A stretch of DNA of 64,000 nt from Anaerolineae bacterium (GCA_030425205.1 JAUIAP010000002.1:186001-250000), one strand, 5' to 3'. Positions 1 to 64,000 are shown, numbered from the stretch's first letter. Translations and numbers: made by a program. Notes: a model not told the origin generated them from the sequence alone.

Positions 1-503
1 AAATTGGCAATCGAACGGCTCACCGATTGGCGAATCCACCATGTTGCATAGGTGCTGAACCGATTCCCCATTTTGTAGTCATACTTGCGAACGGCGATGA
101 TCAAGCCGATGTTGCCCTCTTGGATCAAATCCAAAAAGGCGAGTCCGCGCCCACGATACTTTTTTGCAATGCTGACGACGAGGCGTGTGTTAGCCTGAAT
201 GAGTGTTTGCCGTGCCAAGCGACCCGTCTCGACGACCTGCTCTAGCTCCATGCGCGTAAAGAAATCGGGATCTCGCTTGTTAAGCATGAATTGAGCGGCC
301 TGCCCAGCTTCCATTTTGATGGCGATGTCGATTTCATCTTCGGCCGAAAGCAATCCTTGCTGACTCATCTGACGAAAATATAGGTCGAGTGCATCATCGG
401 CCGATATATTCGCGACAGGGTCAAGCAATACCATATCTACCGGGTCGGCTCCCTCACGACTTTTGAAATATAGCTCAAATTCATTGCTATTTTTATCATT
501 CAT
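1..503 (-). CDS. RNA polymerase sigma-70 factor (RpoD/SigA-like), N-terminal part, cut by window edge
   Basis: Sigma factor that directs RNA polymerase to promoters. The reading frame runs from an ATG at 503 off the left edge, giving 167 codons. About residues 38-65 match region 1.2 ([20 protein letters not shown]). About residues 100-167 match region 2 ([48 protein letters not shown]), including the -10-melting aromatic block. The ATG has a good ribosome-binding site (AGAGGA, about six bases upstream). The N-terminal extension is short, without a large region 1.1. It could be the primary sigma factor or a group 2 paralogue; regions 3-4, which would help decide, are outside the window. Two TCGGCCGA palindromes fall in the frame. 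Confidence 0.9.
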
Positions 504-535
504 AATGTTTCCTCTTCACACGGCAAGTTTTACAG

Positions 536-599
536 CGTTCAATATATTTTGAACGTACTACAGAGCCGCCATTATAGACGAGACGTGTTATTTTTACAG
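536..599 (-). promoter_or_regulatory. Likely promoter and inverted-repeat operator of the sigma-factor gene
   Basis: On the minus strand a perfect -10 box TATAAT lies at 571-576. A -35-like sequence about 17 bp upstream (594-599) is poor. Between the -10 box and the start codon sits the inverted repeat CGTTCAA-N6-TTGAACG (536-542 and 549-555), which would fall just downstream of the transcription start, where a repressor could bind. The -10 box and repeat are seen; the operator role is inferred. Confidence 0.45.
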
Positions 600-776
600 A
601 AGATACGCAAATTATTTACCGAACGATTAGTCATCTTTTTTTGACAGTGCTGGCGAAGATATTTGCAAGCCTGTCTCCCTAAATACCTTGACAAGTTTAC
701 TCATAATCAATTTGATTACCACAAGAGAACAATGAGAAAGGCTATAAAATTGAACAAAATCTGTACAAAAGGGCGA

Positions 777-2372
777 TTATTGCAGTTGCAAGCGTGCTGC
801 GACTGTCTGCCAGCGAAATGGGGCCATTGCATTCGGCCGATCAAAAAATTGTTCTTCGAGATAAGGCTCAATTTCTGTGCGCCAGATGAGCTCAATTTCT
901 TGTGGCAACGCCTCTGTGAGGAAGAATGAAACCCCTAACTGTTGAGTTGGGTCGAGCTGGGCGTTGATCTGTTGTAAGGTGCTGATGAGCGATTCAACGT
1001 TCAGACCCTGATGAAAATGACGCAAAATTGCATAGTTGGGTTGCAGAGGCAAGAAGGCAAAGCGCCGACGCAATGCATTATCCACCAACGCAACCGACCG
1101 GTCTGCTGTATTCATCGTTCCAATCAAAAGTACGTTGCTGGGAATGCTAAACATTCCTCCAGTCGCCAATGCGACGCGCTCCTCCCGATACTCTAATAAA
1201 TACATCAACTCGCCAAAGACGCGCGCAAGGTCTGCCCGATTGATTTCATCGATCACGAGTACGCAGGTGTCGCGTCCCTGCGCCCGCGCACAAAACTCAA
1301 GAAAGCGACCGGCGACGACCTCATAGGCCAACGCGCCGTTCTGTTCGACGGGGCGCAACCCCTGAATAAAATCTTCATACGCATAGGCGGGATGGAATTG
1401 AACCAGTTCCCAAAATCCGTCGCCACCGCCGACGAGATGTCGTGCTAGATGCTGGGCGAGAAATGTCTTGCCCGTGCCGGGCGGGCCATAGAGAATAGCT
1501 TGCCCTTTGCGTTCGATGGCGTGCTTCCAGTTGACTAACTGTGTGAGGGGAAGGTGGGTTTTGGCCGAAATCTGCTCCAAGCTATGCTGCGGCGCAGTTG
1601 TCTCATAAGTTGCTGGCTGTTCGCGCAGGGCGGCGACTTCGCTGGTCGTGTCTAACGGTTCATAGACAGTTGGCGGCATGTCGAGATCTATTTGTGCGCG
1701 GCGATTTAGTCCCCCCGTCTGCTGGCGACTCATTCGATAGGCAGTCGCCACAAATGCTTGCAAATCGAGCATATCGCTCGCCCCATAAATGACCAATCCA
1801 CCCAACAGCTTTTGCATTGTGGTACAAATCGCCGCATAGCTTTCCCCGGTCGGACTTTGCGTGAAATGGTGCCGCTCACCGAGAAATTGCAAGATCCATT
1901 GAGTCATGCGCGGTTTGACCAGCACATGGCTGTCTGGCTGCGCTAGCCAAAGGAAGTAGCTGAGAAATGCCCATTTGACGGGCCACCCACGCTGTTGTGC
2001 CTCGTAAACAAAGTAGTTGATGCGTTTGGTGAGATCGGCCGAACCATACTGCAAATTGTAAAAAAGGTGTGCAAAGGCCGCTGCCTCATGGCTGGCTGGC
2101 TCCAGAATGTTGAGATCGCCACTGCTGGCATTTGCCGTATGCAACTCGGCCGCCGCGTTTCCCAATCGCTCAATGTGATCGATTATTTCAGCGTAGGCCT
2201 TCTCCTCTAGTCGCTCCCGAAAAGCGGCTTCGCCTAGTCGTTCAGTAAAGCGGATCTGTTGTTTGTGCAAGGGCTCTTTTTCGCGGCTTATAAACGCATC
2301 AAACGCAAACCCATCCCAACCGGGATACGCTGCCCGCACCAATTCAACCAACGCTTCAATCTGCCAATCCAT
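777..2372 (-). CDS. McrB-type AAA+ NTPase, stand-alone
   Basis: A 531-residue protein with a C-terminal AAA+ domain of the McrB/MoxR-related group. Visible motifs: Walker A GPPGTGKT (about residue 296), the McrB-like stretch FHPAYAYEDFIQGLRP, Walker B VLVIDEINRADLARVFGE, and sensor/arginine-finger region LLIGTMNTADRSVALVDNALRRRF. The N-terminal ~280 residues are mostly helical and I do not recognise them. In McrBC the partner nuclease McrC is normally next door; none is present here, so this may be a restriction remnant, a partner of a distant nuclease, or a chaperone-like AAA protein. The ATG at 2372 is chosen because the frame further upstream starts with TTG inside a terminator hairpin. 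Confidence 0.75.
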   Translation of the reverse strand: MDWQIEALVELVRAAYPGWDGFAFDAFISREKEPLHKQQIRFTERLGEAAFRERLEEKAYAEIIDHIERLGNAAAELHTANASSGDLNILEPASHEAAAFAHLFYNLQYGSADLTKRINYFVYEAQQRGWPVKWAFLSYFLWLAQPDSHVLVKPRMTQWILQFLGERHHFTQSPTGESYAAICTTMQKLLGGLVIYGASDMLDLQAFVATAYRMSRQQTGGLNRRAQIDLDMPPTVYEPLDTTSEVAALREQPATYETTAPQHSLEQISAKTHLPLTQLVNWKHAIERKGQAILYGPPGTGKTFLAQHLARHLVGGGDGFWELVQFHPAYAYEDFIQGLRPVEQNGALAYEVVAGRFLEFCARAQGRDTCVLVIDEINRADLARVFGELMYLLEYREERVALATGGMFSIPSNVLLIGTMNTADRSVALVDNALRRRFAFLPLQPNYAILRHFHQGLNVESLISTLQQINAQLDPTQQLGVSFFLTEALPQEIELIWRTEIEPYLEEQFFDRPNAMAPFRWQTVAARLQLQ

Positions 2373-2405
2373 AGGCGCGATTAAAGCAGATTCAGCATGC
2401 AGAAA

Positions 2406-2431
2406 CAAAAAAACGCAGATAATTCTGCGTT
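2406..2431 (-). terminator. Intrinsic terminator of the DUF4332 gene
   Basis: On the minus strand AACGCAGA-ATTA-TCTGCGTT forms an 8-bp stem with a 4-base loop (2412-2431), followed by a run of seven T (2406-2412). It lies directly downstream of the DUF4332 stop codon and separates that gene from the McrB-like gene. Confidence 0.8.
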
Positions 2432-2461
2432 TCTGTTTCTCGGTGTGTCAAACCCATTTTA

Positions 2462-2896
2462 CTAAAATTGCGCCACAAGTAGCTCTGAATGTGTTTCCAT
2501 CATCGTGTCGGTTCGCATTGCTTCTTCGACCCAGCATTCTATTCGACTGATTGCGGGAACCCGACTAACCTGTTTGCGTCCCATGCGATTGATCATTTCA
2601 ATCTGTTCATGCAGATGAGCAGGATTGCGGTTGGCTAGCTCTTGAACGGTTGTAATGCCTGCGCTTTGCAGCAGCTTAGCATATTTGATGTGAACGCCAC
2701 TGACGCGCATTAAATCGGCAATTGTGACCCATCTTGTAATGGTTCGAGTCGTCACACGTGCCCGACTTGCCAGCATTTTGCGATCTGCAACCGTTCTTCC
2801 AGCTATAAGTAGTTCGTCTAATGTTCTGATGGATAGAGGCGCTAATTTCTGCGCCAATACAGCTTCAAATCCTTCTATCTTATCCAGTTTGGTCAT
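2462..2896 (-). CDS. DUF4332 / helix-hairpin-helix protein
   Basis: 144 residues, cytoplasmic, with the pattern of DUF4332: paired helix-hairpin-helix-like segments such as KIEGFEAVLAQKLAPLSI near the N terminus and LMRVSGVHIKYAKLLQSAGI with TVQELANRNPAHLHEQI in the middle, ending near GRKQVSRVPAISRIECWVEEA. Such repeats usually bind DNA or mediate protein contacts, but the family role is not established. It has its own terminator and reads as a single-gene unit upstream of the McrB-like gene. Assignment rests on recognised sequence pattern only. Confidence 0.65.
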   Translation of the reverse strand: MTKLDKIEGFEAVLAQKLAPLSIRTLDELLIAGRTVADRKMLASRARVTTRTITRWVTIADLMRVSGVHIKYAKLLQSAGITTVQELANRNPAHLHEQIEMINRMGRKQVSRVPAISRIECWVEEAMRTDTMMETHSELLVAQF

Positions 2897-3112
2897 TTCA
2901 ATTCCGATCCTTTTTGCCGCAAGCGACTCGGCAATCGTTTTAACTTTTCTACAAAGTTAGAGACCGAAATAGCCAAAAGGTCACATAGAATTGGCTGTGA
3001 TTACGTAAGATATATGTTAGATCTGAGAGGTGGTTATCAAGTGGACTGAATGTAATTCTACGCGATAGTCGTTATGCACTATACAGTGTGCTCTACTCAA
3101 ACTGTGAAAAGC

Positions 3113-3829
3113 CTAAATCAATGCGCGAATTTCCATGACTGTTGCTTGAAAATCGGCCGAATAGCGCATTTCCAGTCGACGTGGATGGGGCAGATCGACC
3201 GCAACCGTTGCGACAATCGTGCCCGGCTGATTCCCCATCACACAGACCTTATCTGCCAACAACACCGCTTCATCAATGCTGTGTGTCACCATAAAGACGG
3301 TGATGGGGTGAGCCTGTCGTATGCGAACGAGTTCCATCCCCATACGTTCGCGCGTGAGCGCATCGAGCGAACCAAAAGGTTCATCCAGCAGCAGGAGATC
3401 GGGGTTATGCACCAACGCCCGCGCTATCGCCACGCGCTGCGCCATACCGCCTGAAAGTTGGGCCGGGTGGTTGTCAGCATAATCGCCTAACCCGACAAGG
3501 TCGAGTAGGTGGCGCACCCGCTCGCGGTCACGCTGCCCGCTAATCTCTAGCGGCAGTTGGACATTTTGTAAGACCGTACGCCACGGCATGAGGTTATGAT
3601 TTTGAAAGACAATACCGACTGCGTCATCTGTGCTGCGGACGACTGAACCAGCGGTCGGTTGTAATAATCCACCCAAAATCCGCAACAGGGTCGATTTGCC
3701 AATGCCAGATCGGCCGACCAGCGCAACAAACTCCCCTTCCTCCACCGCCAACGAAATATCCTGAATAGCAATCGTTCCGTCTGAATAGGCAAAGCAGACA
3801 TTTCGGGCTTCAAGTGTCGTGGGGATCAT
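3113..3829 (-). CDS. ABC importer ATPase (nitrate/sulfonate/HMP/riboflavin-type)
   Basis: A 238-residue ATP-binding subunit of the SsuB/TauB/ThiZ group. Walker A is GRSGIGKS (about residue 40), the Q-loop is [13 protein letters not shown], the signature is [15 protein letters not shown], Walker B is [16 protein letters not shown], and the switch His is in [16 protein letters not shown]. It is the last gene of a permease-binding protein-ATPase operon, 21 bases after the binding-protein gene. It powers uptake through the permease at 4880-5647. Substrate is set by the binding protein. Confidence 0.9.
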
Positions 3830-3850
3830 GGGAATGGGCAGCCTGCCTAT

Positions 3851-4831
3851 CTACTCAAACGATTCGATGAATTGATTCGTATAGGCTGCCTCAAGACGCT
3901 CTACCTCAGCATCTAATTGCCCCGCCGCGATCAAAATTTCTTGCGTGGTTGTCCATGAGGTTGGTTCGGTCATCCCAAGCGTTTGTGCCTCCCAGAGTGG
4001 CAACGATGCCTCTAAGACCGCTTTCCGACTATCATCTAAGCCTTCAATATACTGTTTGGTAGTCTCGTAGGCTGCGTCGGGGTCGGCCAGCGTGTCTGCC
4101 AAGCCGCGCAGGACGGCATGCACAAATGCTTCAACCTTTTCGGGATTTTCCGCGATCATCGCCTCATTTGTGATGATGCCGTTGGCAACCATATCAATGT
4201 AATCTGACACCTGAATCACGTTGATGTCGATCCCTTCGCCGGCCAATCGCACAGGCTCATTATTGGCATAGACGACGGCCGACTGAACTTGATCATTCAA
4301 AATTTGTTCAAATTGGGTAAAGTTGATGTCTTCGCGTGTGATGTCTGCTTCGCTCAGACCGTTTGCGCTGAGAAGGCCGATAAGACCGACATAGCTGGCA
4401 CCGAACGGGCCGGGAACACCGACCTGTTTGCCCGCAAGATCGGCTGGTGTGGTGATATTTTCGGCCGATCGGCTCACAATCGCAATCGGAAAGCGTTGGA
4501 ACCACTCCATGACATAGACGACAGGAACCCCCTGCGCGCGCGCTAATACGACTTGTTCACCACTGACCAGTGCAAACGGCCGTGCGCCAGCTCCCACCAA
4601 TGCCATGCCGTCCGTCTCAAAGCTGTAGTCAAATTCGACCTCAAACCCCGCCTCTGCAAAATACCCCTTTTCGGTCGCCACATAAAATGGTGCGTATTGC
4701 GGGTCTGGGATATAGCCCATCGGCAAGCTAATCGTCTCTAAATTTTGTCCCACAGACGAGACGCCGTCCGTCCCATCGGAGGAACAGCCGAGCAACAAAA
4801 TTGTCACCAAGATCAAAATTCGTTTTAACAT
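3851..4831 (-). CDS. NMT1/THI5-like substrate-binding lipoprotein of ABC importer
   Basis: A lipoprotein signal (ILILVTILLLGCSSDG) is followed by an NMT1/THI5-fold binding protein. The opening LPMGYIPDPQYAPFYVATEK is typical of proteins that bind thiamine precursors (HMP) or riboflavin; members in Chloroflexota (RibY type) have been reported to bind riboflavin. Sequence alone does not choose between the two. The start MLKRILI is preferred because it puts the signal peptide at the N terminus; a start 33 bases upstream at 4864 is possible. It sits between the permease and ATPase genes of the same operon and would be anchored outside the membrane. Confidence 0.82.
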   Translation of the reverse strand: MLKRILILVTILLLGCSSDGTDGVSSVGQNLETISLPMGYIPDPQYAPFYVATEKGYFAEAGFEVEFDYSFETDGMALVGAGARPFALVSGEQVVLARAQGVPVVYVMEWFQRFPIAIVSRSAENITTPADLAGKQVGVPGPFGASYVGLIGLLSANGLSEADITREDINFTQFEQILNDQVQSAVVYANNEPVRLAGEGIDINVIQVSDYIDMVANGIITNEAMIAENPEKVEAFVHAVLRGLADTLADPDAAYETTKQYIEGLDDSRKAVLEASLPLWEAQTLGMTEPTSWTTTQEILIAAGQLDAEVERLEAAYTNQFIESFE

Positions 4832-4879
4832 AACCTTCTTCTCGCTCTCCAACTTGCCAACCATTGTTGACAGTTTTAT

Positions 4880-5647
4880 CTAACGTTGCATTTGCCAGCG
4901 CAACAGGCGTTTTTCAATTAAAAACACGATTCCATACATACTAAGCGCCATCGCGCCGAGCGTCAGTAAGACGGCAAACACAAGCGGCGTTTTGAACTGA
5001 TAGCGCGCTGTCACCAGCAAAAAGCCAAGTCCAACATCACGCGGCTGCACAAATTCGCCAACGAGTGCGCCGATCACTGAAAGTGTCATCCCAACGCGCA
5101 GCCCTGTCAACAAAATTGGCAGTGCAGCGGGCAATTCGAGTTTTGTGAAAATTTGCCAGCGCGTCGCGTGCAGGGAGTTCATCAGGTCGTAGAGATCGGC
5201 CGAAACCGACCGCAACCCCGTTACCATATTAACCAACACGGGAAAAAAGACGACCAATACGGCGACTGTGACGCGACTCCAGTAGGTTGATGGAATCCAC
5301 AATGTCAGTAACGGTGCGACCGCAATGATCGGAATCGCTTGTGAAGCGATCAAATAGGGGCCGACAAGCCGCTCGGCCAACGGCGACTTCGCCAACAAAT
5401 ATCCCAAAACTGCCGCCAATGAACAACCGATTATCGCACCCGGCAAGACCTCACCTAGCGTAATTAACGTATGGCGTTGTAATATCCCAGCTTGCAGCGA
5501 ATCGATAAATGCCGCCCAAACTTCGAGTGGCAACGGTAATATAAACGTGTTGTAACCGCCTACCTTAACAAGCAGTTGCCAGCCGAGCAGTAGCCCGCCT
5601 AGCGAGATGGATGTCGTCATGAGTGGGTTCGCCGCGAAACGTTTCAT
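4880..5647 (-). CDS. ABC importer permease (BPD_transp_1, SsuC/ThiX/RibX type)
   Basis: 255 residues with about six membrane segments and the EAA-like loop SADLYDLMNSLHATRWQIFTKLELPAALPILLTGLR that contacts the ATPase. It is the first gene of the operon; the binding-protein gene follows within a few bases to a few tens of bases, depending on its start. A structured inverted repeat lies about 40 bases upstream of the start (5686-5749). A homodimer would form the channel, as is usual for this family. Confidence 0.88.
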   Translation of the reverse strand: MKRFAANPLMTTSISLGGLLLGWQLLVKVGGYNTFILPLPLEVWAAFIDSLQAGILQRHTLITLGEVLPGAIIGCSLAAVLGYLLAKSPLAERLVGPYLIASQAIPIIAVAPLLTLWIPSTYWSRVTVAVLVVFFPVLVNMVTGLRSVSADLYDLMNSLHATRWQIFTKLELPAALPILLTGLRVGMTLSVIGALVGEFVQPRDVGLGFLLVTARYQFKTPLVFAVLLTLGAMALSMYGIVFLIEKRLLRWQMQR

Positions 5648-5685
5648 CAGCGCGTCAATCTAGCACATAACGATCAATCCAACCA

Positions 5686-5749
5686 TTAACGCCTAATCGG
5701 AGCGCGACTATCTTGGTCGCTTCTGACGGGTCATTATGCTTTAGGCGTT
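5686..5749 (-). promoter_or_regulatory. Nested inverted repeat in the importer leader (possible RNA element)
   Basis: A 9-bp outer pairing (AACGCCTAA at 5688-5696 with TTAGGCGTT at 5741-5749) encloses a second stem GCGAC-N7-GTCGC (5704-5720). It lies in the 5' leader of the vitamin-type importer. It lacks the conserved blocks of TPP and FMN riboswitches that I know. It may be an operator or an unrecognised leader RNA; the role is inferred from position only. Confidence 0.35.
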
Positions 5750-5840
5750 TCGAGTGACAACTCAGTGACCTATTGAGGCAAGATGAAAAACAACCTGCGA
5801 ACCGTTCCCGCCAGGCGAAAAACCGATTACCATTGCACCT

Positions 5841-7226
5841 ATGCTGGGAAAATGGACTGTTGCAACTTTACTGATATGTTGGCTAATTTTAGGCCACGTG
5901 ACGCCGTCGCAGGCACAATCTGGGACTGAAATTGTCGATCAGGTGAACGCTTTTCGCGCCTCGCTCGGGCTGCCCCCATTCACCTATAATCCACAACTCG
6001 CTGTCGCCGCGCAACAACAGGCTGAGTATATCGCCAATACAAACCTCTACACGCACACAGGCTATGGTGGGTCGTCTCCCCAATCACGCGCAACCGCTGC
6101 TGGTTATAATGGTCGCGCCACGGAGAACATCGTCGGCGGCAGCAACATGACCCCACGTCAAGGGTTGAGTTGGTGGCAAAATAGCAGTGTCCACTATGCG
6201 ACGATCACCTCATCGAACTACACTGAAATTGGCGGGGGCTTTGCACGTGGATCGAGCGAGCAAAATATCTATGCGATTGTGGTCGGCCGACCGAGCAACA
6301 CCCCAGCGGCTATTGCGAGTACGGTTAATAATGTCGAGGTGGCACCACCACCCATTCGTGCACCTGCCTTTATCATGGCCGCGCCCAGCGAAGATGGCTC
6401 CATCATTCATGACGTCAAGGCGGGACAAGCCCTTTGGACAATTGCGGCTTACTATGAGGTCGAAATCCCCTATTTATTGCGAATCAACAATTTGAACGCC
6501 AATGATTTTGTCAATCCCGGCGATCAAATTGTGGTGCAGTTGGCAGAAGGTGTGCCAACGCCGACCCCACTGCCATCGCCAACGCCGCCCTATGAACATG
6601 AGGTGCGCGAGGGTCAAACGTTGTGGAGCATCGCCACATTTCACAACCTCGAACTTGGGGAACTGCTCTATCTCAACAGCATCAATGAAAATACAGTCAT
6701 CTCTCCCGGTGATGAGCTAATCGTACGCCTGCGTCCCGGACAAGCTCCGCCACCGACCGCAACACCAACGTTGATGCATGTTGTCCAAACGGGCGATACG
6801 CTGCTCGGCATTGCGCTGCGCTATAACTTGACCTTGGGCGAGCTGCTCGTGCTCAACAATCTGACTGAGAACACGCTGATTCAACCCAGCGACCAGCTGT
6901 TGGTGCGCCAACCGCTGTCAGGGGAGACGGCAGACCCAACCGCAACGCCGACGCTTGTCGTAACCGCAACAAATACGCTCACCCCAACGGCGACGATGAC
7001 CCCTGCACCACCGACGGAGACGGCAATTGTGGTTGTGACGCCATCGGCCGAATCTGTCGCCGCCGTCGTCCCCCCGCCAGTACAATCCCCAACCCTCATC
7101 CCCGGTTCTGAGCCGAAGGTGATAGAATTAAACGAATTGCCGCTTTTCCAGAATATGCTCCTGCTAGGTCTTGGCGCAGCCGCGTCGGGACTGGTTGGAC
7201 TTTGGCTGGTCGTGCGGCGCAAATGA
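5841..7226 (+). CDS. Secreted CAP-domain protein with three LysM repeats and C-terminal membrane anchor
   Basis: 461 residues. A signal peptide (cleavage near SQAQS) is followed by a CAP/SCP domain (about 30-150; VNAFRASLGLPPFTYNPQLA, TENI, SWWQNSSVHYATI). Three LysM domains lie near 190-236, 252-297 and 311-356 (GQALWTIA, GQTLWSIA, GDTLLGIA), joined by Thr/Pro linkers. The end has a Thr/Pro-rich stalk and one hydrophobic segment followed by VVRRK, so both ends suggest a cell-surface protein tethered to the membrane and bound to peptidoglycan or another glycan by LysM. CAP domains in bacteria have no single agreed activity. No clear Shine-Dalgarno precedes the ATG. It stands alone between divergent and downstream genes. 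Confidence 0.85.
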   Translation: MLGKWTVATLLICWLILGHVTPSQAQSGTEIVDQVNAFRASLGLPPFTYNPQLAVAAQQQAEYIANTNLYTHTGYGGSSPQSRATAAGYNGRATENIVGGSNMTPRQGLSWWQNSSVHYATITSSNYTEIGGGFARGSSEQNIYAIVVGRPSNTPAAIASTVNNVEVAPPPIRAPAFIMAAPSEDGSIIHDVKAGQALWTIAAYYEVEIPYLLRINNLNANDFVNPGDQIVVQLAEGVPTPTPLPSPTPPYEHEVREGQTLWSIATFHNLELGELLYLNSINENTVISPGDELIVRLRPGQAPPPTATPTLMHVVQTGDTLLGIALRYNLTLGELLVLNNLTENTLIQPSDQLLVRQPLSGETADPTATPTLVVTATNTLTPTATMTPAPPTETAIVVVTPSAESVAAVVPPPVQSPTLIPGSEPKVIELNELPLFQNMLLLGLGAAASGLVGLWLVVRRK

Positions 7227-7288
7227 TATTGAATGGCGACAGTCCGTTCATGTTACAAGCGGATAAGGTCCGCGCAACAGGATGATTT

Positions 7289-8158
7289 ATGAAATTAGGC
7301 GCACAGATGAGCGCGGCTGGTGGCGTTTGGAAAGCGTTTGGCCGTGCAGAACAGGCGGAATGTGAAACCACAATGGTCTATACCAAGAGCAACCGCCAGT
7401 GGAAGGCAAAGCCGCTCGATGAAAAGAGTATTGCAAAATTTAAGACAGAGGCAGAAAAGTATCGGGGCAAAATCGATCCACTCGTCGTCCATGCCGCCTA
7501 TCTGATCAATATCGCATCGCCCAAACCGGAATTGTGGGAAAAGTCGCGCGACGCATTGCGCGATGAACTCGACCGCGCCGAACAGCTTGGGCTTGAACTG
7601 GTTGTGCTGCATCCCGGTTCGCACATGGGCGAAGGGGAAGAGGCGGGGTTGGCGCGGATTGCAAAGGCATTGCGCGAGGTCACGGCCGATACGGCTGGTT
7701 ATCAAACCCGCGTTTGTCTCGAATTAATGGCGGGGCAGGGAACAAATTTGGGGGCAAAGTTTGAGCATCTGGCCTACTTGCTAAACGAAGTGGACGCGCC
7801 CGACCGCATGGGGGTTTGTTTTGACACCTGTCATGTGTTTGCAGCGGGATATGATTTTAGATCGGCCGAAAATTACGCCGCGATGATCGCCGAATTGGAC
7901 AACACGATTGGCCTCGAACAGATCAAGGTGTTCCACTTCAATGATAGCAAACATGAACTAGGCTCGCTCCGCGATCGCCATGAACATATTGGTGAGGGGT
8001 TTATCGGTGCGGAAGGGTTCGCTCACTTTGTCAACGATCCACGTTGGAAAGATCACCCCGCCGTGCTTGAAACGCCGAAAAAGATAAAGGGGGATGACCG
8101 CGACGAGTTTGCCATCGACAAGATGAATTTAGATCGTTTGCGCGCCCTCATTCAGTAG
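7289..8158 (+). CDS. nfo: Deoxyribonuclease IV / endonuclease IV (AP endonuclease)
   Basis: Base-excision repair enzyme that cuts 5' of abasic sites using three metal ions. The 289 residues match the family length. Metal-ligand motifs are visible: LVVLHPGSH (about 104-112), the Glu of VCLELMAGQG, CFDTCHVFAAGYD, and FHFNDSKHELGSLRDRHEHIGEG. The start ATG is preceded by AGGAT at a suitable distance. It follows the CAP/LysM gene on the same strand by 62 bases and precedes a dipeptidase; no functional link is obvious. Confidence 0.95.
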   Translation: MKLGAQMSAAGGVWKAFGRAEQAECETTMVYTKSNRQWKAKPLDEKSIAKFKTEAEKYRGKIDPLVVHAAYLINIASPKPELWEKSRDALRDELDRAEQLGLELVVLHPGSHMGEGEEAGLARIAKALREVTADTAGYQTRVCLELMAGQGTNLGAKFEHLAYLLNEVDAPDRMGVCFDTCHVFAAGYDFRSAENYAAMIAELDNTIGLEQIKVFHFNDSKHELGSLRDRHEHIGEGFIGAEGFAHFVNDPRWKDHPAVLETPKKIKGDDRDEFAIDKMNLDRLRALIQ

Positions 8159-8217
8159 ATCAACCTAAACTGAATGCGTCACTTTCTCAATAACAAAACC
8201 CAACAGTAACATAATTA

Positions 8218-9294
8218 ATGATAATCGTAGATGCACATTTAGACTTGGCGGCGAGCGCGCTCGGATTCGGCCGAAATTTGCTTTCCCCCATTCCCACTAT
8301 CCGCAAAACAGAAAAACGTAAGGACAACATCGTCAGTGTAACAATCCCCGCATTGCAAGCGGGCGGCGTTGCCATCGCCTTTGGCACCCTGTTTGCCATG
8401 CCGCGCACGGTTGCAGAACAGTTCCCGCTCAACATGCCTGCGCTTAACTACCCTGATGATGCACCGCAGGACTTTCGCCAAGCCCGCGCCCATGAAGTTG
8501 CCATGCGTCAAATTGACTATTATCAGCGCATGGCTGATGAAAACGAGCATGTGACACTCCTGCAAAGCTGGTCGGATGTCGAAAATGTCATCGCGTCGCA
8601 AGAAACAGACGCGCCACAGTTGGGGATTTTGATCCACATGGAAGGGGCAGACCCTGTCCGCGAACCTGAGGAGATCGAACTGTGGGTCGAACACGGCTTG
8701 CGTTCGATTGGATTTGCATGGGATGACACGCGCTATACGCCGGGACAGTGGCGTGAGGCGGGCAATCTCCCGCGCGATGGCTACCGTTTGCTGGAGCGCA
8801 TGGGTCAGTACAATTTGCTTTGTGATTTAACGCACATGAGTGAGAAGGCAACCTTTGACGTGCTGGAAGCGTATGAAGGGCCCGTTGCTGCAACCCACTG
8901 CAATGCGCGTGCCCTCGTTTCTGGTACACGTCAACTTTCCGATGCACAGATTCGTGCCCTTGCCGACCGAGACGGTGTGATTGGGGCAGTGCTCTTCAAC
9001 CGCTTCCTGCGCCAAGACCATGCGCAAGGTGACCGCAAATCGCTCGTAACCCTCGACCATGTCGTGGCGCATATCGATCATGTTTGCCAACTGCTGGGTA
9101 ACGCGGATCACGTCGGCATCGGCAGTGATATGGACGGCGGATTTGGCGCAGAGGATACCCCGACAGGGATTGACAGCAGTGCAGACTTGCCAAAAATCGC
9201 CACTGCGCTAAAAGCGTTCGGTTATGATGCGGAGAGTATTGAGAAAATCATGCATGGCAACTGGCTACGCTTAATGCGGCGCGTTCTTGCCTGA
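8218..9294 (+). CDS. M19 membrane-dipeptidase family metallohydrolase
   Basis: 358 residues of the renal-dipeptidase (M19) family, amidohydrolase fold, which hydrolyses dipeptides with a binuclear zinc site. Motifs: IVDAHLDLA at the N terminus, the bridging Glu in LIHMEGADP, HMSEKATFD, THCNARAL with the second metal His, and GIGSDMDGGFG. No signal peptide is seen, so it is probably cytoplasmic. It follows nfo on the same strand by 59 bases without a terminator between, so co-transcription is possible. Confidence 0.87.
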   Translation: MIIVDAHLDLAASALGFGRNLLSPIPTIRKTEKRKDNIVSVTIPALQAGGVAIAFGTLFAMPRTVAEQFPLNMPALNYPDDAPQDFRQARAHEVAMRQIDYYQRMADENEHVTLLQSWSDVENVIASQETDAPQLGILIHMEGADPVREPEEIELWVEHGLRSIGFAWDDTRYTPGQWREAGNLPRDGYRLLERMGQYNLLCDLTHMSEKATFDVLEAYEGPVAATHCNARALVSGTRQLSDAQIRALADRDGVIGAVLFNRFLRQDHAQGDRKSLVTLDHVVAHIDHVCQLLGNADHVGIGSDMDGGFGAEDTPTGIDSSADLPKIATALKAFGYDAESIEKIMHGNWLRLMRRVLA

Positions 9295-9339
9295 CTAACA
9301 GAAGGTCAATGTATTTCAGCGGTCAACAAGTGATCTCAC

Positions 9340-10242
9340 TCAAGCTAAAATCTGACCAATGCCAAACGTGAGAACAAACAAAAGCGTGGTCATTGCCATT
9401 TGACCGAGCAGCGGGTTGAGTTGCTCGGAAGGCGTGCTGACGACAGTGCGGGCGTTTTTGATAAATAGGGGAACGGAAACGAGAAAGAGCAGTTGCCAAA
9501 CGCTCTCAAAATTTTGTGCGACATAGACGCCCGCAAACGCGACCCCAAACGCAACCAACAGCAGATGATAACGGCGCGCATTTTCCAAGCCCCAACGCAC
9601 GGCCAACGAGATTTTGCCCGCCAGCTTATCGCTTTTGATGTCACGGATGTTGTTGATGTTGAGGACGGCGACGGCGAAAAGGCCAACGCTAGCGGCAGGG
9701 AGAATGACCGTCGGTTGAATGTCGCCCGTGTTGAGGTAAAACGTACCGATGACGGCAACCAGCCCAAAGAAGATAAAAACGAAGAGGTCGCCTAGTCCGA
9801 CATAGCCATAGGGATTAGAACCTGCCGTGTAGTTGATCGATGCCCAGATTGCCGCGCCACCGAGTGCGATGAAGATGGCGATGAGGAGAAGTTGTTGCCA
9901 GCCAAAGGCGAGAATGATCAACAGGACCCCGCTGATCATAGCGAGAACGGCGGAAAGAAGCATGGCGCGGCGCATTTCGGCGAGGGTGATGAGGCCAGAC
10001 TGCACGGCGCGACTGGGGCCGACACGATCGGCCGAATCGGCCCCATGCACGCTATCCCCATAATCATTTGCCAAATTAGAAAGAATTTGCAAGAAAATCG
10101 CGGTTAAAATTGCTAACAGCGTTACGTCCCAACGAAATTCATCCCACGCTGCTGCGAGAAATCCGCCCATCAAAATTCCAGCTACAGCGAGCGGCAAAGT
10201 GCGTAGGCGAATCGCCTTAATCCATGCTTGTCGTTTTGTCAT
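9340..10242 (-). CDS. menA: 1,4-dihydroxy-2-naphthoate polyprenyltransferase (MenA)
   Basis: Integral membrane UbiA-family prenyltransferase that attaches the isoprenoid tail in menaquinone synthesis. About eight to nine hydrophobic segments are visible. The first Asp-rich motif region is NLANDYGDSVHGADSADR followed by GPSRAVQSGLI, the typical MenA wording; the second is NINNIRDIKSDKLAGK. The start at 10242 (MTKRQAWIKAIR) fits family length (300 residues); a 20-residue extension upstream is unlikely. No other men gene is nearby. Confidence 0.9.
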   Translation of the reverse strand: MTKRQAWIKAIRLRTLPLAVAGILMGGFLAAAWDEFRWDVTLLAILTAIFLQILSNLANDYGDSVHGADSADRVGPSRAVQSGLITLAEMRRAMLLSAVLAMISGVLLIILAFGWQQLLLIAIFIALGGAAIWASINYTAGSNPYGYVGLGDLFVFIFFGLVAVIGTFYLNTGDIQPTVILPAASVGLFAVAVLNINNIRDIKSDKLAGKISLAVRWGLENARRYHLLLVAFGVAFAGVYVAQNFESVWQLLFLVSVPLFIKNARTVVSTPSEQLNPLLGQMAMTTLLFVLTFGIGQILA

Positions 10243-10450
10243 TCGGGAATTGTAACTGTGAGGGGATAAGTTCGCACGCGATGTAGGGATAGGGCGTGAC
10301 ACATAATCTCAAACTTCTATTCTCGCACGCCTTACCCCTGTTTCCATCGCTATATTTTAGCTTGAATGGGGCGTTCGCTGACAGGGTGAGGCGTTGCGGA
10401 ACGATCTGGTTATCGTCTCAATTTTGAACGCAAACGCCCCACCCCTACGA
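10243..10450. other. 208-bp intergenic region, no gene seen
   Basis: Lies between menA and the M32 peptidase gene, both on the minus strand. It contains an 8-bp separated inverted repeat (GGGGCGTT near 10366 with AACGCCCC near 10435) but no T-run, and no convincing small reading frame. Confidence 0.4.
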
Positions 10451-11953
10451 TTATAATTCGTATATTTCGGTGAATTTGTTGGTCACATAGCGGATAAACG
10501 GCTCGTGGGAGAGTGGTTTGCCCGTTGCGTTCATAACGATTTCGGATGGGGTGAACTTGCTGCCGACGCTGTGAATGTTTTCGCGTAGCCATTCGACATA
10601 TTGCTCTGGCTTACCGGCGTTTAAATCCTCAATCGCCGCTGGGTTCTGCTCTTGGATCGCCTCGTAGAATTGCGCACCATAGAGATTGCCGAGCGCATAG
10701 GTCGGGAAGTAGCCGAACATCGGCCGCGACCAATGAACATCCTGCAAACAGCCCTGCGTATCATTTGGTGGCACGAGACCCAATAGTTCTTCCATCTTTG
10801 CGTTCCACATTTCGGGCAAATCTTTGGCTGCCAACGCTCCGCTCAACATCGCTTGTTCAATTTCAAAGCGCAAAATGATGTGGAAGTTGTAAGTCAACTC
10901 GTCTGCTTCGACGCGGATCAGCGAGGGGTGGACGTGGTTGATGGCGCGATAGAACTCTTCAACGCTGTGTTCGGCGAGATCGGGGAAAGTTTGTTGTAAT
11001 GCGGGGTAATGTTCGCGCCAGAAACCGAGCGATCGGCCGATAATATTCTCAATCGTGCGCGATTGACTTTCATGTAACCCCATCGATGCCCCGCGTGCCA
11101 ATGGCGTGCGCGAAAGCTCCGCTGCTGTCCCCTGCTCATACATCGCGTGACCCGACTCATGCAGCGTGCCAAACAGCCCGGGATTTATAAAATCGCCATA
11201 CCAGCGCGACGTTATGCGTGCATCGTTGCGGCTAAAACTCGATGCAAAGGGATGCGTGACGGTTCCGATATGTCCACGCTCTAAATCGTAGCCGACCTGA
11301 CGTGAGATATAGTGCGCAAACTTCATCTGCATATCGACTGGAAAGTTTTTATGCAGAAGAGCGGTGTCAATTGGTGTGCCACGCTCTTGAATCGCCTGCA
11401 AGAGTGGCACCGTTTCCGCCTTGACCGCGTTGAACATCGTGCGCACATCGGCCGATTTCATCCCTTCTTCATACAGATTCAACAGTGTATCGTACTGCTC
11501 ATCTGCGCCTTCATCGAGATAGGTGACCATCTCTTGGCTTAATCCGATAATCTTTTCAAGATGCGGGAGAAACTTGGCAAAATCATTTTGGGCGCGGGCT
11601 TCTGTCCAGGCCGCCTGTGCTTCACCAGAAATGACGGTGCGGCGACGCACAAACTCTTCAGGGAAGACGCGAGCGCGTTTATAGTTGCGCTTGACGATTC
11701 TAATGAGACGCGCTTCAGTACTGTTGGGATCGATGCCGTTCAATTCGGCCGATGCTGATTCTATCAGCGTGCCAAACTCGTCTGATGTCCCCATCTGATG
11801 CGAAATCTTCGTCAACGTCGCCATCTGCTGAATGCGTTCGGCATTGCCATTTTTCGGCATATTCGTTTCACGATCCCACTGCAAAAGCTGGACGGCCTTG
11901 CTAATATCGTTTAATTCTTGGACTTTTGTGACTAATGTGTTGTAGTTGCTCAT
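10451..11953 (-). CDS. M32 family metallocarboxypeptidase (carboxypeptidase Taq type)
   Basis: 500 residues, the standard family length, cytoplasmic zinc carboxypeptidase that trims C-terminal residues. The zinc-binding HEXXH is in GTLHESGHAMYEQG. Further family blocks are ITSRWYGDFINPGLF upstream of it, SRTIENIIGRSLGFWREH, HVHPSLIRVEADELTYNFH with the third metal ligand and catalytic neighbours, and GYFPTYALGNLYGAQ near the end. It stands alone, divergent from purL. Confidence 0.93.
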   Translation of the reverse strand: MSNYNTLVTKVQELNDISKAVQLLQWDRETNMPKNGNAERIQQMATLTKISHQMGTSDEFGTLIESASAELNGIDPNSTEARLIRIVKRNYKRARVFPEEFVRRRTVISGEAQAAWTEARAQNDFAKFLPHLEKIIGLSQEMVTYLDEGADEQYDTLLNLYEEGMKSADVRTMFNAVKAETVPLLQAIQERGTPIDTALLHKNFPVDMQMKFAHYISRQVGYDLERGHIGTVTHPFASSFSRNDARITSRWYGDFINPGLFGTLHESGHAMYEQGTAAELSRTPLARGASMGLHESQSRTIENIIGRSLGFWREHYPALQQTFPDLAEHSVEEFYRAINHVHPSLIRVEADELTYNFHIILRFEIEQAMLSGALAAKDLPEMWNAKMEELLGLVPPNDTQGCLQDVHWSRPMFGYFPTYALGNLYGAQFYEAIQEQNPAAIEDLNAGKPEQYVEWLRENIHSVGSKFTPSEIVMNATGKPLSHEPFIRYVTNKFTEIYEL

Positions 11954-12321
11954 TTTTATTTTTGAAAGGCTAAAGCCAATTTAGGTATTAAATGGCATTG
12001 CTATCTGATAACAGGAGAGATCTGGAACGTCGCGGTTTCAGAAGCTGTTTGTAAACCATCTACGCTAAATTTGACTGTAGTCATTCCATAAACTAGGTAA
12101 TTATCTAATCGTAATCGCTTTAGCGTGTTCCGTCAATCAAAATGTGATTGGACGAACGTGGTAAAATCAGCCTCTGATATTCACCTAAACTCTTTGAAAT
12201 AGATGGCTTTTTGGAACTTTGCTGGGAATTAGCTTAGATATGAAGCGTCACGCATAAAATATCATGAATTCCAGTGACGTCTTGTGCTGCCTTGCCCACA
12301 AATTTCCAAATACCCAACAAT
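11954..12321. other. Divergent promoter region between M32 peptidase and purL
   Basis: 368 bp that must hold the start signals of both divergent genes. I see no confident -35/-10 pair, no strong hairpin and no small gene. No purine-riboswitch core was recognised upstream of purL. Confidence 0.4.
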
Positions 12322-15300
12322 ATGTCAAACACACACATGAATACGTTCCGCGTGGTTGTTTCGCCACGCGATTTACAGAAAGACGAACAGCTTCTAACTG
12401 CCGCTACTCAACTTGGCCTGACGGGCGTTGAGTCAATCTATAGCAAACGACTCTTCTTTATACAAGGGGATTTTGGGGTAGATTCGGCCGATCAAATCGC
12501 CATCGATCTCCTCGTTGATCCTGTGACAGAAGAGGTCTCATTTGAAACGCTGGACGGCAAAATGGTTGGCGAACGGCGCGATAAGCGTCACCATACGATC
12601 GATGTAACCTACCTGCCTGGGGTGACTGATCCTGCGGCCGATAACCTGCGTCGCGCCGCCGCGTGGATGGGATTTGACGTTGCGAATGCTGCCACTGGCA
12701 TGCGCTATGAGATCGTTGCGCACCCTGATGCCGATCTAGAAGGTATTGCAACTCGCGTGCTCTCCAATCCGGTCGTTCAGCATGCAGTGGTCGATGCGTT
12801 TGCCGATCCACCATTTGTGGAGGCTAGCCCCGAAAATGAGCTGACCGAGACAATCCCGCTCACCGAAGCGGATGACGACGAACTGCTCGACATCAGCCGT
12901 GAACGTCGCCTTTCCCTTGACCTCGCCGAAATGCAGGCCATTCAAACCTACTATCGCAGCGAAGGGCGCGAACCGACCGACGTTGAACTCGAAATGCTCG
13001 CCCAAACGTGGAGCGAACATTGTGTCCACAAGACATTCCGCGCAAAAATCGACTTCACAGGCGAAAACGGTGAACAAGAGACGATCGACGGACTGCTCAA
13101 AACGTATATTCGCGCCGCGACCGAAAAAATCAACAAGCCATGGGTGCGCTCCGCTTTTGTCGATGATGCAGGCATTATTCGCTTTGACGACAACTTTGAT
13201 GTTGCCTTTAAGGTTGAAACGCACAACCATCCATCGGCACTTGAGCCATTTGGTGGTGCAAACACGGGCGTGGGCGGTGTGATTCGAGATGTGTTAGGTG
13301 TATCGGCTCGGCCGATTGCCAACACAGATATTCTCTGTTTTGGCAGCCCTGAGATGTCGCCTGAAGATGTGCCGGCCGGCGTGCTGCATCCTGCGCGTGT
13401 TGCGGATGGCGTTGTGCATGGCATCGAAGATTACGGCAACAAGATGGGGATTCCAACCGTCAACGGCAGCATCGTCTATCATGATGGCTACACCTCCAAC
13501 CCACTCGTCTACTGTGGTTGCGTCGGCATTTTGCCAAACGGCAGCCACAAAGTTGGCGCACAGCCGGGTGATTTGATCGTGGCAATTGGTGGCAAAGTCG
13601 GCCGCGATGGTCTACGCGGTGCAACCTTTTCCAGCATGGAGATGGATCAATCGACCAGCGATATTGCGGGTACGGCTGTGCAAATTGGGCATCCGATCAT
13701 GGAAAAACAGGTGCTTGAAGTGACGCTCCGTTGCCGCGATGAAGGACTCTACACGGCGTTGACGGACTGCGGCGCGGGCGGCTACTCTAGCTCTGTCGGT
13801 GAAATGGCCGAAGAAACGGGCGCATCTGTCCAACTGCAAAACGTCTCGCTCAAATATCCGGGCCTGCGTCCGTGGGAGATTTGGCTCAGCGAAGCACAGG
13901 AACGCATGGTTCTCGCCGTTCCGCCGCAACATTATCAGCGTGTCAAAGAGATTGCGGCAGGTCAAGATGTCGAGGCGATTCAGCTTGGTGTGTTTGACGG
14001 CTCAGGCCAAATGCGCATCTACTATGGCGACAAAATTGTGGCGGACTTCTCGATGGAATTCTTGCACGATGGCATTCCACAACGCCAAATGATCGCCAAA
14101 TGGCAGCCGCCTACGCCCGATGACAACCCCGCACGTGACCTCATGCCCACGCAGGAAGCCCTGCTAAAGCTGCTGCAACTTCCCACGATTCGTAGCAAAG
14201 AGAACATCATTCGCCGCTACGATCACGAAGTCCAGACAGGAACGGCGGTTAAGCCGCTTGTTGGCGTGGCGAATGCAGGACCCAGTGATGCGGCTGTGAT
14301 TGTGCCGCAGGATGCGATTTACGATGTACGATTGACGAATGACGAGGAATCAGCTCGTAAATCCGAAATCGTCAATCGTAAATCCCAAAGAGGGTTTAGC
14401 CTTTCTAATGGTATCTGCCCGACCTATGGCGAGCTCGATCCATATGCAATGGCATGGGCGGCCGTCGATGAGGCGATGCGGAATGCGGTTGCGGTTGGGA
14501 CGAATCCGGATGAAGTGGCGATCCTGGATAATTTCTGCTGGGGAAATCCGCTGTTGCCAGATCGTTTGGGTGCGTTGGTGCGTTGCGCGCAGGGGTGCCA
14601 TGATGCAGCGGTTGCCTATCGCACGCCGTTTATTTCGGGTAAGGATAGCCTGAATAACGAATATGTCGGTGCGGATGGTGAAAAACACGCCATTCCGGGA
14701 ACGATTTTGATTTCAGCTATCGGCATGGTTCCCGACGTGGAGAAAACGGTGACGATGGATTTGAAGGCGGCCGGCAACAAGCTGTTCGTCTTGGGCGACA
14801 CCCGCGCCGAGATGGGCGGCAGCTACTACGCCAAGCTGCATAACGAGAACGGCGGCACGGCTCCGCAACCATTGACCGAAGGGTTGGCGCGTTATCGTGC
14901 GCTCCATCGGGCGATTCGGTCAGATTTGGTCGAGTCATGTCATGATTTGTCAGAAGGCGGATTGGGCGTCGCGCTGGCGGAAATGGCACTGGCTGGGCGT
15001 TTGGGAGCGGACGTTCACCTAAAGGGAATGGTCGCAAATGTGGCGCATGATGATTTGCTGCTGTTTAGCGAGAGCATCGGCCGATTTGTGCTCGAAGTAA
15101 AACCCGAAAATGTCCAACAACTCCAGTTCCAACTTGCGGCCGAACCGCTCGGCGAGATTGGCACAGTGACGGAAGATGCAACGTTTGTCGTTAATGGGTA
15201 TGAAGGGGACGAGATTGTAAATGTACCGGTCGCAGATTTGGAACAGGCGTGGCGTGGGCATGTTGCAGTAGTCAATTACGAAGAACGGAAGTCGGTAGAC

Positions 15301-16110
15301 GGAGAAGGGCATACCGAGAACACACCACAATATCATCCAGCGTCCATCGTCGCCCGTCCAAAAGTCGCCATCATTCATGCGAATGGAACGAATCGTGATC
15401 GGGATGCCGCACTGGCGATAGAGCTTGCTGGCGGTGAGCCTGAGATTATCCATCTAAATCAGTTGATTGCAGGCGAACGCAATTTGCAAGATTATGGCAT
15501 GTTGGTTGTGCCGGGTGGGTTTTCGTATGGGGATGATTTGGGGGCGGGGGTGCTATTTTCGGCCGAATTCCGCCATCGCCTCACCAACGACCTACGCGAA
15601 TTTGTGGCCGATGGTCGGCCGACGTTGGGCATCTGCAACGGGTTTCAAGTTCTTGTAAAAGCGGGCATTTTTAGTGAGCAGGATACGCTTAACAGCGAAA
15701 AGAGAAAAGTCACGCTGACTTATAATGAACGGGGACATTTTGAATGTCGCTGGGTCTATTTAGAGCCAAATGCACAAAGTGACTGTCTGTTCACAAAAGG
15801 ATTAACTGAGCCAATTTACTGCCCTGTCGCGCACGGCGAAGGCCGATTCATGGTCGCCGACGACGCCACCGCCGCACATTTGACCGAGAATAACCTCGTT
15901 GCACTTACGTATCAATCGGCCGAATATCCAGCGAATCCGAACGGCTCCGCGCTGTCGATTGCGGGGATAACTAATCCGGCTGGCAACGTGCTCGGCCTCA
16001 TGCCCCATCCTGAAAACCACATCTTCCCTTGGCAGCATCCGCGCCGGCATCGCGGAGACACGGGATTAGACGGATTGCGATTGTTTAAGAACGGGGTCAA
16101 GAACAGCTAG
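12322..16110 (+). CDS. purL: Phosphoribosylformylglycinamidine synthase, single-chain (PurS-like + PurL + PurQ)
   Basis: Fourth step of purine synthesis: converts FGAR, glutamine and ATP to FGAM. About 1262 residues in one chain. The N terminus holds two PurS-like segments (FRVVVSPRDLQKDEQLL; HHTIDVTYLPGVTDPAADNL). The synthetase core follows (LEMLAQTWSEHCVHKTFRAK, VAFKVETHNHPSALEPFGGA, GLRGATFSSMEMDQSTS). The C-terminal glutaminase is PurQ-like, with nucleophile Cys in LGICNGFQVLV and the His/Glu pair in GLMPHPENHIFPW. The core resembles the small PurL type fused to PurS and PurQ rather than the E. coli arrangement. Start uncertain: ATG 12322 or 12337; no clear ribosome-binding site. An in-frame repeat-like insertion lies at about residues 669-688. 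Confidence 0.93.
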   Translation: MSNTHMNTFRVVVSPRDLQKDEQLLTAATQLGLTGVESIYSKRLFFIQGDFGVDSADQIAIDLLVDPVTEEVSFETLDGKMVGERRDKRHHTIDVTYLPGVTDPAADNLRRAAAWMGFDVANAATGMRYEIVAHPDADLEGIATRVLSNPVVQHAVVDAFADPPFVEASPENELTETIPLTEADDDELLDISRERRLSLDLAEMQAIQTYYRSEGREPTDVELEMLAQTWSEHCVHKTFRAKIDFTGENGEQETIDGLLKTYIRAATEKINKPWVRSAFVDDAGIIRFDDNFDVAFKVETHNHPSALEPFGGANTGVGGVIRDVLGVSARPIANTDILCFGSPEMSPEDVPAGVLHPARVADGVVHGIEDYGNKMGIPTVNGSIVYHDGYTSNPLVYCGCVGILPNGSHKVGAQPGDLIVAIGGKVGRDGLRGATFSSMEMDQSTSDIAGTAVQIGHPIMEKQVLEVTLRCRDEGLYTALTDCGAGGYSSSVGEMAEETGASVQLQNVSLKYPGLRPWEIWLSEAQERMVLAVPPQHYQRVKEIAAGQDVEAIQLGVFDGSGQMRIYYGDKIVADFSMEFLHDGIPQRQMIAKWQPPTPDDNPARDLMPTQEALLKLLQLPTIRSKENIIRRYDHEVQTGTAVKPLVGVANAGPSDAAVIVPQDAIYDVRLTNDEESARKSEIVNRKSQRGFSLSNGICPTYGELDPYAMAWAAVDEAMRNAVAVGTNPDEVAILDNFCWGNPLLPDRLGALVRCAQGCHDAAVAYRTPFISGKDSLNNEYVGADGEKHAIPGTILISAIGMVPDVEKTVTMDLKAAGNKLFVLGDTRAEMGGSYYAKLHNENGGTAPQPLTEGLARYRALHRAIRSDLVESCHDLSEGGLGVALAEMALAGRLGADVHLKGMVANVAHDDLLLFSESIGRFVLEVKPENVQQLQFQLAAEPLGEIGTVTEDATFVVNGYEGDEIVNVPVADLEQAWRGHVAVVNYEERKSVDGEGHTENTPQYHPASIVARPKVAIIHANGTNRDRDAALAIELAGGEPEIIHLNQLIAGERNLQDYGMLVVPGGFSYGDDLGAGVLFSAEFRHRLTNDLREFVADGRPTLGICNGFQVLVKAGIFSEQDTLNSEKRKVTLTYNERGHFECRWVYLEPNAQSDCLFTKGLTEPIYCPVAHGEGRFMVADDATAAHLTENNLVALTYQSAEYPANPNGSALSIAGITNPAGNVLGLMPHPENHIFPWQHPRRHRGDTGLDGLRLFKNGVKNS
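14327..14385 (+). repeat. In-frame hairpin repeat inside purL
   Basis: A perfect 12-bp inverted repeat (TACGATTGACGA at 14327-14338, TCGTCAATCGTA at 14369-14380), with the word CGTAAATCC present twice (14356-14364, 14377-14385). It encodes a Ser/Lys/Glu/Asn-rich stretch (TNDEESARKSEIVNRKS) between otherwise conserved PurL blocks. The style matches the intergenic word-repeat hairpins of this window, so it looks like a mobile or expanding repeat tolerated inside a gene. Presence is seen; origin is inferred. Confidence 0.6.
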
Positions 16111-16138
16111 CCAACTACGATTGGCAATCCACAAAACG

Positions 16139-16174
16139 GGGGTCTGACAGTTACACTTGTGTCTGTCAGACCCC
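16139..16174 (+). terminator. Strong hairpin after purL (terminator-like, no T-run)
   Basis: A perfect 12-bp stem (GGGGTCTGACAG at 16139-16150, CTGTCAGACCCC at 16163-16174) with a 12-base loop, 28 bases after the purL stop. No T-tract follows, so it may stop transcription inefficiently or protect the 3' end. Confidence 0.55.
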
Positions 16175-16209
16175 ATAAGACTAGCTGCGGCCTACGGCTA
16201 TAAGAACGC

Positions 16210-16253
16210 AATGCAACCTCGTGCGTGGTGCAAAACACGAACGAGGTTGCATT
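16210..16253. repeat. Intergenic hairpin between purL and hrcA
   Basis: A perfect 13-bp inverted repeat (AATGCAACCTCGT at 16210-16222, ACGAGGTTGCATT at 16241-16253). The loop contains GCGTGGTGC, a word that recurs in the repeats near 35,370 and 45,020. No T-run. Confidence 0.6.
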
Positions 16254-16412
16254 ATGGCCAAAACTTCGTGACCTTAACGCACGCAACCTACAAAGCATGA
16301 GCGAATAATTGAACTGACGTATTTTTAGCCGATTGCGTTATGGAATTGAGACGCTTGGATGACAACTTTGCTACATGACATAATAGAAAATTCCCCTCTA
16401 CGTCCTTCTTAT

Positions 16413-16441
16413 TTGACGTGCCTTATTCCCTTTGATACCAT
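16413..16441 (+). promoter_or_regulatory. Promoter of the hrcA-grpE-dnaK-dnaJ cluster
   Basis: TTGACG (16413-16418), a 17-bp spacer and TACCAT (16436-16441) form a sigma-70-type promoter. The CIRCE operator begins 15 bases downstream of the -10 box, close to or just past the expected start of transcription. Confidence 0.6.
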
Positions 16442-16456
16442 AAACAAAGAGGGTGA

Positions 16457-16483
16457 TTAGCACTCTTTGCACTAGAGTGCTAA
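16457..16483 (+). promoter_or_regulatory. CIRCE operator (HrcA binding site)
   Basis: A perfect match to the CIRCE consensus: TTAGCACTC, nine bases, GAGTGCTAA (16457-16465 and 16475-16483). HrcA binds this element and represses heat-shock operons; its own gene starts 49 bases downstream, so the cluster is autoregulated. Confidence 0.97.
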
Positions 16484-16531
16484 CACATGAGTTAATTTTA
16501 ATGCAGCCAAGAGCTTGCGAGGACGCAACTG

Positions 16532-17569
16532 TTGGCATTTTTGAGTGTCATGAGCAGGTTATCCGATAGACAAAAGCACATTTTAGGGCTGGTAGTTCGC
16601 AATTATATTGAAGGCGGCCTCCCAATTGGCTCCAAAACACTGGTGACCGACTATCGTCTTAGCGTTAGCTCTGCAACAGTGCGGAACGAGCTCTCACGCC
16701 TGACTGAGGCTGGCTACATTGCGCAGCCACACACTTCAGGCGGGCGTATTCCGACCGAGATGGGATATCGCTACTTTGTACAGCGACTCGTCAGTGAATT
16801 TGAACTCCCTTCCCTTGAGCGACAAACCATAAGCCACCAGTTCCATCAGGCACGTATTGAGATGGAGCAGTGGATGAAACTAGCGGCGGCCGTCTTGGCG
16901 CACACCTCACAAGGGGCAAGCTTTGTGACGGCACCGCGCGCGCGATTTAGTCGTTTTAAGCATATTGAGCTAATTTCGACCCGAGATCGGCTGGTGTTGA
17001 TGATATTGGTGCTTTATGGAGGCAACGTGTCGCAGCAGATGTTGACGCTGGCGACCCCCTTGCCACAGCAGCGATTGAGCGTTGCCGCATCTGATCTCAA
17101 CGGGCGTTTTGATGGTCGCAATTTGGAAGAGATTGAGAGCGCGTTTAGTGGACTGGATGACTTAGAGCAGGACATCGTGCGCTTGGTGATCGATATTATG
17201 CGCCGCGCCGATGCCCGGACCATCAGCGATATTTATCGCGATGGGATTGGCAATATCTTAGATGATGATGGGACGCGCCAAGCGGTGCGCGTTTTAGAAG
17301 AACAGAGCTTGCTGACCGATGTTGTCAGTGATGCGCTAGGCGAAGATGCGAACGGGGTGCAGGTGATCATCGGCGGCGAGGGTCGCTGGGAAGAACTGAA
17401 GCACTGCACAATGATTATGTCCCGCTATGGTGTGGGTGACGATTTAACGGGGGAGGTTGCTGTTGTGGGGTCAATGCGAATGCCCTATGGTCGCAACATC
17501 TCGGCCGTCCGCTACGTTGCCGACATTATGAGCGGGTTTGTACAAGAATACTATACAGAAAAGCAGTGA
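16532..17569 (+). CDS. hrcA: Heat-inducible transcription repressor HrcA
   Basis: Repressor of class I heat-shock genes. About 345 residues: an N-terminal winged helix (LSDRQKHILGLVVRNYIEGG, PIGSKTL, SSATVRNELSRLTEAGYIAQPHTSGGRIPTEMGYRYF) followed by the GAF-like dimerisation region, ending DIMSGFVQEYY. A TTG start at 16532 is chosen because GAGGA lies nine bases upstream; the ATG at 16550 has no such site. A perfect CIRCE lies upstream, and grpE, dnaK and dnaJ follow, the classic arrangement. Confidence 0.95.
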   Translation: MAFLSVMSRLSDRQKHILGLVVRNYIEGGLPIGSKTLVTDYRLSVSSATVRNELSRLTEAGYIAQPHTSGGRIPTEMGYRYFVQRLVSEFELPSLERQTISHQFHQARIEMEQWMKLAAAVLAHTSQGASFVTAPRARFSRFKHIELISTRDRLVLMILVLYGGNVSQQMLTLATPLPQQRLSVAASDLNGRFDGRNLEEIESAFSGLDDLEQDIVRLVIDIMRRADARTISDIYRDGIGNILDDDGTRQAVRVLEEQSLLTDVVSDALGEDANGVQVIIGGEGRWEELKHCTMIMSRYGVGDDLTGEVAVVGSMRMPYGRNISAVRYVADIMSGFVQEYYTEKQ

Positions 17570-17654
17570 ACAGTAGATAGTGAACAGTGAACAGTAGACG
17601 TGACTCATTGGCTTATTACTGTTAACTGACCCACCGTTTACTGCTAACTGAAAC
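17564..17654. repeat. Word-repeat hairpin between hrcA and grpE
   Basis: The left half repeats the word AGTGAACAGTAG-like several times (from the hrcA stop to about 17598). The right half carries its near reverse complement (TTACTGTTAACTG and TTTACTGCTAACTG, about 17616-17650). The pairing is imperfect. It sits inside the heat-shock cluster and could form an mRNA hairpin before grpE. Confidence 0.55.
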
Positions 17655-17668
17655 TGAGGTTGCGAAAC

Positions 17669-18232
17669 GTGTCTGACGAAACGATAAAGGATGAAGAACA
17701 GTTAGAGGCTGTGGAAGCAGCGACAACTGATTCAGTTGAAGAGACTGATGAAGAAGTTGCGGAAGAAGCGGAACCGACGCTAGAGGAACAACTGGCGGCG
17801 GCTGAAGCGAAGGCAAAGGAAAATTTGGACGGGTGGCAACGTGCACGAGCGGAGTTTGCCAATGCACGCAAGCGGTTTGACAAGCAGCGACTCGATTCGC
17901 GCATGAATGCGCTGGTTGAGATGGCTGGTAAATTGTTGCCCGTGATCGATGATTTCGATTTGGCGTTCCAAAATGTCCCTGAGGAAATTGCTAAAAGCGA
18001 TTGGTATGGCGGTTTGGAATTGATTCCACGCAAGCTAAATACTATTTTGGAAGGGATCGGTATTGAACGCATTGAAGCGATTGGGCAACCATTTGACCCG
18101 AATATGCATAACGCGATCATGCAGGAAGAATCGGCCGATCACGACTCCGACACCGTTATTAAAGAATTTCAAGCTGGCTACAAGATTGGGGAGCGCGTTG
18201 TGCGTCCATCGGTCGTTGTGGTGGCAGCGTAA
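17669..18232 (+). CDS. grpE: Nucleotide exchange factor GrpE
   Basis: Releases ADP from DnaK. About 187 residues: an acidic, low-complexity N terminus, a long coiled-coil helix (QLAAAEAKAKENLDGWQRARAEFANARKRF begins it), and the beta-domain that contacts DnaK (GIERIEAIGQPFDPNMHNAIMQEE). The GTG at 17669 is chosen because GAGG lies nine bases upstream; a TTG at 17660 overlaps that site. It lies between hrcA and dnaK and shares the CIRCE-controlled transcript. Confidence 0.93.
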   Translation: MSDETIKDEEQLEAVEAATTDSVEETDEEVAEEAEPTLEEQLAAAEAKAKENLDGWQRARAEFANARKRFDKQRLDSRMNALVEMAGKLLPVIDDFDLAFQNVPEEIAKSDWYGGLELIPRKLNTILEGIGIERIEAIGQPFDPNMHNAIMQEESADHDSDTVIKEFQAGYKIGERVVRPSVVVVAA

Positions 18233-18237
18233 TAGGA

Positions 18238-18313
18238 GCATTTCAGCATTTCAGCCCGTCAGCGTTTCAGCTTTTTGCTGATTAACTGACTAGCTGACTA
18301 GCTGATTAGCTAA
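18238..18313. repeat. Word-repeat hairpin between grpE and dnaK
   Basis: The left part repeats CATTTCAGC/CGTTTCAGC words (18240-18271); the right part repeats CTGACTAGCTGA-like words (18278-18311). GCTGA/TCAGC words allow extended, imperfect pairing. No reading frame. The structure ends only a few bases before the dnaK ATG, so it could influence dnaK translation. Confidence 0.5.
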
Positions 18314-18319
18314 AAAAAC

Positions 18320-20212
18320 ATGAGCAGAATTATCGGCATTGACTTAGGAACAACCAACTCCGCAGCAGCGGTGATGGAGGGCGGCGAAGCGACCGTCATT
18401 ACAAATGATATGGGTGGGCGCACCTTCCCATCGATTGTGGCGGTGAACCCAAAGAATGAGGAGCGCCTCGTTGGACTGGTTGCCAAGCGACAGGCGGTTG
18501 TCAATCCAGAGAACACGATCTTTTCAGTCAAGCGGTTTATGGGGCAGAAGTTCGATTCGGCCGAAGTACAACGTGCTATCGAATATGTGCCATATCACGT
18601 CAAGAAAGCACCCAATGGTGATGTGCGCGTGCAGATGAATGACCGCGAATATTCACCGCCAGAGATGTCCGCAATGATTTTGCAGAAGATCAAACAGGAT
18701 GCGGAAGCCTATCTCGGCCAACCAGTGACCCAAGCGGTCATTACGGTGCCTGCCTATTTCAACGATAGTCAACGTCAGGCGACCAAAGATGCGGGCAAGA
18801 TTGCTGGATTGGAAGTGCTGCGAATCATCAACGAACCGACCGCAGCCTCATTGGCCTACGGGATTGGTAAGCAGGACGACGAAATTATCGCTGTCTATGA
18901 TTTAGGTGGTGGTACCTTTGACATTTCCATTTTGGAAGTGGGCGACGGTGTATTTGAGGTCAAGGCGACCAATGGTGACACCTTTCTCGGTGGTGACGAC
19001 TTTGACCGCTTAATTATTGATTGGGCGGCCGATCAGTTCCAGAAAGAGTTTGGGATTGATTTGCGCAAAGATCGTCAGGCGTTGCAGCGGTTGCGGGAAT
19101 CGGCCGAAAAAGCCAAAATCGAGCTTTCAACAACGATGCAAACGGAGTTGAATCTGCCCTTTATTACGGCTGATTCGACAGGTCCAAAACATCTCAACTA
19201 CACACTATCACGCTCAAAATTGGAGCAGATGGCAGATCGTCTCGTCCAGCGCACGATTGACCCTTGCCAGAAGGCGTTGCAAGATGCTGGAATATCGAAA
19301 TCAGATATTTCACAGGTCGTCCTCGTCGGTGGTATGACACGGATGCCAGCTATTCAGGAGGCGGTAAAGAAATTCTTCGGCCGAGAACCCCACAAAGGCG
19401 TGAATCCTGATGAAGTTGTCGCCATAGGTGCCGCGATTCAAGCTGGTGTGCTAGGTGGCGATGTCAAAGACGTTCTGTTGCTTGACGTCACCCCACTGAC
19501 GCTCGGCATCGAAACGCTTGGTGCTGTCTCAACTGCCTTGATCGAGCGCAATACGACGATTCCAACCCGGAAGAGTCAGGTGTTCTCGACAGCCTCCGAC
19601 CAGCAAACGCAGGTTGAAATCCACGTTGTGCAGGGTGAACGGCCGATGGCAATGGACAACAAGAGCCTGGGCAAATTTATCTTAGACGGTATTCCCCCGT
19701 CGCCACGTGGTGTGCCGCAAATTGAGGTGACGTTTGACATCGACGCAAACGGTATCTTAAATGTCAGCGCAAAAGATAAGGCGACAGGCCGCGAACAGGC
19801 CATGCAGATTATCCCTTCGAGCGGTTTGAGCGACAGCGAAATTGACAAAATGGTCGAGGAAGCAGAGCGCAACGCATCGGTTGATGAAGAACGCAAAGCT
19901 GCTGTCGAAGCGCGCAATATGGCAGATACATCTGTCTACAGTGCCGAGAAATTCTTGCAAGATAATGGCGAGAATGTCGATGAGGCACTCAAGGCGCAGA
20001 TTCAGACCGAGATTGAGAATGTGAAGGCAACGCTCAATGATGGCAGCGCGGATGCGATGCAGAGCGCAGTCGAGAAGTTGCAAACTGTTATCCAGCAAGC
20101 AGGTGCGGCCATGTATCAACAACCAAATGGCACAGGGCCAACCGCTGGTCACGATGAAACCACACCAAACAACGATGAAGATGTCGTTGATGGTGAGTTC
20201 AGCGAAGCATAA
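18320..20212 (+). CDS. dnaK: Molecular chaperone DnaK (Hsp70)
   Basis: 630 residues, full length. Nucleotide-binding domain with [11 protein letters not shown] (residues 3-13), [35 protein letters not shown] and [13 protein letters not shown]. Substrate-binding domain from about 385 ([13 protein letters not shown]) and a helical lid; the C terminus is acidic and ends GEFSEA. ATP-driven folding cycle with DnaJ and GrpE encoded on either side. No strong ribosome-binding site is seen; a repeat hairpin lies immediately upstream. Confidence 0.98.
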
Positions 20213-20220
20213 GCTGAAAA

Positions 20221-20264
20221 GCATATTGCGTATTGCGTAACGCAACGCGCAATACGCAATATGC
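20221..20264. repeat. Word-repeat hairpin between dnaK and dnaJ (ATTGCGT family)
   Basis: A perfect 17-bp inverted repeat (20221-20237 with 20248-20264) around a 10-base loop. The arms are made of the iterated word ATTGCGT. The same word and the same loop length occur in the larger hairpin at 34246-34303, so the two are members of one dispersed family. Confidence 0.85.
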
Positions 20265-20276
20265 AATACGATCCCA

Positions 20277-21422
20277 ATGGCAAAACAAGACTACTATGAC
20301 GTTCTCGGCGTATCGCGCACTGCAAATTCGGCCGAAATCAAAAAATCCTTCCGCAAACTGGCTCGTCAATATCATCCTGACGCAAATAAAGATGCTGGCG
20401 CGGAAGAGAAGTTTAAGGAAATCGCCGAAGCGTATGAGGTGCTTTCAGACGATCAGAAACGTGCAGCCTATGACCGCTATGGTCACGCGGCGTTCGACGG
20501 CGGTGCGGGCGGATTTGGTGGTTTTGGTGGTGCTGGCGGGATGGAGTTTGACTTAAACGACATTTTTGAAGGCATTTTCAGCAACTTTGCGGGTGGCGGC
20601 GCACGCCGACAGCGGCGACGTGGTCCCCGTCGTGGGGCAGACATGCGCCATGATGTAACCATTGAGTTTGAAGAGGCTGTCTTCGGCGTCGAGAAAGAAA
20701 TTGAGGTGACGCGCCCTGAAGAGTGCCCCACGTGTGATGGCGTCGGCGCGGAGCCGGGAACAAAGCCCAGTCGCTGCCAGCATTGCAATGGGTCTGGCGA
20801 AGTGCGACAGATGCAGCAAACGCTGTTTGGTTCATCTGTTGTGTTGACGGCATGTCCGATTTGTCAGGGTGCGGGGCAGATCATTGAAAACCCTTGCCAC
20901 ACGTGCAGCGGACGTAAGATGGTGCAGAAAACGCGCCAGTTGAGCGTCAAAATTCCGGCGGGGGTTGACTCTGACACACAAATTCGTCTGACGGGCGAAG
21001 GCGCACCGGGAACTGGTGGCGCACCTGCTGGCAATCTCTACGTCGTTATCAACATTCGCCCACACAAACATTTTCAGCGGCAGGGCAATGACATTATCTT
21101 AGACCTAGATATCACGTTTCCACAAGCGGCATTGGGCAGTGAAATCACCGTTCCAACGGTCGATGGAAACGAATCGTTGCGCATCCCAGCAGGAACGCAA
21201 GCTGGCAAAGTGTTGCGCCTGCGTGGTAAGGGCGTGCCGTTCTTGCGCGGTAGTGGTCGTGGTGACCAGATGGTTGTGGTCAATATCGCTGTACCGCTAA
21301 AATTATCGGCCGAACAACGCGACCTGCTTGAACAACTAGAGGAAACGATGGACAGCAACCCCGTCATCTCTCATCGAGAAAAAGGGTTCTGGCAATCGCT
21401 GAAAGATGCGTTCTTAGGCTAG
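20277..21422 (+). CDS. dnaJ: Co-chaperone DnaJ (Hsp40)
   Basis: 381 residues with the full type I layout: J domain with HPD ([11 protein letters not shown]), a Gly/Phe-rich linker ([14 protein letters not shown]), four zinc CxxCxGxG-type repeats ([32 protein letters not shown]), and two C-terminal substrate-binding domains. Stimulates DnaK ATPase and delivers clients. Last chaperone gene of the cluster; prmA follows within 70 bases. Confidence 0.97.
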
Positions 21423-21488
21423 AATTTAGGGTAGGCTGGTTAAGGGTCTGTCCGCTGAGTGGACAGTCAACGACCTATTCTACAAATT

Positions 21489-22385
21489 ATGTGGATTGAA
21501 ATAAAAGTAACCGCGCAAAATGAGCGTGAAGCAGAAGCTGTAGCGGAGGTGCTACAGCTTTTTGCATTAGATGGTGAGTGGGTTGCGACCGAGCAGTTAG
21601 GCGATCAAAATGATGTGCGTGCGAATGCACTATTGCGAGAAGTTGCTGTCAAATTAGCGATTGATGCGGAGCGAGACGACCCGCTATTTCGCCAACTGAT
21701 TGCGGAAGAACTTGGCAAAAATGATCTGCCGAGCCCTACTTTTCATTCGGTTGATGAGACGGAATGGGCAACGGCTTGGCAAGCCAACTTTCATCCATTG
21801 CAAATTGGCGAGCGATTTTGGGTTCGGCCGAGTTGGGAACAGCTAGACAGTAATCCAGATGACCTCGTCATCACGCTTGATCCCGGCAACGCCTTCGGGA
21901 CTGGCACACACGAGACAACACAACTTTGCCTCAAACAAATTGAGCAATATGTCAATGCTGGCGCTAGCGCGCTCGACTTAGGCTGTGGCTCAGGCATTCT
22001 TGCCATTGGCGCGGCGATGTTAGGCGCGTCGCCACTGCTTGCCGTCGATATCGATCATGATTCTGTTGTCGCGACACGCGAAAACGCGCGTATTAACGCA
22101 GTTGATGGAAAGATTGTTGTGAAGCAGGGGAGTCTTGATGTCGTTGAGCGTCGTGATTGGGATGTGTTGATTGCCAACATACTTGCGCCGACATTAATCG
22201 AAATGTTGACCCAGGGACAACTGTTGGACTATATTGCCCCTGATGGCGTGTTGATTCTGAGTGGGATATTGGGTGTACAATCGGCCGATCTGCAACAAGC
22301 GATTCACCAGGCGGGCGGCATTCTACATGCGGAATTCACCCAAGGCGACTGGATCGCCCAAATTGTCAAACACGCGCATAAGTGA
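21489..22385 (+). CDS. prmA: Ribosomal protein L11 methyltransferase (PrmA)
   Basis: S-adenosylmethionine-dependent enzyme that methylates ribosomal protein L11. About 298 residues, with an N-terminal substrate-recognition domain and a Rossmann fold. Motifs: PGNAFGTGTHETTQLCL, the SAM loop LDLGCGSGILAIGA, and VLIANILAPTLIEM. The ATG at 21489 opens MWIEIKVTAQ, the usual PrmA start; the frame is open 30 bases further to a GTG. It follows dnaJ, a common neighbour order in many bacteria. Confidence 0.94.
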   Translation: MWIEIKVTAQNEREAEAVAEVLQLFALDGEWVATEQLGDQNDVRANALLREVAVKLAIDAERDDPLFRQLIAEELGKNDLPSPTFHSVDETEWATAWQANFHPLQIGERFWVRPSWEQLDSNPDDLVITLDPGNAFGTGTHETTQLCLKQIEQYVNAGASALDLGCGSGILAIGAAMLGASPLLAVDIDHDSVVATRENARINAVDGKIVVKQGSLDVVERRDWDVLIANILAPTLIEMLTQGQLLDYIAPDGVLILSGILGVQSADLQQAIHQAGGILHAEFTQGDWIAQIVKHAHK

Positions 22386-22408
22386 CTAAATTGCGAGCAA
22401 TGGGGATG

Positions 22409-22438
22409 TTGTTTCGGGAATTGGATTTCCCGAAACAA
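22409..22438 (+). terminator. Hairpin after prmA
   Basis: A perfect 12-bp stem (TTGTTTCGGGAA, 6-base loop, TTCCCGAAACAA), followed by TATTTCTTT. A likely terminator of the heat-shock cluster, backed up by the hairpin at 22472-22502. Confidence 0.7.
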
Positions 22439-22471
22439 TATTTCTTTAAGTCACATTGATAATTGTGAGAC

Positions 22472-22502
22472 AAAAAAACAGCCTAATTAGGCTGTTTTTT
22501 TT
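22472..22502. terminator. Bidirectional terminator between prmA and infA
   Basis: Seven A, a palindromic stem centred on CAGCCTAATTAGGCTG, then eight T. It can terminate both the rightward prmA transcript and the leftward rpsA-infA transcript, whose last gene ends 17 bases away. Confidence 0.9.
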
Positions 22503-22518
22503 GAGATCGTTTCACATT

Positions 22519-22752
22519 TTATCGCTGCATCTGCTTGCGGTAACGCCACGTAATGCGACCGCGTGACATATCATACGGTGTCATTTCCAGCCGCACAACA
22601 TCACCCAGCAGAATGCGAATATAGCGTTTCCGCATTCGCCCTGAAAGATAGGCTAATACTTTATGACCGTTTTCAAGTTCTACCATAAACTGTGTGTTTG
22701 GCAGCGCCTCGATTACAGTACCTTCGACCTCTAATTTTTCTTCTTTTGCCAT
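22519..22752 (-). CDS. infA: Translation initiation factor IF-1
   Basis: 77-residue OB-fold protein that binds the ribosomal A site during initiation. The core blocks are present ([52 protein letters not shown]). Its ATG directly follows the rpsA stop codon with no gap, implying co-transcription and coupled translation. This is not the usual infA place in the spc/alpha ribosomal operon, so a second infA copy may exist elsewhere in the genome. Confidence 0.93.
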
Positions 22753-24309
22753 TTAAGATTCATCTTCCTCAGAAGCATCCGCCTCTGATCCATTATCCTC
22801 ATCTACTTGTTCTTCTTCAACTGCCGCTTCCGTGATTTCCAACGTATCCGCTGGTTCCTCATGGACTGGGGCATCTTCTTCAACTGCCTCTTCAACTGTT
22901 TCTTCCGAGACAGGTTCAACAACTGCTTCTTCCGAAACAGTCTCATCGCTCACAACCTCTGCACTTTCTTCGGCGGACTCACTGTCTACCTCAGATGATG
23001 TGTCAACAGACGCTTCTGCAATTTCCAGCGTGTCTGCTGCATCTTCTTCGTGGGTAGGAGCCTCGTCCTCAACTGCGGCTTCAACTTGTTCTTTCGGTGC
23101 TTCAGCTTGATCGTCTTGTGATTCAGCCTGCGCTGCATCTTCATTCTCGACTACTTCAGCTTCTTCGTCCGCTGCTTCGGCCTCTTCGCTTTGACGTGTC
23201 ATCCACTCGATCTGTTCGTTGGCAGAGACTGCTTTCAAGCTGAGACGAATACGTTGGCGGTCATCATCGACTGTAAGCACGCGCAAGAGGTGACGCTCGC
23301 CTTCCTGAACAATTTCACGCACGTCTTCGACATTGGAGCGAGACAATTGCGTGATGTGGAGCAAGCCTTCGACGCCGGGTTCAAGTTCAACAAACGCACC
23401 GTAATCTGTGATGCGAACAATTTCACCCTCAACCAAGGACTCTTCTTGATAACTTTCGTGGATGTTGTCCCATGGGTTTTTGATGAGCGGCTTACGGCTC
23501 AGGCTAATGCGTCCCTGTTCAAGAACAACGCGCAACACCTGTACCTCAATCTCATCCCCAACTTTGACCACTTCACGTGGATGGTCGACACGATACCATG
23601 CTAACTCAGAAACATGCACCAAGCCATCTGCTTGTCCAAGATCGACAAATGCACCAAAGTCACGAATGCTACGAACGCGCCCTTTGAGAACATCGCCAAC
23701 GCTGATAGCCTGCATGAACTCTTCACGCTTTGCCGCATCCGCCTCACGCTGTCCTTCACGTTGTGAGAAGACCAGACGACGACGCTCTTTATCGACCTCG
23801 ATCACCTTGACGGGAATCATCTCACCGCGCATCTTAGCCATGCGGCTCTGACGCTCGGGGCCGTCCATATTGCGGCTAAAGCCAGAGACTTGCGAGAGTG
23901 GAATGAAACCACGTAGGCGACCATAAGGGGCGATCAAACCACCTTTGTTGTAGCCAGTGACCTCAACTTCAATGACATCTTTTGTCTTGCGAAGTTCTTC
24001 AACTTGCTCCCAGTCTTCCGCGATTCGTGCTTGGAAAATAGAGACGATTAGGCTGTCGGGATCGTCCGTTTTGACAATCCGCACTGTCACCTCGTCATCC
24101 ACCTGCATCTCTTCCTTTTCTTTGTTCGACAGTCGATTGATGTCTGACTGTGGCACGATGCCATCGCGCTTCACATTTGCCAGCGCAACAATCACGCCTT
24201 GCGATGAAATAGAGACGACTGTCCCTGTTCGCATATCGCCTTCGTTTAGTGTGTCGAAATCCAAAAAGTTTTCTAGTTGTTCTTCGAAATTGCTGTAATC
24301 GTCAACCAT
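22753..24309 (-). CDS. rpsA: S1 RNA-binding domain protein (ribosomal protein S1) with long acidic tail
   Basis: About 518 residues. Four S1 domains lie at roughly 25-95 (MRTGTVVSISSQGVIVAL), 108-178 (VEVTGYNKGGLIAPYGRLRG), 190-262 (LKGRVRSIRDFGAFVDLGQA) and 276-348 (VEGEIVRITDYGAFVELEPG). S1 helps the ribosome bind mRNA. The last ~155 residues are almost only Glu, Asp, Ala, Val and Ser and contain a duplicated phrase (EEDAADTLEIAEASV; HEEPADTLEITEAAV). The start at 24309 (MVDDYSNFEEQ) is preferred because 5' extensions run into a leader hairpin. Promoter and hairpin lie upstream; infA follows directly. Confidence 0.9.
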   Translation of the reverse strand: MVDDYSNFEEQLENFLDFDTLNEGDMRTGTVVSISSQGVIVALANVKRDGIVPQSDINRLSNKEKEEMQVDDEVTVRIVKTDDPDSLIVSIFQARIAEDWEQVEELRKTKDVIEVEVTGYNKGGLIAPYGRLRGFIPLSQVSGFSRNMDGPERQSRMAKMRGEMIPVKVIEVDKERRRLVFSQREGQREADAAKREEFMQAISVGDVLKGRVRSIRDFGAFVDLGQADGLVHVSELAWYRVDHPREVVKVGDEIEVQVLRVVLEQGRISLSRKPLIKNPWDNIHESYQEESLVEGEIVRITDYGAFVELEPGVEGLLHITQLSRSNVEDVREIVQEGERHLLRVLTVDDDRQRIRLSLKAVSANEQIEWMTRQSEEAEAADEEAEVVENEDAAQAESQDDQAEAPKEQVEAAVEDEAPTHEEDAADTLEIAEASVDTSSEVDSESAEESAEVVSDETVSEEAVVEPVSEETVEEAVEEDAPVHEEPADTLEITEAAVEEEQVDEDNGSEADASEEDES

Positions 24310-24354
24310 TAGAATAAACGTTGCCTCACCATAGATTTTGACTTTAGTAGACGC

Positions 24355-24398
24355 AAAAAAACTCGGCACGTTGGAAAATTGCAACGAACGCCGAGTTT
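24355..24398 (-). terminator. Attenuator-like hairpin in the rpsA leader
   Basis: On the minus strand AAACTCGGC pairs with GCCGAGTTT (9 bp) around an inner CGTTG/CAACG stem; the hairpin is followed by a T-run. It lies about 45 bases before the rpsA start and about 130 bases after the promoter start point, so it would end transcription inside the leader. An eight-codon frame (TTG at 24425, stop at 24402) preceded by AAGAAGG lies just before it and could be a leader peptide; that part is speculative. Confidence 0.55.
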
Positions 24399-24532
24399 CT
24401 GTTAAAAGCTCAACTTAATTCGCAATAAACCTTCTTACGCTGCCATCAAAGCTCGCTTTGTAGGAAAGAAACAAAGTTTCTAACCAACCGAACAAATAAT
24501 ACCGACTGCGGCTACACTTAAAGTCTAGATTG

Positions 24533-24560
24533 ATTATAACACTAGCCCATGCTGTGTCAA
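24533..24560 (-). promoter_or_regulatory. Consensus sigma-70 promoter of rpsA-infA
   Basis: On the minus strand TTGACA (24555-24560), 16-bp spacer, TATAAT (24533-24538): both boxes match the consensus exactly. The transcript would begin near 24526 and carry a leader of about 215 bases before rpsA. Confidence 0.8.
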
Positions 24561-24608
24561 TTTAGAAAAGGAAGGGTGACAACGCTTCTATCAAACCATT
24601 AGTGAAAA

Positions 24609-24995
24609 TTAATCGGTTAGATGCGCAGTGACCTCGATTTCGATGAGTAAATCGGCCGAAATCAACCCCTTCACCTCAACCATCGTCGCTACTGGTCGAA
24701 TATCACGGAAAAAGTCGCCGTGTACGCGACCAATCGCCTCCCATTGGCTGATGTCAGTTACAAACATGCGTGTTCGCACAACATCTGCCAATTTGGCGCC
24801 AGCATCGTCTAATGCCCGCTCAATTTTGCGCAAGATATAGCGTGTTTGAGCTGCCACGTCCCCGCTGCCGACGATATTGCCAGCTTCGTCAACAGCCGTT
24901 GTTCCTGCAACCTCAACGATATTGCCGACACGCACGGCGCGTGAATAGCCCACGATCTCTTCCCACTTTGCACCTGATGAAATGTTTTGTCTCAT
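24609..24995 (-). CDS. RidA family (YjgF/YER057c/UK114) protein
   Basis: 128 residues. RidA proteins hydrolyse reactive enamine/imine intermediates; this one has the fold pattern (GNIVEVAGTTAVDEAGNIVG, QTRYILRKIERALDDAGAKL, VVRTRMFVTDISQW, MVEVKGLISADLLIEIEVTA). The catalytic Arg of canonical RidA lies in a conserved CIRVQ-like C-terminal block; here the corresponding end reads LIEIEVTAHL, so it belongs to a Rid subfamily that may lack deaminase activity. It starts 36 bases after the YpdA-like gene on the same strand and is probably in its operon. Confidence 0.85.
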   Translation of the reverse strand: MRQNISSGAKWEEIVGYSRAVRVGNIVEVAGTTAVDEAGNIVGSGDVAAQTRYILRKIERALDDAGAKLADVVRTRMFVTDISQWEAIGRVHGDFFRDIRPVATMVEVKGLISADLLIEIEVTAHLTD

Positions 24996-25031
24996 TTTTC
25001 TGGAGCGCGATCAAGCTGATCGCATTTTCTG

Positions 25032-26123
25032 TTAGTTCGCCTCAAACTGCTCAAATGCCATTTCGTAGCTACGCTGCGCCACTGTGCCAACTGGTGGGAT
25101 TTTGCCCGTCAAAGCATAGGCGACTTTGGCAACATGTTCATGGCTGTTTTCGATAAAAATCGTGTAGCGTTGTTGAACCCCTGCCGCGACGGTTCCGACA
25201 AGATAGATATTTGGAATGTTTGATTCCATTGTGTGCTGATCGTAGACGGGAACGCGGTTTTCACCAACGAGTTCGATTCCTGCCATCTTGAGCAGAGATT
25301 GATCCCCCCGATGGCCCGTAGCGAAGAAGACAAAATCGGTGGGATGTTTAATGATGGATGCGTCGGGGAGCGGTTGGCCGAACGCATCGCATGGAGCCAG
25401 CGCGACATAATCGGGTCTGATCTCAATCGGCGTAACGCTGGGCATAAACGCGATATTACCGTCCTCAATTTGCACCTCTAAGTCTGGCAGCAGCCAGTGC
25501 TTGACCCGTTGGCGGTCGAGGTCAGGACGACGATGCACGATTGTGACATCTGCGCCAACGCGCCAACAGCGCAGGGCGGCTTCGACAGCTGAATTACGCC
25601 CGCCGACGATCAACAATCGCTGTTGAAAATAGTCGTGGGGGTCATTGAAATAATGGGTAACGAACGGTAGGTCTTCACCGGGTATGCCCAAATGATTGGC
25701 CGTGTGCATATCACCGATGGCGATGATGACTTTTTCGGCCGAATAGTGCTGAGTCCCTGTTCGTGTTTGCGTTGTTAAAAGAAAGTCATTCTCCTGTTGT
25801 TCAATTGCAACAACAGGTTCAAACGTGTTAATGGTGAGATCAAACTGCTCGATCACGCCGCGTAAATAGGCGAGGTAATCTTCACCCGTGATGCGCTGCT
25901 GATGATTGTTTTGGATCGGAACCCCTGCGATGGCGACGCGCTCGGTGGTGCTGAAAAAGTTGGTGTTGCGTGGCCACCAGCTAATGGTATGGGCGACTTG
26001 ATTTGCATCAAATTGAATGTAGGGAACGCCAAGTCGTTTCAGGCTGACCGCCATTTCGATCCCGACTGGGCCTGCGCCAATGATGGCGATTTTGTGGTGT
26101 TGGATGTGTCCGTTTTGATTCAT
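25032..26123 (-). CDS. YpdA-like FAD/NAD(P)-dependent oxidoreductase
   Basis: 363 residues, two-dinucleotide-binding-domain flavoprotein. FAD-binding motif [20 protein letters not shown] at the N terminus; NAD(P)-binding [21 protein letters not shown] near 160; the C-terminal [10 protein letters not shown] block closes the FAD site. No CxxC redox pair is seen, unlike thioredoxin reductase. The layout and phrases such as [20 protein letters not shown] resemble YpdA, a bacillithiol-disulfide reductase of Firmicutes; whether the host makes bacillithiol cannot be told here. Followed by a RidA gene. Confidence 0.75.
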
Positions 26124-26286
26124 GGTTGCTCGTTGCCAATCGCAAATTCTAGTGTAGCGAATTAGCCAACGCTTATTCTAACAAGGTGGGGATAGAGAAA
26201 AGTATATTTCAGCCATCTGTAAATGGCGCGCAACGGATTTCTAATCGTCGCGTATAGCTTGCATAACAAATGTGGAGAAGATTGCT

Positions 26287-27303
26287 ATGAAAGAAAAACA
26301 AAATAACCCATCGTTGTTCGGTCCCTTGATCCTGATCGCAATCGGTGTCTTTTGGTTGCTGTCAAATTTTAATATGGCGCCTGCGCTTAATTGGGCAGGG
26401 CTGTTTCGGATTTGGCCGATTTTTCTAATCTTGCTCGGTGTAAATTTGATTGTGAAGAATCTTCGTCGGCCGATTGGTTCCGTTCTGAGTGGGCTGGTTG
26501 GGTTGGCGGCGATTGGCGTGGTGGCGGCGACGCTGCTTGTCCCAAACGGGGATAGGCGACCATTAGAAGGTTTGGAAGCGACCCGTAACCAACCGCTCAC
26601 AATTCCAGTTGGAGAGGCGAGATCGGCCGAAATTATCCTCGACACGGGCATCGCAGGCGCCAACATTAGCGTGTTTAATGGCGGCCCCAACCTAATAGAA
26701 GGAACCGTCAGTTACGTCGGTGAGTTTTCAACCCGCGCGGAAGTCGCACAAAGTGATGCCCAAGTTCGGATGGGGGCAGAGGGTAATGGTTGGTTTATGA
26801 ACCCCGCTAACTGGGGTGCCAGCTTCGATCTCCCACCGTGGCAGCTTGGTCTTAATGGCGCGATCCCGACGGAACTGCGGGTAGACAGCGGCACGGGCGC
26901 ACTGACCCTTGATCTGCGCGGTGCAGATTTGACCTATCTCGATGTGGATACAGGCACGGGTGCAATTACAGCGCGTTTGCCAGAGGGTGAATATGATACA
27001 GGGGTTGATACGGGAACAGGCTCGTCGCAATGGTATCTCCCCCAATCGGGGCGCGGCGAGTACAAATTTGACACTGGAACGGGCAATGTGACGCTCTTTC
27101 TTCCTGATGGAATGGAGGCGCGGATCAACTTTGATGGCGGAACGGGACGGTTTAGCGGAGACGAGCGATTTGAGCTGATTGAGGGAGAGGCAGGAGATGG
27201 TATTTGGCAAACGGCCGATTATGAGCGGGCCGCCAATCGCTTAGATATTTCGATTGATAGCGGGACGGGGAACGTGTCCGTGCAGCGAGCGACAGGGAGA
27301 TAG
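26287..27303 (+). CDS. LiaF-TM (DUF5668)/toast-rack-type membrane protein
   Basis: About 338 residues. Three to four N-terminal membrane segments (LFGPLILIAIGVFWLLSNF, WAGLFRIWPIFLILLGVNLI, LSGLVGLAAIGVVAATLLV) precede an outside beta-repeat domain. From about 205 the turn DTGTG/DSGTG recurs at regular intervals (VDSGTGALTLDL, VDTGTGAITARL, VDTGTGSSQWYL, FDTGTGNVTLFL, IDSGTGNVSV), expected of a stacked beta-helix or toast-rack. Related proteins sense or resist envelope stress. The ATG at 26287 has GGAG nine to ten bases upstream. No two-component partners are adjacent. Confidence 0.75.
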   Translation: MKEKQNNPSLFGPLILIAIGVFWLLSNFNMAPALNWAGLFRIWPIFLILLGVNLIVKNLRRPIGSVLSGLVGLAAIGVVAATLLVPNGDRRPLEGLEATRNQPLTIPVGEARSAEIILDTGIAGANISVFNGGPNLIEGTVSYVGEFSTRAEVAQSDAQVRMGAEGNGWFMNPANWGASFDLPPWQLGLNGAIPTELRVDSGTGALTLDLRGADLTYLDVDTGTGAITARLPEGEYDTGVDTGTGSSQWYLPQSGRGEYKFDTGTGNVTLFLPDGMEARINFDGGTGRFSGDERFELIEGEAGDGIWQTADYERAANRLDISIDSGTGNVSVQRATGR

Positions 27304-27351
27304 CGGTTCGGCTGTTTCACGAAGATCAACCTCAAGGGGAGGGAGTTACAC

Positions 27352-28164
27352 TTATTTCGGCCGAATTAACAACACCGTCGGCAACAGCACCAACGCGGGA
27401 ACCTCTTCCAATGGTTCTGTCAGCAAAATACCGCTCGATGTCGCGCCGTCTAAATTGAGGGCGTGGTTGAGGGCGAGATCGCTTGCGGCGAGATAAGTGC
27501 TAAATTCGGGTAGGGTAAAGTATGAACGGGCGGTGACGATCAGGATCACGTTGCCATCTGTGTCCATCCCCACGACAGTGCGTCTGGCGCGATCGGCCGA
27601 TTCTCGTAAAAAGGATGCTTCCCCATCAATTACCAACATCGGAAACGCCTGCAATCCATCTTCAATCGGCTGTGCGCTGCTGTACGGTTGTGTCGCCAGT
27701 GGTTGCAGCGTCGGAAAGCCATCCTGCGTCCAAAACATGCCGCCATAGGTGTAGCTGACACCGCTGGCTACCCCATCAATAATGGTTAGCCCTGTTGCCA
27801 GATACTCTGGTGTAAAGTAGCCACCATTGACCGTAATGAGTGCATCCGTTTCGACTTGCCATTGCCGCAGCGTCTTTGGTTCGCGCGGACTATAGCCAAC
27901 GTCAAAGCGAAAATGTGCGGGGTCGATGCGAAGTATGTAGAGGGAATCTTTTAATGCGCCTTCAGCAGTGTAGAGGTTGATGGTGCGACGGTCGAGACCT
28001 GTCTGTAGAGATGTCCAACCAGAATCAGTTGGTGGTGTTGGCGTGATCGGGATGAGGGTCGGGGTTGGTTGTAAGTTGCTCGATTGGGTGGGGGGCGATG
28101 CGGGCGTTGCAACGATCTCACAGCCGATGAGGAGCAGGAGTAGGAGCAGAAATAAGTGCTTCAC
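27352..28164 (-). CDS. Phosphodiester glycosidase (NAGPA-domain) lipoprotein
   Basis: About 270 residues. The GTG start at 28164 places a lipoprotein signal (FLLLLLLLIGCE) at the N terminus; longer forms from a TTG overlap the upstream gene. After a Pro/Thr linker comes a NAGPA-type domain (LYILRIDPAHFRFDVGYS, ALITVNGGYFTPEY, RTVVGMDTDGNVILIVT, HALNLDGATSSGILL), which in characterised members cleaves N-acetylglucosamine or other sugars from phosphodiesters. Probable surface-anchored hydrolase. It follows the DUF2344 gene on the same strand by 50 bases. Confidence 0.82.
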   Translation of the reverse strand: MKHLFLLLLLLLIGCEIVATPASPPTQSSNLQPTPTLIPITPTPPTDSGWTSLQTGLDRRTINLYTAEGALKDSLYILRIDPAHFRFDVGYSPREPKTLRQWQVETDALITVNGGYFTPEYLATGLTIIDGVASGVSYTYGGMFWTQDGFPTLQPLATQPYSSAQPIEDGLQAFPMLVIDGEASFLRESADRARRTVVGMDTDGNVILIVTARSYFTLPEFSTYLAASDLALNHALNLDGATSSGILLTEPLEEVPALVLLPTVLLIRPK

Positions 28165-28214
28165 GCGCTTATGATAGTCGGTTTTCGGCCGATTTGTAAG
28201 CCGCACACACCCGA

Positions 28215-28883
28215 TTACCCTGTCCAATCACGTAATGTTAAATCAGCGCGATGCACGTGCGTCGCAAGGGGATCGATGCCTAATGCTTGGATAATGTCGT
28301 TGGGTCTGCCCGCCTTGCCTTCTTCGGCCGAAAGCAGCATCTCCATTTTTACAGGTTCGCCATCAATCACATCCAAAGACTGGACGCGCGGCCGCAAATT
28401 ATACAATTTGCCACGATTTTTGCGGCCCGGCTTTTCAACCATGACCTTCTCAGCAGCTAGCATTGCGGCAACCCGCTGCGTCAAATCACTGCTGTTGACG
28501 GCCACATGGTTGAAGCGCACGATGAAGCGCGCCGCGACCGTCAACGTTGGCAATGCAGGCTGGCGAATATCAACTGTTTCAGCGGCGATGACCTCAATAC
28601 CGGGCGCCATCCGCGCTTGAAGTTGCGCCAACGCTTGCGCAGGTTCGATCTCCGTTTCCAGCCATAAATCGACCAGTTCACATTCGCTTGTGTAGCCAAG
28701 CGGCAGGGCTGATGCAAACTGCATTCGCGGCCGACGATTGAACCCCTGTGTGTACGCCATTGGGATCGCGGCTCGATTGAGCGCGCGTTCCCATGTGCGG
28801 TTCACGTCGAGATGACCAATCCAGCGAGCCGCTCCCAATTTGCGAAAAGTGACCCGCAGGCGTTGAACGTAGTTGGCTTGCAT
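28215..28883 (-). CDS. DUF2344 / TIGR03936 family protein
   Basis: 222 residues. Matches the DUF2344 family by RLRVTFRKLGAARWIGHLD, YTQGFNRRPRMQFASALPLGYTSECELVDLW and the C-terminal half AARFIVRFNHVAV. In many bacteria this domain is fused or adjacent to a TIGR03960-type radical SAM protein and ribonuclease E/G genes; neither is next to it here, where the neighbours are a CpXC protein upstream (15-base gap) and a glycosidase downstream. Function is not firmly established. Confidence 0.85.
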   Translation of the reverse strand: MQANYVQRLRVTFRKLGAARWIGHLDVNRTWERALNRAAIPMAYTQGFNRRPRMQFASALPLGYTSECELVDLWLETEIEPAQALAQLQARMAPGIEVIAAETVDIRQPALPTLTVAARFIVRFNHVAVNSSDLTQRVAAMLAAEKVMVEKPGRKNRGKLYNLRPRVQSLDVIDGEPVKMEMLLSAEEGKAGRPNDIIQALGIDPLATHVHRADLTLRDWTG

Positions 28884-28898
28884 TTTAAGTTTGCTGCT

Positions 28899-30248
28899 CT
28901 ATGCTGTTACGGCGAGACGTTGCTCAACGAGCGTGCGCAGTTGCCCGAGTCGAGCATGTAGTTCAGGCGGTGCGTCTGCGGGAAGTTCGGCCGAAAGTGC
29001 ATCAAACGCCTCTAACAAATCGGGCGTGACATATTGCGCGTTCGCAGCGAGGAATTTGTTCAACTCGTCTGGGCTGGGTGCTTGCAACATCGCTGTGATC
29101 ATCTGCATCGACGGGTCATTCGATTGCTGCATCATCTCTTCCAGCAGTTGCTTGATCTCTTTAAGCGCAAGGACACGATCGAGCTGCGCTTCATTGCGCG
29201 CCATCTCCAACTGTTGCTCAAGCGTGATCATAAACGCCTCGTCAATGCGCTCCGCATTTTGTTGGATAGCGAGCCGCTTATCGGACGCGGCCGCAATCGT
29301 GTTGACGGTATTCAACGCTTCCATCATCAACTGCGCCGACACTTTTTGCATCTCGTCGTAGATTTCTAACAGCCGCGTGCGGATCTCTGTTAAGCGATTG
29401 ACTTTGCCAGACTCGCCAGCTTTCGCCGCTGCGTCGATCTCTTGTGACAATGCGCCAAAAAATTCGTAGCTAATCGCCCCTGTCGCCTCGACAATTGCAT
29501 CGATCGTCGCGTCGTCATCCATATTTTTGATGACGTGTTGCGCGACCATTTGTGGGGTTACGCCGTCGTTTGCCTTCGCCTCTTGCTGGAGCGCACTCAT
29601 CGCCATCTGTCGCTTTTCAGCCCGCTTCCCCGCCTCCGTTTTCGTCATGAGATAGTACTGAAGGTTGGAAAGGCGCGTCATTGGCTCCGACTGCTGAGCC
29701 TGTACAGCTTGTTGTAAGGTCGCCTGTACCATCTGTACAAACCCATCGTCGTCGACGTCTGCCTTACGTTCATTGAGCAAATACGCCATCACATCGCTGT
29801 CAGCCTTGAGTAACGTTTGTAACAGTTCAACCTGTCGTTGCTGTTTTTGCAACATTTCAGGCGTGATCCCTTCCGTCTCATAGACTTTTTCCATGAACGT
29901 TTGCCAGCGGAAAATCTGCTGTGGCTGTAAAAGGTATGCACGACGCTTTTCTTGCGGCACGTTCTCAACGACGGCGCGCACCAACTGCCCCATCATGCGC
30001 TCTTGCTGATCGTAGGGTAGATTCAGTTCCATCGGCACAAACGTCATTAACAAGTCATGCGCTGAGTCGTGATAGACGAGTGGTGCGGCGACTTGGCCCG
30101 ACCAGCCACAATTTTGACATTGTGCGATGTTGAGACCACCGCCTAACAACGCCTGTTTAATTTGGGGGGCTTGGTCAACGTCTAATAGTTGATATACGTC
30201 GGCCGTAATGGGGCTGTGACAATTGGGACACTGAATTTGTGTTTGCAT
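28899..30248 (-). CDS. CpXC zinc-ribbon protein with long helical C-terminal region
   Basis: 449 residues. The N terminus has two zinc-knuckle pairs (CPNCHSPI and CQNCGWSG) in a CpXC-type domain (ITADVYQLLDVDQAPQIKQ; LLMTFVPMELNLPYDQQERM). From about 130 to the end the sequence is Gln/Glu/Ala/Leu-rich and predicted helical, including coiled-coil-like parts. Cytoplasmic. Role unknown; it heads a likely operon with DUF2344. Confidence 0.7.
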   Translation of the reverse strand: MQTQIQCPNCHSPITADVYQLLDVDQAPQIKQALLGGGLNIAQCQNCGWSGQVAAPLVYHDSAHDLLMTFVPMELNLPYDQQERMMGQLVRAVVENVPQEKRRAYLLQPQQIFRWQTFMEKVYETEGITPEMLQKQQRQVELLQTLLKADSDVMAYLLNERKADVDDDGFVQMVQATLQQAVQAQQSEPMTRLSNLQYYLMTKTEAGKRAEKRQMAMSALQQEAKANDGVTPQMVAQHVIKNMDDDATIDAIVEATGAISYEFFGALSQEIDAAAKAGESGKVNRLTEIRTRLLEIYDEMQKVSAQLMMEALNTVNTIAAASDKRLAIQQNAERIDEAFMITLEQQLEMARNEAQLDRVLALKEIKQLLEEMMQQSNDPSMQMITAMLQAPSPDELNKFLAANAQYVTPDLLEAFDALSAELPADAPPELHARLGQLRTLVEQRLAVTA

Positions 30249-30458
30249 CCGAGATCCGTTTCCGAACCGGCTTATAGGGCATAAAGAATAAGTTCCGCAA
30301 AGATAAAAGACAGTCTGAGTCCATCATCTAACAACCGATTTCTTCTCTTAAAGACCGATCAGCCAGTTCAACATAATTGATTGATAATTTTGCAGGGGAA
30401 AACCCGACGCACTATTCTAGCACGACGGGTATCTGAAAATACATCAGTATTCAGTAGA
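30249..30458. other. Intergenic region between carA and the CpXC gene, nothing recognised
   Basis: 210 bp on the leader side of the CpXC gene and the distal side of carA (both minus strand). No hairpin with T-run, no repeat of the word-hairpin type and no small gene was recognised. Confidence 0.4.
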
Positions 30459-31577
30459 TTATTCGCCTAGCATCGCGATGAATTTATCGAATAGCTCGTC
30501 GGAGTCGTGTGGGCCGGGTGAACTTTCGGGGTGATACTGGACAGAGAATGCGCGTTTACTAGGGATGTCCAGCCCCTCAACGACACCGTCATTTAGATTA
30601 GTGTGCGAAACCTGCACATCTGTGGGAAGGCTGTTAGGGTCAACAGCAAACCCATGATTGTGGCTAGAAATTTGCACTGAACCGCTCTCGGCCACCTGAA
30701 CAGGTTGATTGCCGCCGCGATGTCCAAATTTCATCTTAAACGTTTCACCCCCCAATGCCAGCCCAAGAATTTGATGTCCGAGACAGATGCCAAAGAGCGG
30801 CTTTTTGCCGACGAGATCGCGCACTGCGTCGATGGCATAGGTGACGGCTGCGGGATCGCCGGGCCCATTGCTGAGGAAGATCCCATCGGGGTTGAGGGCG
30901 AGCGTTTTTTCGGCCGAATATCCACCCGGCACAACCGTAATCCGACACCCACGCGCCGCCAGCAGCTTCAACATATTCTTTTTGATCCCGAAATCGTAGG
31001 CGACAATGTGATAGTTACTCGTTGCAGTATCGATTTTCGCTTGGTTCGGCGTCCACCAATTTTCACCCTGCGTCCAGTGGTAGGGTTCGGCAGATGTGAC
31101 CTCTTGAACGAGATCGAGCCCATTCATATCACGACTCGCACGTGCCAGCGCAATTAGGCGATCGGGATCGGGGTCGCTGCTGCTGATTGCACCCCGCATG
31201 GCGCCATTGTCGCGGATGTGGCGCACGAGCGCACGGGTGTCTACTTCGGTGATGCCAACGATGCCGCGTTCTTGCAGATAATCACCCAAACTTTGCCGCG
31301 CACGCCAATTACTGACGACGGGGCTGAGATGACGAATGATCATTCCGGCAGCCCAAATGCGGCTGCTTTCATCATCTTCAGGTGTCACGCCATAGTTGCC
31401 GATGTGTGGCTGGGTCATCGTCACCATCTGCCCATGATACGAAGGGTCGGTCAAAATTTCCTGATACCCCGTCATGCTGGTGTTAAAAACGACTTCGCCA
31501 GTTGTGTCTCCAACTGCGCCAAAACCGATGCCGTCAAAAAGGGTTCCATCTTCCAATGCAAGTAATGCTGTATTCAT
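30459..31577 (-). CDS. carA: Carbamoyl-phosphate synthase small subunit
   Basis: Glutaminase subunit that feeds ammonia to CarB for pyrimidine and arginine synthesis. 372 residues. N-terminal CPSase domain (LALEDGTLFDGIGFG, GEVVFNTSMTGYQEILTDPSY); C-terminal class I glutamine amidotransferase with nucleophile Cys in LFGICLGHQILGLA and catalytic His-Glu in VQYHPESSPGPHDSDELF. carB is not adjacent. The intergenic space upstream holds AACTAGCAACTAGCAACTTTT repeats (31615-31637). Confidence 0.95.
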   Translation of the reverse strand: MNTALLALEDGTLFDGIGFGAVGDTTGEVVFNTSMTGYQEILTDPSYHGQMVTMTQPHIGNYGVTPEDDESSRIWAAGMIIRHLSPVVSNWRARQSLGDYLQERGIVGITEVDTRALVRHIRDNGAMRGAISSSDPDPDRLIALARASRDMNGLDLVQEVTSAEPYHWTQGENWWTPNQAKIDTATSNYHIVAYDFGIKKNMLKLLAARGCRITVVPGGYSAEKTLALNPDGIFLSNGPGDPAAVTYAIDAVRDLVGKKPLFGICLGHQILGLALGGETFKMKFGHRGGNQPVQVAESGSVQISSHNHGFAVDPNSLPTDVQVSHTNLNDGVVEGLDIPSKRAFSVQYHPESSPGPHDSDELFDKFIAMLGE

Positions 31578-31754
31578 AAAAAAGGGCTACTTGCAAGTGG
31601 TTAATTGACACCACCAGCAACTAGCAACTAGCAACTTTTCCCAAATTGCCGCATTTTAACACCTCCATACTATGAATTCATACGGAAAAGTGTCCAATAT
31701 ACGACTTTTTGTTTACACTATTGGTAACAGTTAACGTGAGACTAGGAGTATGCT
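31578..31754. other. Divergent intergenic region with short word repeats
   Basis: Between carA (minus) and the large lipoprotein gene (plus). It contains the tandem word AGCAACT (three copies near 31618-31636) and a CTTGCAAG palindrome, similar in style to the word-repeat hairpins elsewhere. AGGAG at 31745 serves the downstream GTG start. Confidence 0.45.
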
Positions 31755-34205
31755 GTGAACGTTAAAGCCTTTTTCTTGATCCTTTTGCTGCTAATCGCAG
31801 CCTGTCGTGATAGTTCCCCCACTGATATAACTGAATTGCCGACTAAGTCGCCGACGGAAGTCCCGCTCGCGTTTACCCCTGAAACGCAGTTTGTTCCCGA
31901 CGCAACGAGCGAGAGTGAAAACCCCTCAATCGTCGTCGAAGTTGCTACACAAGAGCCGACGAGTGAGCCTGCGGAAGCGTATCCAGTTGCTGAAACTGCA
32001 ACGACTCCGGCAGAGCCTGTTGTTGTGGAGCAGCCACCGCTTGGAATTTTGCCTGCGGCTGTCTACTTTATTGATGGCGTGACGAAACAGGTGACGCGCA
32101 TGGAGCGTGATGGGTTGACAACGACGATGGTGACGGATGAGGCGACGGGGGTGGAGGAGTTTGCGATTTCGGCCGATATGCTGGTCTATGAAACCAATAA
32201 CGATCTCGTTGCTTTAAACCTAACAAGCGGCGAGCGACATGTTTTGGTGACGGGCGACAAGATGAGCGATGCCGTTCTGCTAGGCGAGGCAGTGTTTAGT
32301 CCGATCAATGCCCCAACCATTTCCCCAGATGGCTCACAGGTCGCATTTGCGCTCAACGGCATTCAAACGATCGCGTTGCAAGGCGACGCGCAACCAACGA
32401 TGCGACTGCCCAGTGATCCAACACCAGACTTTAGCGATCCCAACGTGGTCATCCCTGAAGGTCTCTTGCGTTACTACTTTGGCGCACAATGGTCACCCGA
32501 TGGCTCTCAGTTGGCGGTAGAGTTTGCCTATTTCCCAGAAGGGGGCGGCATCGGCATATTCGATTTGACAGATGGCAGTTTTACTGACATCACCGAGATT
32601 GCGCAGGCAAATGGGGCCGTCGGCTGCTGTGAATTCAAATGGCTCGCGCCGGGTCAAGCGTTGTTGGCAAGCGATTTACTCGTCTATGGAACGCCGGGTG
32701 TCGCCCAAGTTGACACTGTTGCCAAAACCGTCACCCCATTGATTACGAGTTTGGGTGACAGCGATGAGTTACCAACGCTATTCCGTGCACCAACCCAAGA
32801 TGGGGCAGGGCGCACGCTTGCCTTTGCCGGCGAGTTAAGTTCGCTCGATGCACCTGCTAGCTACTTCCAAATTGTCCAAATCAATTCAGATAGCTCGACA
32901 TCTGTCTTGCAAGACGGTCTGTTTGCGCTGGAACAGAGCGTGTTATGGACACCAAATGGTGATGGTGTTTTGATCGGAGAAGGGCGCACGCCGTTCCCAG
33001 CGGGCGTCAATGGTGGCACGTTTTGGGTGCAACTCGCTGGTGAAGTGGTCACGCTGCCCGTTGAAGGGCGCAACTTCCGTTGGGCTGTAACCGAAGCTGC
33101 GCCATTGGCTCAGTTGGATATTGCGGGATTGCGTGAGATGGCATCGGCCGATCTGCTTACTAACATGCCAGATGGCGAAATCGCCATACGCCGCATCCTT
33201 GCCAAAGATCGGCTGCTCTATATCGCCCACACGGTCGGGTCGCGCTCTTATGATCCCCCATCCGAACACATGCTTGGTATTTACGAATATGTCAACGGCA
33301 CGTGGGAGCTACTCGGATTGACCCCGCTCGGTGATGACGGTCTAGATCAGGCCAGTTCGCTGGGGTATGGGCCCGACTATATGGGTGAGGGTTCAGTGAT
33401 GCAAGTTTTCATTGAGCCAACCAACCTCTGGTTATTTGTCTCTGGCGGTGTCGGCGCACATAGTGGGGTCGCCAAACTGTTCAAGTTTGATGGTATGCAA
33501 TTACAATCTGTGGCACGCAATGACAACGGTAGTCCGTTTGCAGGATGGGTCGAAGATCTAAATGGCGACGGTTTGCAGGAGTTGATCTTTGACGACACAG
33601 ACCCCTATATTTTTTGCTACGCCTGTGGCGTGCGGCGCGTCGAATTTGAGGTGATGAGTTGGAATGGGTCGGCATTAGAAACGGTTGCGCTGCGCCAAGT
33701 TGAGGGCAATGAGGCCAATAATCGCGCTGTTGAATTGGCTCAGGCTGGCCTCTGGATCGATGCTGCCGGTAGTGCCTATCAGTTGCGTGAGATGGAAGAT
33801 GCAACCGTGCAGTGGAATGCATATCTAATCGACTTGACCAGTCGTTATCGCGTGCTGGTGGCCGAATCAGCCTACCCGATTATGTCGCGCATGTATACCG
33901 GTGATTATTTTGGCGCGGTCGCACCATTCAGTGGACTTGCACCTGAAACTATTTTCGACATCAACGGTGAGCTATTTGCCGGGACGGTCGCAGATGGCTG
34001 GACAGACACGATGTTTCCTGAAATCATCGAGACAACGACGAGGGCAATCGCGGCGAAGCCAGAAGAGGCGGGGGCGTATTTCTTGCGCGGATGGGCTAAG
34101 TTCTTTATGAATGATGGGTCGGCGTTGGAAGATATTGCGAGATCGGCCGAATTATCCCCAAGCAATCCGACCTTCACAGCCGCTCGTGACTATCTGACGC
34201 CGTAA
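31755..34205 (+). CDS. Large lipoprotein with beta-propeller-like and TPR-like regions
   Basis: 816 residues from a GTG with AGGAG upstream. Lipoprotein signal (FLILLLLIAACRDS), then a Pro/Thr/Glu linker to about 90. The middle (about 100-450) has TolB/WD40-type repeats (ISPDGSQVAFALNG, WSPDGSQLAVEFAYF, WTPNGDGVLIGEG). A region near 600-630 resembles FG-GAP/VCBS-type repeats (DLNGDGLQELIFDDTD). The C terminus counts items per step (AYFLRGWAKFFMNDGSALEDIARSAEL), as in TPR motifs. Function unknown; probably an extracellular, membrane-anchored sensor or scaffold. It stands alone. Confidence 0.7.
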   Translation: MNVKAFFLILLLLIAACRDSSPTDITELPTKSPTEVPLAFTPETQFVPDATSESENPSIVVEVATQEPTSEPAEAYPVAETATTPAEPVVVEQPPLGILPAAVYFIDGVTKQVTRMERDGLTTTMVTDEATGVEEFAISADMLVYETNNDLVALNLTSGERHVLVTGDKMSDAVLLGEAVFSPINAPTISPDGSQVAFALNGIQTIALQGDAQPTMRLPSDPTPDFSDPNVVIPEGLLRYYFGAQWSPDGSQLAVEFAYFPEGGGIGIFDLTDGSFTDITEIAQANGAVGCCEFKWLAPGQALLASDLLVYGTPGVAQVDTVAKTVTPLITSLGDSDELPTLFRAPTQDGAGRTLAFAGELSSLDAPASYFQIVQINSDSSTSVLQDGLFALEQSVLWTPNGDGVLIGEGRTPFPAGVNGGTFWVQLAGEVVTLPVEGRNFRWAVTEAAPLAQLDIAGLREMASADLLTNMPDGEIAIRRILAKDRLLYIAHTVGSRSYDPPSEHMLGIYEYVNGTWELLGLTPLGDDGLDQASSLGYGPDYMGEGSVMQVFIEPTNLWLFVSGGVGAHSGVAKLFKFDGMQLQSVARNDNGSPFAGWVEDLNGDGLQELIFDDTDPYIFCYACGVRRVEFEVMSWNGSALETVALRQVEGNEANNRAVELAQAGLWIDAAGSAYQLREMEDATVQWNAYLIDLTSRYRVLVAESAYPIMSRMYTGDYFGAVAPFSGLAPETIFDINGELFAGTVADGWTDTMFPEIIETTTRAIAAKPEEAGAYFLRGWAKFFMNDGSALEDIARSAELSPSNPTFTAARDYLTP

Positions 34206-34245
34206 GCGGATATAGCTGCCGTCGAGCAAATCGCCTCGTAACAAC

Positions 34246-34303
34246 TATTGCGTATTGCGTATTGCGTATCGACTTCTAGATACGCAATACGCAATACGCA
34301 ATA
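34246..34303. repeat. 24-bp perfect word-repeat hairpin (ATTGCGT family)
   Basis: Three copies of TATTGCG then their exact reverse complement: arms 34246-34269 and 34280-34303, 24 bp with no mismatch, 10-base loop. Same word and loop length as the hairpin at 20221-20264. It lies between convergent genes (lipoprotein on plus, permease on minus) and may also act as a terminator, although no T-run follows. Confidence 0.95.
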
Positions 34304-34310
34304 CATTTCC

Positions 34311-35348
34311 TCATCCCCCCGAATTCCCAAAAACCCCTTGCTTACCAACATAACGCGCGCGAATCCCTTGCAGCAATTCAAACGAGAGGACAATGAGACC
34401 GATCATGACACCCCCAAGTGATGAGTCGAGTCCCAGCGAAATACGCAGCGACGTGCCACCCACACTTGCGGCCGCAAAAAAGAAGGCGATGGGAGCCAGC
34501 CACGCGCCTTTAAAGGCGGAAAGCAACACGATCAAAATGCCTAAAAACCCATGCCCGCCAGAGATGCTGGGGATGAGTTGATGACGAAAACCCGCTAACA
34601 ACAATGCGCCAGCCAAACCCGCACATGAACCACAGGCGAGATAGGCAGAAAGCAGCACGCGCTGAGTGGGAATGCCGAGCAGAATAGCGGAGCGTAAATT
34701 TTTACCGACGGCCTTGAGTTGCAAGCCCCAAATCGTGCCGCGCAACGTTAAATAGACGATGCTGGCGACGACAACAGCTAAGATTAAGCTGACAACGCTA
34801 ACCCGTAATGTGCCAATCGTGGGCAGCCAAATCGTGCGAGGCAGCGTCTCGCTCGCACTGACATTGCTCGACCCCACCTGCTTCCATGGCCCAGCGATCA
34901 GATAAATTGTCAACCCGTTGACGACATAGTTCAGCGCGAGACCGCCGAAAATCTCGTTGACATTGCCATAAATTTTCAGCAGCGCAACGATCAATCCCCA
35001 GAACATCCCGCCGATGATGCCAGCGACTATCATGCCTAAGATGGCGATAAATCCATTGCTCTCCCAAAAAAGGCGAGCCGCCGCAAATGCGAAGACCGCA
35101 CCCATCCCGATCTGCCCTTCAATTCCGATATTCCACTGTCCAGCGCGAAAGCTGATCAGAAGGCCGGCTGAAACGATTGTTAGCGATGTCCAGACGACGA
35201 GCGTATCGGCAACTTTAATCGACGTGCCAAGTGAGCCACGCACAAGGGTTTGGTAGACGGCGACGGGATTTTCGCCCAGCATGACGATGAGCAATGAGGC
35301 AATGATAAGCGCGGATAGCAGCGGGAGGATTGGGGTTAAGCGGTGCAT
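34311..35348 (-). CDS. BMP-type ABC importer permease (NupP/YufP-like)
   Basis: About 345 residues, roughly ten membrane segments, BPD_transp_2 family: GQWNIGIEGQIGMGAVFA, GLIVALLKIYGNVNEIFGGLALNYVVNGL, AVGKNLRSAILLGIPTQRVLL. Third gene of a nucleoside-type importer (BmpA, double ATPase, permease). These systems usually encode two different permeases; only this one is present, and its downstream neighbour is on the other strand. The ATG at 35348 is preferred because the upstream 21 codons translate a CACGCACCACG repeat. Confidence 0.88.
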   Translation of the reverse strand: MHRLTPILPLLSALIIASLLIVMLGENPVAVYQTLVRGSLGTSIKVADTLVVWTSLTIVSAGLLISFRAGQWNIGIEGQIGMGAVFAFAAARLFWESNGFIAILGMIVAGIIGGMFWGLIVALLKIYGNVNEIFGGLALNYVVNGLTIYLIAGPWKQVGSSNVSASETLPRTIWLPTIGTLRVSVVSLILAVVVASIVYLTLRGTIWGLQLKAVGKNLRSAILLGIPTQRVLLSAYLACGSCAGLAGALLLAGFRHQLIPSISGGHGFLGILIVLLSAFKGAWLAPIAFFFAAASVGGTSLRISLGLDSSLGGVMIGLIVLSFELLQGIRARYVGKQGVFGNSGG

Positions 35349-35360
35349 GATCAGATGGGA

Positions 35361-35398
35361 GAGAATAAAGCGTGATACGTGGTGCGTGGTGCGTGCAA
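35361..35398. repeat. Unpaired GTGGTGCGTG word repeat
   Basis: ACGTGGTGCGTGGTGCGTG (35371-35392 region) carries the word that builds one arm of the hairpin at 45018-45079, without a full complementary arm (only GACGCGCCACC follows). It lies between the importer ATPase and permease genes. Confidence 0.6.
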
Positions 35399-35455
35399 TG
35401 AGACGCGCCACCTATGTTTCACCAGATTTTCAAATTTCTACGAGGTCGGTTTGTC

Positions 35456-36934
35456 TCACAATTTTTTGCCGCCAATCAGATAGCCGAGAGCCTCAATCGT
35501 CGTTTCAGAGGTTGAGATGTCTGCAATGATTTGACCATCAAAACAGACCCAGATGCGGTCGCTGTATTGGAAAATTTCGTCGAGATCGGCTGAACTAAAC
35601 ATAATCGCCGTGCCATCTTCGCGCCGTGCCAACAGTTTGCCCCAGATGTATTGCGCCGATTCGACATCGAGGCCGCGCGTCGGATGCTCCATAATGAGCA
35701 AGCGCAATTGGTCGGGAAGGAGGGCGAGTAGCGTGCGCTGTTGGTTACCCCCAGAGAGCGATTCGACGGTGCTTTCGGGACGACCTTTGATATTAAATTC
35801 GGCAATATCGGCCGATGCCGCCGCGTTCGCGTCATCCCACGCAATCAAGCGCGCCCGCTCATGCTTTTTCTGCCGCAATCGCCGCGCCAACACGACATGT
35901 TCCGCGATGGTTAACCCTTCCACCAGCCCCTCTTCCATCCGGTCGGCTGGCATAAAGGCGACGCCAGCCGCAGCGTAGCTAGGATACGTTTTGCCCGTTA
36001 GATTTTGCGAGTCAATGGTGATAGTGCCTGATTTGGGTCGCAGCAATCCCGCACATGCCTGCATCAATAAGCGTTGCCCCGACCCTTCTAAGCCCGCCAC
36101 GCCGATCACCTCGCCAGCCTGCACCGTTGCCGTAACATCGTGCATGGTCATGCGATAATCGGTGACAGCGAGATTTTCCAGCTGCAATAGTGACTTGCCC
36201 AGTGGGACGGACGGGCGTTCACTCGTCGTCATCACCTGCCCGAACATCGACGTGACGAGTGCTTCAATGTCAAACGGACGCACCATTTCGGCAACCAGCT
36301 TACCCTGACGCAGCACCGCGACATTGTCGCAAAGCTCCTCGACATCCTCTAGCTTATGGGAGACGAAAATGATCGATTTCCCTGTCTCAGCCAGCTTTTT
36401 GAGCGTCGCAAAGAGCAGCACCTTTTGCGGTGCGGAGATGCCCGTTGTTGGCTCATCCAAAATTAACGTGTCAACGCCACGCCAGAGCAAGCGGATAATC
36501 TCAAGCTGCTGGCGTTCACCGACGGTAATCTCATTGACAAAGGCATTGGGGTCGAGAGAGAAGTTGAACTGAGTGCAGAGATCGCGAAAGGCGATTTCGG
36601 CCGATTTTGTATCGAGACCCATCCCCTCACATCCGACGAGAAAATTGGACAGGAGCCGCATGGGAGGAAAGTCGAGTGGGTCTTGATGCAGCATCCCCAC
36701 GCCATGCGCGATGGCATCTTGTGGTGAGACGAGCTGGACAGACTGTTTGTTTAACAACAGTTCGCCAGAGTCGGACGAGATAAATCCAGACAACACCTTC
36801 ATCAAGGTGCTTTTGCCCGCGCCATTCTCGCCCAACAGCCCTTGAATAGTGCCACCCTCGACGGTCAACGTAATGTCGTCGTTGGCACGCACCGGCCCAA
36901 ATGTCTTGGTGATGTTTTTTAGTTCAACCTGCAT
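35456..36934 (-). CDS. Sugar/nucleoside ABC importer ATPase with two ABC domains (NupO-like)
   Basis: 492 residues, tandem ABC domains as in RbsA/XylG/NupO. First domain Walker A LLGENGAGKSTLMKVL, signature VNEITVGERQQLEIIRLL, Walker B TLILDEPTTGISAPQ. Second domain GVAGLEGSGQRLLMQACAGL (degenerate P-loop, usual for this group), signature VESLSGGNQQRTLLALL, LLIMEHPTRGLDVESAQ. Between the BmpA-like and permease genes on the same strand. Confidence 0.93.
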   Translation of the reverse strand: MQVELKNITKTFGPVRANDDITLTVEGGTIQGLLGENGAGKSTLMKVLSGFISSDSGELLLNKQSVQLVSPQDAIAHGVGMLHQDPLDFPPMRLLSNFLVGCEGMGLDTKSAEIAFRDLCTQFNFSLDPNAFVNEITVGERQQLEIIRLLWRGVDTLILDEPTTGISAPQKVLLFATLKKLAETGKSIIFVSHKLEDVEELCDNVAVLRQGKLVAEMVRPFDIEALVTSMFGQVMTTSERPSVPLGKSLLQLENLAVTDYRMTMHDVTATVQAGEVIGVAGLEGSGQRLLMQACAGLLRPKSGTITIDSQNLTGKTYPSYAAAGVAFMPADRMEEGLVEGLTIAEHVVLARRLRQKKHERARLIAWDDANAAASADIAEFNIKGRPESTVESLSGGNQQRTLLALLPDQLRLLIMEHPTRGLDVESAQYIWGKLLARREDGTAIMFSSADLDEIFQYSDRIWVCFDGQIIADISTSETTIEALGYLIGGKKL

Positions 36935-36974
36935 GAGGACGGGGTGCAGCGTACTGCACCCCTGCTATATCTAT

Positions 36975-38243
36975 CTATTCGCTTGCGCCAGTCACGCCTT
37001 CCAATAACTGCTCCGTATACCAGAGTGTGTTATCGTCAACTGTTTCACCATCCGCGACGAACGTGCTGCCATCTTGATAGTTTAGAGGGCCTGCAAAAAG
37101 GTCTAGCTCGCCACTTTCCCAGCCCGCAACCATCGCGTCGATTGCAGCTTGGCCTTCTTGTGAAAGGGCGGGGCCATCTATCCAGCCGATCATGCTGGTG
37201 TCAGGATTGTTGAGATCGGCGAAATCGGGGCCGCTCCAAATCCACTCTTGTTCCCATGCACCATCACGCGCAGCTTCCATCAGGCGTAGGTAATCGGGAC
37301 CCCAATTGTAGAAGGGGACACCCAAACAAGCGTCAGGTGCTTCATCACATGCGCCTTCATAATCATATGGCACAGCGAAAACGGCTTCACCAGCCGCATT
37401 GCGCTGGCCCGCCACAACGATCGCTTCAGTCGTGTCGATACCGGAAACGATGACATCTGCGCCGCCGTCTACAAAATCGTTGACAACTTGCGTGGGGTCA
37501 AGCGTCACACCGGGAATGTTGAACCAAAAACCAATCCAGACAACTTCAAATTGCAAATCATCGGGGTTCAAGCCGCGTTGTTCGTAGCAGTGGCGTGCGC
37601 CGAGATAGGTGCTGTTGACGAGGCGGCGGGTTTCCGCGTCGATTAGGGGGCCGAGATAGGCAATTTGCCCTGTCTCAGTCGTCATTGCGGCGGCACAGCC
37701 CGCCAACATTTTGCCATACTCCATCTTACCCATCACGTTGGAGACGTTTTCAGGAGCAGAGCCGTTGAGGGCGTTGTCCCCAGAGGCGTGGATAAAGTAG
37801 ACATCGGGGTGGGCACTGGCGGCGTTGTCTGTGGGGTCGGCAAATTCGGCCGAATTGGTCACAATAAAGTCAGCCCCTTGACCAACCAAATCATCGACCA
37901 CCTGCTCAATCGTCACATCGGGATTATCCGCAACGTTCAGCTTATCAAACCAAACGATTTCGGCATCCATCCGCTCTGCTACATACTCTACACCTTCCCA
38001 ATGAGCTTGGTTCCAGCCGCGATCTTCGCGTGGCCCCACCATGATCAGGCCGATGGTGAAATCTTCCGCTACCGTTGCGCCGTCATCCTCAGTCGATTCG
38101 TCTTCAACCGGCTCTGCGGTTTCAGTATCCATATCGGCCGATTCTGTCTCTTCCGTCACCTCTGGTTCTGCCGTGTTGCTACACCCGACCACCAGTCCAA
38201 ATATCAGCAAAAGCAAAACCAACCATTTTCCAGATTTTAACAT
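36975..38243 (-). CDS. BMP family substrate-binding lipoprotein (BmpA/Med-like)
   Basis: About 422 residues. Lipoprotein signal (WLVLLLLIFGLVVGCSNT), an acidic Glu/Thr linker, then a BMP (PF02608-type) binding domain: TIGLIMVGPREDRGWNQAHWEGVEYV, ADFIVTNSAEFADPTDNAA, VYFIHASGDNAL, NVMGKMEYGKMLAGCAAAMTT. BMP proteins bind purine nucleosides or related ligands. The ATG at 38243 has GAGGAGAA seven bases upstream. First gene of the importer operon; the ATPase and a single permease follow. Confidence 0.92.
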   Translation of the reverse strand: MLKSGKWLVLLLLIFGLVVGCSNTAEPEVTEETESADMDTETAEPVEDESTEDDGATVAEDFTIGLIMVGPREDRGWNQAHWEGVEYVAERMDAEIVWFDKLNVADNPDVTIEQVVDDLVGQGADFIVTNSAEFADPTDNAASAHPDVYFIHASGDNALNGSAPENVSNVMGKMEYGKMLAGCAAAMTTETGQIAYLGPLIDAETRRLVNSTYLGARHCYEQRGLNPDDLQFEVVWIGFWFNIPGVTLDPTQVVNDFVDGGADVIVSGIDTTEAIVVAGQRNAAGEAVFAVPYDYEGACDEAPDACLGVPFYNWGPDYLRLMEAARDGAWEQEWIWSGPDFADLNNPDTSMIGWIDGPALSQEGQAAIDAMVAGWESGELDLFAGPLNYQDGSTFVADGETVDDNTLWYTEQLLEGVTGASE

Positions 38244-38414
38244 GATCTTCTCCTCAGAAGTGGGCGACACGGGTCGTGTCGCGCCTATTTGATTTAACAA
38301 CTTGTTAATGGGAATGCTGGAATGATACGGTTTTTTGGTGCAACTGCCCACTGTTCAAACTGCCCAAATAAAGTTGGGCAGTCAGAGATCATGTGGGCGC
38401 AATTTCAACTGGTC

Positions 38415-39191
38415 TCAGATTTCACCTTGAAAGATAAATATAGGCTGTCCACTGGGAGAGTGAAAACCTGCATGTTGGACGACGTTGTTTTCATCGGCTG
38501 ATTCAAACGCGGCCTCGTATCCGCAAGATTTGATGAAGGCGATCTTTTCGGCCGAATCCTTTGAAAAGTAGGTCATGGCTGGAATGTCAAACGCATTATC
38601 CATGTCCCAATTGCCGCCGTGCTGATGTTGCCCCAGCACCACCATTCCGTCGTGCAGAATGCCCCATGGATAGCCAGCCCCCTCTTCCTGCGCATATAGA
38701 ACATCAAAACCGAGCTGAGTCCAGAATGCGCGTGAGGCGGCAAAATCGCTGACGGGGACGGCAAACTCACCAAACTTGCCGCACATTGTCAGCGGCTCGC
38801 CTGCGGGTTGATGCAGGCCATCCGCATCATGCGCGACGATATTAACGCCTAAATTCTTGTCGCTATCTTTGCCCGCGATTCCGTTTGGATCGATGAACAT
38901 TGCCGCTTCATGCGAACCGTCTTCATGCTGGTTTTTCCAGAAGAATTCCACCCCTGCCGCTTCCATTGCGGCAACCAGTGTGTCTAGCTCTGGATTGAAA
39001 TAGATCAGCCCACGATAGGTCATGCCATCCTGATTGATCAGGATCAGATTTTGTCCATCGGAAAATTGCCGCCATGGGTATGGCTCCGTATTTTCATCAA
39101 CAATCTGAAAGCCTAGATCGCTGAAAAATTTTGTCTCGGCTGCGAGATCAGGGACACCAAGCGTGATTTGTGTACGTTTACCCAGTTTCAT
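38415..39191 (-). CDS. Tandem VOC (glyoxalase/bleomycin-resistance fold) protein
   Basis: 258 residues with two VOC domains, about 5-85 (TQITLGVPDLAAETKFFSDLGFQ) and 120-255 (FAVPVSDFAASRAFWTQLGFD; HAGFHSPSGQPIFIFQ). Members bind or transform small molecules, often with a metal; the ligand is unknown. RBS AGGAG precedes the ATG. A 10-bp perfect inverted repeat upstream (39218-39244) suggests regulation by a dedicated repressor. Confidence 0.82.
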   Translation of the reverse strand: MKLGKRTQITLGVPDLAAETKFFSDLGFQIVDENTEPYPWRQFSDGQNLILINQDGMTYRGLIYFNPELDTLVAAMEAAGVEFFWKNQHEDGSHEAAMFIDPNGIAGKDSDKNLGVNIVAHDADGLHQPAGEPLTMCGKFGEFAVPVSDFAASRAFWTQLGFDVLYAQEEGAGYPWGILHDGMVVLGQHQHGGNWDMDNAFDIPAMTYFSKDSAEKIAFIKSCGYEAAFESADENNVVQHAGFHSPSGQPIFIFQGEI

Positions 39192-39217
39192 TATCGCTCT
39201 CCTGTGAAAATTAGCTC

Positions 39218-39244
39218 TTATGTTTCACTGCTATTGAAACATAA
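39218..39244 (-). promoter_or_regulatory. 27-bp operator-like inverted repeat upstream of the VOC gene
   Basis: TTATGTTTCA (39218-39227), 7-base spacer, TGAAACATAA (39235-39244): a perfect 10-bp inverted repeat beginning 26 bases before the start codon. The size fits a dimeric repressor site; no repressor gene is next to it. Confidence 0.5.
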
Positions 39245-39273
39245 AATACGCTGTGTGTCCAGCAAAATCGCGC

Positions 39274-39591
39274 TTACTTTTTAAGCATGTAGTCGATCTT
39301 GAGTGACTCGGCGTATTTTTGCGCAATTGGTTCTGGCGCGAGACGCGCAAAGAGCTTTAGACCTAATAGCATGATGCCAATGTCGTCTAGTTGTCCGACG
39401 ACGGGTAGAAAGCCGGGAATGATGTCAAATGGAGAGAGTACATAGAGCAATACGACAAGCGGAATCAGTTTCAGCAGGCGTGGCACTTCTGGGTCGCGCA
39501 GGAGCTTCCATGCGAGTTGAAATTCGAGTTTTGAGCGTTGCCACCAGCGGGGATTGAACACATTGGGTAGGAAGGTTAAAAGTAGATTCAT
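39274..39591 (-). CDS. YkvA/DUF1232 family small membrane protein
   Basis: About 105 residues. Carries the DUF1232 core (LLRDPEVPRLLKLIPLVVLLYVLSPFDIIPGFLPVVGQLDD) with one to two membrane segments. The family is common and of unknown function. The ATG at 39591 opens MNLLLTFLPN; nine further upstream codons are open but unlikely. Divergent from the GlsB-like gene. Confidence 0.85.
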   Translation of the reverse strand: MNLLLTFLPNVFNPRWWQRSKLEFQLAWKLLRDPEVPRLLKLIPLVVLLYVLSPFDIIPGFLPVVGQLDDIGIMLLGLKLFARLAPEPIAQKYAESLKIDYMLKK

Positions 39592-39764
39592 GCCAGAAAT
39601 ATAACCAAATCTGCCCATATTTGGGGTATTTAGACCACTTTATGTGCCGTGTTTCTCTATCCATGTACATTATCAAATTTCTGTTCTCACCTATACTGGG
39701 TATCGCAAATTACTATTCGCACAAATAGCAAACCACTGCTATTGCGTGACAAAGGATTGAAAAC

Positions 39765-40016
39765 ATGAACATTTTACTATGGATTATCTTTGGTGCATTA
39801 GCTGGTTGGATTGCCAGCATGATTATGAAGACAGACGCTCAAATGGGGATGATCAGCAACATCATCGTCGGCATTGCTGGCGCATTTATCGGCGGATTTA
39901 TCATGAATTCGTTTGGCCAGGCGGATGTCACCGGATTCAACGTCTACAGTCTAATTGTCGCTATTATTGGCGCAATTGTGCTGCTCTTCTTGCTAAAACT
40001 TGTACGCAGAGTCTAG
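39765..40016 (+). CDS. GlsB/YeaQ/YmgE family membrane protein
   Basis: 83 residues, three hydrophobic segments (ILLWIIFGALAGWIASMIM; IVGIAGAFIGGFIMNSFG; IVAIIGAIVLLFLLKLV), the transglycosylase-associated (PF04226-type) pattern. Stress-linked small membrane proteins of unknown activity in most bacteria. AAAGGA lies eight bases before the ATG. Confidence 0.9.
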   Translation: MNILLWIIFGALAGWIASMIMKTDAQMGMISNIIVGIAGAFIGGFIMNSFGQADVTGFNVYSLIVAIIGAIVLLFLLKLVRRV

Positions 40017-40128
40017 ATGGGTATAACCTATCAGGGGTATTTAATCGGTTCGTCGTATAACATCTCTCGGCGGTTTTTGCAGACTGTCAAAATGATGAAT
40101 CGAACGAATCGCTAAATCCATTAACATG

Positions 40129-40163
40129 AAAAAAGGGTTGCTCTTGTCAGCAACTCTTTTTGG
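40129..40163 (+). terminator. Terminator between the GlsB-like gene and AI-2E genes
   Basis: AAAAAAGGGTTGC, a short loop and GCAACTCTTTTT form a stem with one G-T wobble, followed by TGG. Likely terminator about 115 bases after the GlsB-like gene; it can also work leftward because of the A-run. Confidence 0.6.
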
Positions 40164-40253
40164 TTTAGACAGTTTCCAAGAAACAGTGTATTGTTGTCAT
40201 AATAGGTTCCATGTGGGAACACGCTTGCACTTAATCGACTCAACATAATCATA

Positions 40254-41486
40254 ATGCGCGCACCAATAAATGTCCCACGTCTCCAGTATCGCACCATTGT
40301 GCAAGCCGCCCTCACAATTGGCGGAGTATTGCTGCTCTTTTCGCTGCTCGTTTCAGCTCGTATCGCCTTAGTCACATTTTTCGTCGCTATTGTTATTAGT
40401 ACTGCGATGCGCCCCATCGTCACACGCCTTGCAAAATTGGGGGTTCCTCAAGCCGTAAGCGTTCTGATGATCTATCTGATTGTTGGGGTCGCTGGTGGTG
40501 TGGCGGCCTATCTGTTTGGTTCATTGATCTTTGAACAGTTGCAAAGGGCGTGGGCGCAAGTTCCGGAGCTTTATGCAACGCTGCGGGACACGCTGTATGA
40601 GAGTGAGCATTTTGCCATTTCCAGAATCGGCCGAACCTTACCCGTAACACCCTCATTCATGCAGATGTCGGAAACACCTGCTGAGGCGACACCATTCCTC
40701 TTCTTAGAATCGGTGCGACGTGTCACGCGCTTTATCTTCTTTCTCATCGTCACGTTCTCACTCGCTTTCCACTGGACCATCCAGGGCGAAAATGTGAAAC
40801 GCGCCATGCTCTTACTTATTTCAATGAATAAGCGGGATGAAGTGCGCGATTTGATCCGCGTGATCGAAGTGAAGTTAGGTAGCTTCGTCGTCGGGCAAAT
40901 CATTTTGGTTTTTGTCATCGGGCTGGCCGCGCTGGTGGTCTACTTGCTAATCGGGTTACCCTATGCGTTAACGCTGGCGATCTTCGCAGGACTGATGGAG
41001 CTTGTGCCGATAATTGGGCCGATTTTAGGTGCCGTGCCGGCATTCATCGTCGCGCTGGGTATCTCCCCCTTTCATGCGTTGTTGGTGCTGGGGGCGACGA
41101 GTTTGATTCAATCGGCCGAAAATAACCTAATCGTCCCCCGTGTAATGGATCGAGCAGTTGGCGTCAATCCGCTCGTCACGTTGCTAGCATTTGCCGCGTT
41201 TGGCGCACTCTTTGGTCTCGTCGGGGCCATTGTCAGTATCCCACTAGCTGCCGTCATACAAATTTTGCTCAATCGCTATCTGCTGGCACCAAACGAGGAT
41301 CATTTGCAAGTTGAGGGACGCGATGAAGTCAGTGCGCTCCGCTATCATACGCAAGAGTTGATCGAAGATATTCGCCAATTTCCCGTCGATCAAGAGCAAG
41401 GACTGTCTGATGAAGTTGAAGAAAAGTTGGAAGCGATTGCCGTAGACTTGGATCACTTCTTGGCAGCGGAGGGACAAACCGTATGA
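40254..41486 (+). CDS. AI-2E family transporter (PerM-like), first of pair
   Basis: 410 residues, about eight membrane segments, AI-2E_transport family (LFSLLVSARIALVTFFVAIVISTAMRPIVT; LIGLPYALTLAIFAGLMELVPIIGPILGAVPAFIVAL; NLIVPRVMDRAVGVNPLVTLLAFAAFGALFGLVGAIVSIPLAAV). Family members export small molecules or ions; the autoinducer-2 link holds only for few. The stop overlaps the start of the next gene (ATGA), so the two are translationally coupled. Confidence 0.88.
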   Translation: MRAPINVPRLQYRTIVQAALTIGGVLLLFSLLVSARIALVTFFVAIVISTAMRPIVTRLAKLGVPQAVSVLMIYLIVGVAGGVAAYLFGSLIFEQLQRAWAQVPELYATLRDTLYESEHFAISRIGRTLPVTPSFMQMSETPAEATPFLFLESVRRVTRFIFFLIVTFSLAFHWTIQGENVKRAMLLLISMNKRDEVRDLIRVIEVKLGSFVVGQIILVFVIGLAALVVYLLIGLPYALTLAIFAGLMELVPIIGPILGAVPAFIVALGISPFHALLVLGATSLIQSAENNLIVPRVMDRAVGVNPLVTLLAFAAFGALFGLVGAIVSIPLAAVIQILLNRYLLAPNEDHLQVEGRDEVSALRYHTQELIEDIRQFPVDQEQGLSDEVEEKLEAIAVDLDHFLAAEGQTV

Positions 41487-42643
41487 GACGACTCGCACGC
41501 TATACGGCCGTATTTATCATCACGCTGTTGGGAGTCTATCTGCTTTGGTTTTTCCGCGCCGTGATTGGGATGTTTGTTGCATCGCTGGCGTTGGCTGCAC
41601 TTTTTCGGCCGATCTTTCAACGCCTGCACAAGCGCGGAATTCCCAGAGGTCTGGCACTCGCCATCACCTACGCAGGCCTCTTCGCTATCCTTGCCATCGG
41701 CGGCTGGTGGCTCGTTCCAAGACTGCTCGAAGAGAGTCAGGCACTCGTCAGCTATGCCGCCGTACAATACGAATTTAGCTGGGACAACAAAGAGGATTAC
41801 ACTGAATGGCAGACAGCATTTCTGAATATGCTCCCTAATCCCGACGATTTTTACAGCTCACTGGTTGGCACAAGCGAGGAGCCGCCCCCAGAATCTTTGG
41901 TAAATTGGCTTGGTTCATTTGGTACGTTGTTAGGCTCACTCCCGCTTATCATTATGCTGAGTATCTATTGGGCTTCGGGGCAGGAGCAGTTTGAGCGGCT
42001 TTGGCTGTCGTTGCTGAGTGCGCACCGCCGTCAACGTGCGCGCGCACTATGGCGTGAAGTTGAAACAGCTCTCGGTGTCTATCTGCGTAGCGAACTGTTT
42101 CAGGTCGTCACCAGCTTTTTTCTGCTGGCGATCATCCTGTACTTTGTCAACTATCCCTACCCAATACTGCTCAGTCTGATCGCGGCCCTATTGATGCCGT
42201 TGCCGCTATTTGGTTCGCCCTTGGCTGTCTTCGCGGTTGTCATTTGCAGTGTCTTTCAAAAACCAAGCACGACGTTGATCGCAGCCTTGCTGACCGCTGG
42301 CGTCCATCTCTTCTACTTTATGGTAATTGAGCCGCGTCTCATGCGCCAGTGGCGTTACAATCAACTGCTCGCCCTATTTATCATCATCTTGTTGGTTGAA
42401 ATGATTGGCTTTGTCGGATTGTTTCTTGCGCCACCACTCTCTGCGCTGATCCAGATTACGTTACGCGCGCTGTTTAGACGACAAGATAACCAAAAACAAC
42501 TCAGTTCGCTCGACCAACTCCTCACGCGGATTAAAGAGATAGAGAAGGGTTTCGATGAATCTATACCCGCCGAATTTGCCAGCGTTGTCGATCGACTCGC
42601 AGATTTGATTGGACAGACACGCCGAAAAGTCGAATCAAATTAA
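41483..42643 (+). CDS. AI-2E family transporter-like protein, second of pair
   Basis: 386 residues, paralogue of the preceding gene but more divergent: LYLLWFFRAVIGMFVASLALAALFRPIFQRL at the N terminus and LLALFIIILLVEMIGFVGLFLAPPLSALIQITLRALF near the end. The conserved P-x-x-G central block is weak (YPYPILLSLIAALLMPLPLFGSPLAV). A 4-base overlap with the first gene suggests a heteromeric complex. Confidence 0.82.
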   Translation: MRRLARYTAVFIITLLGVYLLWFFRAVIGMFVASLALAALFRPIFQRLHKRGIPRGLALAITYAGLFAILAIGGWWLVPRLLEESQALVSYAAVQYEFSWDNKEDYTEWQTAFLNMLPNPDDFYSSLVGTSEEPPPESLVNWLGSFGTLLGSLPLIIMLSIYWASGQEQFERLWLSLLSAHRRQRARALWREVETALGVYLRSELFQVVTSFFLLAIILYFVNYPYPILLSLIAALLMPLPLFGSPLAVFAVVICSVFQKPSTTLIAALLTAGVHLFYFMVIEPRLMRQWRYNQLLALFIIILLVEMIGFVGLFLAPPLSALIQITLRALFRRQDNQKQLSSLDQLLTRIKEIEKGFDESIPAEFASVVDRLADLIGQTRRKVESN

Positions 42644-42729
42644 CGATAATTCTTGTATAATCAAATCGAAATGGTGTCTAATAATTCAGGCTCTCACCTA
42701 GAGAGCATCATAACTTTAAGGATCGTAAC

Positions 42730-43239
42730 ATGACACGTGTAATTAGTAGGGATGACAATAAGGATAGAATAACGCTTGATTTAAGCGCAGCCGTCTGGGG
42801 TGGCTTAGTTGGCGCGATCGCATTTGTAGTCGCGAAATTTTTGTTGTTGCAGCAGGGGCTGGCTGGCATTTGGACGATTTTTCGGCCGATAGCCACAATC
42901 GTCCTGCGTGAACGTATCGTCGATCCTGCGTGGGAATCCGGCCCCGTCACCCTAATTATCGGCATCGTGTTGCACATTTTGCTCTCGATCATTTTCGCGT
43001 TCATTATCACCTTTATTCTCCATCGCTGGGGCTTCCTCGTCGGCCTACTTGGTGGCGCACTGTTTGGCCTCGCCCTCTACCTCATCAACTACTATACTTT
43101 TTCAATGCTTTTCCCTTGGTTCTTTGTGGAGGACAGCGGCTGGATATCAGCCGTTGCCCACGTTGTCTTCGGTGCATTTGCCGGCGGAACGTATGAACTT
43201 CTCGAAGAAAATCACGCACGCGGACGGGAAACAATCTAG
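42730..43239 (+). CDS. Small integral membrane protein, unknown
   Basis: 169 residues with about four membrane segments (GGLVGAIAFVVAKFLLL; VTLIIGIVLHILLSIIFAFIITFIL; FLVGLLGGALFGLALYLINYY; ISAVAHVVFGAFAGGTYELLE). Similar proteins in many phyla are annotated only as hypothetical. AAGGA lies seven bases before the ATG. It may share a transcript with the AI-2E pair (86 bases upstream). Confidence 0.7.
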   Translation: MTRVISRDDNKDRITLDLSAAVWGGLVGAIAFVVAKFLLLQQGLAGIWTIFRPIATIVLRERIVDPAWESGPVTLIIGIVLHILLSIIFAFIITFILHRWGFLVGLLGGALFGLALYLINYYTFSMLFPWFFVEDSGWISAVAHVVFGAFAGGTYELLEENHARGRETI

Positions 43240-43302
43240 CATGGTGCTATTTGTAAGTTGCCAGTGCTTCTCACCGGCAACCAGCAATTAGCCTTTTCCA
43301 AC

Positions 43303-44163
43303 ATGAGAACACAAACCAGAACAAACTACGGACGCAGACAGCGCAGTAGCGGTGGCATTCGCATCTTGATGGCACTCGGCATGGCTGCCTTTGCACTTTT
43401 CTCTTACTTCGGCTCAAAACAGTACAACCCTGTGACAGAGAAAGAGCAGTACATCAGCATTTCACAGGAGCAGGAGATTGCCCTGGGCTTGCAATCGCTG
43501 CCGACAATGGTGCAACAACATCAAGGCGAAGAAGAAAACCGCGATATTCAACTGTTCCTCGATCAAGTGGGCGAGCGTCTCGTCAATGATAGCGATGCCA
43601 GAGATACGGACTGGCAATTTTCGTTCACAATGCTCAACGACGAGCAGACGATCAACGCCTTTGCCTTGCCCGGCGGTCCGACGTTCATGACGATGGCGCT
43701 CTTCAACGATATTCTCGACGCATCTAGTTCAGACGAACAAGCGGAAGCGCGGGTCGCAGGTGTCATGGCGCATGAGATTGGGCATGTTGTGGCACGTCAT
43801 TCGGCGCAACGGCTTGCCAAACAGCAGTTGACGCAAGGATTATCTGGCGCGGCTGTGTTGGCAACATATGACCCCAATAATCCAAACAGTCAGGCGAGTC
43901 AAGCGGCCATCGCCATGATCGGCAACCTTGTCAACATGAAATATGGGCGTGAAGATGAGCTAGAGGCCGACCGTTTAGGCGTGCGCTTTATGGCGCAAGC
44001 AGGGTATGACCCCTGCGAGCTGATTGGCGTGATGGAGATTTTGGAGTCTGCTGGCGGTGGCGCGCGCCAACCAGAATTCTTGAGCACGCACCCCAGTCCA
44101 GCTAACCGAGTGCAAGAGATCGAAAATGCGGTTCAGGCTGAGATTGGCCAATCCTGTCCCTAG
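43303..44163 (+). CDS. M48 family (HtpX/BepA-like) metalloprotease
   Basis: About 286 residues. An N-terminal membrane anchor (ILMALGMAAFALFSYFG) precedes a zinc protease domain: LNDEQTINAFALPGGPTFM, HEXXH in VMAHEIGHVVARHSAQR, and the third ligand Glu in GREDELEADRLGVRFMAQAGYDP. M48 proteases take part in envelope quality control. The ATG at 43303 is chosen; the 15 codons upstream translate an intergenic AGTTGCCAG/CCGGCAACCAG repeat. Next to a membrane NERD-like protein. Confidence 0.9.
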   Translation: MRTQTRTNYGRRQRSSGGIRILMALGMAAFALFSYFGSKQYNPVTEKEQYISISQEQEIALGLQSLPTMVQQHQGEEENRDIQLFLDQVGERLVNDSDARDTDWQFSFTMLNDEQTINAFALPGGPTFMTMALFNDILDASSSDEQAEARVAGVMAHEIGHVVARHSAQRLAKQQLTQGLSGAAVLATYDPNNPNSQASQAAIAMIGNLVNMKYGREDELEADRLGVRFMAQAGYDPCELIGVMEILESAGGGARQPEFLSTHPSPANRVQEIENAVQAEIGQSCP

Positions 44164-44175
44164 ACGGCGCGTTCA

Positions 44176-44982
44176 GTGAACAGCGAGCAAGCAGCAGTGA
44201 AGGCTGGTGGGTTGCAGGTTGTGGCTGATTTCGGCCGATCGGCAGCCCATCTTGACCAGCTTAAACGGTGGGTCGAATGGCTCACTCCCTTGTCTCCAGC
44301 GTTGATTGGAGCAGGACTAGTTGGCTGGGTCGTCACACTACTGCTATATTGGCGCGGCGATCAACCGTTTGCGTCGACGTTGCTCGTCCTCGTGATCATT
44401 GTCAGTTTTGCCGCGATTATCGTCCCCTACTGGATGGAGAATTTATCGGCCGAAATCACACAACGCATCCAGCTCCGTACCGCCCAAAATCAACTAACGA
44501 CCCTGCTCGAAAAATACCTTGATGACGAATGGACACTTTACCATCAATTTCCAATTGGAAATGAAACGGTGTCGCTGCTCGTCGGAACACGCGGTGTGTA
44601 TCTGCTCGACCTGCTGTTTAGCACTGCAACTGCACAAGTCAAAGCTGACAAATGGCTATTCCGCGACGAGGATGGCAATTGGAATGTCAGCAAAATAAGC
44701 CCGACGCGCAAGGCAACCCAAAAAGCATTGCGGCTCCAACGGCGACTGCACAATGAGCATTCAACGCTATTTGTACATCCACGCGTTGTTTGGGCGGGGG
44801 AAAGCGTGATATTGTTGGATGAGCCAACGGTCCCCGTTTGGTGGTTGGCACAGGTTGAGGGCATGGTCAAAGATTTGCGTCAGCAGAATGCTGAGATTTC
44901 GGCCGAAACCATTGCCACTATTCAAACAGAATTGGAGAAAATTTTTGAAGAATCTCGCAACGAAACGGCGATTGAAATTTAG
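44176..44982 (+). CDS. Membrane protein with NERD-like domain
   Basis: About 269 residues from a GTG. Two membrane segments (ALIGAGLVGWVVTLLLYW; TLLVLVIIVSFAAIIVPYW) precede a soluble part resembling a nuclease-related domain: LLEKYLDDEWTLYHQFPIG, VSLLVGTRGVYLLDLL, and a Lys-rich/Trp strand. The canonical catalytic residues are not obvious, so the domain assignment is tentative. It follows M48 by 12 bases, likely one operon. Confidence 0.55.
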   Translation: MNSEQAAVKAGGLQVVADFGRSAAHLDQLKRWVEWLTPLSPALIGAGLVGWVVTLLLYWRGDQPFASTLLVLVIIVSFAAIIVPYWMENLSAEITQRIQLRTAQNQLTTLLEKYLDDEWTLYHQFPIGNETVSLLVGTRGVYLLDLLFSTATAQVKADKWLFRDEDGNWNVSKISPTRKATQKALRLQRRLHNEHSTLFVHPRVVWAGESVILLDEPTVPVWWLAQVEGMVKDLRQQNAEISAETIATIQTELEKIFEESRNETAIEI

Positions 44983-45017
44983 TTTGCCAGTGTTGAGAAA
45001 CGGTGTGGAAGAGAGGG

Positions 45018-45079
45018 CGTGGTGCGTGATGCGTGGTGCGTATCCAAAGAACCTCACGCACCACGCACCACGCACCACG
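45018..45079. repeat. 24-bp word-repeat hairpin (GTGGTGCGT family) overlapping an M28 start
   Basis: Arms 45018-45041 and 45056-45079, 24 bp with one mismatch, 14-base loop, built of CGTGGTGCGTG words. The chosen ATG of the M28 peptidase (45029) lies in the left arm, so the hairpin can hide the start codon. The same word occurs unpaired near 35,375 and in the loop of the purL-hrcA hairpin. Confidence 0.85.
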
Positions 45080-46072
45080 TTTAACTTCCTCCTCCTCTGC
45101 GGTGTCATCTTATTCCTGCTTGCCGCATGTTCTGCCCCGCCTGTCGCCGTCGCAACCTCCACAAGCCAACCGATAACGGAACCCTCTCCGACAAATACCG
45201 TAGCGAGTGAACCCTCGCCAACCGCAATCACACCGCCAACTGCAACCCCTGTTCCAACCGAACCTGTCACAGGTGAGACGCAATTTGATGGGGCAAATGC
45301 ACTTGCGCTCGTTGCTGAACAGACGGACATGGGCGCACGCTATCCGGGCAGCGCAGGACACCTGCAATTGCGTGAATGGATTGCCGACAACCTGACTGAG
45401 ATGGGTTGGGAAGTTGTGCGCGAAGAGTTCGATTATCTGGGCTTTACCGCCCAAAATATCTACGGTATCGCAAATGCAGGCAAGGGTGCGCCAATCTTTA
45501 TTGCCGCTCATTACGACACCCGTGCGCGCGCCGATCAATCATCTGGGCAGGAAGATATGCCCGTCATTGGTGCGGTCGATGGCGGCAGCGGTGTGGCCGT
45601 GCTGCTGGAGTTGGCGCGCACGCTTGATTTAGAGCTGATCGAGAATGAAATTCGGTTGGTCTTTTTTGACGTTGAGGACAATGGAAGTGGTGGTATTGCG
45701 GGATGGGATTGGATTGCGGGGTCGCGGTTTTCGGCCGAAAATCTCGATACAATCCCACAGGCGCTCATTCTTGTGGACATGGTCGGCCAAATCGACCAAG
45801 AGCTATACTTCGAAGGCAATTCTGATCCCGAACTGCAAGCGGAACTGTGGCAGATTGCGGCCGATCTCGGCTATGCTGACTCTTTTATTACAACGCAAAA
45901 ATATAATATGATCGATGATCATGTGCCGTTTGCACAACGTGGCATCCCTGCCATCGACATCATTGACTTCGATTACCCTTACTGGCATACGGTCGAAGAT
46001 ACCATTGATAAGATGAGTGCAGAAAGCCTTGCCGAAGTCGGCCTAGTCATTGAATTTTGGCTGGAACATTAG
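45029..46072 (+). CDS. M28 family aminopeptidase lipoprotein
   Basis: About 347 residues. Lipoprotein signal (LLLCGVILFLLAACSAPP) and a Thr/Pro linker precede a zinc M28 domain: IFIAAHYDTRARADQ (first His/Asp ligands), IGAVDGGSGVAVLLELART (bridging Asp), RLVFFDVEDNGSGGIAGWDWIAGS (catalytic Glu/Asp region) and PAIDIIDFDYPYWHTVEDTIDKM (last His). Secreted aminopeptidase tethered to the membrane. The start is uncertain: an ATG at 45029 inside the hairpin repeat is the first good one upstream of the signal peptide. The signal n-region (RGAYPKNLTHHAPRTT) is translated from the repeat. Confidence 0.88.
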   Translation: MRGAYPKNLTHHAPRTTFNFLLLCGVILFLLAACSAPPVAVATSTSQPITEPSPTNTVASEPSPTAITPPTATPVPTEPVTGETQFDGANALALVAEQTDMGARYPGSAGHLQLREWIADNLTEMGWEVVREEFDYLGFTAQNIYGIANAGKGAPIFIAAHYDTRARADQSSGQEDMPVIGAVDGGSGVAVLLELARTLDLELIENEIRLVFFDVEDNGSGGIAGWDWIAGSRFSAENLDTIPQALILVDMVGQIDQELYFEGNSDPELQAELWQIAADLGYADSFITTQKYNMIDDHVPFAQRGIPAIDIIDFDYPYWHTVEDTIDKMSAESLAEVGLVIEFWLEH

Positions 46073-46230
46073 AAACGGGCATCGTCTCAAATTCTTGGCA
46101 CGATCGACGGCCTCTTACCCCACTGGCGCGAGACCGCCCAAAACACCCCTATTTGCAGACGATACAAGCATCCCTATCCGTTTTCTGGCTAGTCACTTGA
46201 TCGAGCCGGCTGGAGCAAATTTGCATCGCT

Positions 46231-47493
46231 ATGAAAAAATCAATATATGTTTTCCTCACGCTCTTAATTTTACTGGTTGCATGTGACCGTAGTGGACAAG
46301 ATGTTGTCGTCTTCAGCGTTTTTGGTGACCCGCCTGAGTTTCAGGCATATGAAGAGCTGGTCGCCGTCTTTGAAGAACAGAACCCGACAATTGATGTAGA
46401 ATTGATTCACGTTCCGGGACAAAGCGATTATCGTCGCCGCTTAGCCGCCGATTTCTCTGCTGGATCTCCTCCCGATATATTCCTCCTCAACTATCGACGT
46501 TTCGCCACATTTGCAGAGCAGGGCGGTCTCGAGCCGCTAACGCCCTACGTCGCCGATAGCGAGCTGATCGATCCGACTGATTTCTACCCAATTGCAATCG
46601 ATTCGTTCACGATGGATGATGATTTGTGGTGCGTTCCGCAAAACATTTCGAGTCTTGTTGTCTACTACAATAAAGATCTGTTCGATGCGGCTGGTGTTGC
46701 CTATCCGAGCGACGACTGGAACCGCGAAGACTTTCTTGCCGCCGCCCGTGCGCTCACCCAAGATAATGATGGCGATGGGACAACCGACCAATATGGCGTG
46801 GGTATTGAGCCAAGTATCTTTCGGTTAGCCCCCTTCGTTTGGCAGGATGGTGGCGACATTGTCGATAATTTTGCTAACCCCACACGCCTGACTTTGGATG
46901 ATCCACACGTGTTAGAGACGTTCCAATGGTTTGTCGATTTACAGCTAGTCGAAGGGGTTGTGCCGAGTGCGTTGGCAGAATCGGCCGAAGAGAGCGAATC
47001 CCGCTTCCTCAACGGGACACTCGGTATGTTTTTTAACAGCCGGCGTGCCGTTCCCACCTTCCGCACGATTGACGGGTTTGATTGGGATGTTGCCCCATTG
47101 CCGCGTGGCCAAAAGGCGGCGGGCATTTTACATAGCGACGGTTACTGCATGGCACAACGCACCGATAATAAGGCGGCGGCGTGGAAATTTATCGAATTTG
47201 CCAACTCGTTTGAAGGGCAAAGCGTCATCGTCGCATCGGGTCGCACCGTGCCATCGCGCATCGCGGTCGCGGAATCGGATGCTTTCCTCGACCCCAGCGA
47301 ACGGCCTGCCAATAGTCGCGTCTTCGTCGATTTTGTCGACCAACTTGGACGTGTCCCGCTCATGACGACGTGGATTAGCATTGAAGAGACGGCTGGCAAA
47401 GAAATCGAACGTGCCTTCTATGGGGATGCAACGGTTCAAGAAGCCGCCGCCGCCGCCATCGAAAACACGCAGACCTATTTCGATAACCGCTAA
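46231..47493 (+). CDS. Extracellular solute-binding protein family 1 (sugar type)
   Basis: 420 residues. Lipoprotein signal (LTLLILLVACDRSG), then a family 1 binding fold: VVVFSVFGDPPEFQAYEELVAVFEEQNPTIDVE, FLLNYRRFATFAEQGGLEPLTPYV, NISSLVVYYNKDLFDAAGVAYPSDDW, NGTLGMFFNSRRAVPTF. Binds a sugar or oligosaccharide for an ABC importer whose membrane subunits are not in the neighbourhood; an orphan binding protein is possible. Confidence 0.92.
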   Translation: MKKSIYVFLTLLILLVACDRSGQDVVVFSVFGDPPEFQAYEELVAVFEEQNPTIDVELIHVPGQSDYRRRLAADFSAGSPPDIFLLNYRRFATFAEQGGLEPLTPYVADSELIDPTDFYPIAIDSFTMDDDLWCVPQNISSLVVYYNKDLFDAAGVAYPSDDWNREDFLAAARALTQDNDGDGTTDQYGVGIEPSIFRLAPFVWQDGGDIVDNFANPTRLTLDDPHVLETFQWFVDLQLVEGVVPSALAESAEESESRFLNGTLGMFFNSRRAVPTFRTIDGFDWDVAPLPRGQKAAGILHSDGYCMAQRTDNKAAAWKFIEFANSFEGQSVIVASGRTVPSRIAVAESDAFLDPSERPANSRVFVDFVDQLGRVPLMTTWISIEETAGKEIERAFYGDATVQEAAAAAIENTQTYFDNR

Positions 47494-47541
47494 TACCTTT
47501 CGTGGTGTATGATAGTTCACACACCACAAGCGATTACTACC

Positions 47542-47943
47542 ATGAATGAAAAACCAGTCCTGCTTTTTGACGGCGTTTGTAATCTGTGTAACTTTGTTGT
47601 GAGCTTTACGATTGAGCGTGACCCAAAAGGCAAATTTGCCTTTGCGTCGCTGCAATCGGATTATGGGCAAGAGCTATTGGCAAAACAAAACCTGCCACAG
47701 GAGACATTCGACACCTTTATTTTGCAAGAAGGGGATCAAATCTATCTGAAATCGACGGGCGCGTTGCGTGTTGCGCGTCGGTTAAGTGGATTGTGGCCGC
47801 TGCTCTATGGATTTATCATCGTGCCTGCACCGATTCGGGACGTGGTGTATAGCTTTATCGCTAGAAATCGCTATAAGTGGTTTGGCAAGAAAGATCAGTG
47901 CATGATCCCATCCCCCGAAGTTCGCGCTCGATTTCTAGGCTAA
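47542..47943 (+). CDS. DCC family (DUF393) thiol-disulfide oxidoreductase-like protein
   Basis: About 133 residues. The defining motif DGVCNLC lies near the N terminus (LLFDGVCNLCNFVV), with RDPKGKFAFASLQSDYGQELL, FDTFILQEGDQIYLKSTGALRVAR and a hydrophobic patch near 90 (LWPLLYGFIIVPAPIRDVVY). Predicted to have a redox CxxC; substrate unknown. The ATG at 47542 is chosen; the longer upstream frame has no signal. Confidence 0.9.
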   Translation: MNEKPVLLFDGVCNLCNFVVSFTIERDPKGKFAFASLQSDYGQELLAKQNLPQETFDTFILQEGDQIYLKSTGALRVARRLSGLWPLLYGFIIVPAPIRDVVYSFIARNRYKWFGKKDQCMIPSPEVRARFLG

Positions 47944-47986
47944 TCGCTTTAGAGGCGGCGCGACCAACATGGTCGCGTACCAGATG

Positions 47987-50158
47987 CTATTGCCCGTTTA
48001 GCGTGGTCTGAGGGCGATGAAAACGCAGTGCGGGATCACCGAGCAGGTTAAAGGTGTGAATCACCTCAGCCAGATACTCTTGATTAGCACTGAGTTGTTT
48101 TGCCATCTGCAACGCTTCACCCAACGTCTCCGCTTCACCAGACAACAATTTTTCATAGAATGAGTTCGCAAGCGGCGTTTGTTGACTGGTCAATGAGCGG
48201 CCAGACGGCGCGACGGCCGCGACAATGCCACCATTGTCTGCCCAAAGCAGTGTCTCTGCGAGGGCATCTTCTGATGGATGGTTGAAGTAGCCGTTGAGAC
48301 AGGTGAAGGTTGTAAAGATGGGGAGTTGCGTTCCGTTGGAAAGCGTGTCCGCATCCGTTTCGCGGAACACCTTTTCCTGCCCCCAAACGCGCACGCTACC
48401 ATGACCGACATAGTTGAGAATGCCGACACCGCCGTTTAGCGCACTGATGATGCTGTCACGGATTTCGCGGTTGTCGGTCATGTGAAGCTTTTGATTTTCA
48501 AAGCCATTGTCGGCAAGCTGGTTGCTCAACTCATCGGAGGCGCGACTAAAGTACTCTTCATCATCGGCGACGAGGAGGGCGCGATCTTGCCACGCCGCGT
48601 TGTCGGTTGTTTCGTAGGCAATGGTTTTACGGACGAGTGTTGCGAGCTGTTCGGCCGATTCCACTGGAAAACGCCCCAATGCAATGTGTGGGGTTAGATC
48701 GTCATCGCTCATCGTTGCAAACCACGTATCGCTGGCCGAATAACCAGCGTACTCGGTAAAGACTTGGTGGGTAGGGAGCAGATTTTGGTTGGTGCTTTCC
48801 GGATTAAACTGGTAGATGTCCCACGATGCATCGCCGACGAGCAGTGCAAAGCGCGGGGCTGGCTGCCAATTTTGGACGGCGTACTGTAGGAACTCGCGGA
48901 TGGCGGATGGTGTTTTTCGGCCGAAACCAAACTCATCATACACCTGATCGAGCGACACACGCGCCACAGAGAGCCCGTTGGCCTCACGATGATCGATCAA
49001 GGGCTGGAGTGTGTCTGCAAACCCTTCCACCTCTGGCACGATCATGACGTAGTCTGCACCGCGTGTCTCATCCGTCAACAACATATCCCACGCAGGCGCA
49101 ACCGTCACCATCGGCACGACAGTCTGATCGGGTCGCAGCACGATATACTCACCGTCTAGCTCACCGTTGGCAAACGCAATGCCATCGCGGGTTGTCTGCC
49201 AACCCGTCAGGAAGACAGGTGCGGCAGGATTGGAAAGGTCAAAGACGAGTGCCTGCTCATCCGCATCATGCACGCGCACGTCTGCGGCATCTGTTTGAAA
49301 GCGCAATGCCTCATTCGAAAGTGTCAAGCTCCCTTTCGACTCAAACTCGGCCCAATCGACATAGATCACGCTGATGAAATTTTCGGTGTCACCCGGCGCG
49401 TTCAAGGTAACGACATTGTTATTGAGGCGAATGGCATCTTTGGGAATGGTCACCTCAAACGAAATCGTGCGTGCGCCGTCCCAAAATTCATCCAATACGA
49501 GCGTGTCATTGAAATAGACTTGCAGATGGTGATCGTTGTCGGTCGGAAATTCATTTTTTGACCACAAACGCAGGCGCAATGTGCCATCCTCGTTCGCAAT
49601 TGGCAAGCTGCCAAATGGGATTTCGAGTTCATCAGGCGCGTAAAGCTGATAGCCAAACCACACGTCTCCCTCGTCGGCCAGCTCCTCATATTCGTTGTTT
49701 TCTTCCCAACGGAGCGTGCGCGTGCCAACATCATTCGCCTCACCAGCGGGCAGTGCGCGGCGCGTATTCATCGCGACGCCCTGCGCGTTTTGCAGCAGGT
49801 AGACAGCGGGCGCGTCCAGCGTGTCGGTTAATGCCTCCGCATAGAAGAACAGCGAATCGTCTTGGAAATGGATCGGAACGGGACGACCAGCACGGGTGAC
49901 ATTGAGATTTTCGGCCGAAAAATCCCCAAAACCTAGCCCGGCACTCTTAACCGTCTCCTGTGAAATGCCGACGATGCCGCTTTCCAGCACTGTCATGCGC
50001 ATGCCACTTGTTGTTGAGCCAACCGGCACGGGTTCAACCTTGATCGGGTCGGGCGAAACAGGGGGCGCAAACCAATTGCCCCCCCACAAAACATACGCTG
50101 CTGCTGCCACAAAAAAGAGAAAAGACAATCCAGAGAGGATCAAGGTTTTTTTCATCAT
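47987..50158 (-). CDS. Membrane-anchored peptidase C25 (gingipain-like) protein, second of two
   Basis: 723 residues. An N-terminal hydrophobic anchor (ILSGLSFLFFVAAAAYVLWG), a beta-rich N-domain, then a caspase-fold C25 protease: LIDHREANGLSVARVSLDQVYDEFGFG, FALLVGDASWD, catalytic His in GILNYVGHGSVRVWG, and Cys in IFTTFTCLNGYFNHPSED; ends near TFNLLGDPALRFH. C25 proteases cleave after Arg or Lys in Bacteroidetes; specificity here is unknown. Its ATG overlaps the previous stop (ATGA at 50155-50158), so translation is coupled to the mucin-like protein. Last gene of the surface-protease operon. Confidence 0.85.
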   Translation of the reverse strand: MMKKTLILSGLSFLFFVAAAAYVLWGGNWFAPPVSPDPIKVEPVPVGSTTSGMRMTVLESGIVGISQETVKSAGLGFGDFSAENLNVTRAGRPVPIHFQDDSLFFYAEALTDTLDAPAVYLLQNAQGVAMNTRRALPAGEANDVGTRTLRWEENNEYEELADEGDVWFGYQLYAPDELEIPFGSLPIANEDGTLRLRLWSKNEFPTDNDHHLQVYFNDTLVLDEFWDGARTISFEVTIPKDAIRLNNNVVTLNAPGDTENFISVIYVDWAEFESKGSLTLSNEALRFQTDAADVRVHDADEQALVFDLSNPAAPVFLTGWQTTRDGIAFANGELDGEYIVLRPDQTVVPMVTVAPAWDMLLTDETRGADYVMIVPEVEGFADTLQPLIDHREANGLSVARVSLDQVYDEFGFGRKTPSAIREFLQYAVQNWQPAPRFALLVGDASWDIYQFNPESTNQNLLPTHQVFTEYAGYSASDTWFATMSDDDLTPHIALGRFPVESAEQLATLVRKTIAYETTDNAAWQDRALLVADDEEYFSRASDELSNQLADNGFENQKLHMTDNREIRDSIISALNGGVGILNYVGHGSVRVWGQEKVFRETDADTLSNGTQLPIFTTFTCLNGYFNHPSEDALAETLLWADNGGIVAAVAPSGRSLTSQQTPLANSFYEKLLSGEAETLGEALQMAKQLSANQEYLAEVIHTFNLLGDPALRFHRPQTTLNGQ

Positions 50159-51399
50159 CGGTTGCGATTCCCGAAAAATAGCAGGGCAAATCCTGTGCCA
50201 ACTAAAATAAGTAAACCACCCGCGACTAGGCCAAACCAGAGAAAAACGCCATTGTCATTGGTTTCTGGCTGCACGACGCTTGGCTGTTGAACATCTGTGA
50301 CTTGTTCACTGAACTCATTGGGACTGCTATTGCTGCCCGCTAACTCGCTAATAGCCACCTCAGTCGGAGATTGCGGAATGAGTTCTGAATCAACGACCGT
50401 TTCCGTTTCAGGATCAATGGCGGTTACTTCCCCTGTTGGCTGACCACTGTCGGAATTTACTGCCTCGCCGATTTGATTTGGCGCGTCATTTTCAGTTGTA
50501 TTGCCCTCATCACTTGCCGACTCTAGTGGCTCATCCGCAAGGGTATTTGAATTACTGTCCACGGTAGACGGAACGACTGCGTTCGTTGTCGGCTGAGTGT
50601 CAGACGAACTGTTGTCTGTCGTTGGTTGCGCGACTGTTGCGGTTGGTGCGTTTGTCTGCCCACCGATTTGTGCGGGTGGTTGGGGCGTGGCTCCGGTTGC
50701 ATCTGGCGTACTGGTTGGAATCGGCCGATTTGTCGCAACGGCTGACGGCGTGACAGTCGGATTGCCAGCACCGCTTGCTGGTGGCGTGATGAATACACGC
50801 CCACTTTCGCTAGTTGCCGTTGCAACTGCTGATGTCGCCGTCGGATCGGATTGAGTCGTCGATGCAGTTGTTGGCGTATTGGCTGGAGATTGTGAAGTTG
50901 CCGTCGCACCGCCACTTGGCGTAGTCGCTTGTTCTGTTGGTACGAGCGTCGGCGTTGTGCCATCGTTTGCCGTCGTCGGAACGGGCGTTGCCGTCGCATT
51001 TGGATTGATCACCGATCCACGTTCGATACGTCCGACCGTTGGCCCATGATACGTTGTGTCGCTGCTTGTATCGATGTCCTCTAGCCAATAGTAGTAAGTT
51101 GTGTTGACCGCGGCAGTCGCATCGGTGACGGTGTAACGGCCACCTGATTCACCTGCTGGTGCAATCGGCCGATTATTAACCCGCACCTTGTTGACAATAG
51201 CGGAAAATTGCGCGGCATTTTCTTCTGTCCGATAAACGTTGTAGCCGACATTTTGTATTTCAGACTCAGTCTCCCAAATGATGGTGATGGTGTCGCCACT
51301 TACCTGAGTGAAGAACGACGTGAGGCCCACGCTGGCAAACGCCGTCGCGGGCAGGAGTAGGAGCAGAAGAAGGTAGAAGAGAAGTGTGTGCTTTTTCAT
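50155..51399 (-). CDS. Secreted mucin-like Fn3 protein with C-terminal anchor
   Basis: About 414 residues. Signal peptide (LLFYLLLLLLLPATAFA), an Fn3-like domain at 24-115 (SFFTQVSGDTITIIWETESE, GYNVYRTEENAAQF, YYYWLEDIDTSSDTTYHGP), then about 250 residues of Thr/Ser/Pro/Ala repeats, and a C-terminal hydrophobic segment followed by FFGNRNR. This is the layout of a stalked surface protein, probably glycosylated. The ATG at 51399 overlaps the stop of the signal-peptidase gene (ATGA) and its stop overlaps the second C25 gene. The Fn3 domain resembles that at 57874-58269. Confidence 0.8.
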   Translation of the reverse strand: MKKHTLLFYLLLLLLLPATAFASVGLTSFFTQVSGDTITIIWETESEIQNVGYNVYRTEENAAQFSAIVNKVRVNNRPIAPAGESGGRYTVTDATAAVNTTYYYWLEDIDTSSDTTYHGPTVGRIERGSVINPNATATPVPTTANDGTTPTLVPTEQATTPSGGATATSQSPANTPTTASTTQSDPTATSAVATATSESGRVFITPPASGAGNPTVTPSAVATNRPIPTSTPDATGATPQPPAQIGGQTNAPTATVAQPTTDNSSSDTQPTTNAVVPSTVDSNSNTLADEPLESASDEGNTTENDAPNQIGEAVNSDSGQPTGEVTAIDPETETVVDSELIPQSPTEVAISELAGSNSSPNEFSEQVTDVQQPSVVQPETNDNGVFLWFGLVAGGLLILVGTGFALLFFGNRNR

Positions 51400-51968
51400 C
51401 GAATCAATAGCAGGATTAGCCTGCGCCATAGCTGGAAAACTGCGCGACCAAACAGAAAAATCGGCCGATGCCAACCCTGTCGCCAGCGCTGTCCCATCAA
51501 TCGTTGTTCCGGCTGCGCCAGTCGAGACCAGTTCAGCGGTTGGTTATCAAAAATTCTTGCTTCTAGTTGGGCTAATCGGCCGAAATGCCGATTTAACCAC
51601 AACCCCTTGCCAACATCCCAGCGTTGGGTTTGAGTCCCACGTCGCCGGCCACAAACCCGACCGACGACTTCAGCATCATTCCAAGCTGGGTCATAGCACA
51701 ATGTACGATCACCGCGTGTCACCCAATAGCGGTGTCCGTCATGATTGAGCGTCGTGACGAGGCGATGGGTGAACAGTGCCTCTGTGCTACGTAAAATCAG
51801 CACGTCATTCGCGGCAATCTCTGCCAGCGCTACACGTTCCAAAATAACCTGATCCCCAACCTGCAACAGCGGCGACATGCTAGCGCTTACGATGGTCAGG
51901 TGGGGATTTTGCCCTGCGTCAAGGCTATCTTGCAACAGCCCGACCAAAACATCTTGCTCAACGATCAT
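51396..51968 (-). CDS. S26 signal peptidase family protein with Ser/His active site
   Basis: 190 residues. The catalytic Ser motif is in LTIVSASMSPLLQVGDQVIL; the second conserved block reads ILRSTEALFTHRLVTTL, with His in the place of the Lys of bacterial leader peptidases, as in the ER/archaeal and SipW-like type. The C-terminal part is basic and ends in a hydrophobic tail. Flanked by a C25 protease upstream (25-base gap) and the mucin-like protein, it is a good candidate for processing the secreted proteins or peptide of this locus. Confidence 0.8.
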   Translation of the reverse strand: MIVEQDVLVGLLQDSLDAGQNPHLTIVSASMSPLLQVGDQVILERVALAEIAANDVLILRSTEALFTHRLVTTLNHDGHRYWVTRGDRTLCYDPAWNDAEVVGRVCGRRRGTQTQRWDVGKGLWLNRHFGRLAQLEARIFDNQPLNWSRLAQPEQRLMGQRWRQGWHRPIFLFGRAVFQLWRRLILLLIR

Positions 51969-51993
51969 TTTGCAACGTTTAGTGAATGAACTA

Positions 51994-54993
51994 TTACTTC
52001 AACACAATCGGTAAATAGATCGAACCCGCACCATCCCATACTTTGAGCTGCATGGCGGGATCACCTAATAGGATAAACGTATCATGCAGGTCGATAAATG
52101 TGTTGTTAGGGAGATTGTCTTTTGCTCCATAGACTGCCTGCCCAATGATCCGTTGACCCTCTTCAAAAATCTGCTCGTTAAACCCTTCCCAGAGGAAGTC
52201 ATGACCCGTTGCAACCGCTAGCCCCGTGGGCGCATAGCTGGCAACCGCACCCCCATTTGGATTTTTAAGCATCGTTTCTGACATGCCATCCACTGGCTGA
52301 CCGTTTTGCAGGAAGTCGAAACGATGGTACTGACCTTCCAAACAGGTCATTGGCAGCATGATGGTTAGCTGATTGCCGTTGCGTAGATTTTCCATCTGTG
52401 CAAGTGTCACAATCGACTCATCTGCCCAACGGAATTGCGAGGCATGTCCGACATATGTGACAAACCCCTGACCGTCCTCGACAAGTGAGGTGAATTTACT
52501 TTGCAGCGCAACCGTGTTTGCTTCGTAATGATCTGGATATGGCACATCGTCCTGATGGCAATCGGCGTAAAACAAGCGGTGAATCAGCTGTCCGTGTGGC
52601 GCGGCGTATTGAGAAATCAACTCGTTTGTAATGTTAAAGAAGTCACCCGCTTGGTCGTCGATGCAATTGCTGCCAGAACGCTTCTTCGAGTTGTCGCTCA
52701 CAAATAGCTGGCTGCCATGCCAACTCACGTTGAGCGGGGCATTTTCATAGCTGACCACTTTGTTGACCAACGTTTGCATTTCGCTCACGCTGCTCGCGGG
52801 CAATCGGCCGAGATGCATTGATGGCAATCGGCCGAAATCCATCGTGTCGCTAAACGCCACAAATTGATTGTCGGACGCCGTTTCGCCAATAAATTTGTCG
52901 ATGCCTGAATGTAAATAGACTGGCACAAAATTACGCCCGTTGTTGTTGCCCAACACATCACGATGGTCGTAACTGGCATCGCCGGCAAGCAGGACATAGC
53001 TGGGGGCGGTTCCGCTCCAGTTCGTATAGGCATATTCGAGGAAATTGCGGATGGCTCGGGTGCTATAGCGTCCATAGCCGAACTCGTCAAAAATGTCCTG
53101 TACAAAAACGGTTTTCACCGTCAAACCCTTGTTTTGACGCAATGAAATGAGCGGATTAAGCGCAGATTGCAGTGCTGGGTCAGTGATGATGATGTAATCG
53201 GCCGAATTGCTCCCACGCAAGCTAGACGGTGTATCTTTGACAATGGCTCCCGCGCTGGGTGTGATCGCGCCGTCCGACGTTGCCAATGCGTATGTGGCGG
53301 GGAAGGTCGTTGACGCTTGGGCTGGATTAAAGCTTCTGCCTGAGAGTGTCAACATGGTCGGGTTGTAAACATCCGTTGCATCAAAGACAAAGGCACCATT
53401 CCCAAGCCCGCTTAAGTTGTACGCATAGTTGCCCGCGCTCGGTTGTGAGAATAACAAACGCCCATTAGCCGCTTGTAAGGCACGTTCGTAGGCGACATTG
53501 ATCCATCCCAGCATCATGCTGTGTGGTTCGCCTGATCCGCCGTCTAACGCCTCAACCCCGACGACGAGTGTCGGTGAGTTGCTTGGGGTTACAGTTGCCT
53601 CTAGGACCGTTTTCGCGCCTGCGGTTCCGCTGCCGAAAAAGGTCGTTGGTGCGGCAGACTGCCCTGCGATGCGTAGTTGGACTTTGTGTGTTTCGTTGAG
53701 ATTGCGCCCCCAAATTTCGGCCGATGCGGTCACAGGTGTTCCCGCGACGCGATTCGTCAATGCAAATGTCGCGTTGACGGTCGAGTCAAAATTATCGACG
53801 TTGTAGCCGAAAATTTGCCAAAACCAGTGGTCGTGATCATCTTCTATCTCACTCAGATCATCGAGCGGGATAGAGGAGGCATAAACGCCATCCTGTTCCA
53901 TTCGCACGCCGTGTTGATAGCTGGTCACGGCTGTACCACCGCTGCCAGTCGCCAATGCACCGACGCGCTTGCGACTGCCACTCTGAAATGTTAGCCAGTA
54001 CCTATTGATGTCTGTATCTTGCGTTTCGTAGGTGATGCCCGTGCGTTTTTCCCGATCTGCAATCGACTCACCATAAAATAAAACGTAGTCTGACCCGTCA
54101 AATGCGCCAGTTCCAACAACGTGGACGGCGATCTCTTGGTCGTCGTAACACATTTTTAGGTCGGCCGCGTTGCCCGTTGTAAAGTTGGGCAAATCGGCAC
54201 GACTGATTTTGTGTACGCCTGATTGTGTCACATTGATGCGATACGCATTGCTGCCGACGCAGGGGGAAGGGGCAGGGATATCAAATTCGGGAATGGTGCG
54301 CCAGTTTTGGGCGACGTCCGCATTAATTGGATTTATGAGACCTGCAAACGCTTCACTCTCTGGACGCAAATTTTGTGCGACCGTTTTCCCATTGGGATAA
54401 GAGAAAGTCACCTCTACCGTCAGCTCGTCATAAACTAGCACGCCATCGCCGTCTGTTTGGATGGGGCGCACCGTTAGCGTCGTCAGGCGATAGTCGCGCA
54501 CGTTGTACGGATCGCTTATTTCGACGACCGCATTGGTTGCCGATGCGGCACGGCTATCAAGCGCGTAATGCTCTTCAAATTCAGGAACACTGGTCGGGTC
54601 GTTCTCATCATAGCTGACAAGAATCTTTTCGGGGGCAGGTAATGGGGTGATGTTGGCAAGGGTGTGGGTTTCGGCCGAAATCACCGCCACCTCAGCCACT
54701 GCACCGACAGGGATTGCCACCTTAAACTCTTTGTAGGGAAGCGCTGGCGCACCTTCGATGCGGCTCGTCTCAAATCCGTCAAGCGTGACCTGCTGCCAAC
54801 TGCGACCCGCCTCAATGACGTTTTGCACAGTTGGTTCAGGCTGACGTAACGTCAACCGTAACGTTGTCTCATCAGACTGTTCAACTGTCAGGGCTTCAAG
54901 TTGGGTCGGGGTGTCCGCTTGCACAAGCAAGGGGGTAATCATTACAAGCAGCAGCAATATCAGCAGCCAACTCCGATTAAACTGGTAATTCAT
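51994..54993 (-). CDS. Secreted peptidase C25 (gingipain-like) with YLPIVLK end, first of two
   Basis: About 999 residues. Signal peptide (SWLLILLLLVMITPLLVQA) and a propeptide (TVEQSDETTLRLTLRQPEP; GAPALPYKEFKVAIPVGAVAE) as in the C25 pro-domain. Protease domain from about 600: LISLRQNKGLTVKTVFVQDIFDEFGYG, YVLLAGDASYDH, catalytic His in GFVTYVGHASQFRWA, Cys in IMLPMTCLEGQYHRFD. It ends LGDPAMQLKVWDGAGSIYLPIVLK. The last YLPIVLK is of a type I associate with secreted Chloroflexota proteins. The ATG at 54993 has GGAGG ten bases upstream. First gene of the protease operon. Confidence 0.87.
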   Translation of the reverse strand: MNYQFNRSWLLILLLLVMITPLLVQADTPTQLEALTVEQSDETTLRLTLRQPEPTVQNVIEAGRSWQQVTLDGFETSRIEGAPALPYKEFKVAIPVGAVAEVAVISAETHTLANITPLPAPEKILVSYDENDPTSVPEFEEHYALDSRAASATNAVVEISDPYNVRDYRLTTLTVRPIQTDGDGVLVYDELTVEVTFSYPNGKTVAQNLRPESEAFAGLINPINADVAQNWRTIPEFDIPAPSPCVGSNAYRINVTQSGVHKISRADLPNFTTGNAADLKMCYDDQEIAVHVVGTGAFDGSDYVLFYGESIADREKRTGITYETQDTDINRYWLTFQSGSRKRVGALATGSGGTAVTSYQHGVRMEQDGVYASSIPLDDLSEIEDDHDHWFWQIFGYNVDNFDSTVNATFALTNRVAGTPVTASAEIWGRNLNETHKVQLRIAGQSAAPTTFFGSGTAGAKTVLEATVTPSNSPTLVVGVEALDGGSGEPHSMMLGWINVAYERALQAANGRLLFSQPSAGNYAYNLSGLGNGAFVFDATDVYNPTMLTLSGRSFNPAQASTTFPATYALATSDGAITPSAGAIVKDTPSSLRGSNSADYIIITDPALQSALNPLISLRQNKGLTVKTVFVQDIFDEFGYGRYSTRAIRNFLEYAYTNWSGTAPSYVLLAGDASYDHRDVLGNNNGRNFVPVYLHSGIDKFIGETASDNQFVAFSDTMDFGRLPSMHLGRLPASSVSEMQTLVNKVVSYENAPLNVSWHGSQLFVSDNSKKRSGSNCIDDQAGDFFNITNELISQYAAPHGQLIHRLFYADCHQDDVPYPDHYEANTVALQSKFTSLVEDGQGFVTYVGHASQFRWADESIVTLAQMENLRNGNQLTIMLPMTCLEGQYHRFDFLQNGQPVDGMSETMLKNPNGGAVASYAPTGLAVATGHDFLWEGFNEQIFEEGQRIIGQAVYGAKDNLPNNTFIDLHDTFILLGDPAMQLKVWDGAGSIYLPIVLK

Positions 54994-55029
54994 GCAGAAT
55001 TTCCTCCGCGTCTGTTCTAGCGTTGTCAC

Positions 55030-55286
55030 CTAAGTCATTCTGTCGTGCGACTTAAACCACAACGCTGATTGTTCTACTTTGCAGATTGGACTTTCCACGT
55101 GTCTACACAATTTGAGGGATTGCAAAAGATGAAATGCGCTGTGCGTCCTTGTATAGCAGTCTCACAATGTAAGTCCATTCTTGATCAAATGTATTGTACA
55201 AAGGGTTGACGCTTTAGGATTTGAGTTGTCGGGGCTGTTAGTTGACTCTCACCAACGTACAGGCTTGTGGGTATAGAAACAGAAAA
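55030..55286. other. Intergenic region before the C25 operon
   Basis: The gap between the peptide-gene terminator and the C25 operon. It must hold the promoter of the protease operon, but I see no confident -35/-10 pair on the minus strand. No second peptide gene was recognised here. Confidence 0.35.
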
Positions 55287-55321
55287 CGTGAATGCACAGG
55301 GCATGACCCTGCGTATTCACG
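55287..55321 (-). terminator. Terminator after the peptide gene
   Basis: CGTGAAT and ATTCACG arms with inner CAGGG/CCCTG and a 5-base loop (55287-55301/55307-55321; 7 + 5 bp with an internal 3-base bulge). A T-run follows on both strands. It lies 30 bases after the stop of the peptide gene and separates it from the protease operon. Confidence 0.75.
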
Positions 55322-55351
55322 CTTTTTGTTAGTGTATGAGGGGATATCGAA

Positions 55352-55501
55352 CTAGCTATTCAAAACGCTGCAAGATGTATCGCCTTTGCCGGGATTAACG
55401 GGGTCGCTTGGATCACAAACAGCGGCCACGCTTTCCATCGCTTGACGGTAGACAACTTCGGGTTTCTCGTAACTTTTCTTGGTTTCTTGAACCTTAGTCA
55501 T
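55352..55501 (-). CDS. Candidate RiPP precursor peptide (49 residues)
   Basis: Starts at 55501 with GGAG seven bases upstream. The first ~25 residues (MTKVQETKKSYEKPEVVYRQ and on) look like a leader; the Y-E-K-P motif recalls the YxxP leader motif bound by PqqD/RRE domains in lasso-peptide systems. The C-terminal part is Pro/Gly/Asp/Ser-rich with two Cys (residues 29 and 44) and ends CSVLNS. It sits right after a radical SAM/SPASM enzyme, a PqqD-like and an HprK-like gene, and before a strong terminator. Peptide and modification are inferred from this context; no similar characterised family is claimed. Confidence 0.75.
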   Translation of the reverse strand: MTKVQETKKSYEKPEVVYRQAMESVAAVCDPSDPVNPGKGDTSCSVLNS

Positions 55502-55611
55502 GAAATTCTCCTTAACAGACTTTATTGGCTTGAAGCCGGTTAACTCTTGTTTACGCACGCAGGCGCGTTTCGTACTTATTTGTAACGCAAAAGCGCAAAA
55601 TAAGCGAATGG

Positions 55612-56724
55612 TTAGCACCCATTAAAGGGATCATCTTTTCCACTGCTATCAATTGCCAGTGCGATATTTTCATTCGCATGATATGCTTGACGACGCAGCC
55701 GCGCCTCACGATAGGCGACCGACGAACAGCCTAGCATATCACCATCTTCAAAGGCGGCTGTCCCATGACAGCGCACACAGAATTCACGTAATTCACAAGT
55801 TGCACAGACGGGTAATTTTGTCAGTGCTAAGCTGCCGGTCTCTTCCCAGACGGGCGACTCTTGCCAAATGTCGCGCAGATCACTCTGACGCAAGTTGCCA
55901 GCAGAGACCCTTGCCCCAACACAAGTATAGATTTCGCCATAGGGGCTGATCGCCAAACTGTTCAGACCGATGCCGCAAAAGCGGAAGTCGTCGTTGGCAA
56001 TCGTGCGTGTCCAAGTACTAGGCGAAATTCGTTCGCGCATGAACTTGAGCATTTGGTCATCACTCGGCCGATGTTGCAGCGGAGCTGGATCACCCGTATG
56101 TTTTGGAATGATGGTCGTGTCGTATTGGAAACGTATCTGTTTTTGTGCCGCAAAGTTAAACAGTTCATCAAACTCGTCGATGTTCTCTTTCATCAATGGG
56201 GCTTTCATCAGCACGCGCACACCACGCTCTAGCAGCAGATCAATCGCCTGAACCGTCAAGTCCCATGAACCTGGCACTTGGGTGATGGCATCATGCACAT
56301 CGGCACGATGGCTATATAGGCTAACCTCTGTCACGACGGGCTTAACGGCCGCTATTTCATCAGCGAGCTTCGCATTGACTAAGATGCCATTGGTGAAGAA
56401 GCGCACGGCAAAGCCACGCTTACGCGCATAGCGCGCGATATCAAACACATCGTCACGAATGAACAATTCACCTCCTGAGAAGGTGATCGTCAGACCCCCT
56501 AGCGCAGCCAACTCATCGACGACGCGATAGGCTTCTTCCGTTGTTAATTCGCCGGGAACTTTTGCGCCTGGCGGCATTACGTCAAGATAGCAATGGGTGC
56601 ATCGTTCGTTACAACGGTAGGTCAACTCCCAGTGGATAGAGAGCAGGCGGTGGGTAAATTGCGTCTTGGTATAGATGCGATTGTAATCGTTTAGGGTAGG
56701 GGTCTCGGTGTATTGTTCGCTCAT
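55612..56724 (-). CDS. Radical SAM/SPASM-type peptide-modifying enzyme
   Basis: 370 residues. The 4Fe-4S/SAM motif is C38-x3-C42-x2-C45 (TYRCNERCTHCYLDV), followed by the GGE block (LTITFSGGELFIRDD). The C-terminal region holds a SPASM-like Cys set (FCGIGLNSLAISPYGEIYTC and VCATCELREFCVRCHG, plus a late Cys) for extra clusters. Such enzymes install carbon or sulfur crosslinks on RiPP precursors. The ATG overlaps the PqqD stop by one base (TAATG); the peptide gene starts 110 bases downstream. Confidence 0.88.
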   Translation of the reverse strand: MSEQYTETPTLNDYNRIYTKTQFTHRLLSIHWELTYRCNERCTHCYLDVMPPGAKVPGELTTEEAYRVVDELAALGGLTITFSGGELFIRDDVFDIARYARKRGFAVRFFTNGILVNAKLADEIAAVKPVVTEVSLYSHRADVHDAITQVPGSWDLTVQAIDLLLERGVRVLMKAPLMKENIDEFDELFNFAAQKQIRFQYDTTIIPKHTGDPAPLQHRPSDDQMLKFMRERISPSTWTRTIANDDFRFCGIGLNSLAISPYGEIYTCVGARVSAGNLRQSDLRDIWQESPVWEETGSLALTKLPVCATCELREFCVRCHGTAAFEDGDMLGCSSVAYREARLRRQAYHANENIALAIDSSGKDDPFNGC

Positions 56725-57005
56725 TACATCTCATTGAGGGTAAGAACTTGGTGGTTAACCAGCTCTTTGACGAAGGCGAGTGTGTCGCTCTCCGCATCTG
56801 CTCGGTCTACATTATATTCTTGCACAATTGTCTCGACAATTTGTTCAAGAGAAGTTTCGCCGTCGATTAGCTCAAAGATACGTGATCCGACCGCGTTGAG
56901 TACATTCACTTCGGCCGAATCGGACAAAATTAAGACCGCCTCGCCGTCGATCACACGCCCTGCCGTTTGCGGATGAGGCTCTGGATATGTTTTCGCCAAA
57001 TTCAT
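56724..57005 (-). CDS. PqqD-like peptide-binding protein
   Basis: 93 residues with the PqqD/RRE pattern: GEAVLILSDSAEVNVLNAVGSRIFELIDGETSLEQIVETIVQEYNVD followed by a helical end. These small winged-helix proteins bind the leader of RiPP precursors and hand them to the radical SAM enzyme, here encoded next. The ATG overlaps the HprK-like stop (ATGA) and the stop overlaps the radical SAM start, so all three are coupled. Confidence 0.87.
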   Translation of the reverse strand: MNLAKTYPEPHPQTAGRVIDGEAVLILSDSAEVNVLNAVGSRIFELIDGETSLEQIVETIVQEYNVDRADAESDTLAFVKELVNHQVLTLNEM

Positions 57006-57868
57006 GCTTCAATTACCTTCCAAAATTCTGGGGTTCGGTTGAAATAAAGTTCGCGCACTGGCACATGTTGCGCCAATCGATAACAGGTCGTTAATAGTTC
57101 GTTGCCCAAGGCACTGTGTTGCACAATAAAGGGTGCTGACGCGCCTAATTCAGCGACAGCCAACACAGTTGAGAGGGGTTCTACATGAGACCATACGTCT
57201 TGCTGAAGCCGATAAATGCCTTTTAATGGCACGCTCATATTGCGCGGCGGGAAATGCGTCAGTTCGCCAAAGAAAGGTACACCACAAAGATGATACGTTT
57301 CGCCTTTTTTGCGAATGATGACAATATCGTCGCTGAGAATGGTGGCAACATCGGCCGATAATCCCGCCGTCGTGCTTTTCCCCGCACCGCTCGGCCCAAA
57401 AAAGACAAACCCTTGACCATCTTTAACGACGCCAGCCGCGTGCAGCAGCAGAGAATCGTGTTGCAAACAGAGCCACGCATAAACCACGCGCAAGAAGTTC
57501 TCGATATCGGCCGTGGGCGCAAGCTCAATCGTTGCCCGTCGTGTGACGAGATTGAGTTCGCCGCGCTCACGATAAGATTCGTAATGCAAGATATCGCCGT
57601 CAAGCGCGACGTTGCTAATCCAAGTTGAGTTGGGTTCTGCGTCGATGAAGCGCGCGCCCTCCGTCAAAATGCACTCAATTGTGACTTGCGGCGGCTGCGC
57701 TGAGGTAAGAAAGAGATCGTAACGTTGGCGTAATCGCGCCATCAGATCAGATGGCGGTAGCGTTACGGCAACCGTTAAATCAGCGATGGTGATGGTAAGC
57801 GTTTCCTTCAAGCTCCGTTTCTCCGAAAGTTCAAGGCGATGGTAGCACGTGGCAGGGGGTGGGGGCAA
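57002..57868 (-). CDS. HPr-kinase-like P-loop protein of RiPP cluster
   Basis: About 289 residues. An N-terminal beta domain of unknown fold and a C-terminal P-loop (GFVFFGPSGAGKSTTAGL at about 155-172), then ATILSDDIVIIR and GVPFFGELTHFP. This is the pattern of HprK-related kinases that accompany PqqD-like proteins in RiPP clusters, where some phosphorylate the precursor. The substrate here is unknown. The start codon is uncertain: TTG at 57868 or a nearby TTG; the gene is 5 bases from the Fn3-like gene and overlaps the PqqD-like gene. Confidence 0.75.
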   Translation of the reverse strand: MPPPPATCYHRLELSEKRSLKETLTITIADLTVAVTLPPSDLMARLRQRYDLFLTSAQPPQVTIECILTEGARFIDAEPNSTWISNVALDGDILHYESYRERGELNLVTRRATIELAPTADIENFLRVVYAWLCLQHDSLLLHAAGVVKDGQGFVFFGPSGAGKSTTAGLSADVATILSDDIVIIRKKGETYHLCGVPFFGELTHFPPRNMSVPLKGIYRLQQDVWSHVEPLSTVLAVAELGASAPFIVQHSALGNELLTTCYRLAQHVPVRELYFNRTPEFWKVIEA

Positions 57869-57873
57869 ACTTG

Positions 57874-58269
57874 CTAAGGGGGTGGTAAGATGATCGGCTC
57901 TTCCATCAGCTCGCTGTCACCGTCACGAAAGATAGTTTGCAACTTATAGTAGTAGCGTGTGCCATTTTCGGCCGATTCATCGACATATTGATAGTCACTG
58001 TTGGCAAGTGGGTCGTCGGTGGGGGGAATCGGCCGATCTGTAATTTGCAAATACTCCCCCTCAGCCGTATCTGCACGATAGACATGGAAACCCAAAATAT
58101 CGAGCGTGTTCTCGGTCGTCCATGTCAGCACATAGCCGCTCGGTTGTGTCACGTAGCGATAGATTCCCACGCCCGCAACGACCAACGCCGCAACGATAAT
58201 GATGATGAGCAGATAGTCGATGAGCGTGCGTTGGCGGTTGTTAGCGTCCTGAACGTTTTCTTGACTCAA
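57874..58269 (-). CDS. Membrane-anchored Fn3-like small protein at head of RiPP cluster
   Basis: 131 residues. A polar N terminus, one membrane segment (LIDYLLIIIIVAALVVAGVGIYRYV), then a single Fn3-like domain outside (GYVLTWTTENTLDILGFHVYRA, YQYVDESAENGTRYYYKLQTI). The Fn3-like part resembles that of the mucin-like protein at 50155-51399 (WETESEIQNVGYNVYR; TTYYYWLED). First gene of the cluster, 5 bases ahead of the HprK-like gene, so probably part of the same machinery. Role unknown. Confidence 0.75.
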   Translation of the reverse strand: MSQENVQDANNRQRTLIDYLLIIIIVAALVVAGVGIYRYVTQPSGYVLTWTTENTLDILGFHVYRADTAEGEYLQITDRPIPPTDDPLANSDYQYVDESAENGTRYYYKLQTIFRDGDSELMEEPIILPPP

Positions 58270-58278
58270 TGTTAGTTG

Positions 58279-58336
58279 TAAACCGTAATGCGCAAAACGT
58301 CATTTGTCGCCAATGCGCTTTACCCATTACGGTTTA
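58279..58336. repeat. Inverted repeat between metG and the RiPP cluster
   Basis: TAAACCGTAATG (58279-58290) and CATTACGGTTTA (58325-58336) form a perfect 12-bp stem; the AATGCGC word recurs on both sides of the loop. Another member of the word-repeat hairpin type, at the boundary of two minus-strand genes. It may act as a terminator of metG, without a T-run. Confidence 0.7.
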
Positions 58337-58339
58337 TGC

Positions 58340-60142
58340 TCAGGCCGACGGTCGGTTAAGCCGACTTAACTCATCTTCGATAACTGACCCATCCAACTTT
58401 TTAAACAACGCTTGCGGTTTCGGCAAGGTTCGTCCTGCTGGAACAGCGACGCGTTCCCAGCATCCACTCGCGTTTGTGTCATCATACGTCAACGCCTCAT
58501 GCGCGCGTGTAGACTCACTAAATTCGCGCACAATCGATTCACCAAAAAGCTGGCCTTCTTCGCCAAGCATTTCGTGTAGTCGTTGTGACGTGAATGGCAA
58601 TAAGGGTGCGAACAGCACCTTGAGACCGCTAATCGCTTGGAGCGCCGTAAAAAGTGTTTTTGCCGTTGCGTCCAAATCTGTTTTAGCGGTCGTCCACGGA
58701 CTTTGCTCTTCCAGATATTGGTTGACTCGCGTCGACAGACGCAACACTTCTTGCAACGCTGCACGGAAGTTGCAGCCGTCATACTGTTCAGCGACCGCAT
58801 CAAACCCTGCATCAATCTCTGCCAATAGCTCTGTATCCTGTGCGCGTAAATCATCGCCCACATCTGGCACAATGCCTTCAAAATAGCGGCGAGTCATCTT
58901 CAACACGCGATTGACCAAGTTGCCCCAATTGGCGACCAGTTCGCTATTGTTGCGCTCAACATACCCATCCCATGACCAGTCGCTGTCGCGCGTTTCAGGC
59001 ATGGCGGCTGTCAAGAAATAGCGTAGGGGGTCGGGATCGTGTCGATCTAACGCCTCCAACATCGGGACGCTCCAATTGCGGCTGCCGCTGACCTTGAGCC
59101 CTTCCATGTTCATGAACGCATTGGCCGGTACATCGTAGGGCAAGTTGAGTTTTGCCGTTGGGTCGTCGTGATATAACCCGCTCAAGCCAAGCAGTTCAGC
59201 CGGCCAGATCACCGTATGAAACGGGATGTTATCCTTGCCGACAAAGTAGAGCGTGCGTGCAGGCTGATACCAAAACTGTCGCCACGCATCAGGGTCACCG
59301 CTGTTTTTCGCCCACTCAATCGTCGCGCTTAAATAGCCGATAACCGCCTCAAACCAGACGTACATCACCTTTTGCTCATGGTTGGGCAGCGCATAGCCGC
59401 TTTCGGGAATTGCAATCCCCCAATCCATATCTCGTGTGATTGCACGCCCGATTAGCCCCTCTTTGACCCAACTGCGCGGCAGCGCCAACGCATGTTTGCG
59501 CCAGTGCTCTTTATCCTTGTAGAGCCAATCTTCCAGACCGTTTTCCGCCAGCGCGGGCAGATCGATAAAGAAATGCTCTGTTTCACGCTCGGTTAGTTCG
59601 CTGTCATCGAGCTTGCTGCGTGGGTTGATCAATTCGGTCGCCGACGTAAATAACGTATTGCAGTTATCGCATTGGTCGCCACGCGCAGATGTATAGCCAC
59701 AGTTGGGACAGGTGCCTTCAACAAAGCGATCTGGCAGAAACTTTTCGGCCGATTCTGAATACATCTGGAGCGACTTTTCCCGATAGAGAAATTCGTGTTC
59801 AAGTAAGTTGCTGAAAACATCTTGTGCCACTTGATGGTGATTTTCCGTGTCGGTATGCGTGTAAAGGTCATAGGAAATGCCCAGCCGCTTGAATAGCTCC
59901 AAAAAGCGCGCATGGTACATCTCAAATACTTCACGCACAGGTTTGCCCAACTCGCCCGCCTTAATCGTCACAGGCGTGCCGTGTGAATCGGAACCCGAAA
60001 CCATGACGACATTGTTGCCGCGTAACCTGTGAAAGCGCGCATATATGTCGCCGGGAAGATGGGAACCCGTCACGTTGCCCTGATGTATGTCTGCATTTGC
60101 ATAGGGCCATGCGATGCAGACGAGAATGTTTTCTTTGCCCAT
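58340..60142 (-). CDS. metG: Methionyl-tRNA synthetase
   Basis: Charges tRNA-Met. 600 residues. Class I fold with the HIGH-type motif as HQGN (PYANADIHQGNVTGSHLPGD), a zinc knuckle CPNCGYTSARGDQCDNC, an active-site block PARTLYFVGKDNIPFHTVIWPAEL, and KVSGS in place of KMSKS (NMEGLKVSGSRNWSV). The anticodon-binding helix region follows; no C-terminal tRNA-binding extension is present. The motif spellings are unusual but the rest is intact. Confidence 0.93.
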   Translation of the reverse strand: MGKENILVCIAWPYANADIHQGNVTGSHLPGDIYARFHRLRGNNVVMVSGSDSHGTPVTIKAGELGKPVREVFEMYHARFLELFKRLGISYDLYTHTDTENHHQVAQDVFSNLLEHEFLYREKSLQMYSESAEKFLPDRFVEGTCPNCGYTSARGDQCDNCNTLFTSATELINPRSKLDDSELTERETEHFFIDLPALAENGLEDWLYKDKEHWRKHALALPRSWVKEGLIGRAITRDMDWGIAIPESGYALPNHEQKVMYVWFEAVIGYLSATIEWAKNSGDPDAWRQFWYQPARTLYFVGKDNIPFHTVIWPAELLGLSGLYHDDPTAKLNLPYDVPANAFMNMEGLKVSGSRNWSVPMLEALDRHDPDPLRYFLTAAMPETRDSDWSWDGYVERNNSELVANWGNLVNRVLKMTRRYFEGIVPDVGDDLRAQDTELLAEIDAGFDAVAEQYDGCNFRAALQEVLRLSTRVNQYLEEQSPWTTAKTDLDATAKTLFTALQAISGLKVLFAPLLPFTSQRLHEMLGEEGQLFGESIVREFSESTRAHEALTYDDTNASGCWERVAVPAGRTLPKPQALFKKLDGSVIEDELSRLNRPSA

Positions 60143-60238
60143 TAGTTAGATAAGCTAGGAGTTATGGAAAACGAGTCAACTGTAAAGGCATCACCCTTAC
60201 TTCCACCCGCTACTTCACGACTCCTTCCTATAAATAAA

Positions 60239-60297
60239 AAATGCAAGTTGCCGATAGCGTTCACCCGCCATTTGCAACTTGCAATTTGCAACTTAGC
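60239..60297. repeat. Word-repeat hairpin between metG and the next gene
   Basis: TGCAAGTTGC (60242-60251) pairs with GCAACTTGCA (60274-60283), 10 bp, and a further TTTGCAACTT follows. Same style as the other intergenic repeats. It ends 15 bases from the stop of the downstream gene. Confidence 0.65.
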
Positions 60298-60311
60298 CTA
60301 CGACCGTGCCG

Positions 60312-61037
60312 CTAAACGTTTAAATCTAAGTCGAGATCATCGTCGATGTCTGCGCCTTCGCCGTCATCGTCTTCATCCTCATCGTCTGATTCTTCAATTT
60401 CACCCAGCTCCATGATCATTTCAGAGAGCAGTTCAAAATCGTCTTCATTGATGAGGAAGAACTGATTTGGTTCCAGTAATTTTGTTAGATGATCGGGCAT
60501 GCTTTCCAGTTCGGTTGCGTCGCCCGCAATTGCAAACTCGATATTCTCGATATGTGCATCGACATCTATCGGATAGAGATGAATCTTTTCTTTTGGATCA
60601 TCGCTGTATAGGTAATCTTTTGCCTTCGCCTTTTTTGGGTCTGCCGTGATCGTCGCAACCGCAAAAAAGATTTGCGGTTCGATGGCAAAGTAGAGAAGCC
60701 GATCTCCACGCTCAAGCGCTTGATCTTGCCCAGCCATTGCCTGTCGTTGCTTCAACCCAAGAATGCCTAAGTCGTTATCCTCACTGATGCTCACTGTCTT
60801 GATATAGTGGCGTGAAGTGGAGGCGATCTTAGGCCGTTTCTTGCCTGCTTTTTTCGCCGCCGCTGCTGCCGCTGCTTCCTGTTCTGCCAAGATGTTCTCC
60901 CAGATGCGTTCTTGAATACCTACATTCAAGTCCGCCTCCGAGCCATCCTCAAAGCGCACGTGCATTTTCCGTCCGCTAAAACTCAAAACAGTATATTTCC
61001 CTTTCCGATTTTCGTATTGACCGTTTACTTCAAACAC
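60312..61037 (-). CDS. Uncharacterised protein with possible PUA/EVE-like domain and acidic tail
   Basis: 241 residues. The N terminus (MFEVNGQYENRKGKYTVLSFSG, MHVRFEDGSEADLNV) looks like a small beta domain. An Ala/Lys-rich linker follows. The middle (GDRLLYFAIEPQIFFAVATI, LYSDDPKEKIHLYPIDVDAHI) recalls EVE/PUA-like folds, but this is weak. The last ~30 residues are almost only Asp and Glu. No function assigned; followed by metG on the same strand. Confidence 0.55.
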   Translation of the reverse strand: MFEVNGQYENRKGKYTVLSFSGRKMHVRFEDGSEADLNVGIQERIWENILAEQEAAAAAAAKKAGKKRPKIASTSRHYIKTVSISEDNDLGILGLKQRQAMAGQDQALERGDRLLYFAIEPQIFFAVATITADPKKAKAKDYLYSDDPKEKIHLYPIDVDAHIENIEFAIAGDATELESMPDHLTKLLEPNQFFLINEDDFELLSEMIMELGEIEESDDEDEDDDGEGADIDDDLDLDLNV

Positions 61038-61125
61038 ATTTCCTCTGTAAGCTAACGTTTCGCTGGCATAGTAGCGAGTGGTTTCGTTTTTGTCAATTGA
61101 AAAGAGATATAATTCTCTGGATGAA

Positions 61126-62121
61126 CTATTGATCGTGTCGGGCGAGTAGTTCTTCAGCCTTACTGACTAAGGCGCGATTGCCGATGTAAGTTGGCACTCG
61201 CTGGTGCAAATCGTCGGGTGTCACATCAAGAATAGAGCCTTTTCCCGTCGATCCATACCCGCCAGCTTGTTCTGCAATGTAGGAGAGTGGGGCGGCTTCA
61301 TAAAGTAAACGTAGTTTCCCATTCGGCCGATTGCGTTCTGATGGATACATAAATACCCCTCCGCGCAATAGATTGCGATGAAAATCGGCCACCAACGAAC
61401 CGATGTATCGCTCCGATAACTGAAAACGCTCGTTGTTTTGCAGCCAGCGCACATACTCTTTTGTTCCCTTTGACCAACGATCAAAGTAGGCATGATTGGT
61501 GCTGTAATACTGTGGTGTTTCAGGAAAACGCATATTTTCATGCGAAAGTAGAAACTCACCAATTTCGAGATCGAGCGTAAATCCATGGACGCCCTGACCA
61601 GTCGTATAAACCAGCATCGTACTGGAGCCATAAAGAACGTAGCCTGCTGCTAGTAATTTGTGACCCGGCTGCATGAAGTCTTCGAGACGTCCCCGTTTTT
61701 GATAATCGACCGTGCGATAAATTCCGAATATTGTGCCAATGCTGACATTCACGTCGATGTTTGAGGAACCATCAAGCGGATCAAACACTAAGACGTAGCT
61801 CCCCTTTTGGAACTGTTCAGGTATTTCGAGAAAATGTTCGTGTTCTTCTGAGGCCATTGCACACAATCGACCTGTGTGATCGTTCATGCGAAAGATTACG
61901 TCGTCAGCATAGACATCGAGTTTTTGTTGCTGCTCACCCTGTATATTGCTGCTTCCCGCACGGCCGAGAACGTCGGTCAGCCCCGCGCGATTGGTTTTGA
62001 CTGCGATAATCTTGGCAGAGAGGGCAATATCATATAGTAGATTGGTAAAGTCGCCGCGTGCAGAGTCAGGTTGGGAATCGAGAATGTGCCGTTCAATGGT
62101 GACAATTTTGTTATTGATCAT
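61126..62121 (-). CDS. fbp: Fructose-1,6-bisphosphatase class I
   Basis: 331 residues, full length. Gluconeogenic phosphatase. The metal/catalytic block [29 protein letters not shown] (residues ~105-133) is the class I signature, with ATD-like [15 protein letters not shown] upstream and [29 protein letters not shown] for substrate binding. The ATG at 62121 fits the family start. It stands alone on the minus strand. Confidence 0.96.
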
Positions 62122-62718
62122 GGGAAATCCACTGATAGCTGGAACGCCGTGGGATAATGCGCGACAGCTAAATTATTTTATAGTTCATGGATTTTTCAAA
62201 TTTTGCAGCAAGGTATAAATAGTGTCATAACCTTCATTTTTCACCCTGCTCCTCATGAAATCCCTATGAACCGATTTATTAATTTGAGTGCTGCATGGAG
62301 CGACGCAAGCGTAACATGCGACCCATAGAATGACAAGGGAAATAAGGTCATTTTACTGCCGCTCCACCACCTAAACCCCCTATGTAGCTGACTCACTCTT
62401 TGGCCAGCAAATGATGTGAACATTGGTCTGCACACCATTTGCAAGGTTAAATTTATGCTACAATCAGTATCAGTTGACCGTCATGGTCACTATGATACAT
62501 TTGTAGCTAAGTAATGAAGCGGCTATATTTAACGTATTGAAATTCGGGGTTCTCTGTGCAGCTTTTGATAGCATCAAATTCCAAGCTGCTGGTGCACGTT
62601 GTTTAGCTAGAAACATGGTCATATCGGCCGAATTTACAAAATCTAGCAAAATTTGTCAGTCATGAAGTGCCTCAAATGGCCGTTGTAAAATCATATATGG
62701 AAGTAAATACTGACCAAT
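62122..62718. other. 597-bp intergenic region between fbp and the FAS1 gene
   Basis: Divergent promoters for fbp (minus) and the FAS1 gene (plus) must lie here. Seen: a TGACC-N5-GGTCA inverted repeat at 62475-62489, a clear TCGGCCGA palindrome at 62624-62631, and AT-rich stretches. No convincing reading frame, tRNA or T-run terminator was recognised. Confidence 0.4.
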
Positions 62719-64000
62719 ATGATCAATTTTCCTAAAAGAATTATGTCACGTATTTCGAAATTAACTTTCGCGTTGCTAATGTTTATGTTGGTAATCGTTG
62801 CGAAGCCCAGCAATGCGCAAGGCAACACCCTCATGGACATCATATCCAGTGACTTACGTCTGGATGAATTTAAGGCGGCCATTAACACGGCAGAGCTGGA
62901 CAATATGTTGCGTGGACCCGGTCCATACACCATTTTTGCTCCAGTCGATGGTGCGTTCATCGCCTCAAGTAACAGTGGGGATATGCGCGGCACCGTCCTT
63001 TATCATGGACTAAAAGGTAAATACACCAATGGCGACCTAAAACAACAGACAACGGTTGCCACATTGCTTGGACCCGAACTGGAAATTGTCAACGATCGCG
63101 GTGTGACCATTAATGGTCAGGCGAAGATGGTTGCCATCGATATCCCAGCATCGAACGGGATTTTGCAGATTATTCATGTCCCGCTCTTGCCTCCAGAGGG
63201 TGTCGCCATTCCAACGGCTGAATCGCTTGCAGAGGCAGAGGCAGAGGAAGCAGCTGCGGCGGCTGAGTCAGGGGGCAGCGCGACGACATCAGGTTTGCCA
63301 TCATTGGCGGCGGCCGATCCCGGTCCATCAACCTTCACCGACCCAAATCGTAACCCTGCCTATGTGAGTGGCGGTTTGATGCCCTATTGGATGGGTGTTG
63401 CGACCGATGCGACCGTCTGCAAGGGGATGTCATGGGTAATGGTCGAAGGCTGGGCTGGCTACTCCAAAGTTGGAGCTGATCGCAAAACCAATCCTTATCG
63501 CGGCGATACCTCCTGCGACCAATCGCTTCCAATGCTCTGTTTCAATCGAGATATGAGCGGCGCACCGGCCTTGAGTTTCCGAGAAAGCTGGTCATTCGGT
63601 TCGCTACGTCCAACCTTGCCAGTTCAAGGTTACCAACTCACTTCACAGGCGACCGCCGATGCCTTATGTGCGGCTGCCTATGGTGAAGGGTGGCGTATGG
63701 CTGAGTACCATGACGCAGCTTTTGGTCAAAAGATTGGGCCTGTAAGTGGGCACGACTTTTGGGCGCGCGGTAACGCACCGCTCGGCCAACGCTTTTGGGT
63801 AAGTATTTACGACCAACCTGCCAATCCATGGAATAGCGTGTTGCAACCGAATGGCGCGGGTGGATTTGGTGCAGCCTCAGGGAATAATGGTGGCGGATTT
63901 GTCGACAATCCCGGTGACGACCCCGCATTTATTGGTGATGGCCCCGCTCGAATGTCGCGCAGTCAAGGTTTGGCGGCTGGCAAGATGGCCTGCTCTGGAA
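62719..64000 (+). CDS. Secreted FAS1 (fasciclin)-domain protein, cut by window edge
   Basis: The frame runs to the right edge, at least 427 residues. A basic N terminus and signal peptide (LTFALLMFMLVIVAKPSNAQ) precede a FAS1 domain at about 35-170 (LMDIISSDLRLDEFKAAINTAELDN, GPYTIFAPVDGAF, VLYHGLKGKYTNGDL, NGILQIIHVPLLPPEG). Then comes an Ala/Glu linker and a Cys-containing region of unknown fold. FAS1 domains are adhesive. The start may be ATG 62719 or 62743, both in frame with poor ribosome-binding sites. Confidence 0.75.
   Translation, partial: MINFPKRIMSRISKLTFALLMFMLVIVAKPSNAQGNTLMDIISSDLRLDEFKAAINTAELDNMLRGPGPYTIFAPVDGAFIASSNSGDMRGTVLYHGLKGKYTNGDLKQQTTVATLLGPELEIVNDRGVTINGQAKMVAIDIPASNGILQIIHVPLLPPEGVAIPTAESLAEAEAEEAAAAAESGGSATTSGLPSLAAADPGPSTFTDPNRNPAYVSGGLMPYWMGVATDATVCKGMSWVMVEGWAGYSKVGADRKTNPYRGDTSCDQSLPMLCFNRDMSGAPALSFRESWSFGSLRPTLPVQGYQLTSQATADALCAAAYGEGWRMAEYHDAAFGQKIGPVSGHDFWARGNAPLGQRFWVSIYDQPANPWNSVLQPNGAGGFGAASGNNGGGFVDNPGDDPAFIGDGPARMSRSQGLAAGKMACSG

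Follow-up and report, generated by a model that had tools for sequence, protein, structure and literature searches.

Organization of the peptide locus

The DNA analysed is a 64,000-nt stretch of an Anaerolineae bacterium genome (GCA_030425205.1, JAUIAP010000002.1:186001-250000), referred to below as the window, in which a peptide locus with all its genes on the minus strand extends from 58269 down to 47987 and comprises the following features.

57874..58269, minus: Fn3-TM (131 aa, TTG start), short membrane protein anchored by its N-terminus, with a single Fn3-like domain
57002..57811, minus: HprK-like kinase (269 aa), TTG start placed from homology
56724..57005, minus: PqqD-family RiPP recognition element (RRE; 93 aa; PF05402, 1.3e-15)
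55612..56724, minus: radical SAM/SPASM enzyme (rSAM; 370 aa; PF04055, 3e-23; PF13186, 6.5e-8)
55352..55501, minus: precursor peptide (49 aa, own ribosome-binding site), MTKVQETKKSYEKPEVVYRQAMESVA/AVCDPSDPVNPGKGDTSCSVLNS, the slash marking the predicted leader cleavage here and in motifs below
55424..55501, minus: predicted leader, residues 1-26, with the YxxP RRE motif and a -3 Ser/-1 Ala cleavage signal
55355..55423, minus: predicted core, residues 27-49, with Cys3, GK, Cys18 and a C-terminal Ser
55278..55330, minus: intrinsic terminator 3' of the peptide gene
51994..54993, minus: C25L, long PorU/gingipain-like C25 protease (PF01364, 1.8e-78; PF08126, 1.5e-12)
51396..51968, minus: S26, archaeal/SipW-type signal peptidase homologue (TIGR02228, 1.2e-12, below cut-off), the proposed leader peptidase
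50155..51399, minus: Fn3b, with a signal peptide, an Fn3-like region, a low-complexity linker and a C-terminal TM segment plus basic tail
47987..50158, minus: C25S, short PorU-like C25 protease (PF01364, 1.7e-87)

The five minus-strand genes of the original prediction are all present where it placed them, between 55352 and 58269, the kinase and PqqD genes overlapping by 4 nt and the PqqD and rSAM genes by 1 nt, but the gap between the kinase and Fn3-TM genes, given as about 5 nt, becomes 62 nt once the kinase start is set by homology at the TTG at 57811. The good ribosome-binding site described for the peptide is AAGGAG, 6 nt upstream of the ATG, and the terminator placed behind the peptide gene is indeed a strong one (-29.4 kcal/mol, z = -7.8 against shuffles). 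The lower limit of the locus has to be moved: by synteny, four downstream genes (C25L, S26, Fn3b and C25S) belong to it, the S26 gene lying 3.4 kb downstream, beyond the terminator. The results computed here are the gene set and its synteny, the conservation of the peptide, the residues for catalysis and contact, and the association of core cysteines with the rSAM.

A conserved family of precursor peptides

In other Anaerolineae, where the original prediction had suggested looking as part of a wider search of Chloroflexota, the peptide and an orthologue of the rSAM were found together. Immediately behind each of four orthologous rSAM genes, three with 65-70% identity (G015, G008, G012) and one with 48% (G049), there is an ORF of 49-56 aa with the pattern KKxYxxPxVxxxQxxE..A..C...C...S, so that KK, Y, P, Q, E, A, two Cys and the final Ser are common to these peptides. 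With a profile built from the five peptides, one more genome (G072) was found to encode this peptide as well (E 4e-20). Found in these four cases from its place after the rSAM gene, the short peptide is real and not a chance ORF; absence of a conserved peptide beside homologous rSAM genes and stops in relatives, the two observations named beforehand as speaking against a RiPP pathway, were examined, and the claim stands. NCBIfam holds no model for the peptide family, and its profile matched none of the PDB chains.

The leader motif reads YEKP in the window peptide. Residue -1 is Ala in 78 of 85 related peptides and residue -3 is A, V, T or S in 81 of them, which, judged from the sequences of these 85 peptides, is the classical signal-peptidase rule. 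Sorted by context, the peptides fall into three types: Cys3 (xxC..GK..C..S), W-leader ending FC[TVHY], and Cys-less (GSPL..). Cores differ in sequence and are 19-32 aa long. Of the 32 in the C3 class, 29 have Cys at position 3, 31 carry a Lys in the segment between the Cys residues, and 29 end in Ser. This terminal Ser is found in 31 of 36 Cys3-type peptides versus 3 of 56 Cys-less ones, whose second core residue is in most cases Ser or Thr. We considered the C-terminal Ser as a general sign of HprK, and this is ruled out, since the Cys-less peptides accompanied by HprK have none, their conserved hydroxyl being the Ser/Thr at core position 2.

Two further groups deserve mention. The W-leader class (WxEP...A/xGP...; L020, L171, L181, L184, L202, L204) carries its Cys beside the C-terminus (FC[TVHY]) and has its own rSAM, with NTP_transf_5 and Wzz genes often present. 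Orphan peptides of the form YxxP...TRA/GSP...DPADLFG, with no recognised RiPP gene nearby, occur in the window's own genome (G000:C66, L165) and in many f1-family loci (L152-L176); another, from the same genus (L164), adjoins a distant HprK-like gene.

Core cysteines go together with the radical SAM enzyme

The CxxxCxxC motif (C38-C42-C45) and the SPASM cysteines (C250, C268, C307, C310, C316, C319) are present, with conservation of Cys across 55 homologues. The enzyme matches MftC (9e-37), the sactipeptide maturase StsB (4e-33), AlbA and PqqE (1e-21 each), all far below the curated cut-offs. Among loci flanked by 3 kb or more on both sides, and taking an rSAM within 4 kb as in cis, 25 had both a core Cys and the rSAM, 2 the rSAM only, 5 Cys only and 34 neither (p=3.7e-11, which overstates independence because the loci are related and the rSAM label changes just 2-3 times on the kinase tree); where PqqD or HprK was also in cis, the corresponding numbers were 22, 1, 0 and 11. 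Some of the five Cys peptides without an rSAM in cis are presumably served in trans. One locus (L149, G061) retains only a broken SPASM remnant between PqqD and a peptide without Cys; in its sister L034, the rSAM and a Cys peptide are both intact. L180, with a distant rSAM and a peptide without Cys, is an exception. In the cassettes compared, the rSAM is an optional element, and the peptides of sister cassettes that do without it have no Cys.

Eight such sister cassettes (L108, L111, L151, L155, L166, L172, L191, L199) contain C25, S26 and PqqD, the last often immediately after S26, and no rSAM; their Cys-less peptides read A/GSPLxxPDP....

Kinase, recognition element and signal peptidase homologue

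The best NCBIfam matches of the kinase, HprK_rel_B (4e-12), ScmC (3e-8) and HprK_rel_A (2e-7), are all below cut-off. Its P-loop GPSGAGKST, H124 and D161 vary little or not at all among 20 homologues, and as modelled (pLDDT 93) it is of the HprK/PEPCK fold, resembling PEPCK/HprK kinases. PqqD residues N37 and D74 align in PDB 9x8z with N33 and D70 of LppB, the RRE of the linear polyphosphorylated peptides (LPP) of Bacillota, in which these two residues hold the YxxP motif (Popov et al. 2026, PMC13381572). The chain numbering is offset by 18, as derived from the printed chain, and we take 9x8z as LppB because both residues then fit. The closest solved RREs include the lasso B1 proteins TbiB1 and TfuB1. 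S26, whose profile matches SEC11 structures, keeps S30/H68/D93 in 22 or more of 23 homologues; as it is recognised in only 20 of 38 rSAM loci, it may not act as leader peptidase everywhere.

The host genome has two other PqqD loci. One (G000:C98, L026, 7700-10163) consists of a Wzz/ATPase-type gene, Fn3-TM and PqqD, and resembles a locus in G015:C2 (L213), both without kinase, rSAM or visible precursor; in the other (G000:C1, L025, 10661-11937), PqqD has a weak HprK-like ORF on the opposite strand, and a precursor was not seen.

C25 proteases and Fn3 proteins

C25L has a signal peptide, a C25 propeptide domain and the C-terminal sequence YLPIVLK. It matches NF033707 (T9SS sortase) at 1.9e-86, below the cut-off, C25L and C25S scoring 291 and 265 bits against a required 420. 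H850/C884 of C25L are conserved, as are H586/C620 of C25S (16/16). The order C25L, S26, Fn3b, C25S is the same in G015, G008 and L029, with a more divergent form elsewhere. Among 38 non-duplicate loci with an rSAM plus HprK or PqqD, 29 have C25, 20 S26 and 22 an Fn3 protein, all of them lower bounds since several contigs are incomplete, and 7 have Wzz-type genes; C25 is also present in 6 of 12 rSAM-less loci with PqqD and peptide. Since C25 is rare genome-wide (about 10 genes in the 7.8 Mb host genome; just two each in G049 and G072, both in the cassette), this proximity is far above chance. C25 pairs are also seen without a recognised peptide in the same genomes, which together with L038, a locus without C25, rules out C25 as an obligate partner: over these loci the C25-peptide link is frequent, not obligate. 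A literature search for PqqD with C25 gave no relevant pairing in the open literature searched.

The last residues of 27 of 48 C25L proteins contain [YFW]LPxx, compared with 8 of the 835 other ORFs in these loci, and those of Fn3b do so in 8 of 38; it is possibly a sorting or recognition signal. In L019 (G049), Fn3b and an S26-like domain form one protein, as they do, judged from the start sequence, in L177 and L185 too.

Orthologues of Fn3-TM occupy the same position in G008, G015 and L029. The predicted Fn3 membrane protein found no fn3 match in a Pfam search, but its AlphaFold model (pLDDT 84), with one N-terminal helix (H4-40) followed by a beta-sandwich, has FnIII domains as its best, weak PDB matches (E 3e-3). 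Its gene is not, as had been thought, the distinguishing head of the RiPP part; it encodes one of two Fn3 proteins that accompany the C25 part.

Distribution across genomes and phyla

Scanning named genomes yielded 39 rSAM loci, and most of the closer ones have the same kind of peptide behind the rSAM, including, outside Chloroflexota, loci in Acidobacteriota (L033, L036, L038) and Verrucomicrobiota (L043), with more divergent peptides in Bdellovibrionota (L047, L048). Searched with a profile, 83 of 396 genomes of the class had leaders of this kind, whereas a phylum-wide profile search gave only 6 of 400; thus the peptide family is concentrated in the class. A plasmid search returned nothing closer than rSAM proteins of 28% identity, and PADLOC gave only distant viperin-type rSAM similarity. 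The gene set looks like a widespread one, spread over several phyla, and like a relative of the peptide family described in 2026.

Discussion

We think it probable that the window holds a RiPP locus related to LPP, with a radical SAM/SPASM enzyme as an extension and a coupled module of surface proteases. From the computed results we infer all the chemistry, the bond type, the order of steps, the cleavage and phosphorylation sites, export, the role of C25 and the function, in the following scheme. The YEKP leader would be bound by PqqD via N37/D74, and the rSAM might then make thioether-type cross-links from core Cys3 and Cys18, the acceptor most likely lying in the conserved GK region. The HprK-like kinase would phosphorylate a Ser of the core, most probably Ser49 at the C-terminus, for which paeninodin kinases offer a precedent (PMC8498205). 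The S26 peptidase would perhaps remove the leader after Ala26 (SVA/AVC), and the product, having left the cytoplasm, would meet the Fn3/C25 envelope proteins that process it, anchor it or respond to it.

Let us consider other scenarios. The closeness of the rSAM to StsB and AlbA and the two conserved Cys per core would suit a plain sactipeptide or ranthipeptide, with thioether cross-linking by the rSAM as the central event and kinase, S26 and C25 as incidental neighbours; we regard this as unlikely, since the kinase and PqqD accompany the peptide without rSAM or Cys (L109, L111, L112, L190, L196), which makes the rSAM an add-on, and the C25/S26 genes recur across families. Manufacture of a small redox cofactor from the peptide, as for PQQ or mycofactocin, might be read from the presence of PqqD and the MftC and PqqE matches. 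Every such score, however, is far below the curated cut-offs, the cores vary over 19-32 aa, no mycofactocin or PQQ genes lie alongside and sister loci do without the rSAM, leaving this reading very improbable. Scarcely any weight goes to a degraded or variant lasso peptide locus: the YxxP leader, PqqD and HprK are as in paeninodin clusters, TbiB1 and TfuB1 are among the closest solved RREs and the kinase type is shared, but the flanking window ORFs scanned contain no macrolactam cyclase (Asn-synthetase-like) or B2 protease, and the peptide has neither Gly1 with a ring Asp/Glu pattern nor Thr at -2. The cofactor and lasso readings are rejected on this score, gene-content and core-pattern evidence.

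Somewhat less doubtful, and compatible with the biosynthesis proposed here, is that the peptide serves the C25 system, either as a modified surface peptide attached covalently by PorU-like proteins or as a regulator of the C25 proteases. The frequency of C25 in loci with and without rSAM, the [YFW]LP.. ends of C25L, the Wzz-type genes and the S26-Fn3b fusion all point this way; against it, the same genomes hold C25 pairs with no recognised peptide, and no sequence signal is common to the precursor and the C25L C-terminus. In a bolder and rather unlikely version, the phosphorylated, cross-linked peptide would be a surface tag joined by the PorU-like C25 sortase pair to envelope proteins or polysaccharide, with the C-terminal [YFW]LP.. 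of C25L and of some Fn3 proteins as part of the sorting signal; if this were true, Chloroflexota would have a peptide-based surface-attachment system.

A RiPP logic of kinase, RRE and signal peptidase, published in 2026 as limited to Bacillota, is found here in Chloroflexota and in at least three further phyla. Because the rSAM is present in some natural versions and absent from others, the target residues of this enzyme can be read from evolution. The conserved precursor family is new to NCBIfam and comes with a defined cleavage prediction. A link between RiPPs and C25 proteases of the gingipain/PorU type is seen here outside Bacteroidota, a combination that we did not find in the open literature searched.

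Comparison with known systems

HprK-like, PqqD-like and SPASM rSAM genes occur together in the SynChlorMet cassette (NCBIfam ScmC/ScmD/ScmE/ScmF). Our locus has one rSAM rather than two and adds C25/S26 genes; assignment to SynChlorMet was rejected on this single rSAM and on bit scores far below the cut-offs (ScmC 33.5/125, ScmD 30/100, ScmE 94/400). A SPASM rSAM and a Cys-containing core are shared with sactipeptides of the AlbA and StsB type, from which the locus differs in its stand-alone RRE, kinase and S26 peptidase, the thioether here being predicted. C25L and C25S resemble the T9SS sortase PorU and gingipains in matching NF033707 and PF01364 and in their His/Cys dyad, but score below cut-off, belong to a host outside Bacteroidota and adjoin a RiPP locus. 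The paeninodin-type phosphorylated lasso peptides (ThcoK, pseudomycoidin; reviewed in PMC8498205) share the HprK-like kinase with a conserved precursor C-terminal Ser and the stand-alone PqqD-type B1, whereas the window locus has an rSAM in place of lasso cyclase and B2 protease, and Tyr rather than Trp in the leader motif.

The closest likeness is to LPP, described as restricted to Bacillota, whose parts include the RRE LppB, the kinase LppK and the SipW-like peptidase LppS and whose precursors carry the motif YxxPxVLxHQxIxFET/xxS, with core Ser3 phosphorylated (PMC13381572). The leader spacing is identical (Y-16, P-13, V-11, hydrophobic -11 and -10, core residue 3), and the window locus likewise has a stand-alone RRE with the Asn and Asp contacts, an HprK-like kinase gene and a SipW-like S26 with the triad S30/H68/D93, against S29/H68/D93 in LppS. 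Some members lie in capsule-type neighbourhoods, and relatives have NTP_transf_5 (L019, L099, L181, L184) or an ABC exporter (L024, L100). In contrast to LPP, the window peptide and 29 of 32 class members have Cys in place of the phosphorylated Ser3, the leader ends in E[AS]xA instead of FET, a radical SAM/SPASM enzyme, two C25 proteases and two Fn3 proteins are added, and the loci are found in Chloroflexota and other phyla. Because of the replaced phospho-Ser3, and because neither an NTP transferase nor an MsbA-like exporter was found among the window genes scanned, we do not claim LPP membership. The simplest reading, by analogy, would be that the locus works like LPP with an rSAM added. Of the new RiPP pathway originally predicted, the RiPP part is well supported by the YxxP leader, the Cys in step with the rSAM and the RRE contacts, and since leader, RRE, kinase and S26 match LPP, the new pathway becomes a new variant.
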